Shown here: positions 1 through 46,142 of the stretch, piece after piece
Layout of the letters: the number at the start of each line of letters is the position of its first letter
Position numbering within the stretch: position 1 is the stretch's first letter
Assembly: GCA_902806095.1 (NCBI GenBank)
Contig: CADCVF010000016.1
Span: 1-46,142 of the forward strand
Length of the DNA stretch: 46,142 nt
Direction: 5' to 3'
Origin: an uncultured Rubrobacteraceae bacterium
GTDB lineage: Bacteria; Actinomycetota; Rubrobacteria; Rubrobacterales; Rubrobacteraceae
Position numbers and translations under genes: made by a program
The notes under the pieces: generated by a model
Seen by the model: only the letters and a program-made list of their open reading frames with translations
Databases searched by the model: none
What the model was told of the DNA's origin: nothing

Positions 1-2
1 CT

Positions 3-161
3 TTGGAGGAGGCGTTGGTAGAGGTCCTGAAGACCGAGCCGGGTGGGCTGCTCTCTGAGTTGGCCGAAGGGCCGCACCGCAGCCAGAAGGCACGCCAGTG
101 GCAGGCGGACCTGCTGAGAGAACGCCTCGAGCAACATCTGCCCCAAGGGGTAGCAGGATAG
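3..161 (+). CDS. Hypothetical protein, C-terminal fragment
   Basis: Only the last 52 codons lie in the window; the frame opens at base 3 and stops with TAG at 159-161. The peptide is charged and probably helical and ends ERLEQHLPQGVAG. I recognise no domain. GC-rich third positions agree with coding. It precedes the repeat-bearing region, and nothing about function can be inferred. Confidence 0.4.
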   Translation: MEEALVEVLKTEPGGLLSELAEGPHRSQKARQWQADLLRERLEQHLPQGVAG

Positions 162-234
162 GAGGCCTTGGGCCACAGCGAGAGCCGGCCGTGTCTTCGT
201 GAAGACAGGGCGGATAGGAACGAAGGATACAACA

Positions 235-269
235 ACCCGGCGCTCCCCCTCCTAAAGTCGGCGCCGGGT
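235..269 (+). terminator. Hairpin downstream of the first ORF
   Basis: A 9-bp perfect stem (235-243 with 261-269, ACCCGGCGC) encloses a 17-nt loop. No T-run follows, so a terminator role is inferred only from its position. The rest of 162-396 holds a small inverted repeat near 192-207 (TGTCTTC/GAAGACA) and no gene that I can support. Confidence 0.25.
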
Positions 270-396
270 CGTCTACCAACCGAGCGGGTTTCCCAAAAAC
301 GGGAGCCCGGTTTCGGAGGCCAATGATCTCACGAGAGGCGCCAGGCGCAATACATACTTTGGGCCATTTAGCTCCTCGCTTGGCAAAGGGTGCCAA

Positions 397-466
397 GCGA
401 ACTTCTTAGAACTCCGTAAAGGCGAAGTTCGCAGAATACCTATTCCACGCACTCCGGTGACTAAGG
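397..466 (+). repeat. 70-bp intergenic repeat, copy 1
   Basis: Begins GCGAACTTC, continues to GAAGTTCGC (an inverted pair), then a conserved right half TTCCACGCACTCCGGTG and a TAAGG end. It lies between the first ORF and the methyltransferase gene. Six related copies occur up to base 5722, all in this orientation. Confidence 0.8.
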
Positions 467-551
467 CTGGGCAGTCTAAGGGGGCCCGTGGGATAACATG
501 TGTACGGTATGCGGGACGTGGGGTCGCAGCAACAAGGTGGAGGGAGGCAAC

Positions 552-1013
552 GTGCCTGAGGTCGCGAACCTAGGGATCGTGCGACCACCCGTCGTCTACC
601 TGAGCGCTATCGCTCTGGGCCTGTTGTTGCATCTCGCTTGGCCCTTGCGGCTCGCACCGACCGCCGTTGGCGTGCCCCTTGGGGCTATCGCGGTGCTCGT
701 CGCCGTCGCCCTGTTCCTCTACGCGGTTCGCACGCTTCGAAGTGCCGACACGCCCGTTCCGGGCAACCGCCCCACCACCACGATCGTGCGCACGGGACCC
801 TTCCGATTCAGTCGCAACCCCATATATCTGTCCTTCTCGCTGCTGCTGCTCGGCGTCGCCTTCTTGGTGAACAGTTGGTGGCTACTGGCAACCCTCGCGT
901 TGGCGGTGGCGCTGATGTCGTTCGTGGTCATCCCGGGAGAGGAGCGCTACCTGGAGAGACGCTTCCCGTCTGAGTATTTGCCCTACAAGGCTTCCGTGCG
1001 CCGCTGGCTGTAG
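552..1013 (+). CDS. Isoprenylcysteine carboxylmethyltransferase (ICMT/PEMT) family membrane methyltransferase
   Basis: A 153-aa integral membrane protein with about four hydrophobic segments. The C-terminal half has the family signature: TGPFRFSRNPIYLS, a hydrophobic hairpin, then PGEERYLERRFPSEYLPYK and a final VRRWL. In ICMT and phospholipid methyltransferases the RNP-Y and E-ERYL-F--EY residues bind S-adenosylmethionine. The substrate cannot be told from sequence. I prefer the GTG at 552, which has GGAGG/GGGAGG 4-8 nt upstream; an in-frame start at 498 would add 18 poorly conserved residues. It is a single-gene unit with one 70-bp repeat on each side. Confidence 0.8.
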   Translation: MPEVANLGIVRPPVVYLSAIALGLLLHLAWPLRLAPTAVGVPLGAIAVLVAVALFLYAVRTLRSADTPVPGNRPTTTIVRTGPFRFSRNPIYLSFSLLLLGVAFLVNSWWLLATLALAVALMSFVVIPGEERYLERRFPSEYLPYKASVRRWL

Positions 1014-1017
1014 GCGC

Positions 1018-1070
1018 TCGAGTTCGCAGAACTCCGTTAGTGCGAAGTTCGCAAAACCTTCCTTCTTAGG
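1018..1070 (+). repeat. 70-bp intergenic repeat, copy 2 (shortened)
   Basis: Holds the inverted left half (AGTTCGCAGAACTCCGTTAG then GCGAAGTTCGC) but lacks the CACGCACTCCGGTG right half seen in the others. It starts 5 nt after the methyltransferase stop codon. The 1071-1139 remainder holds nothing I recognise. Confidence 0.65.
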
Positions 1071-1139
1071 CTGTCCGAAAGGGTGCTGGTGGCCTACGGA
1101 ACGTAGGCCTTGGTAGCGTAGCACCGCAAGACCGGGCCC

Positions 1140-1808
1140 CTATGCTTCGGGCAAACCGCGCCCGCGCAGATACCTTCCGAACTGTTCGGGTGTGCGCACG
1201 CCGTGCTCCAGTACCGCCTCATAGATATCCATCCCGCTCACCCGATCGGGGTAGTAAGACCTGCGGTGCCACACGTCCTTGATCCACAGGATCGCCAGCC
1301 TCGTCTCGGGGGTGAGCCGCCTTCGCATCTCCTCCGCGTGCGCCAGCGGGCCAGGCGGCGACTCCGGTGCCCACAGCGAGACGTCTATCTTCCACTCCTC
1401 GCCCGCCTCCGTCTCGTGGCGCGCCACGAAGTAGTAGCGTCCGTGGCCCCGCAGCTCGGGCGGGGCGAGTCGCCCTGTCTCGTTGCGGTACTCCACCCTC
1501 GTGGTGCGCGGGTGGGCCGCCAGCGGCGCCATCGTCTCCCAAGCCCGTTCGGGACTCAGCCATCCGCAGGAGGCGCCGAGGTCGAGGTCCCGCCACACCA
1601 TCAGCCCGGACACCGAGCTGCCCAGCCGCTCGAAGCGTCCGGCTCCTCCCACCATCGTCGGCAGGTCGAGCTGCTCCACGAGCCGGTTTGCCTCGGCCTG
1701 CAGGATTTCCTGCTGCTCGAGCAGCCGAGCGGCGTATGTCGCCTCCGGGTGCTCACTATCCATTAGAGTCATCCTCTTGCGCTTTTCACTCGCTGAGTAT
1801 TCTCCCAT
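1140..1808 (-). CDS. Nucleotidyltransferase-fold-like protein of unknown function
   Basis: A 222-aa soluble protein. The segment RLGSSVSGLMVWRDLDL resembles the G-S-x(n)-D-x-D core of polymerase-beta-type nucleotidyltransferases. A later strand, EWKIDVSLW, could supply the third acidic residue, and helical ETRLAILWIKDVWHRR follows. The assignment is by motif only and the substrate is unknown. ATG 1808 has GGAGG 9 nt upstream; ATG 1763 (GAGG 9 nt upstream) is an alternative that would shorten it by 15 residues. A 70-bp repeat lies immediately upstream of the start. It is divergent from the small HTH gene at 1978. Confidence 0.6.
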   Translation of the reverse strand: MGEYSASEKRKRMTLMDSEHPEATYAARLLEQQEILQAEANRLVEQLDLPTMVGGAGRFERLGSSVSGLMVWRDLDLGASCGWLSPERAWETMAPLAAHPRTTRVEYRNETGRLAPPELRGHGRYYFVARHETEAGEEWKIDVSLWAPESPPGPLAHAEEMRRRLTPETRLAILWIKDVWHRRSYYPDRVSGMDIYEAVLEHGVRTPEQFGRYLRGRGLPEA

Positions 1809-1825
1809 GGGAAGGGGCCTCCGGC

Positions 1826-1903
1826 GCGAAGTTCGAAGAAAATAGCCCTACCCAGAGAGCGAACTTCCGAGAATTTCCCTTCCACGCCCTTGGGTGAATA
1901 AGG
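1826..1903 (+). repeat. 70-bp intergenic repeat, copy 3
   Basis: Contains GCGAAGTTCG, then GCGAACTTCCGAGAATTTCC, then TTCCACGCCCTTGGGTG and AATAAGG. The order of the two half-palindromes is inverted relative to copy 1, and the right half is conserved. It sits between two divergent genes. Confidence 0.7.
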
Positions 1904-1977
1904 GCAAGAGGAAGGGCCGGTGTATCCTTGTGGGGTGTCTCGCGGTCCCGTCTTCGGAGGGCAAGGAGGTTAGTAGG

Positions 1978-2157
1978 GTGGAAGACAAAAAACGCACGCA
2001 ACTCACCTTGTGGGAGGCGGCCGAGTATCTCGAGCTCACTCCTGAGGACGTCCAAGAGATGGTCGAAGGCGGGGAGCTCAAGGCCGACAAGTTCGCCGGT
2101 GCGATCCACATCCCTCGCGAAGAGGTAGAGCGCATCGAGCGCGAGAGCGCCCCGTAA
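1978..2157 (+). CDS. Small helix-turn-helix (excisionase/MerR-like) DNA-binding protein
   Basis: A 59-aa protein that is almost entirely one winged-helix excisionase-type domain: QLTLWEAAEYLELTPEDVQ (helix-turn-helix), a GGELKADKFAGAIHIP wing, then REEVERIERE. The GTG at 1978 is chosen because AAGGAGGT stands 8 nt upstream; an in-frame ATG at 1894 lies inside the repeat and gives an unlikely N-terminus. Such proteins act as recombination directionality factors or small repressors. No integrase is adjacent here, so its partner is unknown. Confidence 0.75.
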   Translation: MEDKKRTQLTLWEAAEYLELTPEDVQEMVEGGELKADKFAGAIHIPREEVERIERESAP

Positions 2158-2217
2158 GAGAGGGACCTCGGCCGAGCGGAGAATGATCCGGCGCCGGGAT
2201 GTTCTCACGCCGGCACG

Positions 2218-2288
2218 ACTTAGAACTCCATAAAAGCGGAACTCCAACTTCGGAGAATTAACCTTCCACGCACTAGGGTGAATAGAGG
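2218..2288 (+). repeat. 70-bp intergenic repeat, copy 4
   Basis: TTAGAACTCCATAAAAGCGG, then CCAACTTCGGAGAATTAACC, then TTCCACGCACTAGGGTG and AATAGAGG. The left palindrome is degenerate. It overlaps the 3' end of the leftward membrane-protein gene, supplying its stop codon. Confidence 0.75.
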
Positions 2289-2890
2289 AGCGGGAGGCCC
2301 CCGCTGTAGACGCCTACGAACGCAGCGGCCACCACGAGGCCGACGGCCACCGAGAGCGCGACGAGCGGCGGGCATCGGAGGCGTCCCACCGCGATCGCGC
2401 ACAGCAGGGCGACCCCGACGGCGATCTGGCCCCACCAGTAAGGCGGGTAGGTGGTGTGGGCGATGTAGGCGAGCCCGTAGACGCCCTCGCCGACCAGCAC
2501 GCCGCCCATCCCGCCCGCTCCGAGCGCGGCCAGGGTCCTGCGACCCGACCTCACCCAATGAGCGCCGAGGCCCAGGCAGGGGCCGACGAACACGGCGGCG
2601 AGGCCCCAGAAGATGATCAAAGTCGACCCCGACGGGTAGCCCCGCAGGCCAGCGCCGAGGACGTACCCGGCGAGCAGCGCGAGGAGTGCCAGCGCGCCGC
2701 ACACCGCCGCGACGCGCTGGCCGGTGGCAAAGAGCGCGAGCAGGAACGCGGCCAGGGCCCACGACCCGCTGGAATTGGCTAGGGAGCCCACCTCCTGGGG
2801 GAGCCACTTCTGCCCGTAGGCGGTGAGGACGCCGAGCGCCAGGCCGAGCAAACCGACCGTCGCCGTCAGCGCGACCGGACGAAGCTGCAC
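2273..2890 (-). CDS. DUF6518-like multi-pass membrane protein
   Basis: A 205-aa protein of about six hydrophobic segments. Early motifs GVLTAYGQKWLP and SLANSSGSWALAAF recall a family of small actinobacterial membrane proteins that I associate with DUF6518; this is memory of the pattern, not a search. Function is unknown. GTG at 2890 has AAGGA 6 nt upstream. The last codons (YSP-stop) lie inside repeat copy 4, so the C-terminal tail is partly repeat-encoded. The 180 bases upstream of the start (2891-3068) hold no clear gene. Confidence 0.65.
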   Translation of the reverse strand: MQLRPVALTATVGLLGLALGVLTAYGQKWLPQEVGSLANSSGSWALAAFLLALFATGQRVAAVCGALALLALLAGYVLGAGLRGYPSGSTLIIFWGLAAVFVGPCLGLGAHWVRSGRRTLAALGAGGMGGVLVGEGVYGLAYIAHTTYPPYWWGQIAVGVALLCAIAVGRLRCPPLVALSVAVGLVVAAAFVGVYSGGLPLLYSP

Positions 2891-3068
2891 GGTAGGTCCT
2901 TGCGATCTTTGGCTGTTTTGACCTCTTCCATGAATGCGTCCGGCTCGTCCATCTGTCCCTCATTAGCGTCGTGCGTGGTCCATGGGCAGCTTACCAGCGC
3001 CGCCAGCGGTGGTCAGTTGTGCTCCATTCTCCAAGGGTCGAGGGCCGGGGCTATGCAGGATGCTGGAT

Positions 3069-3140
3069 GCGAACTTCCGAGAACTCTGGATAGGCGAAGT
3101 TCGCAGAATTCCTCTTCTACGCACTCCAGTGAACTAAGGG
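3069..3140 (+). repeat. 70-bp intergenic repeat, copy 5
   Basis: GCGAACTTCCGAGAACTCTG, then GGCGAAGTTCGCAGAATTCC, then TTCTACGCACTCCAGTG and AACTAAGG. It is the best match to copy 1 and lies between two leftward genes. Bases 3141-3236 downstream hold only a short palindrome GGGTTCGAACCC. Confidence 0.8.
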
Positions 3141-3236
3141 GGTGTGCTCGCCCTTATGCTCGCGGAGCCACAAAACTTTGGAAACGGCGCGCTCGCCGCC
3201 ACGGGCCCCTCCGATTACGGGTTCGAACCCACAGAG

Positions 3237-4952
3237 CTAGGAGACTAGGAGCTCCGTAGCCTTCTCTGTAGAGCATGGCCTGTACCAATAGTATCCCTGG
3301 GCAATGTCGCAACCCATCGATCGCAATGCATCCAGCTCTCCGGCGGTCTCCACGCCCTCGACCACCACATCGAGGCCCAGCGCGTGCGCGAAGCCTATAG
3401 TCGCCGAGACTAACGCCCGGTTCTGGGGGTCTCCGTCCATCCCCTCTACCATCGACCGGTCCAACTTGAGGATGTCCACAGGCAAGCTCTTGAGGGTGGT
3501 GATCGAGGAGTAGCCGGTCCCGAAGTCGTCCATCGCGAGCGTCAATCCGAGGCCTTTTAGCGCCCGCAGGATGCCCCTGGCGTCCGGTCCTTTCTCCATC
3601 ATCACGCTCTCGGTGATTTCCAGAACCACATCCCGCGGCTCCGTTCCGGTCTCGGAGAGGATTGCCGCAACTTCCTCGACGAGTTCAGGGTAGCGAAATT
3701 GGCGGGCGGAGAGGTTCACGGACATCCTCAGTGGCGCCTCGTGAGGTATTTGCTCGCGGAAGATGCGCACCTGGCGGCAGGCCTCCGCAAGCACCCACTG
3801 TCCCAAGGCAATGATCATCCCGGTCTCCTCGGCCAGAGAGATGAACTCGGAAGGGGCCAGCAGCCCGCGCTCCGGGTGCTCCCACCTCACCAGGGCCTCG
3901 AAGCCTACCGTCTCGCCCGTGCTCATCATAATCTGGGGCTGGTAGTAAACTCGGAGCTCCCCGCGCTCTATCGCCCTTCTGAGGTCCTCCTCAAGCCCCA
4001 GGCGCTCGAGCGAGTGGTTCATCCCAAAGGAGAAGATCTCGTGGCGGTTCTTGCCCTGGCGCTTGCTCCGGTACATGGCTATATCCGCCCTTCTCATAAG
4101 CTCCTCGGCGTAGTACTCGCCGGTCTCGCCGGGGGCAGCCACCACGACTCCGATGCTGGTGGTCACGACCGCCCCATGGCCGTCAACCTGGAAGGGGGCA
4201 CTCAGATCCTGTTTGATCCTCGCCGCGACGCCGGCAGCTTGGACGACGTCTTCGAGGCCTTCGAGCAGCATGGCGAACTCGTCCCCCCCGAAGCGAGCGA
4301 ACGTGTCGCCGAGGCGCAACCGGCTCGCTACGCGCTCGGCCACCCCCACCAGGAGTTGGTCGCCTACGGCGTGGCCCAGAGAGTCGTTGAAGCGCTTGAA
4401 GTCATCCAGGTCCATGTATAGCAACGCGAGCCCGCACGCCTCGCCCCGCTCGGCCTGTCGCTTGGCCCGAGAGAGGCCTTGTCCCAGACGGTCCAGAAAG
4501 AGCGCCCGGTTGGGCAGGCCGGTCAGGGAGTCGTGGAAAGCTTGATGGGCGAGCTCATCCTCGAGCGCCTTACGATCGGTGAAGTCCTCGAACACGAGCC
4601 CTACCTGCAGCAGAGTCCCGGTCTCGTCCCTGACGGGATAGATGAACGCCTGCAGCCAACGCGCCCTCGTCTCGGGTGTCGCCTCGCAGAACAAAATTGG
4701 CGTGGTCACCGCAGCGTTTTGCCTACACTCTTCAATGTAAGGGGCAAGCCCCATGGCGCGCAGCCGCTCATTCTCGAAGACGCTCGAGCTCTCCGGGAAC
4801 CCATATTCTCCCCGGGACCACAGAGCGTTCCAGGCGGCATTTACCAGCAGGTAGCGACCGTCGGGATCGAGAATGGCGGTGGCTAGCGGAGACTGCTCTA
4901 TGGTTGTGCGCAAGTGCAGCTCGGTGGAAGATCCTCGTTTTTCTATCCCCAT
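3237..4952 (-). CDS. PAS-GGDEF-EAL cyclic-di-GMP signalling protein
   Basis: A 571-aa protein with no obvious transmembrane segment. An N-terminal PAS domain (about residues 10-135; TTIEQSPLATAILDPDGRYL) is followed by a GGDEF domain with an intact FGGDEF motif near 220, so diguanylate cyclase activity is possible. The EAL domain has VGFEALVRWEHPERG near 351 and AMDDFGTGYSS near 474, the metal-binding pattern of active phosphodiesterases, so it may make or degrade c-di-GMP under PAS control. ATG 4952 is preferred (AAGAAGGG 4 nt upstream); an in-frame ATG at 5021 has no ribosome binding site and would add 23 residues. It is divergent from the cupin gene, with repeat copy 6 between them. Confidence 0.92.
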   Translation of the reverse strand: MGIEKRGSSTELHLRTTIEQSPLATAILDPDGRYLLVNAAWNALWSRGEYGFPESSSVFENERLRAMGLAPYIEECRQNAAVTTPILFCEATPETRARWLQAFIYPVRDETGTLLQVGLVFEDFTDRKALEDELAHQAFHDSLTGLPNRALFLDRLGQGLSRAKRQAERGEACGLALLYMDLDDFKRFNDSLGHAVGDQLLVGVAERVASRLRLGDTFARFGGDEFAMLLEGLEDVVQAAGVAARIKQDLSAPFQVDGHGAVVTTSIGVVVAAPGETGEYYAEELMRRADIAMYRSKRQGKNRHEIFSFGMNHSLERLGLEEDLRRAIERGELRVYYQPQIMMSTGETVGFEALVRWEHPERGLLAPSEFISLAEETGMIIALGQWVLAEACRQVRIFREQIPHEAPLRMSVNLSARQFRYPELVEEVAAILSETGTEPRDVVLEITESVMMEKGPDARGILRALKGLGLTLAMDDFGTGYSSITTLKSLPVDILKLDRSMVEGMDGDPQNRALVSATIGFAHALGLDVVVEGVETAGELDALRSMGCDIAQGYYWYRPCSTEKATELLVS

Positions 4953-5042
4953 GTCGCCCTTCTTTAGCGAGGCCCGGAAGAAAGGTGTCAGCCTCCCCTG
5001 TGCCGTAATTGTAGACGGCATGGCCCGAAAGGTGTGGAAGAA

Positions 5043-5091
5043 GCGGTTGAACTTCGGAGAATTATTCTTCCACGAACTCCGGTGAATAAGC
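5043..5091 (+). repeat. 70-bp intergenic repeat, copy 6 (partial)
   Basis: Carries only the right two thirds: TTGAACTTCGGAGAATTATT, then CTTCCACGAACTCCGGTG and AATAAG. It lies between the divergent EAL and cupin genes. Confidence 0.7.
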
Positions 5092-5162
5092 GTAGCACCA
5101 CCCTTAGAGGCTCTTACTAGGGACGGATCGGCTAAACTGGCCGTTCACGAAAGGGGGACACC

Positions 5163-5525
5163 TTGGATCACCGCCCGCCTTCCATAAAGGTAGATAAGCC
5201 CTGGGGCCGCTTCGAACAGTACACGCACAACCTCCCCTGCACGGTCAAGATCATCACCGTCGCCCCTGGCGGCAAGCTCTCCAGCCAGTACCATCACCAC
5301 CGCGACGAGCTCTGGGTCGTGCTGGACGAGGGAGTTCGGGTCCAACTGGACGAAGATGTCCTCCAGCCCGAGGTCGGCGAGGAACTTTTCATCCCGCGAG
5401 GGACGGTACACAGGCTCTTTACGGCGGGCGAGGAGGAGGTCAGGATACTGGAGATCTCCTTCGGCGAGTTCGACGAGGAGGACATCGTAAGGCTCGAGGA
5501 CGTCTACGGGCGCCTCGCCCAGTAG
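5163..5525 (+). CDS. Cupin-domain protein, mannose-6-phosphate isomerase type II-like
   Basis: A 120-aa single-cupin protein. The start KPWGRFEQYTHN and the PGGKLSSQYHHHRDELWVV motif (metal-binding histidines and glutamate), then EELFIPRGTVHRLF, match the C-terminal isomerase domain of ManC-type enzymes. Stand-alone versions are usually called phosphomannose isomerase type II or generic cupins, and activity here is unproven. The TTG start at 5163 is supported by AAGGGGG 5 nt upstream. It is monocistronic, with repeat copies 6 and 7 on either side. Confidence 0.8.
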   Translation: MDHRPPSIKVDKPWGRFEQYTHNLPCTVKIITVAPGGKLSSQYHHHRDELWVVLDEGVRVQLDEDVLQPEVGEELFIPRGTVHRLFTAGEEEVRILEISFGEFDEEDIVRLEDVYGRLAQ

Positions 5526-5651
5526 TAGTGTATGAGGGTTACGGTGCGGGAGAAGGGCCTGGCGTAGATCTCCTGCGGGCTTAGGGGAAGTTCAGCCGCG
5601 AAGCCCGCCCCCGGTCCAAAACTGCCCGCGTTCCAGGTGGGGCACCTGGGG

Positions 5652-5722
5652 CCGAACTTCGGAGAACTGCGTAAAGACGAAGGTCGCAGAATTCATATTC
5701 CACGCACTCGGGTGCATAGAGG
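5652..5722 (+). repeat. 70-bp intergenic repeat, copy 7
   Basis: CCGAACTTCGGAGAACTGCG, then GACGAAGGTCGCAGAATTC, then TTCCACGCACTCGGGTG and CATAGAGG. It is the last copy I find. Base composition drops in GC just to the right, suggesting a boundary near 5725. Confidence 0.75.
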
Positions 5723-5848
5723 CAAGAAGCAAGCGGGCTAGCGCGGCGGGCGCGTTCTTGCCTTTCGCAGCGGGGACTAGGTTAGCTGCGCGCTGTGTTA
5801 GAGGACGTTGGCCGTCGTTAGCGAAAACCAGCTCACACGTTACGGGTC

Positions 5849-5877
5849 TTGACGGCTCATATTGACACGCTTAGAAT
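5849..5877 (+). promoter_or_regulatory. Sigma-70-type promoter upstream of the zinc-ribbon gene
   Basis: TTGACG (5849-5854), a 17-nt spacer and TAGAAT (5872-5877). Transcription would begin near 5884 and run into the gene whose ribosome binding site AGGAGGTG lies at 5985-5992. The remainder of 5526-5848 holds repeat copy 7 and no gene. Confidence 0.55.
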
Positions 5878-6143
5878 ATCTACAGTTCACTCTTGCGCCT
5901 TGAAGAAGATTGGCGCGTTTCTCTTTCCTTCTTACATCGGGGCTTCTTGCTTCCATGAGCCATACCCATCATTTCGTATAACTGAGGAGGTGTCCTACTC
6001 TGGCGGCCGAAAGTAGCGACAATGCACGCGCACGACTTATAAAGACCCGCCGCGGGACATGGATAGATGAAAGCCTGCTACCCGCCGCACGTCGGGAGTG
6101 CCTAAAGATCCTTCGAATAGCATCCCAAGCTGTAGGTGAGGGT

Positions 6144-6797
6144 ATGGCGAAGAGAGTTCGCAATGTTGGGCAGCCTGTGGAGGAAGATTCATCACTAAGC
6201 GATCTGTTCGCTCCTAAAGGATACCGTGCCCGCGTTTCCGACGAACTGGAATCACTGCATGCGGAGTTCCTCAAGTACAGACTACCTGAAGAAGTGAGAG
6301 CGTCGGAAGTTGCCTACGAAGCAATACAAGGCGTGAGAACATGTGGCTTCTGCGCTCGGGATCTGTCCCCGAAGGAGCCTGCGTACCTCGGCGCGAAAAT
6401 CTACGTCGGCATGTGGCCCCTCTCTTGGGACTACGGCAGGAAGCCGCAGATTGGCAAGCCTCTCTACGAAGACACGGTGCTATGCAGTTCGTGCGCGCCG
6501 GAGTGGTTATCACCGGAGAGAGACGACGTAGTAATGCAGCTCTGCGCGCACTGCGAACGCCCGATGGTATCGCCTCTGGATCTTTTCGCGCTTCGACGCA
6601 CGTTCTGTTCTGATCGCTGCAAAGAGGCATATCGAGAGGAGCTACGCGAGGAGAAGAAAGCTGAAGAACGCAAGAAGGTCTGCGAGGTCTGCGGCGAGGA
6701 GTTCACCGCATCCCGTCGGGACGCCAAGACTTGCTCCGACAGGTGCAAGCAGAAAGCTTACCGACAACGGACGAAGGAGGTGAAACAGACAAGGTAG
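6144..6797 (+). CDS. Multi-zinc-ribbon protein of unknown function
   Basis: A 217-aa soluble protein with paired cysteines: CGFCARDL with CSSCAPEW, CAHCERP with FCSDRCKE, and a C-terminal CEVCGEEF...TCSDRCKQKAYRQR ribbon. The last resembles small treble-clef or zinc-ribbon domains found in mobile elements and may bind nucleic acid. No enzyme motif was seen. ATG 6144 has AGGTGA 4 nt upstream. The frame is open back to 5982 and a strong AGGAGGTG precedes a CTG at 6000, so a 48-residue N-terminal extension is possible. Codon use is less GC-biased than in core genes, fitting acquisition. A terminator follows at 6824. Confidence 0.65.
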   Translation: MAKRVRNVGQPVEEDSSLSDLFAPKGYRARVSDELESLHAEFLKYRLPEEVRASEVAYEAIQGVRTCGFCARDLSPKEPAYLGAKIYVGMWPLSWDYGRKPQIGKPLYEDTVLCSSCAPEWLSPERDDVVMQLCAHCERPMVSPLDLFALRRTFCSDRCKEAYREELREEKKAEERKKVCEVCGEEFTASRRDAKTCSDRCKQKAYRQRTKEVKQTR

Positions 6798-6823
6798 ATC
6801 AATTTATCAGTCGAGTAATGATG

Positions 6824-6846
6824 CCCCGGCATGTCCGGGGTTTTTT
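6824..6846 (+). terminator. Rho-independent terminator
   Basis: Stem CCCCGG/CCGGGG (6824-6829 and 6835-6840), loop CATGT, then six T (6841-6846). It ends the zinc-ribbon transcript 27 bases after its stop codon. Confidence 0.85.
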
Positions 6847-6917
6847 CATGCCCACGGAGCGATCCTCGCTCCTCACCAAATTGTCTGTAAACCACAGATC
6901 TAGAGAGGTGGTGCGTC

Positions 6918-7130
6918 GTGTCCGAAGACGACGAGAAGATAGCCATTACGCCCGCATGGCTTAACTATAAGCAAAGTGAAACTTACTCGGGTCTGTCCAG
7001 GACAACTCTCTGGCAGCTCATAAACGCCCGGAAAATCAAGGCGGCACGCATCGGCCGGGCGGTTCGCATTGAGAAGACGTCACTTCAGAGGTTCATGGAG
7101 CAGAGCACCGAAGACCTGGGAGTTCTGTGA
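6918..7130 (+). CDS. Excisionase-type helix-turn-helix protein
   Basis: A 70-aa protein. LNYKQSETYSGLSRTTLWQL and INARKIKAARIGRAVRIEK form the helix-turn-helix and wing of the HTH_17/excisionase family; SLQRFMEQ closes the domain. GTG at 6918 has AGAGGTG upstream. It is the likely recombination directionality factor of this element and may also repress its genes. Its TGA overlaps the GTG of the next gene (GTGA, 7127-7130), implying translational coupling. Confidence 0.8.
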   Translation: MSEDDEKIAITPAWLNYKQSETYSGLSRTTLWQLINARKIKAARIGRAVRIEKTSLQRFMEQSTEDLGVL

Positions 7131-7534
7131 AGGTGAAGCCAGTAGAGTTGGTTGTGAAAAGGGCCGAAGGCGTTCGGCGAGTTAAATCCGGCTGGATGCT
7201 CTCCTGCCCGCTTCCGGGACATGGCAGGGGTTTTGGGGATAGGAAGCCGAGCGTGAGCCTCACCGAGGGCGACGATAGCCGTGCGCTCGTAAACTGCCAG
7301 GCCGGGTGCCAGACGGAGGATATCGTCGCCGAGTGGGGCCTAAACATGAGCGATCTGTTCGAGAACCGTAACGTCCACAGGGGAGGGGGGTCTTGTACCT
7401 CCCGACAAACAACGTCAACCGATCAACCGGCCACGCTGGAGAACTACGCCGCATACGTCGGGCTCCCTGTTGCGTTCCTAAAGAGCCTCGAGCGGCACAG
7501 CGCCGGCGCCCGACTCTACGAGGCCATCCCGTGA
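7127..7534 (+). CDS. Primase-type zinc-ribbon protein, probably a truncated paralogue
   Basis: 135 aa. Residues ~25-70 (CPLPGHG...GDRKPSVSLTEGDD...NCQAGC) match the CHC2-like zinc ribbon at the front of phage and plasmid primases. The tail TLENYAAYVGLPVAFLKSL, ending EAIP, resembles the linker that in full-length relatives leads into an IPY motif and then the catalytic domain; here it stops at that point. I infer it is the front end of a second primase kept as a separate protein. The start overlaps the excisionase stop (GTGA) and the stop overlaps the next start (GTGA, 7531-7534), so three genes are coupled. Confidence 0.7.
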   Translation: MKVKPVELVVKRAEGVRRVKSGWMLSCPLPGHGRGFGDRKPSVSLTEGDDSRALVNCQAGCQTEDIVAEWGLNMSDLFENRNVHRGGGSCTSRQTTSTDQPATLENYAAYVGLPVAFLKSLERHSAGARLYEAIP

Positions 7535-9564
7535 GCGCCGTGGATAGGGTCCTCGAGCACGTCGAGGGCGTCCAGGAGAAGGGCAACGGCTTCTGGGCTC
7601 TCTGCCCCGCCCACGACGACCACAACCCCAGCTTACACATCCAGCAAAGCGACGACGGCAGCGCCCTCATCATCTGCCGCGCCGGGTGCGACCAGGGTGA
7701 CGTCGTCGATGCGCTCGAGAGACGCGGCTTGAAACGGAGCGACCTGTTCGCAAGTAAACAGGTCGCGAGCGTGGTTCCCTTCGACGGACGCTCTAATGCG
7801 TCCAGAAGCCCTTCTAAAGGGCGCGAACGACTCGTAAAGAACTATCACATCAAAGACGAAGCCGGGCGGCTGTGCGGCATTCACGAGCGCTGGGAGGACC
7901 CCGAGACGCCGGACGCAAAGAGCTTCAAGTGGAAGCTGCCGAACGGTCGATACAGCCAGGGCGACATAAGCCCTGCCGCCATGCCCCTGTTCGGCTCCGA
8001 ACTCCTCGCGGACTGGCCAAAAAATTACCGGGTCGTACTTTGCGAAGGGGAGACGCCGGCCGCCGCCCTACGGTCCCGCAACATTAGGGCCGTGGGGACC
8101 GTGTGCGGTGCAAAGTTGATACCCGACGCGCCAGCCCTTGAAGTCTTGCGAGGGCGTCCTGTGGTCGTGTGGGGAGACGGAGACCCCCTGGGCCAGAAAC
8201 ACGCAGAACGCCTCGTGCGCGCCCTGCGGGGCGTGGCCGCGTCGGTCCAACTCTACGAGTGGACCGACCCACCGGAGGGCGTGAAGGGGGCCGATGCCGC
8301 CGACCACCCCGCCGTCCGGAGCGGCGACCGCGAGGAGATCAAGGCCCTCGTGAGACAACTCCGGGATGCCCCAGAGGCCAACGTCGACCAGGACCAGGTG
8401 CCCGCGTTACGGGACCGGGTGTTGCTCGGCAAGATAATGCGCGAGGGCGTCGAGCCGCCGGAGGAGTTGGTGCAGGACGTACTTCTTGCGGGCAAGGTTC
8501 ACTCCCTGTATAGCGCGGCGAGCACGGGAAAGACGTTTTTGATGTTGTGGCTCGTCCTGCGCGTCCTCGAGCAAGGTTTGAGGGTCCTGATATTCGACCG
8601 GGAGAACGGACACCGTATCATGGCGGAGCGCCTGGAAGCCCTAGGGGCAGACCCCGAAAAGGTAGACGAGCTGCTCTACTACTCCTTCTACCCAGAGCTC
8701 CCCACGACGGAAGAGGGGCTTCTGGACTACGAGAACACCCTGGATGAGGTGAAACCGGCCCTCGTGGTGTTCGACTCCCTTATCGGCTTTCTGGCCGCCA
8801 ACGGCCTGGACGAGAACTCTTCCAACGACGTCTCCACTTGGGCAACTCACTACGCGCACCCGGCGCGCAGCCGGGGCACCACGGTTTTACTCCTGGACCA
8901 TGTTCCGAAAGAGGGCGTCAGCTCGCGGGGCTCGAGCCGGAAGCGCGACGAGGTCGACGTGATGTGGGCGCTCCGCAACCCACTACCCTTCGACCGGGAC
9001 ACGGTTGGGCGTATCGTCATCCACCGCGAGAAGGACCGCGAGGGATGGCTGCCCGACAACATCGGGTTCTCCGTGGGCGGGGGCGAAGATGGTTTGGTGT
9101 TCGCCCGTTCATTGGGAACCATCGAGGCCAAGGGGGACGACGGCCTAACGAAGTCCGCCCGAATCACCCTTGAGGCCCTCGGATCACTCGAAAAGAAGGG
9201 TGCCACGACCGCCGAATGGGAGAAGGCGGCCTCTGGCATGGGTGTTTCGCGGACCTCGTTCTACCGTGCCAAACGCAGCGAAGGCGTGAAAAGCCGGATT
9301 TTCCTGCAAAACGGGCGTTATTACCTCAAAGGTGCCACAGGTGCCAAACAAGTGCCACGGGACCACATGGCACCGGGGGCGACACCGGCCAGGAGGAAGG
9401 GTTCTTCGACCTCGAATCGTGGGAGGAAACCTTTTGAAGTCGCAAACGACGCCGCAGATTCTCCGGTGTCTGCCCCTCGGCCAGTACACCGCTCGCGTGG
9501 AGAAGGGCGAGCTGGGGATACGAGGGCCGCAGCCGCTCACCGGTCCGCTGCCCGCAAGCATTAG
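7531..9564 (+). CDS. Primase-helicase-like replication protein (zinc ribbon, Toprim, RepA/AAA ATPase)
   Basis: 677 aa. Domain order: CHC2-like zinc ribbon (~15-65; CPAHDDHNPSLHI...CRAGC); Toprim-like region (~150-240; VVLCEGETPAAAL...VVVWGDGDPLGQKHA); RepA-type RecA-fold ATPase (~315-500) with Walker A SAASTGKT and Walker B ALVVFDSL, plus VLLLDHVPKEG; and a C-terminal winged-helix-like segment (~540-610; TTAEWEKAASGMGVSRTSF). It would unwind and prime DNA at the element's origin. GTG 7531 is used: it overlaps the previous stop and begins just before the conserved ribbon; the frame runs open upstream only as an artefact of overlap. It overlaps the next gene by 131 nt. Confidence 0.82.
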   Translation: MSAVDRVLEHVEGVQEKGNGFWALCPAHDDHNPSLHIQQSDDGSALIICRAGCDQGDVVDALERRGLKRSDLFASKQVASVVPFDGRSNASRSPSKGRERLVKNYHIKDEAGRLCGIHERWEDPETPDAKSFKWKLPNGRYSQGDISPAAMPLFGSELLADWPKNYRVVLCEGETPAAALRSRNIRAVGTVCGAKLIPDAPALEVLRGRPVVVWGDGDPLGQKHAERLVRALRGVAASVQLYEWTDPPEGVKGADAADHPAVRSGDREEIKALVRQLRDAPEANVDQDQVPALRDRVLLGKIMREGVEPPEELVQDVLLAGKVHSLYSAASTGKTFLMLWLVLRVLEQGLRVLIFDRENGHRIMAERLEALGADPEKVDELLYYSFYPELPTTEEGLLDYENTLDEVKPALVVFDSLIGFLAANGLDENSSNDVSTWATHYAHPARSRGTTVLLLDHVPKEGVSSRGSSRKRDEVDVMWALRNPLPFDRDTVGRIVIHREKDREGWLPDNIGFSVGGGEDGLVFARSLGTIEAKGDDGLTKSARITLEALGSLEKKGATTAEWEKAASGMGVSRTSFYRAKRSEGVKSRIFLQNGRYYLKGATGAKQVPRDHMAPGATPARRKGSSTSNRGRKPFEVANDAADSPVSAPRPVHRSRGEGRAGDTRAAAAHRSAARKH

Positions 9565-9724
9565 GGCGCAGCGTGGCGAGCTGATGGACTTCCTGAACGA
9601 GTGGGCTGGCGGGGTATGGCCACCGGCGCCGGGGTCCGGGCTCCGGGAGGTAGAGCGTATCTTAGGACACGGCCTCGCCGCAGCGCTGGATGCCGTCGAG
9701 GCGGAGTTGGAGGGGGCGGCGTGA
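9434..9724 (+). CDS. Small hypothetical element protein
   Basis: A 96-aa protein starting at TTG 9434 with GGGAGG 7 nt upstream, inside the 3' end of the primase gene in another frame. It contains LPLGQYTARVEKGELGIRGP, SIRAQRGELMDFLNEWA and a helical C-terminus. A small ORF after the primase with G-E-L-x-x-R-G-P is a pattern I have met in actinobacterial integrated elements, but no function is known. It may be coupled to the primase. Confidence 0.55.
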   Translation: MKSQTTPQILRCLPLGQYTARVEKGELGIRGPQPLTGPLPASIRAQRGELMDFLNEWAGGVWPPAPGSGLREVERILGHGLAAALDAVEAELEGAA

Positions 9725-9837
9725 ATCTCTATTTACCACGGTCCTCACCAATCTCAGCAAAGAAAGCCAGGACAGTGACAGCGGACGCACGATGTAGCAA
9801 AATGCGGGGGCGAACATGTGTCTGCGGTAGGAGGTGA
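9721..9837 (+). CDS. Possible 38-aa coupled ORF
   Basis: GTG at 9721 overlaps the TGA of the preceding gene (GTGA). The peptide is basic with three cysteines (CSKMRGRTCVCGRR at its end). It has no recognisable domain and could be chance; bases 9838-9891 lead into the next gene. Confidence 0.25.
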   Translation: MNLYLPRSSPISAKKARTVTADARCSKMRGRTCVCGRR

Positions 9838-9891
9838 GCAATCAGAGTTGATTAGCAGATTAGACACCTTGACCACCAAAAAAAGGAAAGC

Positions 9892-10305
9892 ATGACAGAA
9901 CTAGCAATACCGGAACGCAAACAGCCGTACCGCAAATTCACCCCCGAGCAGATGGTAAGAGCCTTGGAGGAATCTAAAGGGTTGATAGCACCAGCGGCTA
10001 GGGCACTAGGCTGCTCCCGGGCCACCGTCAGAAGTTACATAGACGAATACAGCGCTGTTGCGCAAGCTAAGCTCGACCAGGAAGAAGCGGTAAAGGATAT
10101 GGCTGAGAATGCCCTATACGCCGCTATCCTGCGCGGTGAAGCCTGGGCGATATGTTTCTATCTCAAATGCAGGGCCAAGGATCGCGGGTATGTGGAGCGG
10201 GCAGAGCTAACAGGTGCACAAGGTGCTCCCGTCAAGATCAAACTCGCATATGAGAGTAGTGGCGCTGGCAGCGTCCCAGGCAGCGGGGTCTCTCCTCCAG
10301 TGTGA
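9892..10305 (+). CDS. Phage terminase small subunit-like / helix-turn-helix DNA-binding protein
   Basis: 137 aa. An N-terminal helix-turn-helix (~20-55; MVRALEESKGLIAPAARAL, GCSRATVRSYIDEY) is followed by helices EAVKDMAENALYAAILRGEA and WAICFYLKCRAKDRGYVER, then a flexible Gly/Pro tail. This order matches small terminase subunits or related packaging adaptors. No large terminase is present, so the element could redirect a helper phage's packaging; that is inference. ATG 9892 has AAGGA 5-6 nt upstream. Confidence 0.7.
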   Translation: MTELAIPERKQPYRKFTPEQMVRALEESKGLIAPAARALGCSRATVRSYIDEYSAVAQAKLDQEEAVKDMAENALYAAILRGEAWAICFYLKCRAKDRGYVERAELTGAQGAPVKIKLAYESSGAGSVPGSGVSPPV

Positions 10306-10310
10306 GGCCT

Positions 10311-10341
10311 CCTCGGCGGGGGGGGGCCTAAAAAGCCGAGG
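10311..10341 (+). terminator. Hairpin after the terminase-like gene
   Basis: Stem CCTCGGC/GCCGAGG (10311-10317, 10335-10341) around a loop with a run of nine G. It starts 6 nt after the stop codon. There is no clear T-run, so termination is only probable. Confidence 0.4.
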
Positions 10342-10452
10342 GTCTGGAAAAGGCGCCACGGCCACCCAGATGTTTTACACAAATCCCATCTCTTCACCTG
10401 AAAAGTAGGCAATATCCTTAATGCTCCAAACCCAGACACGGAGGGCGATTGC

Positions 10453-10610
10453 ATGAGGGTTGCGGTATTGCATGGAGCTTCTGGTCCAAGGCGGGCAGGT
10501 CAGGTATTCTTCTCGGTGAGGGTTAAAGGTCTTCGAGGGGAGCTTCACGATGCCGAACGCCGGTCAGAATGCGTTGCTGGAAAGTCTCAAGTCTTTTGCA
10601 GACACCTTAA
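10453..10610 (+). pseudogene. 5' fragment of the integrase gene, interrupted by an IS
   Basis: ATG 10453 with GGAGGG 7 nt upstream opens a frame that runs to the TTAA at 10607-10610, where the IS begins. As it stands the frame stops inside the IS after about 56 codons. Joining 10610 to 11668 (removing the IS and one TTAA) puts this fragment in frame with KLDEYLDRWLADSV of the integrase and yields a 361-aa protein, a normal size for the family. The fragment (MRVAVLHGASGPRR..., FFSVRVKGLRG) occupies the arm-binding-domain position, though I cannot match it to that domain by eye. Confidence 0.6.
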
Positions 10611-10640
10611 ACGCTTGGTGTGATTTATTGGCGAAGATTT

Positions 10641-10737
10641 GAGAGGAAGGTGTCCATTCGCTAGAGTCGGCTTGCTGCCCGATCCCGAAGGGAAAGGAAC
10701 CGACTCCTCATGCTCGACTTAAGGACACCTTCCTCTC
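10641..10737 (+). other. Nested hairpin between the IS left end and transposase start
   Basis: Outer arms of 15 bp (10641-10655 GAGAGGAAGGTGTCC with 10723-10737) enclose inner arms of 7 bp (10664-10670 GAGTCGG with 10700-10706). All are perfect. The transposase ATG follows 13 nt later. Such structures may block translation of transposase from read-through transcripts; this is inferred from position. Confidence 0.6.
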
Positions 10738-10750
10738 CACACTTTACGTT

Positions 10751-11641
10751 ATGGTGGACGACTTCTGCCAGTCCCTTTCGCCAACGAAGAAACCAGGTCC
10801 GCAAGCTTCCCTCTGTGCGAGCGAGGTCATCACCCTGGCCATCTTCGCTCGGTGGGGCCGTTTCTCTAGCGAGCGGGACTTCTACCGCTATGCAACGGCC
10901 CGTCTGTGCAACGCTTTTCCCACCCTGCCAGATCGCTCGCAGTTCAACCGCTTGGTGCGCTCCCACGAGGAACTCATCGAGCGTTTCATCGTGCATCTGC
11001 TGTCTGTGTTGGAGGCGCAAGGACCTCCCCCTTAGGAGGCTTTGGATAGCTCGGCGATGCCTACCCGAGACTGCAAGCGCCGAGGGCATGGCTGGATGGC
11101 CGGGCAGGCCGACATCGGTTGGAGTAATAGCCTGGGATGGTACGAGGGCTTTAGCTTGTTGACCGCCGTCGACTCTAGCGGGGTCATAACGGGCTTCTGC
11201 TTCGCAGCCGCTTCCACAGCCGACCAGAAAATGGCGGAAACCTTCTTCGCCCTCAGAGCCCGAGCGGACCGAAGGCTCATCAGCGTGGGCACGGCTGCTA
11301 GCGGCCCCTACATAACCGACAAGGGTTTCGATGGCGCCGAGAACCACCTCAGGTGGCTCGAAAGCTACGGGGCGCACGTCATCCATCCGCCCAAGCGCAA
11401 CTCCCGCAAGCGAAGCTGGTCCAAACGCTTGAGGCGATGGATGGCGGGCATCCGCCAGATAGTGGAGAGCGTCTACGACAAGCTCTTCAACACCTTCGGC
11501 CTCTGGGGAGAGCGGCCCCATGAGCTTGAGGGTTTGCGGGCTCGACTGGCGGCGAGGGTGGCTCTGCACAACTTCTGCATCTGGCTCAATGATCAGCTCG
11601 GTCGTCCTCGTTTGGCCTTCGCCGACCTGTTGGGATGGTGA
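10751..11641 (+). pseudogene. IS5/IS982-like transposase with an in-frame TAG
   Basis: One frame from ATG 10751 to TGA 11639-11641, interrupted by a single TAG at 11033-11035. The front part (MVDDFCQSL, SEVITLAIFARWGRFSSERD, LPDRSQFNRLV) is the helical N-terminal region of the IS982/IS5 group. The rear part supplies DDE residues: LDSSAMPTRD, ITDKGFDG and VESVYDKLFNTF. Everything else is in one frame with no shift, so a nonsense mutation is the simplest reading; read-through would restore about 296 residues. Confidence 0.8.
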
Positions 11642-11667
11642 CCTCACAATTCACACCAAGCGTTTAA

Positions 11668-12595
11668 GCTCGACGAGTACCTAGATCGGTGGCTGGCCGA
11701 CAGCGTGGCCGATACGGTTAGGCCAACTACCTTCGAGCGGTACGAGCAGATTGTCCGGGTCCACATACGCCCGGCCCTGGGTAACCTCAAGCTCAAGAAC
11801 GTGACGCCCACCCATGTGCGCGGCCTTTACCGCGAGAAGCTACAGGTTGGGCTCTCGTCCCGCACGGTACAGTACGTTCACGTCACCCTCCACAAGGTTC
11901 TGAAGCAAGCCGTAGCCGACGGCCTCATTCCACGCAACGCCACCGAAGCGGTCAGGCCACCACAGGTCAGGAAGGAAGAGATACGGCCTTTGACGGCAGA
12001 GCAGGTGAAGACGTTGTTCGACGCCGTGCAAGGCGACAGGCTCGAATCACTCTACATCCTTGCCGTCCACACCGGACTGCGGCAGGGCGAGTTGCTCGGC
12101 TTCAAATGGGGAGATGTTGACCTTGAGGCCGGGACGTTGCAGGTGCGGCGCACGCTGACGACGGCAAAGGGCGGCCCAATGCTCTCCTCCCCTAAGACCA
12201 AAGGTAGCCGTCGCACCGTAAAGCTCTCCCAGACGGCCCTGGAAGCCCTCAGAAGCCATCTGGAGCGCCAGTTAACGGAGATAGACCGGGCGGGCGATCT
12301 CTGGCACGAGAACGGCCTCATATTCGCTACTGAGTGGGGAGAGTTCTTGAACCGTCACTACCTGACCACGCACCGTTTCAAGCCCCTGCTCAAGCGGGCG
12401 GACCTACCGCAGATTCGCTTCCACGACCTCCGGCACACGTGCGCCACGCTGTTGCTCTTGAAGAACGTCAACCCGAAGATAGTGTCCGAGATGCTCGGAC
12501 ACTCAAGCATAGCCATCACCCTGGACACATACTCGCACGTGTTGCCCAACATGCAGAACGAGGCCGCTGCGGCAATGGAGGACGCCCTAACCTAG
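11668..12595 (+). pseudogene. Tyrosine-recombinase integrase, 3' part (phage/ICE type)
   Basis: Core-binding domain (KLDEYLDRWLADSV, TTFERYEQIVRVHIRPALG) and catalytic domain with the full tyrosine-recombinase set: Arg in HTGLRQGELLGFKW, HxxR in FHDLRHTCATLLL, GHSSIAITLDTYSH with the nucleophilic Tyr. It would integrate the element at tRNA-Leu. The 5' end is separated by the IS. The first possible start left is GTG 11705, which has no ribosome binding site and gives 296 aa lacking the arm-binding domain and part of the core-binding domain. Catalytic residues are intact, so damage is recent. Confidence 0.88.
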
Positions 12596-12602
12596 AGGTC
12601 AG

Positions 12603-12621
12603 TGGTGTCAAGATGGTGTCA
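12603..12621 (+). promoter_or_regulatory. Paired GGTGTCA repeats, possible integrase arm sites
   Basis: TGGTGTCA occurs at 12603-12610 and 12614-12621, 11 bp apart, about one helical turn. They lie between the integrase stop and the tRNA end, where arm-type integrase sites are expected. The rest of 12622-12697 shows no gene. Confidence 0.4.
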
Positions 12622-12697
12622 GGAGTGCCTGGCTGAGTCACACCGGGCACTTCCTCACACAACGTTAATTTCCTTGCTTTGCAGCGGATTTACACAG

Positions 12698-12781
12698 TAG
12701 GGGCGGTGGGACTCGAACCCACACTCCTTCTCAGGACCCGGATTTTAAGTCCGGTGCGTCTGCCGATTCCGCCACGCCCCC
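12698..12781 (-). tRNA. tRNA-Leu (UAA anticodon)
   Basis: An 84-nt cloverleaf with the long variable arm of a class II tRNA: acceptor GGGGGCG pairing with CGCCCCT (one G-U at the tip), D-arm GCGGAATCGGCAGACGC, anticodon loop with TAA in a CCGGA/TCCGG stem, T-arm GTGGGTTCGAGTCCCAC and discriminator A. No CCA is encoded. A TATACT -10-like box lies at 12796-12801. The integrated element abuts its 3' end, and enough tRNA sequence remains for a normal fold. Confidence 0.95.
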
Positions 12782-12805
12782 TGGGTTCGGTCGCGAGTAT
12801 AGCAG

Positions 12806-13258
12806 CTAGTCATCCTTGACTTCCGCGGTGCAGCAGCGGCGTTTCGGGTAGGGGTTCCCGAGACGCCCGAGAGCCCATTCGGCTACAGGGTTGGGAAGGG
12901 CGAGCGCGATATGCAAGGCCGTGAAAGCGTGGAGGCACTTGACGCTGCCGCTGGCCTCGTCGCGGACGCCTGCGACGCGTGTCCCGTACCGAAAGCAGTG
13001 GGCGCTGTGGATCTCCTCGACTACCGACTCGCCGACTGCATCTCGCGCCTCTCGGACACCGCCGGTCGACTCGACGCGCGAGATGGCGGCGACCAGGCTC
13101 GGGCAGGTGATCCAGAAGCTCGTCGGCATCTCGCGCATCCGCTCGTTCTCGATAACACTCGGCAGGCCGAAGGGACAGCGGGCCGCGACACGGAACGGAC
13201 GCGGCCTGCGACCGAGCTGCTTGGCGACGGCGTCGTAGTCTTTGGAGGTATAAGGCAT
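12806..13258 (-). CDS. DUF501 family protein
   Basis: 150 aa. RCPFGLPSVIENERM, MPTSFWITCPSLVAAISRVE and FRYGTRVAGVRDEASGSVKC followed by LHAFTALHIAL fit DUF501, a conserved actinobacterial family of unknown function usually found next to the FtsB/DivIC gene and enolase, as here. ATG 13258 lacks a clear ribosome binding site; its leader lies inside the inverted-repeat element at 13263-13391. It is probably the last gene of the eno-pyk-ftsB unit. Confidence 0.85.
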   Translation of the reverse strand: MPYTSKDYDAVAKQLGRRPRPFRVAARCPFGLPSVIENERMREMPTSFWITCPSLVAAISRVESTGGVREARDAVGESVVEEIHSAHCFRYGTRVAGVRDEASGSVKCLHAFTALHIALALPNPVAEWALGRLGNPYPKRRCCTAEVKDD

Positions 13259-13262
13259 CGTG

Positions 13263-13391
13263 TCAGGTTACAAGCATCAGTCCTTCGGCTGACGGCGCTC
13301 GAACGGCGGGGCGAAGCCCGGATTCGGCCGGCGTTTTCGCTGGACGATCGTTCCTCACATACCTTCCTGACGGCTGATGCCTGTAACCTGA
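13263..13391. repeat. 129-bp element with 18-bp terminal inverted repeats
   Basis: Left end TCAGGTTACAAGCATCAG (13263-13280) and right end CTGATGCCTGTAACCTGA (13374-13391) are inverted copies with one mismatch. It fills almost the whole gap between ftsB and DUF501. A related half-motif (CTGATGCCTGAAACCTG) occurs at 21607-21623. It could be a MITE-like element or a folded regulatory RNA. Confidence 0.6.
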
Positions 13392-13394
13392 AAC

Positions 13395-13676
13395 CTATTC
13401 CTTCGGAATGATATACACTTTTTCGCCGGACCTGACCATCCCGTAGCGTTCGCGGGCGGCCCGCTCGATACCTGCGGGGGTTTTCAGCTCCTCTATAAGG
13501 CGCGCGTTCGCGGTATTTTGCGTTCGCGCCTTCTGCAGTCTCTGTTCGAGGGTGGGTATCTCGGCCCGGTCATGCAGTATGTCCTGGAGTGGTGGGACGT
13601 AGGAGGCGAGGAGGAGGCCAAGGAAGGCCGCGTAGATCACGACCACAAGCGGCCTCAATCTCCTTGGTACGCTCAC
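13395..13676 (-). CDS. ftsB: FtsB/DivIC septum formation initiator
   Basis: 93 aa: short basic N-terminus, one transmembrane helix (~8-28; PLVVVIYAAFLGLLLASYV), a coiled coil (~38-65; IPTLEQRLQKARTQNTANAR) and the family end ERAARERYGMVRSGEKVYII. It bridges FtsL and FtsQ in the divisome. GTG 13676 is the start, 21 nt after pyk. Placement after eno and before DUF501 is the usual actinobacterial order. Confidence 0.9.
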   Translation of the reverse strand: MSVPRRLRPLVVVIYAAFLGLLLASYVPPLQDILHDRAEIPTLEQRLQKARTQNTANARLIEELKTPAGIERAARERYGMVRSGEKVYIIPKE

Positions 13677-13697
13677 CTCGGTCTCACCATGCTCCTT

Positions 13698-15122
13698 CTA
13701 CACGTCCTCGCCCACCGTGGATACTTCGACGACGTTCGTCGAGCCTGGCACGGACCCTGCGGTCCCGCCCGTAAGGATAACCTCGTCGCCGTCCTCGAGG
13801 TGTCCGGCTTCCATGGCGGCATCGATAGCCACCTTGAAGCGGTCCTCCAGGGAGCCTGCCTGTTCCCCGTGAATAGGGACAACACCCCACACCAGCGCGA
13901 GCATCCTGACCGTGTGCTCGATGGGGCTTATGGCCAGGATCTTGTTGGGCGGCCTGAAGCGGGCGACCCTTATGCAGGAGAGCCCCGTCTGGGTGGACGT
14001 CAGGATGGCTTCGGCCTCCAGGTCTTCTGCGAGCTCGCATGCCGCGTGGGTAACGGCGTCGTAGCGGTCGCCTCGCCCCCAGGAGGCCGAGGCCGGGATG
14101 TCCCGCCCGTAGTTGATAGCCCCTTCCGCGGCCCGACAGATCCGCTCCATCTCCTGCACGCTCTGCATCGGGTAGCGTCCGACGGCCGTCTCCCCAGAGA
14201 GCATTACGGCGTCGGCCCGATCGAAGATGGCGTTGGCGACGTCAGAGACCTCGGCGCGCGTCGGACGGGGGTTCCTGATCATGGAGTCGAGCATCTGGGT
14301 GGCCACGATGACCGGCTTGCCGAGGCGCCTGCAACGCGCCACCATACGCTTCTGCTCTATAGGCACCCTCTCGGCGGAGAGCTCGACAGCGAGGTCCCCG
14401 CGCGCGACCATGATGCCGTCCGAGGCGCCTATGATGTCCTCGATGTTGTCTATGGCCTCATGCTTCTCTATCTTGGAGATAACGGGCACGTTGCCGCCGA
14501 ACTCCTTTATCCTTTCTTTGACCTCCCTGACCTCGTCCGCCGTTCTCACAAAGGACATCGCCACCCAGTCGGGGTGGAGCTCCTCCATCCCGAAACGCAG
14601 ATCCTCGATGTCCTTGGGCGTGAGGCCCCTTATTGAGAGGGTAGAGTCAGGGAAGTTGAGTCCCTTGTGGGATGAGACGGGTCCGCCTTCGAGGACCTCG
14701 CAGATGACCTCGCCGTTCTCGACGCTCTCGACCCGCAACCCGATGAGGCCGTCGTCTATGAGCAGACGATGGCCAGGGCGTACGTCGCCAGCCAGGTTCT
14801 CGTAAGAGGTCGAGAGCCGGCTCGCGTCCCCCGTAAAGTCTCCGGGGGCGAGCACGAGCCGGTTGCCCTCCACGAGCTCCGTCCCGCCCTCGACGTCGCC
14901 GGTTCGGATCTTGGGCCCCTGAACATCCTGCAAAATCGCGACGTTGCGTCCGAGCTCCCTGGCGGCATCGCGTACGATGCCGGCGTTCTTCAGGTGCATG
15001 CTGTGCTCGCCGTGGGAGAAGTTGAACCTCGTAACGTCAACCCCGGCACGGACGAGCGACCCTATGGACTCATCCGAGGAGGTGGCAGGACCCAGCGTCG
15101 CGACTATCTTCGTCCTGCGCAA
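13698..15122 (-). CDS. pyk: Pyruvate kinase
   Basis: 474 aa; converts phosphoenolpyruvate and ADP to pyruvate and ATP. Seen in order: RRTKIVATLGPATSS, FNFSHGEHSMH, the catalytic KIEKHEAIDNIEDII and MVARGDLAVEL, and TQMLDSMIRNPRPTRAEVSD with VMLSGETAVG. The C-terminal regulatory domain ends in GTAGSVPGSTNVVEV. TTG 15122 is chosen because family members begin at this RRTKI segment; the frame is open further upstream only as a shadow of eno. It starts 2 nt after the eno stop, so it is cotranscribed with the preceding glycolytic step. Confidence 0.95.
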   Translation of the reverse strand: MRRTKIVATLGPATSSDESIGSLVRAGVDVTRFNFSHGEHSMHLKNAGIVRDAARELGRNVAILQDVQGPKIRTGDVEGGTELVEGNRLVLAPGDFTGDASRLSTSYENLAGDVRPGHRLLIDDGLIGLRVESVENGEVICEVLEGGPVSSHKGLNFPDSTLSIRGLTPKDIEDLRFGMEELHPDWVAMSFVRTADEVREVKERIKEFGGNVPVISKIEKHEAIDNIEDIIGASDGIMVARGDLAVELSAERVPIEQKRMVARCRRLGKPVIVATQMLDSMIRNPRPTRAEVSDVANAIFDRADAVMLSGETAVGRYPMQSVQEMERICRAAEGAINYGRDIPASASWGRGDRYDAVTHAACELAEDLEAEAILTSTQTGLSCIRVARFRPPNKILAISPIEHTVRMLALVWGVVPIHGEQAGSLEDRFKVAIDAAMEAGHLEDGDEVILTGGTAGSVPGSTNVVEVSTVGEDV

Positions 15123-15124
15123 CG

Positions 15125-16588
<1,464 letters not shown>

Positions 16589-16626
16589 CTATACTAACTC
16601 TACGGCTACGTGTGGCGCCACTGTTC

Positions 16627-17646
16627 CTACCCCTGATCTGGTGGCTCGTAACCCTTGAGATACTTGACGTTGCGCTTCTTCCTCTGCTCCTGTACCCACT
16701 TGCTGAACTCCTCGGTCTGCTTCTCGGTAGTGAGCTGGGACCTTATCTGCGCCTCGACCTCCCGAAGAGGGCGGGTCTGCTCGGGCTTTATGTCCGTAAC
16801 CTGGAGAATGTGGTAACCGAATTCCGTCTGGATGGGGCCGACGATCTCGTCCTGCTCAGCCCCGAAGGCCGCCTCCTCGAACTCGGGTACGGTCTCACCC
16901 TTGCCGAGACAACCCAGGTCCCCGCCCTTCGCGGCGCTGCCGGGATCCTGGGAGTCCTCCCTGGCCAGCTTCGCGAAGTCCCCGCCGTCCTCCAACTGTT
17001 GCTTTACCTCCTCAGCCTTCTGCTCCTGATCCTTGTTGAAGAGAATATGCCTGACGCAGCGCTGCTCGGGAGTCGTGAACTGGGCCTCTTTGTTCTTCTC
17101 GTAGAAGTTCTGGATCTCTTCGTCGGAAGGCTCTGCGTTACCTGCCACCCTCTCCTGTACCTTCTGGACGGGAAGGTTCTCACGGATGTCCTCGCGGAGT
17201 TGGTCCTCCGTGATGTTGTTCTGCTTCAAGGCCTGCTCGTAGGCCTCCTGGTCGCTCAAGTCCTGACCCGAAGAGCGGGCCTGCTCGCCGACCTGCTCTT
17301 TGATCTTCGTGATCTCCTGGTCGACCTCTTTGTCCGAGACCGTTATGTTGTGCTCCTGGGCGTAGGCCTTGGCTATCTCGATGTCGACGAGTTGGGGCAT
17401 GATCTGCTGCATAGCAGCCTGGTATTGCGGATCATCTTTGGACATACTGCTATCCAAACCGCTCTGAGCGGCGAACTCATCCAGCTCCCCCTGCGTGACG
17501 GCACCGCCCTCGAAGGTCACGATTTTCTTGGCCTGGGAGTCGACATTGGCGACCGGCTCGGCCGCATCGCAACCCACCAGGACGAGTATGGCGACTCCTA
17601 CCAGCACAGAGACGTACAACATCCTGTTTTCGAAAAGCTTGCTCAA
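16627..17646 (-). CDS. PrsA/SurA-type foldase lipoprotein with parvulin domain
   Basis: 339 aa. A signal peptide ends in lipobox LVGC with Cys26, so the mature protein should be lipid-anchored outside the membrane. A SurA_N-like helical region (~45-165) precedes a parvulin PPIase domain (~195-290: [58 protein letters not shown]). It likely assists folding of secreted proteins. TTG 17646 is used because it supplies the basic n-region; ATG 17622 would leave none. It lies 76 nt downstream of mfd and could be cotranscribed. Confidence 0.85.
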
Positions 17647-17721
17647 GACGACGGAGAACCTCGCTGTTTGAATTCCAGAGACCGCCCGGGATTATAGCAC
17701 GCAGGACGGTCGGTTCGGCCT

Positions 17722-20700
17722 TCAGGCTGCTCGCACCAGGGCCCGAAGCGACTCTTCCGCAAGAGTGAGTGGATCCAGCCCAGGGGCGCGGACCGATGTC
17801 CTGCCCGTCCTCGTGGTGACGGTTCCCCCCGTGGCCTTCCTTATGAGGGCGGGGCCGGCGGAACCCGCCGTGGCGCCGGTGACGGTGAGGTTCCCGGAAC
17901 GGAGGGTCACCGAGGTGGCCCCGGCCTCCCGCGCGAGGAGCTTGACCCGCGAGAGGCCAAGCAGGTTCCTGGCCGGCTCGGGGAGCGCCCCAAAGCGGTC
18001 GACGAGCTCTTCGGCAAGGTCTTCCACCTCGGCGAGCGAGCCGAGCCCCGAGGCCCTGCGGTAGAGGTCTACGCGTTCGATCTCGTCCATGACGTAGCCA
18101 GGCGGCAGATAAGCATCGAGCGTAAGCTCGACGATAACGGGGCGCTCCTCGCGCCGCTCCTGCGGCTCGCCCCTCGCGGCCGCGACGGCTTCTTCCAAGA
18201 GTGTCAGGTACATCTCGAAGCCGACGGCCGCTATGTGGCCCGACTGCTCGGCGCCGAGCAGGTTGCCGGCGCCCCGGATCTCCAGATCCCTCATGGCGAT
18301 GGCGAACCCACTCCCCAGTTCGGTAAAGTCCATCAGGGCTTCGAGCCGTTTCTGCGATTCGACGGTCGCCCCGAGAGGGGCGAAGAGGTAAGCGTAGGCC
18401 TGCTCCGTGGAGCGTCCGATCCTACCCCGTAGCTGGTAAAGCTGGGCCAGCCCCATGGCATCCGAACGGTCGACGATCAGGGTGTTCGCCGTGGCCACAT
18501 CCAGCCCGCTCTCGACGATCGTGGTCGTTACCAATACATCGGCCTGCCCGTCGAGGAAGTGCCGCATTACTCCCTCCAGGGCCCGCTCAGGCATCTGCCC
18601 GTGCGCGGTGACGAAGCGCACGCCGGGAAGAAGGTCGCGCAGCCTCTCGGCGACCTCGTCTATGCTCTCGACGCGGTTGTGGACGAAGAAGGTCTGTCCG
18701 CCGCGGGCGACCTCCCGCTCGATCGCATGCTTGACGAGATCCTCGTCGTAAGGCCCGACGTGCGTGAGGATGCTGCGGCGTCCCGCCGGGGGCGTCTCGA
18801 TCACGCTTATGTCGCGCAATGAGGCGAGCCCCATCTGCATGGTGCGTGGTATCGGGGTCGCCGTCAGCGTGAGGACGTCCACCGAGGTCTTGTACTCCTT
18901 GATTCGCTCTTTGTGCCTGACGCCGAAGCGCTGCTCCTCGTCCACGACGACGAGCCCGAGATCCCTGGGCCTGACCTCGGACCCTAGCAGCGCGTGCGTC
19001 CCTACGAGCACGTCCACCTCCCCGGCCTCGAAGTCGGCGAGTATCCTGCGCCGGTCCGCAGGCAATGTAAAGCGCGAGAGGCTCTCGACCCTGACGGCGT
19101 AGGAGCCAAGCCTCTCTTTGAACGTCCGCTCGTGTTGCTGTACGAGGATGGTCGTCGGGGCTAGCATCATGGTCTGTTTGCCCGCGAGCGCCGACTTGAA
19201 GGCTGCCCGCACGGACACCTCCGTCTTGCCGAAGCCAACGTCCCCACAGACCAGACGGTCCATCGGGTGCGGCCTCTGCATGTCCGACTTGACGGCGGAG
19301 ATAGCGGCTTCCTGATCCGGGGTCTCCTGGTAGGGGAAGCCCTCCTCGAGCTCCTTCTCCCACTCCCCATCCTCGGGGAAGGCGAAGCCGGGGGCCGAGG
19401 CCCTCGCCGCGTGCAGCCGCAAGAGTTCGCCGGCGAGCGCCTTTACCCTTTTACGGACCCTGTCCGTAACCTGAGCCCACGTGGCGCCACCGAGCTTGTC
19501 GAGGCGCGCGCCGTCGCCGCCCACGTACTTGTGCAACAGCTCCATCTGCTCGTAGGGCACGAAGAGCGTGTCGCCCCCGCGGTAGCTCACCTGCATGTAG
19601 TCGCGGGTAGAGCCGAGGACCTCCTGGGCCACGAGCCCCTCGAAGCGCCCGATACCCTGCATGGCGTGCACGACGAGGTCCCCTACCTTCAGGTCCGCGA
19701 AGGAGGCGAGCGACCTGCCGCCAGTACCTCGCCTCGCCTCGCGCCTGCGGCCGAGGAGCGAGTCCCTCCGGAAGACCGCAACCCCGCCTTCGGGATAGGT
19801 GAACCCCTCCTCGACCTCGCCTGGCAAAGCGTAGAGTCCTGGCGGCAGGCCGGCGTCGACCCGTCCGGTCTCGCGCATGGTGCGGTGGATCTCCCCGAAC
19901 GCGTACACCGTCCGTCTCGCCTCCCCACGTGAGGAGCACGCGACGAAGACGGCGAGCCCTTCCTCGACGAGCGTGTCGAGCCTGCGGGCAGCCTCCCTCA
20001 GCGTGTCGGCGAACGCCGTGACCGGCGGTGCTGAGACGGACTCTCCTTCTTCACCGAGGGAGAACTCGACGTCGGGATCAGGCATCCCCATGTCGTAGAG
20101 CTCATGGACGAGCCCGTCTACTTCTCCCGAAACGTCTTCCTGCGGCTCCTCCCGCCAGACCTCGATATCTTCTGGCAGCATCGTGCGCGGGGAGACGGGG
20201 TCGAGGTCCAACAACAAACGGTCGAGGCCGGGAACACGCACGCCGCGGCGGGCCTCCTCCGGCAGTTCCTCGTCTGTTGCGGCAAGGCCGGCGAGGTCGC
20301 CTTCGCGGGCGGCGTAGACCATTACAGCTTCTAGCTCGCGTACGACGCGCTGGGTGGCCAGAGAGACGGCGCGGACGCTCTCTATCTCATCCCCCCACCA
20401 CTCCACCCGTACGGGCGAGCGGCGGGTGCTGGGAAACACGTCCGCGATCCCACCGCGAACCGCGAACTCTCCCGGGCGGGAGACCCTGTCGACCCGCTCG
20501 TAGCCGAGGACGACCAGCCGCTCCAGCGTCGCGTCGAGCTCTATCTCCGTCCCTGCGGCCAACTCCATCGGTTCGTAGAGCGGTGTCCGCTCCATAAGGG
20601 CAAGCGGTCCGGCCACGACGAGGCGCGCCGAACGCAGTGAACCGAGCGCCCTCTGCCGTCGCCCGATCCTGCTCACAGCAGGGTCGAAGACGTCGCCGTA

Positions 20701-20886
20701 AGGGGCGCCGCGGGAGGGCAAGTGAACGACGGGGCCTTCGGTGAAAACTTCAGCTTCGCGGGCGTAACGCTCGGCCGCCTCCTCGCTCGCGGCGAGCAGG
20801 AGCGCTGGACGCTCTCCGCGCGCAGCCAGGTAGGCCCTGACCCTGCGCGGGGCCCTGAGGGATCTCGACTTCGTCCTCTCGCTCAC
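17722..20886 (-). CDS. mfd: Transcription-repair coupling factor Mfd
   Basis: 1054 aa, slightly shorter than the usual 1100-1180. An N-terminal UvrB-like region is followed by the RNA-polymerase-interacting CarD-like domain (LKVGDLVVHAMQGIGRFEGL). The RecG-like helicase has Walker A CGDVGFGKTEV near 550, DEEQRFGVRHKE, TLTATPIPRTMQ and QLRGRIGRSTEQAYAYL. The TRCF C-terminal domain follows. It removes RNA polymerase stalled at lesions and recruits UvrA. GTG 20886 has no ribosome binding site; a TAGAAT box 6 nt upstream suggests a leaderless transcript. Confidence 0.95.
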   Translation of the reverse strand: MSERTKSRSLRAPRRVRAYLAARGERPALLLAASEEAAERYAREAEVFTEGPVVHLPSRGAPYGDVFDPAVSRIGRRQRALGSLRSARLVVAGPLALMERTPLYEPMELAAGTEIELDATLERLVVLGYERVDRVSRPGEFAVRGGIADVFPSTRRSPVRVEWWGDEIESVRAVSLATQRVVRELEAVMVYAAREGDLAGLAATDEELPEEARRGVRVPGLDRLLLDLDPVSPRTMLPEDIEVWREEPQEDVSGEVDGLVHELYDMGMPDPDVEFSLGEEGESVSAPPVTAFADTLREAARRLDTLVEEGLAVFVACSSRGEARRTVYAFGEIHRTMRETGRVDAGLPPGLYALPGEVEEGFTYPEGGVAVFRRDSLLGRRREARRGTGGRSLASFADLKVGDLVVHAMQGIGRFEGLVAQEVLGSTRDYMQVSYRGGDTLFVPYEQMELLHKYVGGDGARLDKLGGATWAQVTDRVRKRVKALAGELLRLHAARASAPGFAFPEDGEWEKELEEGFPYQETPDQEAAISAVKSDMQRPHPMDRLVCGDVGFGKTEVSVRAAFKSALAGKQTMMLAPTTILVQQHERTFKERLGSYAVRVESLSRFTLPADRRRILADFEAGEVDVLVGTHALLGSEVRPRDLGLVVVDEEQRFGVRHKERIKEYKTSVDVLTLTATPIPRTMQMGLASLRDISVIETPPAGRRSILTHVGPYDEDLVKHAIEREVARGGQTFFVHNRVESIDEVAERLRDLLPGVRFVTAHGQMPERALEGVMRHFLDGQADVLVTTTIVESGLDVATANTLIVDRSDAMGLAQLYQLRGRIGRSTEQAYAYLFAPLGATVESQKRLEALMDFTELGSGFAIAMRDLEIRGAGNLLGAEQSGHIAAVGFEMYLTLLEEAVAAARGEPQERREERPVIVELTLDAYLPPGYVMDEIERVDLYRRASGLGSLAEVEDLAEELVDRFGALPEPARNLLGLSRVKLLAREAGATSVTLRSGNLTVTGATAGSAGPALIRKATGGTVTTRTGRTSVRAPGLDPLTLAEESLRALVRAA

Positions 20887-20892
20887 CGCTAG

Positions 20893-20898
20893 ATTCTA
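20893..20898 (-). promoter_or_regulatory. -10 box directly upstream of mfd
   Basis: TAGAAT on the minus strand, six bases before the GTG of mfd, with TTGAGA at 20914-20919 (15-nt spacer, shorter than ideal). Initiation about 7 nt downstream would coincide with the start codon. Confidence 0.4.
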
Positions 20899-20995
20899 CC
20901 GCCTGAGAGAGGATCTCAATCCAGGAGATCTGCCACGAGCAAACACCTCTGGGATAATCGCTACAGTCACGACAATGACCCTGGAGGCGCCGTAG

Positions 20996-21406
20996 ATGTC
21001 TATTCTCGAAGTGCTCAATGATCGCGGTATCGGAACCCTGCCCGGTCTCATCGGTGTGACGATACTCGAGGCGAAGGAAGGTAGGATCTCGAGCCGCCTC
21101 GATCTGCGTGAGGAGCTCATGGCCCCGAACGGTTACCTGCACGCCGCAACGGTTGTCGCCCTTGCGGATACCTCGTGTGGCTACGGAACGTTCGTGAACC
21201 TACCCGAAGGCGCAGAGAGCTTCACGACCATAGAGCTGAAGAGCAACTTCGTCGGAACCAAACGCGATGGTGCGATCGGCTGCGAAGCGAAGCTCGTCCA
21301 CGGTGGCCGCACGACGCAGGTGTGGGACGCGGCCGTTTCCGACGAGGAGGGCGGCAAGCCCATAGCCCTCTTCCGGTGCACGCAGATGATCCTGTACCCG
21401 CGCTAG
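20996..21406 (+). CDS. PaaI-type hotdog-fold thioesterase
   Basis: 136 aa, one hotdog domain: GTLPGLIGVTILEAKEGRIS, LMAPNGYLHAATVVALADTS (the H-G-x(n)-D region around the active site), TTIELKSNFVGTKRDGAIGC and a closing RTTQVWDAAV. Such enzymes hydrolyse acyl-CoA thioesters, often aryl-CoA; the substrate is unknown. It is divergent from mfd with 109 nt between. A long hairpin and a GTCAGC repeat block follow the stop. Confidence 0.82.
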   Translation: MSILEVLNDRGIGTLPGLIGVTILEAKEGRISSRLDLREELMAPNGYLHAATVVALADTSCGYGTFVNLPEGAESFTTIELKSNFVGTKRDGAIGCEAKLVHGGRTTQVWDAAVSDEEGGKPIALFRCTQMILYPR

Positions 21407-21412
21407 AGCAGG

Positions 21413-21440
21413 TTGCAAAGAGGTCAAGATCTCTTTGCAA
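21413..21440 (+). terminator. Long hairpin after the thioesterase gene
   Basis: A perfect 10-bp stem TTGCAAAGAG/CTCTTTGCAA (21413-21422, 21431-21440) with an 8-nt loop, starting 7 nt after the stop. It lacks a T-run. A GTCAGC repeat block begins directly after it. Confidence 0.5.
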
Positions 21441-21520
21441 GCATTTCAGCATGTCAGCTGCGCCGCCTTGTCAGCACGCTCCGGCTTCGCCTCCGCTTGT
21501 CAGCTTTTCAGCACTTCAGC
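21441..21520. repeat. GTCAGC/TTCAGC repeat block 2
   Basis: Five or more half-sites: GCATTTCAGCATGTCAGC, TTGTCAGCACG, TTGTCAGCTTTTCAGCACTT. Bases 21521-21643 hold a related motif at 21607-21623 and no gene. Confidence 0.7.
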
Positions 21521-21643
21521 CTTGTTTCACTCAAAGGTGATGCTTGACGCCTGTAGCCGCAGTTTGCAGGATGCCAAGCCTCTCTGCGAACCGCCTTGGA
21601 GAAACGCTGATGCCTGAAACCTGTTGCCCTGGTATGTAGAAGG

Positions 21644-22549
21644 TCAATTTTTTCGCACACCACCTCGATTGCCCGTTGACTTGCCCTTCGGAGTAGCGAT
21701 CCCCGTTATGAGTACGACGCTTGTTAGGATGATCCCGAGCCCGGCCAGCGTGCCTGGCCCGAAGGGCTCGTCGAGGAGCAGGACGCCGAACAACAGCCCG
21801 AAGACGGGCACGAGTAGCGTGACGGTGACCGTGCTCGTCGGCCCGACGTTCTCGATGAGACGGAAGTAGATCAGGTAAGCCACCGAAGTCGAAAACAAAG
21901 CCAGCCCGAGCATGGAGAAGGCGACCACGAACGATGGCGCTTCTTCGGGAATACTAACGACGGCGAGAGGCAAGAGGAGCGCTACCGCCCCACACAACTG
22001 CCCGATTGCCATCCCTAGCGGCGGAATGCCCGAAAACGAGTGCTTCGCGTAGGTGGCTCCCAGCGCGTAAGAGAGCGAAGCGAGTAGCATCGCCGCTACC
22101 GCCAACAGGACAGACCCGGTCAAGGGGAGTGGGTCCCAGCCCACAAGCACACTTACCCCGACGATTCCAAGAACTATCCCGATGGCCTTCCTGGCCGTCA
22201 GCACGTCTCCCATCCACAACGTGGCCACGATCGCCGTGAACATTACGGTGGTCGAGTTCAGGATGGCAGCGAGAGAGGCCGTCAGATGGATCTCAGCGGC
22301 GGAGATCAGGGAGAAAGGCACGGCCGCGTTCAAGAACCCGAGGACAAGGAAAGACCTCCAACGGTCCCGAATCTTCGGTACTCGGGCGGCGGCCAGCGCG
22401 TAGAGAAACAGTGCCGCAGCGGCGAGACCAACCCGCAACTCAACGAGCAAGAAAGGACCCAACGCAGGAACGGCGACGCGGATAAACAGAAAAGAACCAC
22501 CCCACAGCGCGCCGAGCAGGATGAGACCCGCGAAATCTCTCGGTCTCAT
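21644..22549 (-). CDS. EamA/DMT-superfamily transporter
   Basis: 301 aa with about ten transmembrane helices in two EamA repeats. The first begins GLILLGALWGGSFLFIR (typical W-G-x-x-F) and the second GVSVLVGWDPLPLTGSVL, closing with PVFGLLFGVLLLDEPFGPGT. It is a drug/metabolite-type exporter or permease with unknown substrate. The start at 22549 lies 58 nt after the ogt stop, so it may belong to the ada-alkA/ogt unit. Confidence 0.85.
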   Translation of the reverse strand: MRPRDFAGLILLGALWGGSFLFIRVAVPALGPFLLVELRVGLAAAALFLYALAAARVPKIRDRWRSFLVLGFLNAAVPFSLISAAEIHLTASLAAILNSTTVMFTAIVATLWMGDVLTARKAIGIVLGIVGVSVLVGWDPLPLTGSVLLAVAAMLLASLSYALGATYAKHSFSGIPPLGMAIGQLCGAVALLLPLAVVSIPEEAPSFVVAFSMLGLALFSTSVAYLIYFRLIENVGPTSTVTVTLLVPVFGLLFGVLLLDEPFGPGTLAGLGIILTSVVLITGIATPKGKSTGNRGGVRKN

Positions 22550-22607
22550 CGAACGCTCTCTTCAGATAAGAAGAACGTCGTGTTGCCCTCTCTCCACTTC
22601 CGACAAA

Positions 22608-23126
22608 CTAGCTGCCCGCTGCGGCGAGTACGTTGCGCTCGTGCTCGAGCAAACGCTCCTTGAGGTGGAGCCCACCGTTGAACCCGCCGAGCGTGCCGTC
22701 CGCGGCGATAACGCGGTGGCAAGGTACGACCACGGGCAAGACGTTGGAGGCGTTGGCCCTGCCGACGGCCCTCGCCGCACCTGGCCGCCCGAGGTTGTCA
22801 GCGATCTCCCCGTAGGACCTCGTCTCGCCAAAGGGGATACGCGTCAACTCCATCCAAACGGTCTTCTGCCACTCCGAGCCGACGAACGCGAGGGGCGCGT
22901 CGAAGGTCTTGCGCCGTCCGTTCACATATTCGGACAACTCTTTTCGCACGCCGGCGGTCCTGGCTTCGTCAGCTTCCACGGCGTAACCTTCGTCCTGCAG
23001 TTCCTCTTCCATGACGGGCCCGTAGTCGCTCTTGAGGAAGTGCAGCCGCATCAGAGCCCCATCTTCGTTTACCGCGAACGCGAGCGGGCCGGCGGGAGAG
23101 TCTATCTCGTCTACGTAAGCCTTCAC
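22608..23126 (-). CDS. ogt: Methylated-DNA--protein-cysteine methyltransferase
   Basis: 172 aa. Reverses O6-alkylguanine by suicidal transfer to Cys136 in the PVVVPCHRVI motif; WQKTVWMELTRIPFGETRSY, ARAVGRANASNVLP and GGFNGGLHLKERLLEHE complete the DNA-binding domain. GTG 23126 is chosen: AGAGGTGG lies upstream and it overlaps the TGA of the ada-alkA gene (GTGA), so the two alkylation-repair proteins are translationally coupled. Confidence 0.93.
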   Translation of the reverse strand: MKAYVDEIDSPAGPLAFAVNEDGALMRLHFLKSDYGPVMEEELQDEGYAVEADEARTAGVRKELSEYVNGRRKTFDAPLAFVGSEWQKTVWMELTRIPFGETRSYGEIADNLGRPGAARAVGRANASNVLPVVVPCHRVIAADGTLGGFNGGLHLKERLLEHERNVLAAAGS

Positions 23127-24616
23127 GCTACCACCTCTCTTTTCTTGGTCTGATCCTTCTCGTCCCCGAGGCTGGCCCACAACTGCTGCGTAGCATAGGC
23201 GCGCCAGGGTCTCCACCGTTCTGCGAGAGCGGCTACGCTCCGCCGGTCGTCCGAGTTGCCGAGCCTGGAGACGGCCTGCCTGACCCCGAGGTCAGTCGGA
23301 AGAAACGCGTCGGGGTCGCCGAGCGCCCGCATCGCAACGTAAGAAGCGGTCCACGGTCCGATCCCACGCAGCCCCAGCAACTGCCGTTCGACCTCCTCAC
23401 GCTCCGAGCCGGGGTCGAGCACGATACCACCTCCAGCAAGGGCACGAGCGAGTGTGCGCAAGGTCTCGCGCCGCGCCCCTGGAACGCCGAGGCCGTCGAG
23501 GGCCGCCTCGGCCACGGCGTGCGGCCCTGGGAAGAGGTGGGTGGGTTCGTCGCGTTCAGCGGCGAGCGTCTCGGAGAGTGGTTCTCCAAGGCGGGCGACG
23601 AGCCGGCCAGCCAAGGTGCGTGCTCCGGCCACGGAGACCTGTTGGCCAAGCACCGCGCGGAAGGCGAGCTCGGTGCCGTCTACACTCCCCGGTACGCGCC
23701 GGCCCGGGGAGCGGCGAACGAGCGTACCGAGGAGTGGGTCGGCCCCAAGCACGTCGGCGACGGCGACAGGGTCGGCGTCGAGGTCGAGGAGCCGGCGGCA
23801 ACGCTGCACCGCGGTACCGAGGTCCCTCAGGTTCTCGAGCCTGAGCTCGCAATGGATGTGGTCACCGCCGTCGGAGAGGGCCACCATCCCACTGCCGTGC
23901 GGCAGGCGCAGCGCCCGCCGGTAAGTCTTCCCATCGAAAATCTCTACGCCGGCTACGGCACGCGTGCCGAGAAAGTGCAACATACCGTTCGCGTCGAACG
24001 GTGTCCTGAATGGTAGTCGGAGTGCGATCCCCGCCCGTACCGTCTCGTCGCGCTGTCCCCGAATGCGACGCAGCTCTCTCGGGGTTACGGCGAAGACCTC
24101 GCGGATGGTGTCGTTGAACTGGCGTATGCTCGTGAACCCGGCGGCGAACGCTACGTCGGTGATGGGCAAGTCAGTAGTCTCTATGAGCAGCCTGGCGGTG
24201 TGGGCGCGCCGCGCGCGGGCGAGCGCGAGCGGACCGGCGCCGACCTCGGCCGAGAGCAGCCGGTGCAGGTGGCGCTCCGTGTAACAGAGCCGCCGCGCGA
24301 GGCCACTGACACCGTCCCTGTCGACGACGCCATCAGCGATAAGCCGCATCGCCCGCGCTACGACGTCGGCCCTCGTGTCCCATTCCGGCGAGCCAGGCAC
24401 GGCGTCGGGCCTGCACCGCTTGCAGGCGCGGAAACCGGCGTACTGTGCGGCAGCAGAGGTCGGAAAAAAGCGGACGTTGGAGCGTTTCGGAGTAATGGCA
24501 GGACAACTTGGCCGGCAGTAGATACCCGTAGAGGTAACAGCGACGTAAAACCAACCGTCGAAGCGGACGTCGCGGCCACGTACGGCACGATAGCGATGTT
24601 CGAAGTCTTTCAACAC
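23123..24616 (-). CDS. Ada-AlkA fusion: methyl-phosphotriester sensor and 3-methyladenine DNA glycosylase
   Basis: 497 aa in three parts. The Ada zinc domain (~10-75) has ligands Cys34, Cys38, Cys65 and Cys68 (YCRPSCPA, RACKRCRPD). An AraC-type helix-turn-helix follows (~85-180; CYTERHLHRLLSAEVGAGP, FAAGFTSIRQFNDTIREVF). The AlkA glycosylase (~200-490) has LGQQVSVAGARTLAG, helix-hairpin-helix LRGIGPWTASYVAMR and catalytic Asp in FLPTDLGVRQAVSRLG. It likely senses methylated DNA, activates repair genes including itself, and excises alkylated bases. GTG 24616 starts just before the conserved DGWFYVAV region; an open frame continues upstream without homology. Confidence 0.92.
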   Translation of the reverse strand: MLKDFEHRYRAVRGRDVRFDGWFYVAVTSTGIYCRPSCPAITPKRSNVRFFPTSAAAQYAGFRACKRCRPDAVPGSPEWDTRADVVARAMRLIADGVVDRDGVSGLARRLCYTERHLHRLLSAEVGAGPLALARARRAHTARLLIETTDLPITDVAFAAGFTSIRQFNDTIREVFAVTPRELRRIRGQRDETVRAGIALRLPFRTPFDANGMLHFLGTRAVAGVEIFDGKTYRRALRLPHGSGMVALSDGGDHIHCELRLENLRDLGTAVQRCRRLLDLDADPVAVADVLGADPLLGTLVRRSPGRRVPGSVDGTELAFRAVLGQQVSVAGARTLAGRLVARLGEPLSETLAAERDEPTHLFPGPHAVAEAALDGLGVPGARRETLRTLARALAGGGIVLDPGSEREEVERQLLGLRGIGPWTASYVAMRALGDPDAFLPTDLGVRQAVSRLGNSDDRRSVAALAERWRPWRAYATQQLWASLGDEKDQTKKREVVA

Positions 24617-24818
24617 GGCCCTATTGTCGCACCCGACAGACGAGATTACTGGCGGAAATCGGACATCAGCATCGCTGGTGCCGGACCTCGCGTAGAGTCT
24701 GGTGTGTGGATCAGCTGCGCGTGGCGGCCGCGCTCTCACGTGTCGGTGCTGGTCCGATGTCGCATCGCGTGGTGCATAATTAGGTAGTATCGGTGAGGAG
24801 ATAGGAGGAGAAAGCACG

Positions 24819-25445
24819 ATGGGTGGTGTGCTCACCGACCTCGTACGGTGGGTTATCGACGTAGTCCAATCGCTCGGGTACGTCGGCATATTCGTTCTGA
24901 TATTGGCTGGTAGCTTGTACCTGCCGGTCCCGACGGAACTGACGTTGCCGCTGTTCGGGTTCCTGATCGGCCACGGACGCCTTTCGTTCATCCCTGTAGT
25001 GGTCACGGCGACGGCGGCGAGGGTGTGTGCTGCGCTCGTCTTGTACGCCGTCGGATACAGGCTCGGGGAGGCGCGCTTGCGGCGTGTGGTCAAGCGCTTC
25101 GAACGCTCGAAGCTCCTTTTCGTGTCCGACTTCGACAGGGCGAGTAGAGTATTCGAGCGTCACGGGGGAAAGGCGATCCTGGTCGGACACTTGATCCCCG
25201 GCGTCGGCGCCCTGGTCTCTGTGCCAGCCGGCCTCAAGCGCATGCCTCTTCGCTGGCGGTTCCTCGGCTACACGATTCTCGGATGCAGCATCTGGAACAG
25301 CAGTTTGATCGGCCTTGGGTGGGCTCTCGGAGGCCGGTGGAGGATAGTAGAAGTCTTCACGTCTTTCGTCGGGTTTGCGGTCCTGACCGTCCTCATCGTG
25401 GCAATCCTGTGGCTCTTCTGGCGCAGGCGAAAGGCACAAAGGTAG
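24819..25445 (+). CDS. DedA family membrane protein
   Basis: 208 aa with about five hydrophobic segments. LAGSLYLPVPTELTLPLFGF, LIGHGRLSF, then VFERHGGKAILVGHLIPGVG and GLKRMPLRWRFLGYTILG give the DedA/VTT signature with its re-entrant loops and conserved acidic and arginine residues. The family includes undecaprenyl-phosphate and phospholipid transporters. ATG 24819 follows AGGAGG. It is divergent from ada-alkA; bases 24617-24790 between them hold no gene. Confidence 0.88.
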   Translation: MGGVLTDLVRWVIDVVQSLGYVGIFVLILAGSLYLPVPTELTLPLFGFLIGHGRLSFIPVVVTATAARVCAALVLYAVGYRLGEARLRRVVKRFERSKLLFVSDFDRASRVFERHGGKAILVGHLIPGVGALVSVPAGLKRMPLRWRFLGYTILGCSIWNSSLIGLGWALGGRWRIVEVFTSFVGFAVLTVLIVAILWLFWRRRKAQR

Positions 25446-25486
25446 ACCGACGGGCGGATGGTCTGTATGCGGGCGTGATTGCGAGG

Positions 25487-25801
25487 TCATAGCAGGTTTG
25501 CCTCCAGGGCCCGCAGCACGAGTACGGTCCCTACCCCTGTCGCCATCGCCGCCGGCAGGCTACCGGTCCTCAAGGCTACTATCACGACGGCGAGCGCGGC
25601 GAACATTTCGGCTGGCCCACCCGTCAGGACGGTGGGGGCGACGAGTGAGACGAGGATCGCACCCGGTATCTGATCGAGCCACGCTCCGGCCCGCTCGGAG
25701 AGGTCGAACCGGCTCGCCAGCCACAGTCCGCCGGCGCGGGTGGCGTAGGTCGCGAGCGCCATCAGGACTATCGCGAACAGGGTGATAGGACTAAGACCCA
25801 C
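25487..25801 (-). CDS. azlD: AzlD-type branched-chain amino acid export subunit
   Basis: 104 aa with three to four transmembrane helices. TLFAIVLMALATYATRAGGL, the FDLSERAGAWLDQIPGAILV segment and a closing GTVLVLRALEANLL fit AzlD, the small partner of AzlC. GTG 25801 is chosen: it overlaps the AzlC stop by 11 nt and GGGGTGG precedes it. The pair would export branched-chain amino acids or analogues. Confidence 0.85.
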   Translation of the reverse strand: MGLSPITLFAIVLMALATYATRAGGLWLASRFDLSERAGAWLDQIPGAILVSLVAPTVLTGGPAEMFAALAVVIVALRTGSLPAAMATGVGTVLVLRALEANLL

Positions 25802-26507
25802 GCCGTACCACCCCTGCGAAGCTCCCCGCCAGGCCACCAAGCAGGATGTACCACTGTCCAGGCAGCCAGGCGTGCGCCGCCACGGCGACCACGGCCGCTA
25901 CTGTCCAGGGGAGGATGTTGGATCTCCCGTTCCACATCCCCGCGATGAGAGCAAGAAACACGGCGGTAAACGCGAAGTCGAGGCCCCACCGCGCCGGGTC
26001 TTCGACCGCGCCGCCAAGGGCGCCCCCGACGAACGTGGACCCGGTCCAGGCGAGGAACATCAACAACCCGCCGCCGATGAGGAACGCGGCGTCGCGACGC
26101 CCCTTCGCGAACTCGCCCATGGTGAGCGCCCAGTTCTCATCAGCCATGAAAAACACCGACCCGTACGCCTTCAGACGCGGCAACTTCGAGAACACGGGCC
26201 CGAGGGCCGCGCCCATCAACACGTGCCTCAAACCGACGACGAGCGTAGTGAGGGCGATGGTGGCCACAGGCAGCGGCGAAGCCCACAGCCCGAGCACCAC
26301 GAACTGGGCCGCCCCCGAAAACACGAGGGCGCTCATCAAGGCGGCCTCAGCGGTGCCGAGGCCGGCCTGTCCAGCCAGCGTCCCGAACACGAGGCCGATC
26401 CCACAACCACTGATCGCAATCGGCACACACTTCCTCGCCCCGGCGAACGCCCCAGCCAGGGTGAACGTGACCCGATCCTCCGTCCCCGAAGTAGTCTTCT
26501 CAGGCAC
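25791..26507 (-). CDS. azlC: AzlC-type branched-chain amino acid permease
   Basis: 238 aa with six to seven transmembrane helices. GARKCVPIAISGCGIGLVFG, LMSALVFSGAAQFV, VGLRHVLMGAALGP and FFMADENWALTMGEF are characteristic of AzlC. It starts 6 nt after the stop of the upstream acetyltransferase-like gene and overlaps azlD, so the three genes form one unit read from the palindromic promoter near 27150. Confidence 0.88.
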   Translation of the reverse strand: MPEKTTSGTEDRVTFTLAGAFAGARKCVPIAISGCGIGLVFGTLAGQAGLGTAEAALMSALVFSGAAQFVVLGLWASPLPVATIALTTLVVGLRHVLMGAALGPVFSKLPRLKAYGSVFFMADENWALTMGEFAKGRRDAAFLIGGGLLMFLAWTGSTFVGGALGGAVEDPARWGLDFAFTAVFLALIAGMWNGRSNILPWTVAAVVAVAAHAWLPGQWYILLGGLAGSFAGVVRRGS

Positions 26508-26513
26508 GACGCC

Positions 26514-27104
26514 CTAACTACGGAACGCCCGGTAGTGTGGAATGGAGAGCGCGCCGAACATCACTAACAGTCGCTGCCAGCCACCAGCCCCAGAGCCACG
26601 TGTCACGTCGAGGCGCGAGCCACGGCCCCTCCGGCGGTATCCGGCCAGGCCAGGGTAATCCGCCTGCGACACCGAAGCGATGACCTCACGGGCGCCGGTC
26701 TCACGCGCCAGGTCGCCAGCGCCACGGTACAACGCGAGCGCCATCCGCTCCTCGCCAGCCCACGGATCCACGACGAGTAGCCCAAGTAGAAGCCGCTTGG
26801 ACTCCATCCGGTAACGTACGGCGCCAAGCACCTTTCCATTCTTCTGCGCGACGATGAACCTCTCTTCGAAGGCAACCCATCGCGGTAAACTATTCAGTTC
26901 CAGAAGATCGGCGACCGCGGGCTCGTCCTCGGCGAGCCCCCAGGTCACCTCCACACCGTCCAACTCCCTCGTCACATCGCGCCTGGCCTCCCTGACGCTT
27001 CGACGAGCCTTCCGCAGAGCACGAGCGATCCTGCGCTCCCGCGCCTCACGCAACAGATCTTCCCGCCGTTCCCTCGCTAGCTCCAGATCGAACGGATAAC
27101 TCAT
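26514..27104 (-). CDS. GNAT-like acetyltransferase with basic helical N-terminus
   Basis: 196 aa. Residues 1-50 are strongly charged helix (ERREDLLREARERRIARALR). The remainder (WGLAEDEPAVADLLELNSLP, FIVAQKNGKVLGAVRYR, LLLGLLVVDPWAG) follows the GNAT fold pattern, then ALALYRGAGDLARETGAREV. The acceptor is unknown. ATG 27104 follows GGAGG by 7 nt. It is first in the leftward unit with azlC and azlD, which hints at a joint role in handling or exporting an amine or amino acid. Confidence 0.6.
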   Translation of the reverse strand: MSYPFDLELARERREDLLREARERRIARALRKARRSVREARRDVTRELDGVEVTWGLAEDEPAVADLLELNSLPRWVAFEERFIVAQKNGKVLGAVRYRMESKRLLLGLLVVDPWAGEERMALALYRGAGDLARETGAREVIASVSQADYPGLAGYRRRGRGSRLDVTRGSGAGGWQRLLVMFGALSIPHYRAFRS

Positions 27105-27130
27105 CGCTTTCCTCCATTCTCGCCGGTTGC

Positions 27131-27166
27131 GTTATAATTGTCACGCTGACTTGGGACAATTATAAA
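27131..27166. promoter_or_regulatory. Palindromic, face-to-face divergent promoter / operator
   Basis: Perfect 11-bp inverted repeats TTATAATTGTC (27132-27142) and GACAATTATAA (27155-27165). Rightward: TTGTCA (27138-27143), 17 nt, TATAAA (27161-27166). Leftward: TTGTCC (27159-27154), 17 nt, TATAAC (27136-27131). Each promoter's -35 overlaps the other's -10. A further GGACAAT half-site follows at 27182. It is the obvious binding site for the GntR protein. Confidence 0.65.
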
Positions 27167-27198
27167 TGGCTTGGTGTCATAGGACAATAGGTTAATTT

Positions 27199-28164
27199 AT
27201 GGATTTACGGATAAATTCGAAGAGTCACGTACCTGTCCACGTACAGTTGGAGGGGCAGATCAAGCACCTCATCCTGACGGGCGGCTTCGAGGTCGGGAGT
27301 CGGTTGCCGAGCATAAGGGCGATGGCCGGGTTTTTGAGGGTGAATCGCAACACGGTGGCGCGGGTATTCTCGGACCTGGAGCGGGAGGGGTACGTGGAGA
27401 GTCGGCGCGGAAGTGGCGTCTACGTGGTCGAGCCTCCTCCAGTCGAGGCTGAGGATTTGAAGCGCCAAGAGGTCTTGGAGCGGGTCCTGGATCTCGCCTC
27501 GGCCCAGGACGTGCCCGTGGAGGATCTTGCGTACGCGCTGCTGGCGCGGGCCGGCGCGAAGCCGCAGGAGAAGACGCCGATCCTCTTCATCGAGTGCACG
27601 CGGGCGGAGCTGGATCAGTTCTCCGGAGAGCTCGAGGAACAGCTCCCCGTTGAGGTCGAGAGGGTCTTGATAGAGGACCTGGCCGACCTGGTTTCTGGCA
27701 CTGAGACCCTGCCGTGGCGGCTTGCGGTGACGACCTTCTTCCACATCCACGAGGTGCAGGAGGTTGTAGAACCACACGGGATAGAGGCGGTCGCCCTACT
27801 AGCCGAGGCGACGCTGGAGAGCCCGCAAAGGTTGATGGAGCTTCCGTCAGCGACCCCGGTCGGGGTCGTGGGATGGGGGCGCACGTGCATGGAGAACCTC
27901 TCGCGCTCCATCGAGGGCGCCGGCCTCGACCACCTCGACTTCGTCCAGGTCTACGTCGATCAGGGCCCCGAAGAAGTCCTGGCCGCACTGAGGGGAGTCA
28001 ACGCCGCGGTGTGCGCGAGCGTAACAGCAAAAAGACTCAGCGAACTCGGTGTTCCTGAGGATCTGGAGATCATAGAAGAAGATCGCATCCTGGATCAGGG
28101 CGGCATCGAGATGCTCGGACGCATGCTCCGCCAATTGCCCCGAATCGCGCAGGGAACAGAATAG
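27199..28164 (+). CDS. GntR-family transcriptional regulator (YtrA-like HTH)
   Basis: 321 aa. The N-terminal winged helix (~8-75; PVHVQLEGQIKHLILTGGFE, GSRLPSIRAMAGFLRVNRNT, LEREGYVESRRGSGVYVVEP) is typical GntR of the YtrA kind. The C-terminal 210 residues are alternating alpha/beta (TPILFIECTRAELDQFSGEL, WRLAVTTFFHIHEVQEVVE, VCASVTAKRLSELG) and look like a Rossmann-type ligand or dimer domain that I cannot name. It probably represses itself and the divergent acetyltransferase-azlCD unit through the palindrome between them. ATG 27199 has only a weak AGG upstream. Confidence 0.85.
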   Translation: MDLRINSKSHVPVHVQLEGQIKHLILTGGFEVGSRLPSIRAMAGFLRVNRNTVARVFSDLEREGYVESRRGSGVYVVEPPPVEAEDLKRQEVLERVLDLASAQDVPVEDLAYALLARAGAKPQEKTPILFIECTRAELDQFSGELEEQLPVEVERVLIEDLADLVSGTETLPWRLAVTTFFHIHEVQEVVEPHGIEAVALLAEATLESPQRLMELPSATPVGVVGWGRTCMENLSRSIEGAGLDHLDFVQVYVDQGPEEVLAALRGVNAAVCASVTAKRLSELGVPEDLEIIEEDRILDQGGIEMLGRMLRQLPRIAQGTE

Positions 28165-28202
28165 ACACCTGTCTCCAAGCCGACTGGTAACACCTCAAAA
28201 CA

Positions 28203-28230
28203 ATTCGCAGAGGGTCGACCCTCTGCGAAT
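28203..28230. terminator. 28-bp perfect palindrome after the GntR gene
   Basis: Arms ATTCGCAGAGGGTC (28203-28216) and its exact complement (28217-28230), 39 nt past the stop codon. It can end transcripts from either side (GntR rightward, MerR leftward). GTCAGC repeats follow. Confidence 0.5.
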
Positions 28231-28240
28231 CATGCCATCA

Positions 28241-28297
28241 GCTGTCAGCATTCAGCTCTTTGTTCTTGCCGAGAAGCTGACTAGCTGAAATGCTGAC
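28241..28297. repeat. GTCAGC/TTCAGC repeat block 3
   Basis: GCTGTCAGCATTCAGC (28241-28256) and GCTGACTAGCTGAAATGCTG (from 28276). The second part encodes the last residues and the stop of the MerR gene. Confidence 0.7.
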
Positions 28298-29060
28298 GGG
28301 CGTTGGCGTGGGCTGCATCCTTGATGAAAGCGGCCTGGCCGGGGATCTGCGTGTCGTAGTTGGAGCGGAGTCGCTCGTCGCTTACGTACATCTCCGTCAG
28401 GCCGCGGTGGATCTCATAGCTGCACTCGTAGAACCACCGGCTGATGTGTTGGCGGTGAGCCTCCGCGGCCGCCATTGCCTCCTCGCTGTCGGGTGCCAGG
28501 CCAGCCTTGAAGGCCGCGGCCAGGCGGGTGCGTATCTCTTCCTCCTCGGCCTTGAGTCGCTGCCAGTCTTCCTTGTTGTAGCTCGAGACTCGTCGCTGAG
28601 ACTCCTTGTATACTTCGGTGTCACCCCAGCGCTGCTCGGCCTCCTCGGCGTAATCCTCGGGGCGGAACTCACCGAATACCTCGAGGCGCTCCTCCGGTGT
28701 CAGTGGTATATCCATGGTCCTTGCCTCCATTTCGTAGTCGATGGCGTCGACCATCGCGCCCAGGCGATCTATCCTCCCGGTCAGCAGCCTGCGTTGGCGG
28801 CGCAAATGCCCGAGGGCGTCGGTTTGTGGGTCGTCGACGATGGTCGAGATCTCATCCAGGGTGAACCCGAGCTCCCTGTAGAACAGAATGCGCTGCAGCC
28901 GCTCCAGATCCGAGTCCTCGTAGATCCTGTAGCCGGCCGCACTACGCCCCCCTGGCGAGAGCAAGCCGATCTCGTCGTAGTGGTGCAACGTCCGGATCGT
29001 CACACCAGAGAGTTCAGCCACCTTGCCGATTGTGTAGCCCGCTGTCTCTATTTCGCTCAC
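28281..29060 (-). CDS. MerR-family regulator with TipAS-like C-terminal domain
   Basis: 259 aa. The N-terminal MerR domain (GYTIGKVAELSGVTIRTLHH, YDEIGLLSPGGRSAAGYRIY) and a coiled-coil dimer helix (LRRQRRLLTGRIDRLGAM) are followed by a TipAS-type region (~115-255; PLTPEERLEVFGEFRPEDYA, EAHRQHISRWFYECSYEIHR). TipA binds thiopeptide-like ligands and activates its own promoter. A MerR-type 19-nt-spaced promoter lies just upstream, supporting autoregulation. The last residues RQHFS and the stop fall in a GTCAGC repeat. Confidence 0.9.
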   Translation of the reverse strand: MSEIETAGYTIGKVAELSGVTIRTLHHYDEIGLLSPGGRSAAGYRIYEDSDLERLQRILFYRELGFTLDEISTIVDDPQTDALGHLRRQRRLLTGRIDRLGAMVDAIDYEMEARTMDIPLTPEERLEVFGEFRPEDYAEEAEQRWGDTEVYKESQRRVSSYNKEDWQRLKAEEEEIRTRLAAAFKAGLAPDSEEAMAAAEAHRQHISRWFYECSYEIHRGLTEMYVSDERLRSNYDTQIPGQAAFIKDAAHANARQHFS

Positions 29061-29083
29061 GGTTCACCTCCTGTGCAAAGAGA

Positions 29084-29114
29084 AGTCTAAAGCCTCACGC
29101 TACGTGAGGGTCAA
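29084..29114 (-). promoter_or_regulatory. MerR-type promoter with 19-nt spacer and dyad
   Basis: Reading leftward: TTGACC (29114-29109), a 19-nt spacer, TAGACT (29089-29084). The spacer holds a perfect dyad CCTCACG-TAG-CGTGAGG (29093-29109). Over-long spacers twisted by the regulator are the hallmark of MerR/TipA control. Bases 29115-29270 hold no gene. Confidence 0.8.
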
Positions 29115-29270
29115 GAGATTTTCTGGAGATTTCTCGAGCTTGCGGGCCGACGCCTACTACTGGATTCCCCCTTTCGCGGAAATGACACATGAGGGACCCC
29201 TGTGCGCCCGTCCGCAGTCCGAACGCGGTCCCCTTCGAACGGACCCGGTATCAGCCCTCAGCAAACAAAA

Positions 29271-29302
29271 AGCTGAAATGCTGACCAGCTGAAGTGCTGA
29301 CC
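29271..29302. repeat. GTCAGC/TTCAGC repeat block 4
   Basis: AGCTGAAATGCTGACCAGCT then GAAGTGCTGACC, directly abutting the hairpin at 29303. Confidence 0.7.
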
Positions 29303-29343
29303 AGAGCGGGGTTTGGAAGGGCAACCCTTCCAAACCCCGCTCT
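29303..29343 (-). terminator. 19-bp perfect hairpin after pth
   Basis: Arms 29303-29321 and 29325-29343 are exact complements (outer AGAGCGGGGTTTGGAAGGG) with a CAA loop; it touches the pth stop codon. Its sequence matches the hairpin at 43359-43393 with paired changes. No T-run is present. Confidence 0.65.
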
Positions 29344-29975
29344 CAAGCGCGTACGTTGAAGCGGTTCATCGCAGCCTCGGTACCATGCTCGACGATAAAC
29401 TCGACCGCGTCGGCGGCCTTGGGGATGGCGTCTTTAACGACCGAGTCCATCCGGGAGAGCACGTAGTCCGTGACGCTCATACCTACGGGCGGACGCCCGA
29501 TACCGATACGCACCCGGATGAAATCGTTGCCCAGTCTCCCTATGATGGAACGCAGGCCGTTGTGCCCGCCAGCACCGCCTCCGACCTTGACGCGGACCGT
29601 ACCAGCCTCGAGGTCGAGGTCATCGTGAACGACGATAAGGTCTTCGGGCCTGTAGTCTGAGACGGCGGAGCCCGTGTTGTTCATGAAGGTCGTAGGCTTG
29701 AGGAGTGTGGTGGCGTCGAACCCTAAAGAGACGGGGGCTGCTTCGGCCTTCTTCCTCTTGCGCCAGGAGCCATCGTGGCGCTTCGCGAGCTCGTCGGCGA
29801 CCAGGTAGCCGGCGTTGTGGCGGGTGCGTTCGTAGGAGCGTCCAGGGTTACCGAGGCCGACGACGAAGGGGGACCGATCCAGTGGTCCCCCTTCGTCTCG
29901 TTCGCCTGGCCTGTAGAAGGAGCGGACCAGTCTAAGCCTGGAAATTCTGTCCCGCCGGGCCCTCCTCGGGAGCAT
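29343..29975 (-). CDS. pth: Peptidyl-tRNA hydrolase
   Basis: Releases tRNA from dropped-off peptidyl-tRNA. Motifs: FVVGLGNPGRSYERTRHNAG (active-site His and Asn), LLKPTTFMNNTGSAV, DLIVVHDDLDLEAGTVRVKV and GGAGGHNGLRSI. From ATG 29975 it is 210 aa and overlaps rplY by 44 nt, leaving a basic N-terminus of ~38 residues not typical of the family. No ATG, GTG or TTG lies nearer the conserved VVGLGNPG; a CTG at 29882 would give a normal 179 aa. The start is therefore uncertain. It is last gene of glmU-prs-rplY-pth. Confidence 0.9.
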   Translation of the reverse strand: MLPRRARRDRISRLRLVRSFYRPGERDEGGPLDRSPFVVGLGNPGRSYERTRHNAGYLVADELAKRHDGSWRKRKKAEAAPVSLGFDATTLLKPTTFMNNTGSAVSDYRPEDLIVVHDDLDLEAGTVRVKVGGGAGGHNGLRSIIGRLGNDFIRVRIGIGRPPVGMSVTDYVLSRMDSVVKDAIPKAADAVEFIVEHGTEAAMNRFNVRA

Positions 29976-30660
29976 CTTCCTCAGACCCCTCTTCACCCTC
30001 GGCAGCCTCCTCACCTTCGGCAGCCGCTGCGGCGGCCTCTTCCTCTTCCGTCGGCTCCTCGACGATGCCGGCGGCCTCCATCTCCTCCTCCGTGATCTCG
30101 GTCGGCGCCGTGATCGTGGCCGCAACCTCTTCGGGCTCGGAGAGCAGCGTCACGCCCTCGGGGAGCGTGAGGTCGCCGAGGTTCAGGTTCTCGTTCATGC
30201 CGAGGCTCGAGACGTCGAGGGTGATCTCCTGCGGGATGTCGCCGGGGAGGGACTCGACCTGGATCTCGTAGGCGACCTGTTGCAGCACGCCACCTTCCTC
30301 GACGCCGGGCGCCTCGCCGATGATGGCGAGCGGGACCGTGACCTCGATACGCTCGCGCATGTTCACCGGCGCGAAGTCGACGTGGACCAGGATTCCTGAG
30401 ACAGGGTCGCGCTGCGCGTCAACGACGCGGGCCGTCGAGGTATCTCCGTCAAAGTCTATGTTGTAGAGGGCGTTGTCCCCGAAGTGATGGAGGGTGTAGT
30501 CCACGATCCTCGTCGGGACCGCGAGCGCCGTGCTACCGCCGGCCTCGTTGCCCTCGCCGTACAGGACAGCAGGGGTCATCCCCGAGGCCCTGAGGCGTCG
30601 GGCCGCGTTCTTACCCCTCTCCTCGCGCTCCTGCGCTTGTAGATCCACGTTGTCTGCCAC
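29932..30660 (-). CDS. rplY: 50S ribosomal protein L25/CTC
   Basis: 242 aa. Binds 5S rRNA. The L25 domain (~5-95; RGKNAARRLRASGMTPAVLY, HVDFAPVNMRERIEVTVPL) joins a TL5/CTC C-terminal beta domain (~100-190; VESLPGDIPQEITLDVSSL), then an acidic Glu/Ala tail. It follows prs and overlaps the possible pth start; the L25-Pth pairing is common. Confidence 0.95.
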   Translation of the reverse strand: MADNVDLQAQEREERGKNAARRLRASGMTPAVLYGEGNEAGGSTALAVPTRIVDYTLHHFGDNALYNIDFDGDTSTARVVDAQRDPVSGILVHVDFAPVNMRERIEVTVPLAIIGEAPGVEEGGVLQQVAYEIQVESLPGDIPQEITLDVSSLGMNENLNLGDLTLPEGVTLLSEPEEVAATITAPTEITEEEMEAAGIVEEPTEEEEAAAAAAEGEEAAEGEEGSEEDAPEEGPAGQNFQA

Positions 30661-30677
30661 GTCTCGCTCCTAACGGT

Positions 30678-31673
30678 CTAGAAGAGTTGGTTCTCGCCCA
30701 TGAAGACCTCGCTCACCGACTCGTCCGTAAAGACGTTCTTGATGGTGCTCGCGAGGATCGGTGCGATATTGAGTGTTTGTATCTTAGACCGCGGCTCATC
30801 CTCCTTCAAGGGCAGCGTGTTCGTAACGACGACCTCCTTGAGGGGGGAGTCTTCGATCTTCCTGTAGGCGTCCCCCGAGAACTCGCCGTGGGTGGCTGCG
30901 GCGCTGACCTCGAGGGCACCTTCGTCCACGAGGCGCTTCGCGGCATTGACCAGAGTCCCGCCCGTAGCGATTACGTCGTCGATCATGACGACCCGCTTGC
31001 CATCTACGTTCCCGATGACGTGCGTCACCTCGGAATGTCCAGACCTGTCGCGCATCTTGTTCACTATGGCCCACGGGAGCCTGAGGTGTCCGGCGAGCTG
31101 CTTGGCGACCTTGACCTCGCCCGTGTCTGGGGCGACCACAACGGCGTCCTCGGCATCCTGGAAGCCCTGGCCCACGAAATAGTCGACGAACGTGTGCATC
31201 GCCGTCAGGTGATCCACGGGGAAAGTGAAGTAGCCCTCGATCTGGCCGGAGTGGAGATCCATCGTCATCACCCGCTCCGCCCCTGCGGCCTGGATCATGT
31301 TCGCAACGAGGCGCGCGGTTATGGGCTCGCGCGGTTTGGTCTTGCGATCCTGGCGCGAGTAGGCGTACCAGGGGATGACGGCCACTATCCTCTTGGCAGA
31401 GGCCCTTTTTGCGGCGTCTATCATGATGAGGAGCTGCATAAGGTTCTCGTTGACGGGGTCGCACAACGACTGGACGATGAACATGTCAGCTCCCCTGACA
31501 CTCTCCAGATACCTGGCGTAGAGCTCGCCGTTGGGGAACTCCATCAACTCGACCCTGCTCAGCTCCAGGTCGAGCCGTTCGGCGATACGCTCGGATAGCT
31601 CGGGATATCCCTGGCCGCTGACTATCATCAGCCGCTTCTCCGTGGTCTGCGTCAGATAGCCGTTCTGCATCAT
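30678..31673 (-). CDS. prs: Ribose-phosphate pyrophosphokinase
   Basis: 331 aa; makes PRPP from ribose-5-phosphate and ATP. EFPNGELYARYLESVRGADM, YAYSRQDRKTKPREPITARL (ATP site) and VVMIDDVIATGGTLVNAAKR (PRPP loop) are present. ATG 31673 (or the next ATG, 31670) is chosen; the frame is open into glmU but that part is shadow. GGAGGG lies in the last codons of glmU. It is second gene of the unit. Confidence 0.95.
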   Translation of the reverse strand: MMQNGYLTQTTEKRLMIVSGQGYPELSERIAERLDLELSRVELMEFPNGELYARYLESVRGADMFIVQSLCDPVNENLMQLLIMIDAAKRASAKRIVAVIPWYAYSRQDRKTKPREPITARLVANMIQAAGAERVMTMDLHSGQIEGYFTFPVDHLTAMHTFVDYFVGQGFQDAEDAVVVAPDTGEVKVAKQLAGHLRLPWAIVNKMRDRSGHSEVTHVIGNVDGKRVVMIDDVIATGGTLVNAAKRLVDEGALEVSAAATHGEFSGDAYRKIEDSPLKEVVVTNTLPLKEDEPRSKIQTLNIAPILASTIKNVFTDESVSEVFMGENQLF

Positions 31674-31680
31674 CGTCGCG

Positions 31681-33090
31681 CTAGCCCTCCGTCTCGTTCT
31701 TGGCCAACCCATCCCGCCCCGCCCGCTTCCTACGCCGCTGGGGAGACTCCCGTATGGCACGCGCCGGGGCCCCCACGGCTAGTTTGCCCGCCGGCACGTC
31801 TTTGTTAACCACCGACCCGGCCCCCGTGTAGGCGTCCTCGCCGACCGTTACAGGCGCGATGAGGTTCGTGTTCACCCCTGTAAAGACGCCGTCTTTCACC
31901 ATGGTACGGTACTTCTTCTCGCCGTCGTAGTTCGCCGTTATGGTCCCGGCCCCGAGGTTGGCGCTGGCCCCGATCTCCGCGTCCCCCACGTACGAGAGGT
32001 GAGGGACCTTGCTCCCCGCCCCTACCCGCGAGTTCTTGATCTCGCAGTAGGCCCCGATCTTGGCCCCTGGTTCGAGCACCGTACCTGGCCTCAGAAACGA
32101 GTAGGGACCGACGCTCACCCTATCGGAGATCTCGGCCCCACGTCCGACCGAGTGTTCGACGAGGGCGCCGTTACCGACAAGCGTGTCCTGGAGGTCGGTG
32201 GAGGGCCCTATCACGCAGTCCGTACCGATCCTCGTCTCCCCTCGCAACAGGCTTCCAGGCAGGATCACAGTGTCGCGCCCGATCTCGACCGTAGCCTCTA
32301 TGTGCGTCGAAGCCGGGTCCCTGACCGTTACCCCGTCCCTCATGTGGGCGTCAAGGATGCGGCGCCTGAGGATATCCTCGGCCCGCGCGAGCTGGGCTCG
32401 GTCGTTGACGAGGTTCGCCTCCTCGGGGTTCTTGAGCTTGTAGGTGACAGCCCTGCTGCGACGCCCGATCGTCTCGAGCACGTCCGTCAGGTACAGCTCA
32501 CCGCTCTTGTTCTCCGAGGTGAGGCCCCCGATCGCACCCCTTATCTCAGATAACCTGAAAGCGTAGAGACCGAGGTTGACGAGCCTGACCTGGCGCTCGG
32601 ACTCGATCGCGTCCCTCTCCTCGACGATCCTGACCACCCCTGCATCCTCTACCACCCTCCCGAGGCCGCTCGGGTCTTCCAGCTCGGCCACGAGAACCGT
32701 AGCCCCGACGCCGGCAGAGTTGTGCCGCTCGACCAGTTCCCCGAGGGTCCTGTCAGAGATAAGGGGCCCGTCACCGTTGACCACCAGAAGGATGCCTTCA
32801 TCTTCTCCTTCGAGGGCGGCCAGGGCGACGCGCACGGCGTCCCCGGTCCCGCGCTGCTCCTCCTGCAAAACGGGCTTCGCATCCTCGGGCAGCACAGCCT
32901 CGACGAGCTCGGCCTGATGTCCTACAACGACGAGAAGCCCTTCGGGGACGAGCGGCCTCGTGGCGTCGATCACGTAGTTGACCATCGGGACACCGCACAG
33001 GGTGTGAAGGACCTTCGCCCGGTTCGACTTCATCCTGGTGCCCTTGCCGGCCGCCAGGATCACGGCGAAGATCGGCGAACTCTCAGACAT
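31681..33090 (-). CDS. glmU: Bifunctional N-acetylglucosamine-1-phosphate uridyltransferase / glucosamine-1-phosphate acetyltransferase
   Basis: 469 aa; forms UDP-GlcNAc for peptidoglycan. The uridyltransferase part starts ILAAGKGTRMKSNRAKVLH with LLVVNGDGPLISDRTL. A linker leads to a left-handed beta-helix acetyltransferase (~255-450) with LRPGTVLEPGAKIGAYCEIK, SYVGDAEIGASANLGAGTI and TANYDGEKKYRT. The C-terminus is basic. It lies 50 nt after tRNA-Gln and 7 nt before prs. Confidence 0.96.
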   Translation of the reverse strand: MSESSPIFAVILAAGKGTRMKSNRAKVLHTLCGVPMVNYVIDATRPLVPEGLLVVVGHQAELVEAVLPEDAKPVLQEEQRGTGDAVRVALAALEGEDEGILLVVNGDGPLISDRTLGELVERHNSAGVGATVLVAELEDPSGLGRVVEDAGVVRIVEERDAIESERQVRLVNLGLYAFRLSEIRGAIGGLTSENKSGELYLTDVLETIGRRSRAVTYKLKNPEEANLVNDRAQLARAEDILRRRILDAHMRDGVTVRDPASTHIEATVEIGRDTVILPGSLLRGETRIGTDCVIGPSTDLQDTLVGNGALVEHSVGRGAEISDRVSVGPYSFLRPGTVLEPGAKIGAYCEIKNSRVGAGSKVPHLSYVGDAEIGASANLGAGTITANYDGEKKYRTMVKDGVFTGVNTNLIAPVTVGEDAYTGAGSVVNKDVPAGKLAVGAPARAIRESPQRRRKRAGRDGLAKNETEG

Positions 33091-33139
33091 GTACCCGCAC
33101 CACTCCTATCGTTCGTCTGGCCAGCGGCCACGTGCTCCT

Positions 33140-33213
33140 TGGCTGGGGCGGCAGGATTCGAACCTGCGATCCCGGGACCAAAACCCGGTGCCTTGCCACT
33201 TGGCCACGCCCCA
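33140..33213 (-). tRNA. tRNA-Gln (UUG anticodon)
   Basis: A full cloverleaf: acceptor TGGGGCG/CGCCCCA, D-arm GCCAAGTGGCAAGGC, anticodon TTG in a CCGGG/CCCGG stem, T-arm GCAGGTTCGAATCCTGC, discriminator G, and an encoded CCA (33140-33142). The 5' end is at 33213. It is 50 nt upstream of glmU, same strand. Confidence 0.97.
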
Positions 33214-33229
33214 GTACAGGCTCGTATCG

Positions 33230-33258
33230 ATTATACCGGAGCGCCTTTTCGCCGTCAG
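33230..33258 (-). promoter_or_regulatory. Promoter of tRNA-Gln (and probably glmU operon)
   Basis: On the minus strand: CTGACG (33258-33253), 17 nt, TATAAT (33235-33230). Initiation would fall about 10 nt before the mature tRNA. No other promoter is evident between the tRNA and glmU. Confidence 0.6.
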
Positions 33259-33362
33259 GTCAAGGGTGGACCTCGAAACGCCGGGTGCTGTGACCAAGTC
33301 AGGACCGAACTCCTGCACGTATAATAGCTTCGAATAGACGGTCCCGTACGGAGTCAGGGGCA

Positions 33363-33611
33363 ATGGAGCGCAACGAGCTGCTGAAGAGGATCTCTATAGA
33401 TCCCAACGTCTGCTTCGGCAAACCCTGCATCAGGGGACATCGGATTTGGGTGTCCCTGATCCTGGACCTGCTCGCGTCGGGTATGAGGGTGGAACAGATA
33501 CTCGAACAGTATCCACAACTGTCCCGCGAGGACATCCTGGCCTGCCTAGCCTACGGGGCCGAGATGAGCCGTGAAAGATTTGTGGAGGTTCCGCTCGAGC
33601 GTCCCGCTTGA
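33363..33611 (+). CDS. DUF433 family protein (orphan antitoxin-like)
   Basis: 82 aa. ISIDPNVCFGKPCIRGHRIW and VSLILDLLASGMRVEQILEQ, then LSREDILACLAYGA, define DUF433, a helix-turn-helix family usually acting as antitoxin to a PIN-like DUF5615 toxin. No toxin gene adjoins; ispE follows convergently 21 nt away. A TATAAT box lies at 33320-33325. It may be a solitary regulator or a remnant. Confidence 0.85.
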   Translation: MERNELLKRISIDPNVCFGKPCIRGHRIWVSLILDLLASGMRVEQILEQYPQLSREDILACLAYGAEMSRERFVEVPLERPA

Positions 33612-33632
33612 GGTGAGATCGAAGCGTCCGGC

Positions 33633-34505
33633 TCAGACAATCCTCACCCCGCAAGGGACCGGCTCGTAGATGCCGATGAAAGGAACATCGACCGTATCTT
33701 GCGCACCCCTGGCGGTCTCTTCATCGTCGAAGATTCCGTAGACTGCCGTTCCGCTCCCGCTCATCGAAGCCGCGAGCGCCCCTGATGTTACAAGCGCCTG
33801 CTCCAATGTCGTTATCTCAGAAACCAGATCTCTAGTCACTGGTGCCAGGTCGTTGCCGACAGCCGAGGCGAGTGCCTTGACGTTTCCCGAACGCAACGCC
33901 GAGACGACGGGCTCGACAGAGCGTGTGCTCTGCGTCTCCGCCCTGTCGTAAGCGCGGTAGATACTGGCAGTATCCGCGCTCCTGAGTGGCTTGGCGACGA
34001 CGAGGCGATGGGCCGGTGCCGCAGGAAGCGGCGTCAGAATCTCCCCGATACCTTCGCCAAGGGCCGTCCCCCCCGAGATACAGAAAGGCACGTCGGCCCC
34101 TATCGCCCCCCCGGCCTCACGCAGCTCATCGACCCGCAGCCCGACACCGAAGATCTCGTTCAGTCCGACGAGAACCGCCGCAGCATCGGCCGAGCCGCCA
34201 CCGAGACCGGCCCCGGCAGGAATACCCTTGCGCAGAAAAACCTCTACCGGAAGCTCAACGCCGGTCAGCCTCTGCAGCAGTCTCCAGGCTAGGTAGACCG
34301 TATTCTGCTCGGGCGGCCCGAGTTCCGCCTCCTCCGGCTCGAAAGACAGCCTGAAACCTCCGGCAGCGCGTCGCAGCTCCACCTCATCGGCGAGCGAGAT
34401 GCTCTGCATAACGGTCCTGACCTGATGGTACCCGTCCTCGCGAAGCCCGAGAACGTCGAGCGCGTAGTTGATCTTCGCATGTGCCCTGAGCCTGATCTCC
34501 GGCAT
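33633..34505 (-). CDS. ispE: 4-diphosphocytidyl-2-C-methyl-D-erythritol kinase
   Basis: 290 aa; the ATP-dependent kinase of the MEP isoprenoid pathway. AHAKINYALDVLGLREDGYH, the GHMP ATP loop GIPAGAGLGGGSADAAAVLV, GADVPFCISGGTALGEG and SGALAASMSGSGTAVYGIF are seen. ATG 34505 overlaps the rsmA stop (TGATG); the rsmA-ispE order is common. Confidence 0.94.
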   Translation of the reverse strand: MPEIRLRAHAKINYALDVLGLREDGYHQVRTVMQSISLADEVELRRAAGGFRLSFEPEEAELGPPEQNTVYLAWRLLQRLTGVELPVEVFLRKGIPAGAGLGGGSADAAAVLVGLNEIFGVGLRVDELREAGGAIGADVPFCISGGTALGEGIGEILTPLPAAPAHRLVVAKPLRSADTASIYRAYDRAETQSTRSVEPVVSALRSGNVKALASAVGNDLAPVTRDLVSEITTLEQALVTSGALAASMSGSGTAVYGIFDDEETARGAQDTVDVPFIGIYEPVPCGVRIV

Positions 34506-35281
34506 CACAGCGCCCAGGATAGTGCCACGTACAGGGCTGCGAAGTCTTCCGGGGCCAGCTCTTCCGCCCTCACGTTCGGCCCGTACCCAAGGGACTCGAG
34601 GACTTGCGGAGCCCCCACGCGGGCCGGCTCGGGCAGGTTGTTGATGAGCCTTTTGCGGCGGCTACGGAACGCGCCGAGCACGACGCGCTTTATCTGTTGG
34701 TAGTCATCCGGCGGTACTCTGCGCTCCATCTCGACGACCGCGGAGTGCACCCTTGGTGGCGGGTCGAATACCGTCGGCGGGACCTTGTGCAAGATCCTGA
34801 CGCGCGCCAGGAGTTGCGCGAGCACGGCGTATGCCCCGTAGTCCTTGGAACCGCGCTCCGCCGCCATCCTGCGCGCCACCTCGAGCTGCACCATGAACCG
34901 CAACGTCCGCAGAGTCTCGACTTCCTCGAGTAGCTTGAGGATGAGCGGCGAGGCGATGTTGTACGGAAGGTTGGCGGCGAGCCTGTTCGGCGCGGGGTAG
35001 AGGCCAGAGTAATCGAAGCGGAGGGCGTCGCCCTCGTGAATACGTACGTTGTCCCTGTCGCCAACGGCCTCGCGCAGGCCGGGGAGCACGTCGGGATCCA
35101 ACTCCACAGCGTGTACCAGGCCGGCCCTCTCGGCGAGGAAAGCCGTCAGGAATCCCCGTCCTGGGCCGACCTCCAGGACCATGTCATCCTCCGTTACACC
35201 CGAGGCCACTATCCTGGCGGTGTTCGGGTCCTTCAAGAAATGCTGGCCGAAGCGCTTTTTCGGCTGCCCCGGTTCGGACAA
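34505..35281 (-). CDS. rsmA: 16S rRNA dimethyladenosine transferase
   Basis: 258 aa; methylates two adenosines near the 3' end of 16S rRNA. RFGQHFLKDPNTARIVA, the SAM loop VLEVGPGRGFLTAFLAE, LAANLPYNIASPLILKL (catalytic NLPY) and the C-terminal RSRRKRLINNLPEPA helices are present. TTG 35281 is the start, with GGAGGTG in the last codons of tatD. Confidence 0.95.
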   Translation of the reverse strand: MSEPGQPKKRFGQHFLKDPNTARIVASGVTEDDMVLEVGPGRGFLTAFLAERAGLVHAVELDPDVLPGLREAVGDRDNVRIHEGDALRFDYSGLYPAPNRLAANLPYNIASPLILKLLEEVETLRTLRFMVQLEVARRMAAERGSKDYGAYAVLAQLLARVRILHKVPPTVFDPPPRVHSAVVEMERRVPPDDYQQIKRVVLGAFRSRRKRLINNLPEPARVGAPQVLESLGYGPNVRAEELAPEDFAALYVALSWAL

Positions 35282-35287
35282 CGAAAC

Positions 35288-36046
35288 CTACACCTCCAAC
35301 GGCAGGCCGAAGAGGTTGCGGGCGTTACGGGTGGTTAGGGTGGCCAGTTCCTCATCCTCCATCCCGAGCCTCTCGGCGACGAAGCCGGCCGTGTGGACGA
35401 CGTTTTCGGGCACGTTCTTCCTGCCGCGCACGGGCTGGGGGCTCAAGTAAGGGGCGTCAGTCTCCACGAGGATACGTTCCTCGTCTATCAGGCGGAGCAC
35501 CCTGGCCGTCTCGCTGCTGTTGTACGTGACGTTGCCTGCGAGCCCGACGTAATAGCCGCGCTCCGTCACCTCCCTGACCTCGCGGTCGCCGCCTTCGAAG
35601 CAGTGGAGGACTATGGGGACCCTTGCGCTCCCGAGGTAGGCCATAGTGTCGGCGAAGGCCTCGCGAGAGTGGATCACGAGCGGCAGACGCGTATCGTTGG
35701 CAAGCGAGATCACATCCTCGAACAGCGCGCGCTGCACCTCCCCCGACCACTCCGAACGGTGGTAGTCGAGCCCGACCTCACCGAGGGCGACTATACCCGG
35801 TGACTCCGAGAGCTCGGCCAAAGCTTCGAGGTCAGCCGCGGTGTAGGTACCGGCGTTGTGCGGATGTATCCCGGCCGTCGAGTAGACGTTGGGCAACACC
35901 GCCGCAAGCTCGGCCCCCCTCTGCGAATCCTCGACATCGGTCCCGACGTTCACCACGGCAACGACCCCCGCCTCAGCGGCGCTTTTTACCGCTCTCTCCG
36001 GCGAGACCTCCAGCCGCAGAAGGTGCGTGTGCGAGTCCACGAGCAT
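35288..36046 (-). CDS. TatD family metal-dependent hydrolase (DNase)
   Basis: 252 aa TIM-barrel. VDSHTHL, GIHPHNAG, ALGEVGLDYHRSEW, PLVIHSREAFADTMAYL, VLHCFEGGDREVRE and ILVETDAPYLSPQPVRGRKN give every metal ligand. TatD enzymes show 3'-5' exonuclease activity and a quality-control role. ATG 36046 (AAGAGGGG upstream) is preferred over ATG 36070. It is first gene of tatD-rsmA-ispE. Confidence 0.93.
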   Translation of the reverse strand: MLVDSHTHLLRLEVSPERAVKSAAEAGVVAVVNVGTDVEDSQRGAELAAVLPNVYSTAGIHPHNAGTYTAADLEALAELSESPGIVALGEVGLDYHRSEWSGEVQRALFEDVISLANDTRLPLVIHSREAFADTMAYLGSARVPIVLHCFEGGDREVREVTERGYYVGLAGNVTYNSSETARVLRLIDEERILVETDAPYLSPQPVRGRKNVPENVVHTAGFVAERLGMEDEELATLTTRNARNLFGLPLEV

Positions 36047-36081
36047 AGCGCCCCTCTTCCCCAGAGTCATCAGCGAAGGGC

Positions 36082-36087
36082 ATTATA
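36082..36087 (-). promoter_or_regulatory. -10 box upstream of tatD
   Basis: TATAAT on the minus strand between rsmI and tatD, without a convincing -35. It could start a tatD-rsmA-ispE transcript. Tandem CATCAGG motifs lie next to it. Confidence 0.35.
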
Positions 36088-36119
36088 AAGGCATCAGGCA
36101 TCAGGTGTGATGATGACAT

Positions 36120-36944
36120 CTATCCTGATGTAGAGAACCTCCCTCGACCTTTTACAAGTCGCTCGTAGATCTCACCTCGACGATGTCCCGACTCGCGGGC
36201 CGCCCTCGCGGCGGCCCGCGAAGGACTTTCTCCTTCTGCCACGTAGTCTCGTGCCAGCCGGACTACGTCGTCGATGCTCTCCTCCGCCTTCTTCATTCCG
36301 CCGCGGACTACGAGCACGATCTCACCTCTTACCCTATCCGAGAAGTGCCTGGCGGCCTCCTCTGCCGTCCCCCTGAAGACCTCCTCGTGGAGCTTGGTGA
36401 GCTCCCTGCATACGGCGACCGGGGTATCGGCAGGAAGGTCCCCGAGGGTCTTCCCGAGCCTGTGCGGGGACTCGAAGAGGACGAACGTAGACGGTTCGGT
36501 TGCGACGCGCTCCAAAAGTTGCGTGCGCCCCTTTCCCTTGCGGGGTGGGAAGCCGGTAAAGACAACCGTGTCTGCGGGCAGCCCCGAGGCAACGAGGGCC
36601 GTGGTAAGGGCCGAGGGGCCAGGGAGGGCTTCTACCTCGACGCCTGCCTCGAGGCAGGCGCGCACGAGCCTGCAGCCAGGGTCGGAGACGAGCGGGGTAC
36701 CGGCGTCGGTGACGAGGCCTACGCGCTGCGTCTTCGCCCTTTCGGCGAGTTCGGGGGCGAGGCGTTCCTCGTTGTGTTCGTGGTAGGCGATGAGGTCACG
36801 CTTTATCTCGTAGTGGGCGAGCAATCGTCCCGTGCGCCTGGTGTCCTCGCAGGCAACGAGGTCGGCCTCGCGCAAGTAGCGGAGGGAGCGAAGGGTGATG
36901 TCCTCCAGGTTACCTATCGGTGTTGGGATCACGCTGAGGGGCAT
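36120..36944 (-). CDS. rsmI: 16S rRNA (cytidine1402-2'-O)-methyltransferase
   Basis: 274 aa, SAM-dependent tetrapyrrole-methylase fold. VIPTPIGNLEDITLRSL, VACEDTRRTGRLL, GLVTDAGTPLVSDPG and LPGPSALTTALVASGLPAD are seen, with a C-terminal basic tail. ATG 36944 (or GTG 36947) immediately follows the stop of the ROK gene. It is third gene of recJ-ROK-rsmI. Confidence 0.94.
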   Translation of the reverse strand: MPLSVIPTPIGNLEDITLRSLRYLREADLVACEDTRRTGRLLAHYEIKRDLIAYHEHNEERLAPELAERAKTQRVGLVTDAGTPLVSDPGCRLVRACLEAGVEVEALPGPSALTTALVASGLPADTVVFTGFPPRKGKGRTQLLERVATEPSTFVLFESPHRLGKTLGDLPADTPVAVCRELTKLHEEVFRGTAEEAARHFSDRVRGEIVLVVRGGMKKAEESIDDVVRLARDYVAEGESPSRAAARAARESGHRRGEIYERLVKGRGRFSTSG

Positions 36945-36947
36945 CAC

Positions 36948-37901
36948 TCAGCCACCGAGCAGATACTCCCTGGAGGATGCGTCCCTGGCGAGCGCTGCGG
37001 CGCCGAGGACGCCGGACTTGGGTCCGAGGGTGGCGACCTTGACGTCGGCCAGGTCGCGTGAAGGGGGCCTGGCGCGGAGGATGACCTCCTTGCGGGCCGC
37101 CTCGAGTACGAGCTCCTCAGCCTCCATGACGCCTCCGCCGACGGCGACCACCTCGGGGTTGAAGATGTTTATGAACCCGGCGAGACCGACGCCGAGCCAC
37201 CTCCCCGCCTCGTCGAGTACCGAGAGCGCCACCTCGTCCCCTTCGCGGGCGAGCTCCGTGACGTCCTCGCCGAGTATCTGGCGCCTGGCGGCCAGGCGTC
37301 CGAGCGCCGAATCAGGGTGTTCGACCGCGAGCTCGCGGGCGCGGCGTCCTATGGCTGTGCCTGAGGCCAGGGCTTCCAGGCAGCCGTGGTTGCCGCAGGC
37401 GCATCGGGGTCCTGTGGCCTGGATCGTTACGTGCCCGAGTTCTCCACCCGAGCCCTGCGCACCTCGCATCAGGATGCCGTGCGTGATGACGCCGCCCCCG
37501 ATCCCCGTTCCGAGCGTGACGAAAACCAGGTGGTCGGCCTCGCTGCCGACCCCGAACCGGAACTCACCCCACGCCGCGGCGTTGCCGTCATTCTCTACAG
37601 TAAGGGGCATCCCGATCTTCGGTTCGAGCTCGTCCTTCAAGGGGATGCCCTCGACCGCGCGCAGGTTCGGGGAGTAGACGACCTTGTTCTCCTGGGCCAG
37701 AACCAGGCCTGGCACGGCGAGGCATACACCTCCGACCTCGGGGGCGTCTCCAACCTCAGTGATCGCCCGTGCGATGGTCTCGACCAGGGTCCCTGGGGAG
37801 TGTGGCGTGGGGTAGCGGACCTCGTCCAGGATCTTGCCTTCGGGGGTGACGACCCCGGCGGCGATCTTGGTCCCCCCGACGTCGACGCCGACGGCGTTCA
37901 C
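36948..37901 (-). CDS. ROK-family sugar kinase (glucokinase-like)
   Basis: 317 aa. N-terminal ATP motif VGVDVGGTKIAAGVV, substrate region VENDGNAAAWGEFRFG, VFVTLGTGIGGGVI and the ROK zinc motif CACGNHGCLEALASG. It probably phosphorylates glucose or a related hexose. Start 37901 overlaps the recJ stop by 4 nt. Its first gene partner, a nuclease, has no metabolic link, so the grouping is probably positional. Confidence 0.92.
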   Translation of the reverse strand: MNAVGVDVGGTKIAAGVVTPEGKILDEVRYPTPHSPGTLVETIARAITEVGDAPEVGGVCLAVPGLVLAQENKVVYSPNLRAVEGIPLKDELEPKIGMPLTVENDGNAAAWGEFRFGVGSEADHLVFVTLGTGIGGGVITHGILMRGAQGSGGELGHVTIQATGPRCACGNHGCLEALASGTAIGRRARELAVEHPDSALGRLAARRQILGEDVTELAREGDEVALSVLDEAGRWLGVGLAGFINIFNPEVVAVGGGVMEAEELVLEAARKEVILRARPPSRDLADVKVATLGPKSGVLGAAALARDASSREYLLGG

Positions 37902-39562
37902 TGCCCCGCCTTCCAGTCCAATATCTCGAGCTCGGCTTGCCCGGAGTATTTGCTGCGGGTGACAGTGTAGGCGGCGTCGAATGGCCCCGAGGGCGCCTCC
38001 TCTGGCTCGCCGGGCATCTTGGCCTTGATACCGCCTCCGAGATCGAGGAGGTTCATACCCTCCCAGATCTTGCGCGAGCCGGCGATCCTCAAGTTCTCCG
38101 TAATGAAGATCGGACGGTAGTTCCCGCTACCGAAAGGGGCTAGCTTCTCGTGCCAATCGAGCAGACCGTTGGAGACGCTCCCGAGAGGTATCTCGGCGTC
38201 GACCTCTATGGCAGGGACGAAGATCTCCGGTTTCTCGATGCTCTGGGCCCTGACGGCCTCGTTGAGGCCGGCCACAAAAGCGTCGAGGTTGCCGGGTTTC
38301 ACGGAGAGGCCAGCGGCCCTGCGGTGGCCGCCCCACTCCCCCATCAGGTGGCGAACCGCGTAGAGGGCGCCGTAGAGGTCGACTTCGGTGTCGCCGGCGC
38401 GGGCCGAGCCGCCGTAGGAGTCGTCGGCCCTGCGGGCCAGTATCGCCGCCGGCCTTCCCGTCGCGCCTGCGACGCGGCCTGCGATCAAACCCGCTATCCC
38501 TCCCGTCTCCTCCGTAACTACGACCTTGAAATCCTGTTCGGGATCCACCTCCGCCATCGCCCGCTCGACGGCGTACCTGGTCCGCCGCTGGCGCTCGGCG
38601 TTGAGCTGGTTCAGTAGGGAGGCTATCCTGAAAGCCTCCCTGCGGTCATCCGTCAGAAGCAGGTCGAGAGCGGGCCGCGGGTTCTTTATCCTGCCGATGG
38701 AGTTGATTCGCGGCCCCAGCCTCCACCCGAGGTCGTCCTCGTCGAGATCCCCCCTCACCCCGGCTACCTTGACCAGGGCCTCGATGCCAGGACGCGCCCC
38801 CCCGGCAGCGAGGCCCCTGTTTATGTGCTTGAGCCCCATGCGGGCGAGCGCCCTGTTGTCCCCGACGAGCGGTGCGATGTCAACGACGGTGCCGACCGAG
38901 ACGAGGTCGAGAAGCCGTCCCAGGCGCTTCCTGCCCTCGGCATCGCCGAGCCCGCGGACGACGGCCCACGCGAACTTCCAGGCCACCCCAACCCCGGCAA
39001 GGGGGTCCTCGGGGTCCCAGAGCTTGGGGTCGAGCACGGCGACTGCCGTATCTGGCGGGTCCTCTGGGGGGATATGATGGTCGGTTACGATCACCTCCAT
39101 CCCAAGCTCGTTCGCCAGCGCCACCTCGCTCCTGTTGGAGATGCCGCAGTCGGCGGTGATGAGGAGATCCACCCCCTCGGCGAAGAGGTCTCGTACGTAA
39201 GGTTCGAGGAGACTGTAACCGGTCTGTCGGGTCGGAAGGCCGACGGTGATGTTGTCCGTATAGTGTGAGAGCGCGAGGAACAGGACTGCGGCCGAGGTGA
39301 TGCCGTCGGTGTCGTAGTCGCCAAAGACCCCTATCCTCTCTCCACTCTCGATGGCCTTCGCAACCCTCGCTGCCGCCACGTTCCATTGGTCTTCATCAGG
39401 CATCCCGATGGCGGCGAGGGAGGGAGAGAGGAAGTCCGACGCCGCCCCCGGCGCGACGCCGCGGTTGGCCAGTACGCGGGCACACAGGAGGTCTACATCA
39501 GCCTCCCGCGCAAGCTCAGAGACCATATCCGCATCCGGCTCGAGGAGCCGCCACCGCGCCAA
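37898..39562 (-). CDS. recJ: Single-stranded-DNA-specific exonuclease RecJ (DHH family)
   Basis: 554 aa; 5'-3' ssDNA exonuclease of recombination and mismatch repair. DHH motifs IGVFGDYDTDGITSAAVLF, LLITADCGISN and VIVTDHHIPPED, then DHHA1 (AGRVAGATGRPAAILAR, MGEWGGHRRAAGLSV) and an OB-like end. TTG 39562 is preferred: AAGGAGG lies 6 nt upstream. The ATG at 39607 falls inside the TATAAT box and would leave no transcript leader. Confidence 0.94.
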   Translation of the reverse strand: MARWRLLEPDADMVSELAREADVDLLCARVLANRGVAPGAASDFLSPSLAAIGMPDEDQWNVAAARVAKAIESGERIGVFGDYDTDGITSAAVLFLALSHYTDNITVGLPTRQTGYSLLEPYVRDLFAEGVDLLITADCGISNRSEVALANELGMEVIVTDHHIPPEDPPDTAVAVLDPKLWDPEDPLAGVGVAWKFAWAVVRGLGDAEGRKRLGRLLDLVSVGTVVDIAPLVGDNRALARMGLKHINRGLAAGGARPGIEALVKVAGVRGDLDEDDLGWRLGPRINSIGRIKNPRPALDLLLTDDRREAFRIASLLNQLNAERQRRTRYAVERAMAEVDPEQDFKVVVTEETGGIAGLIAGRVAGATGRPAAILARRADDSYGGSARAGDTEVDLYGALYAVRHLMGEWGGHRRAAGLSVKPGNLDAFVAGLNEAVRAQSIEKPEIFVPAIEVDAEIPLGSVSNGLLDWHEKLAPFGSGNYRPIFITENLRIAGSRKIWEGMNLLDLGGGIKAKMPGEPEEAPSGPFDAAYTVTRSKYSGQAELEILDWKAGQ

Positions 39563-39605
39563 TAGAATCCTCCTTACGCCGACAACCCCAAGTAAGGGTG
39601 TCGTC

Positions 39606-39611
39606 ATTATA
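39606..39611 (-). promoter_or_regulatory. -10 box of recJ
   Basis: TATAAT on the minus strand, 45 nt upstream of the preferred TTG start, no good -35. Bases 39612-39740 hold only a CATCAGG motif and short palindromes. Confidence 0.45.
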
Positions 39612-39740
39612 CAAAGCGGACCTTAATCTCATACCGGGCTGACGCCCGAAATCCGATGCCTCCCAAGACGGTCCCGAGAGAGGCTGCGCCTCCCGCCAAC
39701 TGCGGCCACAGACTCTAGTCATCAGGTCTCAACGAAAACA

Positions 39741-39760
39741 AGCTGACATGCTGAAGTGCT
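39741..39760. repeat. GTCAGC/TTCAGC repeat block 5 (short)
   Basis: AGCTGACATGCTGAAGTGCT, abutting the TAG of the phospholipase-D gene. Confidence 0.6.
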
Positions 39761-41041
39761 CTAGACCAGCGGACTCAGGCTCGCGAGGGTGCGCTCGACG
39801 AGCTTGGCGGGGAGCGGACGGCGTTCCCATTCTTGGAGTGTCAACTCCTCGGCGTTGGTCTTGTCCACATCGAACATCCTCTCCATCTGGGCCGCGAGGG
39901 CACGGCTGTAGACCTCGATGTTCAGCTCGTAGTTGCCGAGCATGCTAAGGCGGTCGATGTTCGCGCTGCCGATAGTCGACCAGACGCCGTCTACAGTGGC
40001 GGTCTTGGAGTGGATCATGATGTGCCTGTACAGGAAGATCCTGACGCCTGCTTCGAGGAGCTCATGGAAGTGGCGCCGCGCGAGCCAGTCCGCGGTGACG
40101 TGGTTCGACTGCTCGGGGACGAGGACCTGTACGTCGACCCCGCGCCTCCTCGCGTCTATCAGGTGCGCTTTCAACGCCCGGTCGGGGACGAAGTAAGCGT
40201 GGGTCAGATAGACGTGGGAGTTTGCACGGTCTATCGCCTCTATGTACATCTCCCTGATAGGGAAAATCCTCATGTAAGGGTCGTTCCGCCGCACCCTTAC
40301 GGCCGGATTCCAATCACGCTCTTTGTTGGGGGTTATCCCTGGCAGGTCACCCGTGCGGTGGGCGTTCCAGAAGTCGACGAAGGCGTTGTCCACCTCCCTG
40401 GCAGCGGCGCCGCGCACCCTGACGTGCGTGTCGCGCCAACCTGCTTCGTACAGGGACCCGATGTTGTAGCCGCCGAGGAAGGCGACCTTGCCGTCGATGC
40501 TCATCACGTGGCGGTGAAACCGGAAGATGTTCCTCGGGTTCAGTATCTTCGTCGGCCCTGACAGAGGACGGAAGTGGAGGCGGTGGATCTTCTCCGGGAA
40601 CCTCTTGAACGAGGGCGACACTAACAAGTTGGCCAGCCCGTCGAAGACGACGTAGACATCGACGCCCTCACGAGCCTTCCTGGCAAGGGCCTCCACAAAG
40701 CGGCGCCCGACCTCATCACCCTTCCAGATAAACGTCCCGACGAAGATCTCGCCCTCAGCGGCCTCAATCTCCTCGAGCATCGCCTCGTAGAGGTCGACCC
40801 CGTAAGCGTAGATCTTCAGCCGGTCCTCGCCCGACTCCATCCCTATCTCGGGCTGATCCTCCCACGGGAACCCCTCCCGCGGACCCCGACGCCGCTTGCG
40901 GAACTCGGCCAACGCGACGAGCACACCGACGATAACCGCCTGCAAGGTCGTCAGGGCGAGGAAGACCCTCAGCCCAACCCGGCGCAAAGTAGAGAGCCCG
41001 GCCCGCGCCTCCGAGAGTATTCGCCGCACGAAAGAGAACAT
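39761..41041 (-). CDS. Phospholipase D-like / cardiolipin synthase-family protein
   Basis: 426 aa with one N-terminal transmembrane segment (~24-46). Two PLD half-domains are present: FHRHVMSIDGKVAFLGGYNI (~177-196) and IHSKTATVDGVWSTIGSANI (~343-362). The second HKD motif is intact (H-S-K-x4-D). In the first, the expected Lys is His (H-R-H-x4-D). The intervening PVRVR-like basic stretch, then VYLTHAYFVPDRALKAHLI, matches cardiolipin synthases. Substrate is unproven. Confidence 0.85.
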   Translation of the reverse strand: MFSFVRRILSEARAGLSTLRRVGLRVFLALTTLQAVIVGVLVALAEFRKRRRGPREGFPWEDQPEIGMESGEDRLKIYAYGVDLYEAMLEEIEAAEGEIFVGTFIWKGDEVGRRFVEALARKAREGVDVYVVFDGLANLLVSPSFKRFPEKIHRLHFRPLSGPTKILNPRNIFRFHRHVMSIDGKVAFLGGYNIGSLYEAGWRDTHVRVRGAAAREVDNAFVDFWNAHRTGDLPGITPNKERDWNPAVRVRRNDPYMRIFPIREMYIEAIDRANSHVYLTHAYFVPDRALKAHLIDARRRGVDVQVLVPEQSNHVTADWLARRHFHELLEAGVRIFLYRHIMIHSKTATVDGVWSTIGSANIDRLSMLGNYELNIEVYSRALAAQMERMFDVDKTNAEELTLQEWERRPLPAKLVERTLASLSPLV

Positions 41042-41127
41042 AGGACCGATTATATAGAGCGTCTCGCGGAAAGCGCGCTATCTCAGCAAGAGGTGTCCGC
41101 GATCAGTAAGTACAACAGGCCTGATGC

Positions 41128-41880
41128 CTATTTTCGGCGCAGGCGCGAGACGAAGCTCTTTCCCTCCTTGAGGGCGCGGGCCCTGATCTGCTCCATCTCC
41201 TTCTCGCCGACCTTCTGGCCGCCGCGTTCGAAGTAGAGGATGCCTGACCGTCCCATCGCCACGGTGCCAGCGTAGGCGATTACCGCCGAAGCGGCCCATC
41301 CTCCCACGGGCACGAGCTTCACGGCCTGGCGGCTTAAGGCCCTCAGGCCGAAACCGGCGGCCAGTACCCCGAGGAGCTCGCGCACCCTTTCCATCGACAG
41401 TTCCTCCCCGTAAGCGGCTGCTATGTTGAGCACCATCCGCGCCTGGTTCGCCGTCATCACCGGCATGTCGGCTCCAGGGATGGGGAGAGCCCCGATCACG
41501 GCGTTCTGGCGGGCGTTGTTGCGTATGATCTCCTCGCAAACAGCCCGCCTGAGCGGGGGATATCCCTTCGCGAGCGCGACCAGATAGTCCTCGTCCAGCG
41601 CCAGCACGATGCGTGGCGCCAGATCTTCGAGCAGGGCGTCCCCATCCTTCGGAGAGAGGGATATCCTACCGGGATCCTCGACGGCCTTCCCCGAGATGTT
41701 AGCCTCGCCCTTCGAGACCGAGAGGATCACCTCGGCCCCGCGCACGCCCCTTTGCGCCCCTAGCAGGGATGCGATCTCGGCGGCCCGTGGCGAGTCGCCG
41801 GTGACGGCGAGCGTAGCCTGCTCCCTCGCCGCGTTGCGGGTCTCGCGGAATACTTTGTACAGATTTCTCAGGCCCATCAT
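41128..41880 (-). CDS. DUF697-like membrane-associated protein
   Basis: 250 aa. The N-terminal alpha/beta region (ASLLGAQRGVRGAEVILSVS) precedes a helical part: RAVCEEIIRNNARQNAVIGA, PIPGADMPVMTANQARMVLN and a hydrophobic GGWAASAVIAYAGTVAMG. This fits the DUF697 (YcjF-type) domain of unknown function. ATG 41880 has AAGGAGG 7 nt upstream. It is divergent from the sigma factor gene. Confidence 0.75.
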   Translation of the reverse strand: MMGLRNLYKVFRETRNAAREQATLAVTGDSPRAAEIASLLGAQRGVRGAEVILSVSKGEANISGKAVEDPGRISLSPKDGDALLEDLAPRIVLALDEDYLVALAKGYPPLRRAVCEEIIRNNARQNAVIGALPIPGADMPVMTANQARMVLNIAAAYGEELSMERVRELLGVLAAGFGLRALSRQAVKLVPVGGWAASAVIAYAGTVAMGRSGILYFERGGQKVGEKEMEQIRARALKEGKSFVSRLRRK

Positions 41881-41937
41881 AGCGTATCCTCCTTGCGGTT
41901 CTGGCTGCGCGACTCTGCCTGCGCATGCGGGATCAAA

Positions 41938-41965
41938 TTGATTATTGTCCCTTTTAAGATATATT
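41938..41965 (+). promoter_or_regulatory. Promoter of the sigma factor gene
   Basis: TTGATT (41938-41943), 16 nt, TATATT (41960-41965); initiation near 41972. The leader contains AGGAGGG (41979-41985) and GGAG (42004-42007). Confidence 0.6.
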
Positions 41966-42013
41966 ACGTGAAGGCTACAGGAGGGTTTCAACCTGAAGTT
42001 CCCGGAGTAGATT

Positions 42014-43108
42014 TTGCAGCCTCAACGTGACCTGCGGGACATAGAGGAGATACAGGAGCTCTTCGAGGCCGGTCAGGAGACCGGCACGCTGGAGTCGAGT
42101 GAGGTACTCGACCTCCTGCAAGAGGTGGACCTCTCGACCGACGAGATCCAACAGGTCTACGGGCTCCTCCGCGAGCACGGCGTCGAAGTGGTCGACGCCG
42201 GATTCCTCGCCGAGACGATGGGCGAGGACGAGGACACCCAGCTCGTCAAAGAGGTATTGGAGGGCGACCTGAAGAGCCGCTACACGGGGGACGCAGTCCA
42301 GATGTACCTGGACGAGATAGGCAAGACCCCCCTTCTCACGAAGGCCCAGGAGACCTACCTCGCGCGGCGCATAGAGCGCGGCGACAGGCGGGCCAAGGCC
42401 CACCTAACTAAAGCCAACCTCAGGCTCGTCGTCTCCATAGCCAAGAAGTACGCGGGAAGAGGTGTCTCACTGCTCGACCTCATTCAGGAGGGCAACATCG
42501 GGCTAATGCGGGCCGTCGAGAAGTTCGACTACCGCAAGGGCTTCAAGTTCTCGACGTACGCGACGTGGTGGATCCGTCAGGCCGTCACCAGGGCGATAGC
42601 CGACAAGGGACGTACGATCCGTGTCCCCGTCCACATGGTCGAGAAGATCAACAAGTACTACAGGGTCCAGCGCGGCCTCGGCGCCAAGCTCAACCGCGAC
42701 CCCACGGACGAGGAGGTCGCCTCTATCATGGAGGTCGACGCGGAGGAGATCGTGCGCATCAGACGCGTCTCGAGGCGTTCGATCTCCCTCGAGACCCCCG
42801 TCGGGGAGGACCACTCCTCGGAGCTTGGGGACTTTATCGCGGATGAGGAGTCGGAGAGCCCCCACGACCTGGCCAAATCTTCCCTCCTCAAGGCCCGCAT
42901 GCGAGAGGCCCTTGGCAGCCTCCCAGAACGCGAGCGCATGGTCCTCGAGTACCGCTTCGGCCTCACCGGCGGCCAGCCCAAGACCTTGGAAGAGGTCGGG
43001 GAGCGCTTCGACGTCACCCGCGAGCGTATCCGTCAGATACAGCTCACGGCCCTGGCCAAGATAAAGAGCAGTCCGCACGCCGCAGGACTGCGCGATCTGT
43101 TGGAATAA
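42014..43108 (+). CDS. rpoD: RNA polymerase sigma factor, RpoD/SigA type
   Basis: 364 aa. A region 1.1-like N-terminus (~1-85) precedes region 1.2 ([19 protein letters not shown]), region 2 ([40 protein letters not shown] for -10 binding), region 3 ([20 protein letters not shown]) and region 4 ([20 protein letters not shown] for -35 binding). It is the principal or a closely related group 2 sigma factor. TTG 42014 has GGAG 6 nt upstream. A stronger AGGAGGG further up faces a CTG followed by a TAG in the same frame. Confidence 0.94.
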
Positions 43109-43163
43109 AGCAATTCAGCAAGCCGCCTGGCTTCGCCAGGCGGCTTGCTGAATTGCTTTATTC
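43103..43163. terminator. 28-bp-arm perfect palindrome shared by convergent genes
   Basis: Arms 43103-43130 and 43136-43163 are exact complements with a CTTCG loop. Each arm ends in GAATAA, the last codon and stop of rpoD (rightward) and of the 39-aa gene (leftward). It is a bidirectional terminator, short T-tracts lying at both bases. Confidence 0.8.
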
Positions 43164-43277
43164 GTCCTCTTCGTCCGAGTCGCGGCGTGCGGCCGACCTG
43201 GTAATTACAGCCAAGAGCACGATGCCGATTATAACGATGGGAACGAGTAAGAGCAGGGCTACTATGGCGATACTCAT
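43158..43277 (-). CDS. 39-aa single-pass membrane protein
   Basis: ATG 43277 to TAA 43158: MSIAIVALLLLVPIVIIGIV then LLAVITRSAARRDSDEEDE. It has one transmembrane helix (~3-25), a basic flank and an acidic tail, inside-positive topology. A GGGGGT stretch lies 6 nt before the ATG. The TAA is inside the convergent palindrome, which argues it is a real gene. Too short for standard gene callers. Function is unknown. Confidence 0.6.
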   Translation of the reverse strand: MSIAIVALLLLVPIVIIGIVLLAVITRSAARRDSDEEDE

Positions 43278-43357
43278 GGGATACCCCCACGTCGCGTACG
43301 AAAGCCGCCGGGTTTTATTCCTCCCGACGGCCCCTATACTACCCCACTAATAGGATA

Positions 43358-43394
43358 AGCGGGATGTGGAAGGCCAATTTTTCCACATCCCGCT
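43358..43394 (-). terminator. 14-bp hairpin after the START-fold gene
   Basis: Arms 43358-43371 (AGCGGGATGTGGAA) and 43381-43394 are exact complements. Its 35-nt core aligns with the hairpin at 29306-29340, with paired changes. It is 11 nt from the stop of the leftward gene. Confidence 0.6.
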
Positions 43395-43409
43395 AGTCAG
43401 CATTTCAGC
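43394..43409. repeat. GTCAGC/TTCAGC repeat block 6 (short)
   Basis: TAGTCAGCATTTCAGC directly after the hairpin. It contains the TGA of the START-fold gene (minus strand). Confidence 0.6.
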
Positions 43410-43872
43410 GGCTTGGTGTCTGGGCCTCCGACCCGCCGAGCTCTCCGCGCTCGACGATCCTGGCGAAGTTCTGCAGGTCCTCTTTGAGGATCCGCTCCGG
43501 ACTGGAGAGGATGTTTGCGACGGCTTCACCGACGGCCCCACCCGGCGGGTCGGCGTAGTTCATTGTCACGTCGACCTGCGTACGCCCTGGCGTAGTCTCT
43601 TCGAAGCGAACCTCGCCACTGGTCATGACCTCGCCGTCGACCGTGTTCCAGCCTATGCCGCGGTTGGGGTCCATCTCGGTCGTCTTCGCGTCGAACTCTA
43701 CGCTCTTGCCGAGAGGGCCCTTGATCCGCCAGTGACTGGTGTCCCGGGCGGACATCCTGACCTCTTCGACGTTGGACATAAAGTTCGGGAAGTTCTCGAA
43801 GTTGGACCAGTAACGGAAGATGTCATCGGCCGGGGCTTCCACCTCGATACTATCGTGTACTCGCTGCGCCAC
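43405..43872 (-). CDS. SRPBCC/START-fold (polyketide cyclase-like) protein
   Basis: 155 aa. The helix-grip pattern DSIEVEAPADDIFRYWSNFE, FPNFMSNVEEVRM, then a beta-rich middle (SGEVRFEETTPGRTQVDVTM) and a long C-terminal helix (ERILKEDLQNFARIVERGE) match SRPBCC proteins that bind hydrophobic ligands, often annotated as cyclase/dehydrase. No ligand is inferred. It stands alone between the sigma/membrane pair and the protease. Confidence 0.82.
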   Translation of the reverse strand: MAQRVHDSIEVEAPADDIFRYWSNFENFPNFMSNVEEVRMSARDTSHWRIKGPLGKSVEFDAKTTEMDPNRGIGWNTVDGEVMTSGEVRFEETTPGRTQVDVTMNYADPPGGAVGEAVANILSSPERILKEDLQNFARIVERGELGGSEAQTPSR

Positions 43873-43951
43873 AGTCTTCCTTTCTTTTGGCTACAAGACT
43901 CATCTTGCCTGTGAGTATGCCTGGTCCAAAGCCGTTTTTATGTGAACCTCG

Positions 43952-45196
43952 CTACTGACCCTGTAGATTTTCGTAGGCCTTGCGCAGTTGGGCGTCGTTC
44001 TCGAGAATCTCCTCCCGGGAGAACCCGCGGGCATCCTCGGGCGTGAGCGGTTCTGTCCCCTCTGCGAGCGGCACTCTCGTGTCTGGTGTGATCCCTGTGT
44101 CGCGGATAAAGTCGCCGTCCGGGGTAAGCCACTCGGCGACGCCGAGCAGAATAGATGAGCCATCCCTGAGGACGAACTCCGAGAGCACGGTGCCGGTGCC
44201 GAACGTGGTCTCCCCGATAACAGGCGCGCGGCCGTTGTCCCGCAAGGCTCCGGCCAGTATCTCGGCGCTCGAGGCCGAACCCTCGTTGACCAGTACGGCG
44301 AGCGGCGCGTTCGTCGATTCCGGGTCGCCCTCGACCGTGATCTCTTCGCGCTCGCCTGAAGCGTCCTTGCGGATGTAGACGACGCTCTCAGGCTCGAGGA
44401 AGTATCCTGCCATCCCCACCGCCTGGTCGAGCCTGCCGCCTGGATTGTTCCTGAGGTCGAGGATGAAGCGCCTGGCCCCCGCCGCCTTCGCCGCCTCGAA
44501 AGCGTTCTGGAGCTCCTGAACGCTGTCGTCGGAGAACGATGAGAGGTGCACTAGGGCAACGTGCGTGCCTGGGATCAAGGCCCACGAAGCCGCAGGCGAA
44601 CTTATCTCTGCGCGCTGGAGGTCGTAGGTACGCCTCTCGCCGTCGTGACGGACGGTCAATTCGACACTGGTCCCCTCCGGTCCCTTGACCTTCTCCACGA
44701 CCTCCGAGACATCGTCGCCCATGACGCTCTTCCCGTCTACGGCCAAGAGCACGTCGTCGGAACTGACACCGGCCTCCTCGGCCGGAGAGCCGTCTATCGG
44801 GGCGGCGACCACGACCTCACCGCTCTTCTCCTCGAGCTGGACCCCGATCCCCACGTACGTTCCTGAGAGGCTCTGGTCGTTCTGTTCGCGCTCCTCGGGG
44901 GTAAGGAAGCGCGTATGCCCGTCATCCCCAAGCGTCTCGAGCATCCCTTCTATGGCCCCGTATGTCTCCTTCTTGGGATCTATATTTCTCTGGTCTACGT
45001 AGTTGTTTCTGACGGTGTCGAGCGCCTCGGCGTACAGCGCGAGGCTCTTCCGGTCCGCTTCGTCCAGCGTAGCGAGGCTCTGCGAACGTCCGACCATGTA
45101 AGCCCCGAACGCGGTCGCAAGCAGCATCACGACCAGGATAAGAATCCGCGCCACGGAATTCCGCAACTCACGTCGGGTCTGGGTAGTCTTCCACAC
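43952..45196 (-). CDS. S41 family C-terminal processing protease with PDZ domain
   Basis: 414 aa. One N-terminal transmembrane anchor (~17-36), then a PDZ domain (~105-190; GTYVGIGVQLEEKSGEVVVA, GSPAEEAGVSSDDVLLAVDG), then the S41 core: FILDLRNNPGGRLDQAVGMA, VLVNEGSASSAEILAGAL (Ser region) and VIGETTFGTGTVLSEFVL. Usual members have a catalytic Lys in TFGKG; here the residue is Thr. It presumably acts outside the membrane on secreted or membrane proteins if active. Confidence 0.9.
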   Translation of the reverse strand: MWKTTQTRRELRNSVARILILVVMLLATAFGAYMVGRSQSLATLDEADRKSLALYAEALDTVRNNYVDQRNIDPKKETYGAIEGMLETLGDDGHTRFLTPEEREQNDQSLSGTYVGIGVQLEEKSGEVVVAAPIDGSPAEEAGVSSDDVLLAVDGKSVMGDDVSEVVEKVKGPEGTSVELTVRHDGERRTYDLQRAEISSPAASWALIPGTHVALVHLSSFSDDSVQELQNAFEAAKAAGARRFILDLRNNPGGRLDQAVGMAGYFLEPESVVYIRKDASGEREEITVEGDPESTNAPLAVLVNEGSASSAEILAGALRDNGRAPVIGETTFGTGTVLSEFVLRDGSSILLGVAEWLTPDGDFIRDTGITPDTRVPLAEGTEPLTPEDARGFSREEILENDAQLRKAYENLQGQ

Positions 45197-45212
45197 GCTG
45201 CAATTGTATCTT

Positions 45213-45353
45213 AGCTGGTCAGCATGTCAGCACGCGCCCTGTCGGGCGCTTGTCAGCATTTTTCAGCTTTCCATACGCGAGACCTGGCTGACAAGCGAAG
45301 GCCGAAGGGCATAGCATGCTGAAGTGCTGACTGGCTGACACGCTGACCAGCTA
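45213..45353. repeat. GTCAGC/TTCAGC repeat block 7
   Basis: Many half-sites, including AGCTGGTCAGCATGTCAGC and ATGCTGAAGTGCTGACTGGC. The hairpin module CACGCGCCCTGTCGGGCGCT near 45230 nearly repeats the one near 16452. The block ends in the TAG of the ABC ATPase gene. Confidence 0.75.
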
Positions 45354-46142
45354 GTCGGCCCTGTACGGAGTGCTTGTTTCGGGTTCTTCAATACGCTGGC
45401 CTTCGAGTACCGGGAAGAAGCAGGCGGCCCTGTGGCCTTCTTTCTCCTGCGGGTCGAGGCCAGGCTCGTGCTCGGTGCAGTAGTCCTGGGCGCGCGGGCA
45501 GCGGGTGTGGAAGTGGCACCCGCTTGGAGGATTCGCGGGGGAAGGCACGTCTCCTGTAAGGACCACGCGCTGGCGTTCACGTTCCTTTTGCGGGTCGGGG
45601 ACGGGGATAGCGGAGAGTAGCGAGGCGGTGTAGGGGTGGCGTGGTCCGCCGTATAAGGTCGCCCTGTCGGCGATCTCGACGATCTTGCCGAGGTACATTA
45701 CGGCGACCCTGTCCGAGATGTGCTTGACCACGGATAGGTCGTGGGCAATGAAGACGTAGGTGAGGTCGAACTCCTTCTGGAGATCCTCCAGCAGGTTGAT
45801 GACCTGCGCCTGGATCGAGACGTCCAGCGCCGAGACGGGCTCGTCGCAGATGATCAGGCGCGGGTTGAGCGCTATGGCCCTTGCCACCCCGATCCTCTGT
45901 CGCTGACCGCCCGAGAACTCGTGCGGGTAGCGGTTGTAGTGCTCGGGGTTTAGGCCGACCACCTCGAGAAGCTCCTGCACCCGCCGCTTGCGCTCGCCGC
46001 CGGAGCTGCCGCCGACGTCGTGGGTCTTCAACGGCTCCGAGACGATGTTGCCCACCGTCATGCGGGGGTTCAGGCTCGCATAGGGGTCCTGGAAGACGAT
46101 CTGCATGTTCCTCCGCACGTCGAGCATCCGCTTGCGGTCGTA
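45351..46142 (-). CDS. Oligopeptide/dipeptide ABC transporter ATP-binding protein, 5' end off the window
   Basis: 264 codons to the right edge; the Walker A region lies beyond. Seen: Q-loop ([20 protein letters not shown]), ABC signature [16 protein letters not shown], Walker [18 protein letters not shown]-loop [16 protein letters not shown], and the OppF/DppF-type C-terminal extension ([14 protein letters not shown]) with cysteines that may bind a 4Fe-4S cluster. It energises peptide uptake with partners expected upstream at larger coordinates. Its stop codon is in repeat block 7. Confidence 0.92.

Follow-up and report, generated by a model that had tools for sequence, protein, structure and literature searches.

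Candidate gene-cassette arrays of integron-like organization, separated by a box-containing repeat, in uncultured Rubrobacteraceae

Introduction

Integrons are the best-known system storing and shuffling single-gene cassettes. In the Xer dif (pdif) modules of Acinetobacter, the sites that delimit the modules are 28 bp long, dif-like and found in both C/D and D/C orientations. Actinobacteria have been reported to be without complete integrons (PMC9024848), and elements of the IS110/IS1111 group are described as targeting attC sites as well as REPs (PMC11187229). Open-licence papers on Rubrobacter together with integrons, repeats or mobile elements describe no arrays of the kind presented below.

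The DNA analysed here, referred to as the window, is a stretch of 46,142 nucleotides from an uncultured Rubrobacteraceae bacterium, corresponding to contig C16 of a draft assembly of 3.83 Mb and 85 contigs. We consider it probable, from comparison of the sequences, that the first part of this contig belongs to a set of gene-cassette arrays that would work like integron arrays, by site-specific recombination at a short box; confidence goes no further than that because no recombinase was found and no excised cassette was seen.

As in integrons and CALIN, the Rubrobacteraceae cassettes are of about 1 kb, carry one gene and lie head to tail, with sites in uniform orientation and exchange inside the site; a 5' anchor is followed by different first cassettes, and IS110/IS1111-type elements insert in the site. 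Unlike integrons, they occur in a family without IntI, at sites that have neither GTTRRRY/RYYYAAC boxes nor a conserved folded structure and that are instead conserved in sequence, with genes in random orientation and dozens of starts per genome as against one. The likeness to the Xer dif/pdif modules of Acinetobacter lies in gene modules placed between short sites with no dedicated recombinase in cis, while the difference is that all copies of a Rubrobacteraceae array share one orientation. The site also appears unrelated in sequence to the actinobacterial dif.

The repeat and the genes of the window

The first-pass annotation had described a 70-bp palindromic repeat, always in the same orientation, in each gap of a short gene cluster. 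Seven copies (397, 1018, 1826, 2218, 3069, 5043 and 5652) are indeed present, one per gap between six unrelated genes, and all seven are on the + strand with flanking genes that read both ways. The core TTCCACGCACTCSGGTGAATA, searched with up to 3 mismatches, matched five times in the window (443, 1880, 2264, 5068 and 5698) against 0.00 expected from 100 dinucleotide shuffles. Thus the repeat is real and non-random, but the description as a uniform 70-bp unit did not hold, since copies vary and the unit consists of a box present once or twice plus a leader. Across about 290 leader-bearing copies from nine genomes, the box CGAASTTCnnAGAA often occurs twice, 25 bp apart and as a direct repeat, and is followed by the leader CTTCCACGCACTCSGGTGAATAGGG, which has subtypes such as CTTCTACGAGGTTGGGTGAATA; the longest near-identical tract of the repeat is the 22-bp leader CTTCCACGCACTCSGGTGAATA. 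The palindromic look has its source in the individual boxes, each of which is self-complementary (GAA-S-TTC). Pairing between the arms of box1 and box2 is possible, with no covariation beyond column composition or over shuffles in a test of nine arm pairs, one of which was placed on a gap column; RNAalifold predicted no consensus structure for 24 copies, and Rfam, searched with the repeat and with one array, returned nothing relevant.

The window opens, on the + strand, with an incomplete cassette, of which the contig start has left the 3' part (1-397); over positions 1-283 it matches a portion of a further array cassette from this genome (contig C27, L072:8000-8282) at 92.6% identity. All repeat copies that follow are on the + strand. 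Copy 1 (398-466) has the full form, with box1 at 398-411, box2 at 423-436 and the leader at 437-466, and is followed by a gene of the phospholipid/isoprenylcysteine methyltransferase family (498-1013, + strand; PF04191, PF04140). Copy 2 (1022-1066, the copy at 1018) consists of two boxes only, its leader being degenerate or missing, and precedes a gene for a 222-aa protein with no Pfam family (1140-1808, - strand). Copy 3 (1827-1904) is of full form with a spacer 8 bp longer, and the small helix-turn-helix protein next to it (1894-2157, + strand; PF12728) probably has its true start codon downstream of the called one. In copy 4 (2219-2288), box1 is truncated and an insertion lies ahead of box2; the called end of the adjoining open reading frame for a DUF6518 membrane protein (2273-2890, - strand; PF20128) overlaps the repeat leader. 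Copy 5 (3070-3138), again of full form, has the start-type motif TATGCAGGATGCTGGA ahead of it, a partial match to start model R2, and is followed by a gene for a PAS-GGDEF-EAL protein of 594 aa (3237-5021, - strand; PF00990, PF00563). Copy 6 (5049-5090, the copy at 5043) has box2 and the leader but no first box, a cupin of the mannose-6-phosphate isomerase type follows (5163-5525, + strand; PF01050), and copy 7 (5653-5722), of full form, ends this array.

That no copies lie beyond 5722 was borne out by both the core search (up to 3 mismatches) and a profile search. They are absent there because the array gives way to an integrated element at 5.8-12.7 kb and then to conserved chromosomal genes, pyk, eno and mfd among them, from about 13 kb onward. 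The integrated element (5849-12595) carries no repeats, encodes a helix-turn-helix protein, a primase/ATPase, a transposase and an integrase (11705-12595) that adjoins a tRNA-Leu (12697-12781), and is outside the cassette system. Integrase-tRNA islands like the one at 5849-12781 were also seen near arrays at L079, L082 and L127.

Arrays across the genome and the family

The repeat is not confined to the window: a search of the 3.8 Mb draft gave more than 100 copies. Most of them form runs in which up to 15 copies share one orientation and adjacent copies enclose a single gene, as with 15 copies over 14.5 kb on contig C5, eight with a leader on C34 (a contig of 11.7 kb) and five on C76; some box-only copies are dispersed. 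Among relatives, seven further genomes of the genus carry arrays, as does one genome (G014) of another Rubrobacteraceae genus; G006 is array-poor, with seven copies, and G009, G011 and G012 have no arrays. Among the genomes searched, the repeat was absent from some relatives in the family and from other families. Exact leader matches in species-level genomes came almost entirely from Rubrobacteraceae MAGs, the exception being a single, possibly misbinned contig with the label Thermomicrobiales, and no match was found in viral contigs, phages or plasmids. The arrays are known from uncultured desert and soil Rubrobacteraceae.

The intervals between co-oriented copies (n=169) have a median of 1027 bp and hold one gene in 131 cases; repeats fell inside ORFs in 24/293 cases versus 0.67 expected. 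Single cassette genes run along the repeat in 62 cases and against it in 69, and their orientation is thus random, gene counts and orientations here being taken from ORF heuristics and not from a gene caller. The products are diverse and include an APH-type phosphotransferase, CsbD-like proteins, a glyoxalase, a formate/nitrite transporter, MFS and RibD-like proteins, an O-methyltransferase, a sulfatase, SBP56, cupins and GGDEF-EAL proteins. A sigma-factor-like gene lies in a two-part cassette that was encountered twice in G004 (L087:9589-11685 and L094:1096-2993) and once in G005 (L114:232-2432), with different neighbours among its copies, and the L094 copy contains a transposase.

Neighbouring copies less than 2 kb apart are co-oriented in 152 cases and opposed in 16 (sampled loci of nine genomes). 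Such strong local co-orientation would also be left by an element that transposes as a single strand, in the style of IS200/IS605 or RAYT, into one replication strand. We regard this as extremely improbable: divergent arrays begin 174-550 bp apart (L134, L133, L072 and L031), repeat orientation switches within single contigs such as C76 and C19, and the Y1 (RAYT-type) transposases, of which the genome has only two, are not flanked by repeats. At L031, divergent arrays start about 500 bp apart (10855- and 11400+), which argues against an orientation set by replication.

Exchange of genes at the repeats

The first-pass annotation had asked whether gene content between copies varies while the repeats are kept, and the same or near-identical cassettes do recur in other contexts in related genomes. 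One cassette is common to L096:4365-4921 (G004) and L111:3967-4370 (G005) at 98.6% identity, the identity running from CGAAGTTCGCAGA in the left repeat to CGAAGTTCCGAGAAC in the right repeat and the DNA beyond these points being unrelated. The cupin cassette of the window recurs in G005 (L110:5552-5952) at 87%, between other neighbours; L114 and L126 (94%) diverge directly after GAAGTTCGCAGAAC, and L107, L110 and L121 have a common gene end followed by three different next genes. Some shared ends are IS or MITE insertions, and in one copy the leader is split by an insert that resembles a MITE, is about 150 bp long and has the ends GAAACTGTTTGGAAAAG and CTTTTCCAAACAGTTT (L096:4700-4925).

The position of the edges was derived from segment identities. 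In the 12 pairs that share the left side only, compared in register, identity was 0.83 in the flank, 0.83 in box1 and 0.67 in the spacer, and fell to 0.38 immediately past box2 and to 0.28 further on, against random values of 0.32 and 0.29. In the seven pairs that share the right side only, it was 0.27 in the flank and 0.43 in the spacer, at or slightly above random level up to that point, and 0.89 in the leader and 0.87 beyond. The crossover zone would therefore be box2 plus a short spacer, a stretch of about 18 bp (the box CGAASTTCnnAGAA plus spacer), while a few breakpoint pairs fit box1 instead. The leader and the 3' part travel with different genes. Homologous stretches continued across a repeat-bearing gap in 0/174 cases and across other gaps in 28/172, pair counts that are not independent, although a single conserved junction would have appeared among 174; the loci were chosen for having repeats, and most of the genomes are MAGs. 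Assembly chimeras were rejected as a source of these edges, given that the longest shared tract begins only downstream of the exchanges and that the same pattern occurs in nine genomes.

These observations bear on the view that the sequence is an ordinary REP/MITE-type intergenic repeat inserted many times in variable regions, where gene turnover would have other origins and the repeats would only be carried along. With its short, self-complementary intergenic units in more than 100 copies, some of them dispersed as box-only copies, it does resemble REP/BIME sequences, and IS110/IS1111 elements target REPs too. It departs from REP/BIME sequences with a RAYT in being mostly co-oriented, present once per gene, linked to gene exchange and without a RAYT. 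The 152:16 ratio stands against REPs of many families, which pair in opposite orientation (PMC3733652); neither of the two Y1 transposases is near copies; the value of 0/174 means that no empty site was seen; and the edges fall within one 18-bp stretch, on the two sides of which leader and 3' part accompany different genes. An ordinary repeat is accordingly unlikely, although the first-pass annotation had given it equal weight and had named dispersed copies unlinked to gene gain or loss as its mark: copies are found genome-wide, but in co-oriented arrays tied to gene turnover. The other guess made there, of single-gene cassettes, gains support from the moved cassettes, the edges in the repeat, the 0/174 continuity and the variable first cassettes.

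These first cassettes lie behind a longer, 165-bp form of the repeat, in which a conserved arm (GCATCTTTATSCAACACCACAACATGTAG) replaces box1 and a TATGCARGATCCTGCA palindrome lies ahead of the box. No co-oriented copy was present within 3 kb upstream in 14 of the 15 testable start-type elements, versus 43 of 212 junction copies (Fisher 1e-8). Array-rich members have tens of start elements per genome, G006 has three and G010 eight. At L171, L184 and L194 (G004 and G005), the upstream gene and the start are common at 87-89% and the downstream DNA is unrelated; L076 and L101 show the same pattern, the start kept and the downstream DNA different, at 76%, and conversely L196 and L212 share a first cassette behind different starts. 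A fixed start with variable first cassettes is as expected of an attI-like anchor, which would be analogous and not homologous to attI.

Homologous or microhomology-mediated recombination between repeats, for example after DNA uptake, would need no site-specific enzyme, and the numerous repeats, their short identical tracts and the failure to find an enzyme in cis are in its favour. On the other hand, the exchanges lie upstream of the 22-bp leader, in the 14-bp box plus spacer, and such recombination predicts neither the strict head-to-tail order nor special array starts, which makes it distinctly unlikely. The breakpoints point rather to site-specific recombination. According to the proposed scheme, a cassette would usually be one gene of about 1 kb with the leader at its 5' end and box1 plus spacer at its 3' end, cassettes would be joined to each other at the box, and recombination between boxes would insert, remove or reorder single cassettes, arrays growing 3' of the 165-bp anchor acting as attI. 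This scheme would involve a site-specific recombinase acting at the box and cassettes that pass through a free, probably circular, form.

Search for a recombinase

Sixteen Rubrobacteraceae genomes, the majority more than 90% complete, gave no hit above the cut-off to the integron integrase model TIGR02249. A true integron integrase, L147 (G030:C56:1898-2836; 424 bits to TIGR02249), was seen in another family of the same phylum. The consensus GCGAASTTCnnAGAA plus leader holds no GTTRRRY/RYYYAAC core, and the initial judgement that the site falls outside the attC core was correct. The arrays could conceivably be remnants of true integrons (CALIN) whose attC sites have diverged strongly, IntI having been lost or lying in unassembled DNA; the array form and the attI-like anchor agree with this, the GCGAAC/GTTCGC arms around GAA/TTC recall R boxes, and IntI does exist in the phylum (G030). 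We nevertheless hold it to be highly unlikely in view of the missing GTTRRRY core, consensus structure and arm covariation, the gene orientation of 62:69, the 0/16 result for IntI and the literature, where complete integrons are not reported from Actinobacteria (PMC9024848). By definition, the system is not an integron: the family has no IntI, and the site has no GTTRRRY core and no covarying hairpin, with genes in random orientation.

It had further been suggested that a REP-associated or other recombinase gene near copies would support mobility, but the surroundings of the arrays yielded no gene for a dedicated recombinase; among the listed parts of 20 further start loci, examined as orthologous array starts, none was seen either. 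The tyrosine integrases of phage type are located at tRNAs. A single one of them (L037:2950-4119) adjoins an array start, directly upstream of it and divergent from the array, as in an integron; this candidate was set aside, its relatives in other genomes not being beside repeats. A decayed relative of 70-73% identity lies in G002:C219, with no repeats nearby in the locus read. An Xer-like recombinase was also rejected, being universal in the family, genomes without repeats included. The actinobacterial dif pattern had no match within 3 mismatches in the draft genome. Serine recombinases are frequent, and a few of them share a contig with starts, with no consistent link.

In 6/6 copies of an IS110-family element (PF01548), the left end falls at one fixed position within the box, CTCAT^CTTCnnAGAA. 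These copies are at L381-L386 (G000, G005 and G008), and several are frameshifted or truncated. The fixed insertion point is like that of the IS1111-attC insertion sequences; each element appears as a parasite of its site, and movement of cassettes by them is not implied. Because it occurs in only 3 of 13 genomes, the IS110-family element was rejected as the cassette enzyme and more probably parasitizes the site. As the IS110 group is known to target attC sites and REPs, the insertions mark the box as a recurrent target and do not decide between the readings. The element of an IS5-like transposase likewise stops precisely at the repeat box in each of two species (L117:2319-3203 and L123:18-994). 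The proposed enzyme would be encoded in trans, and most arrays would need to be served in this way.

Conclusions

In conclusion, the sequence comparisons show co-oriented one-gene arrays in which both exchange edges of a unit fall in the box region, synteny is lost at every repeat and fixed starts are followed by different first cassettes. Whether these arrays represent an independently evolved cassette system of the Rubrobacteraceae, with its own box site, dozens of attI-like anchors per genome, genes facing either way and a recombinase other than IntI acting in trans, is in our estimate an even matter. If box-directed site-specific recombination is true, cassette storage would have arisen a second time from different parts, and the site, being short and defined, would allow the enzyme to be hunted directly. 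A desert and soil lineage would then keep a large reservoir of shuffled accessory genes, among them those for phosphotransferases, glyoxalases, transporters, methyltransferases, sulfatases and signalling proteins.
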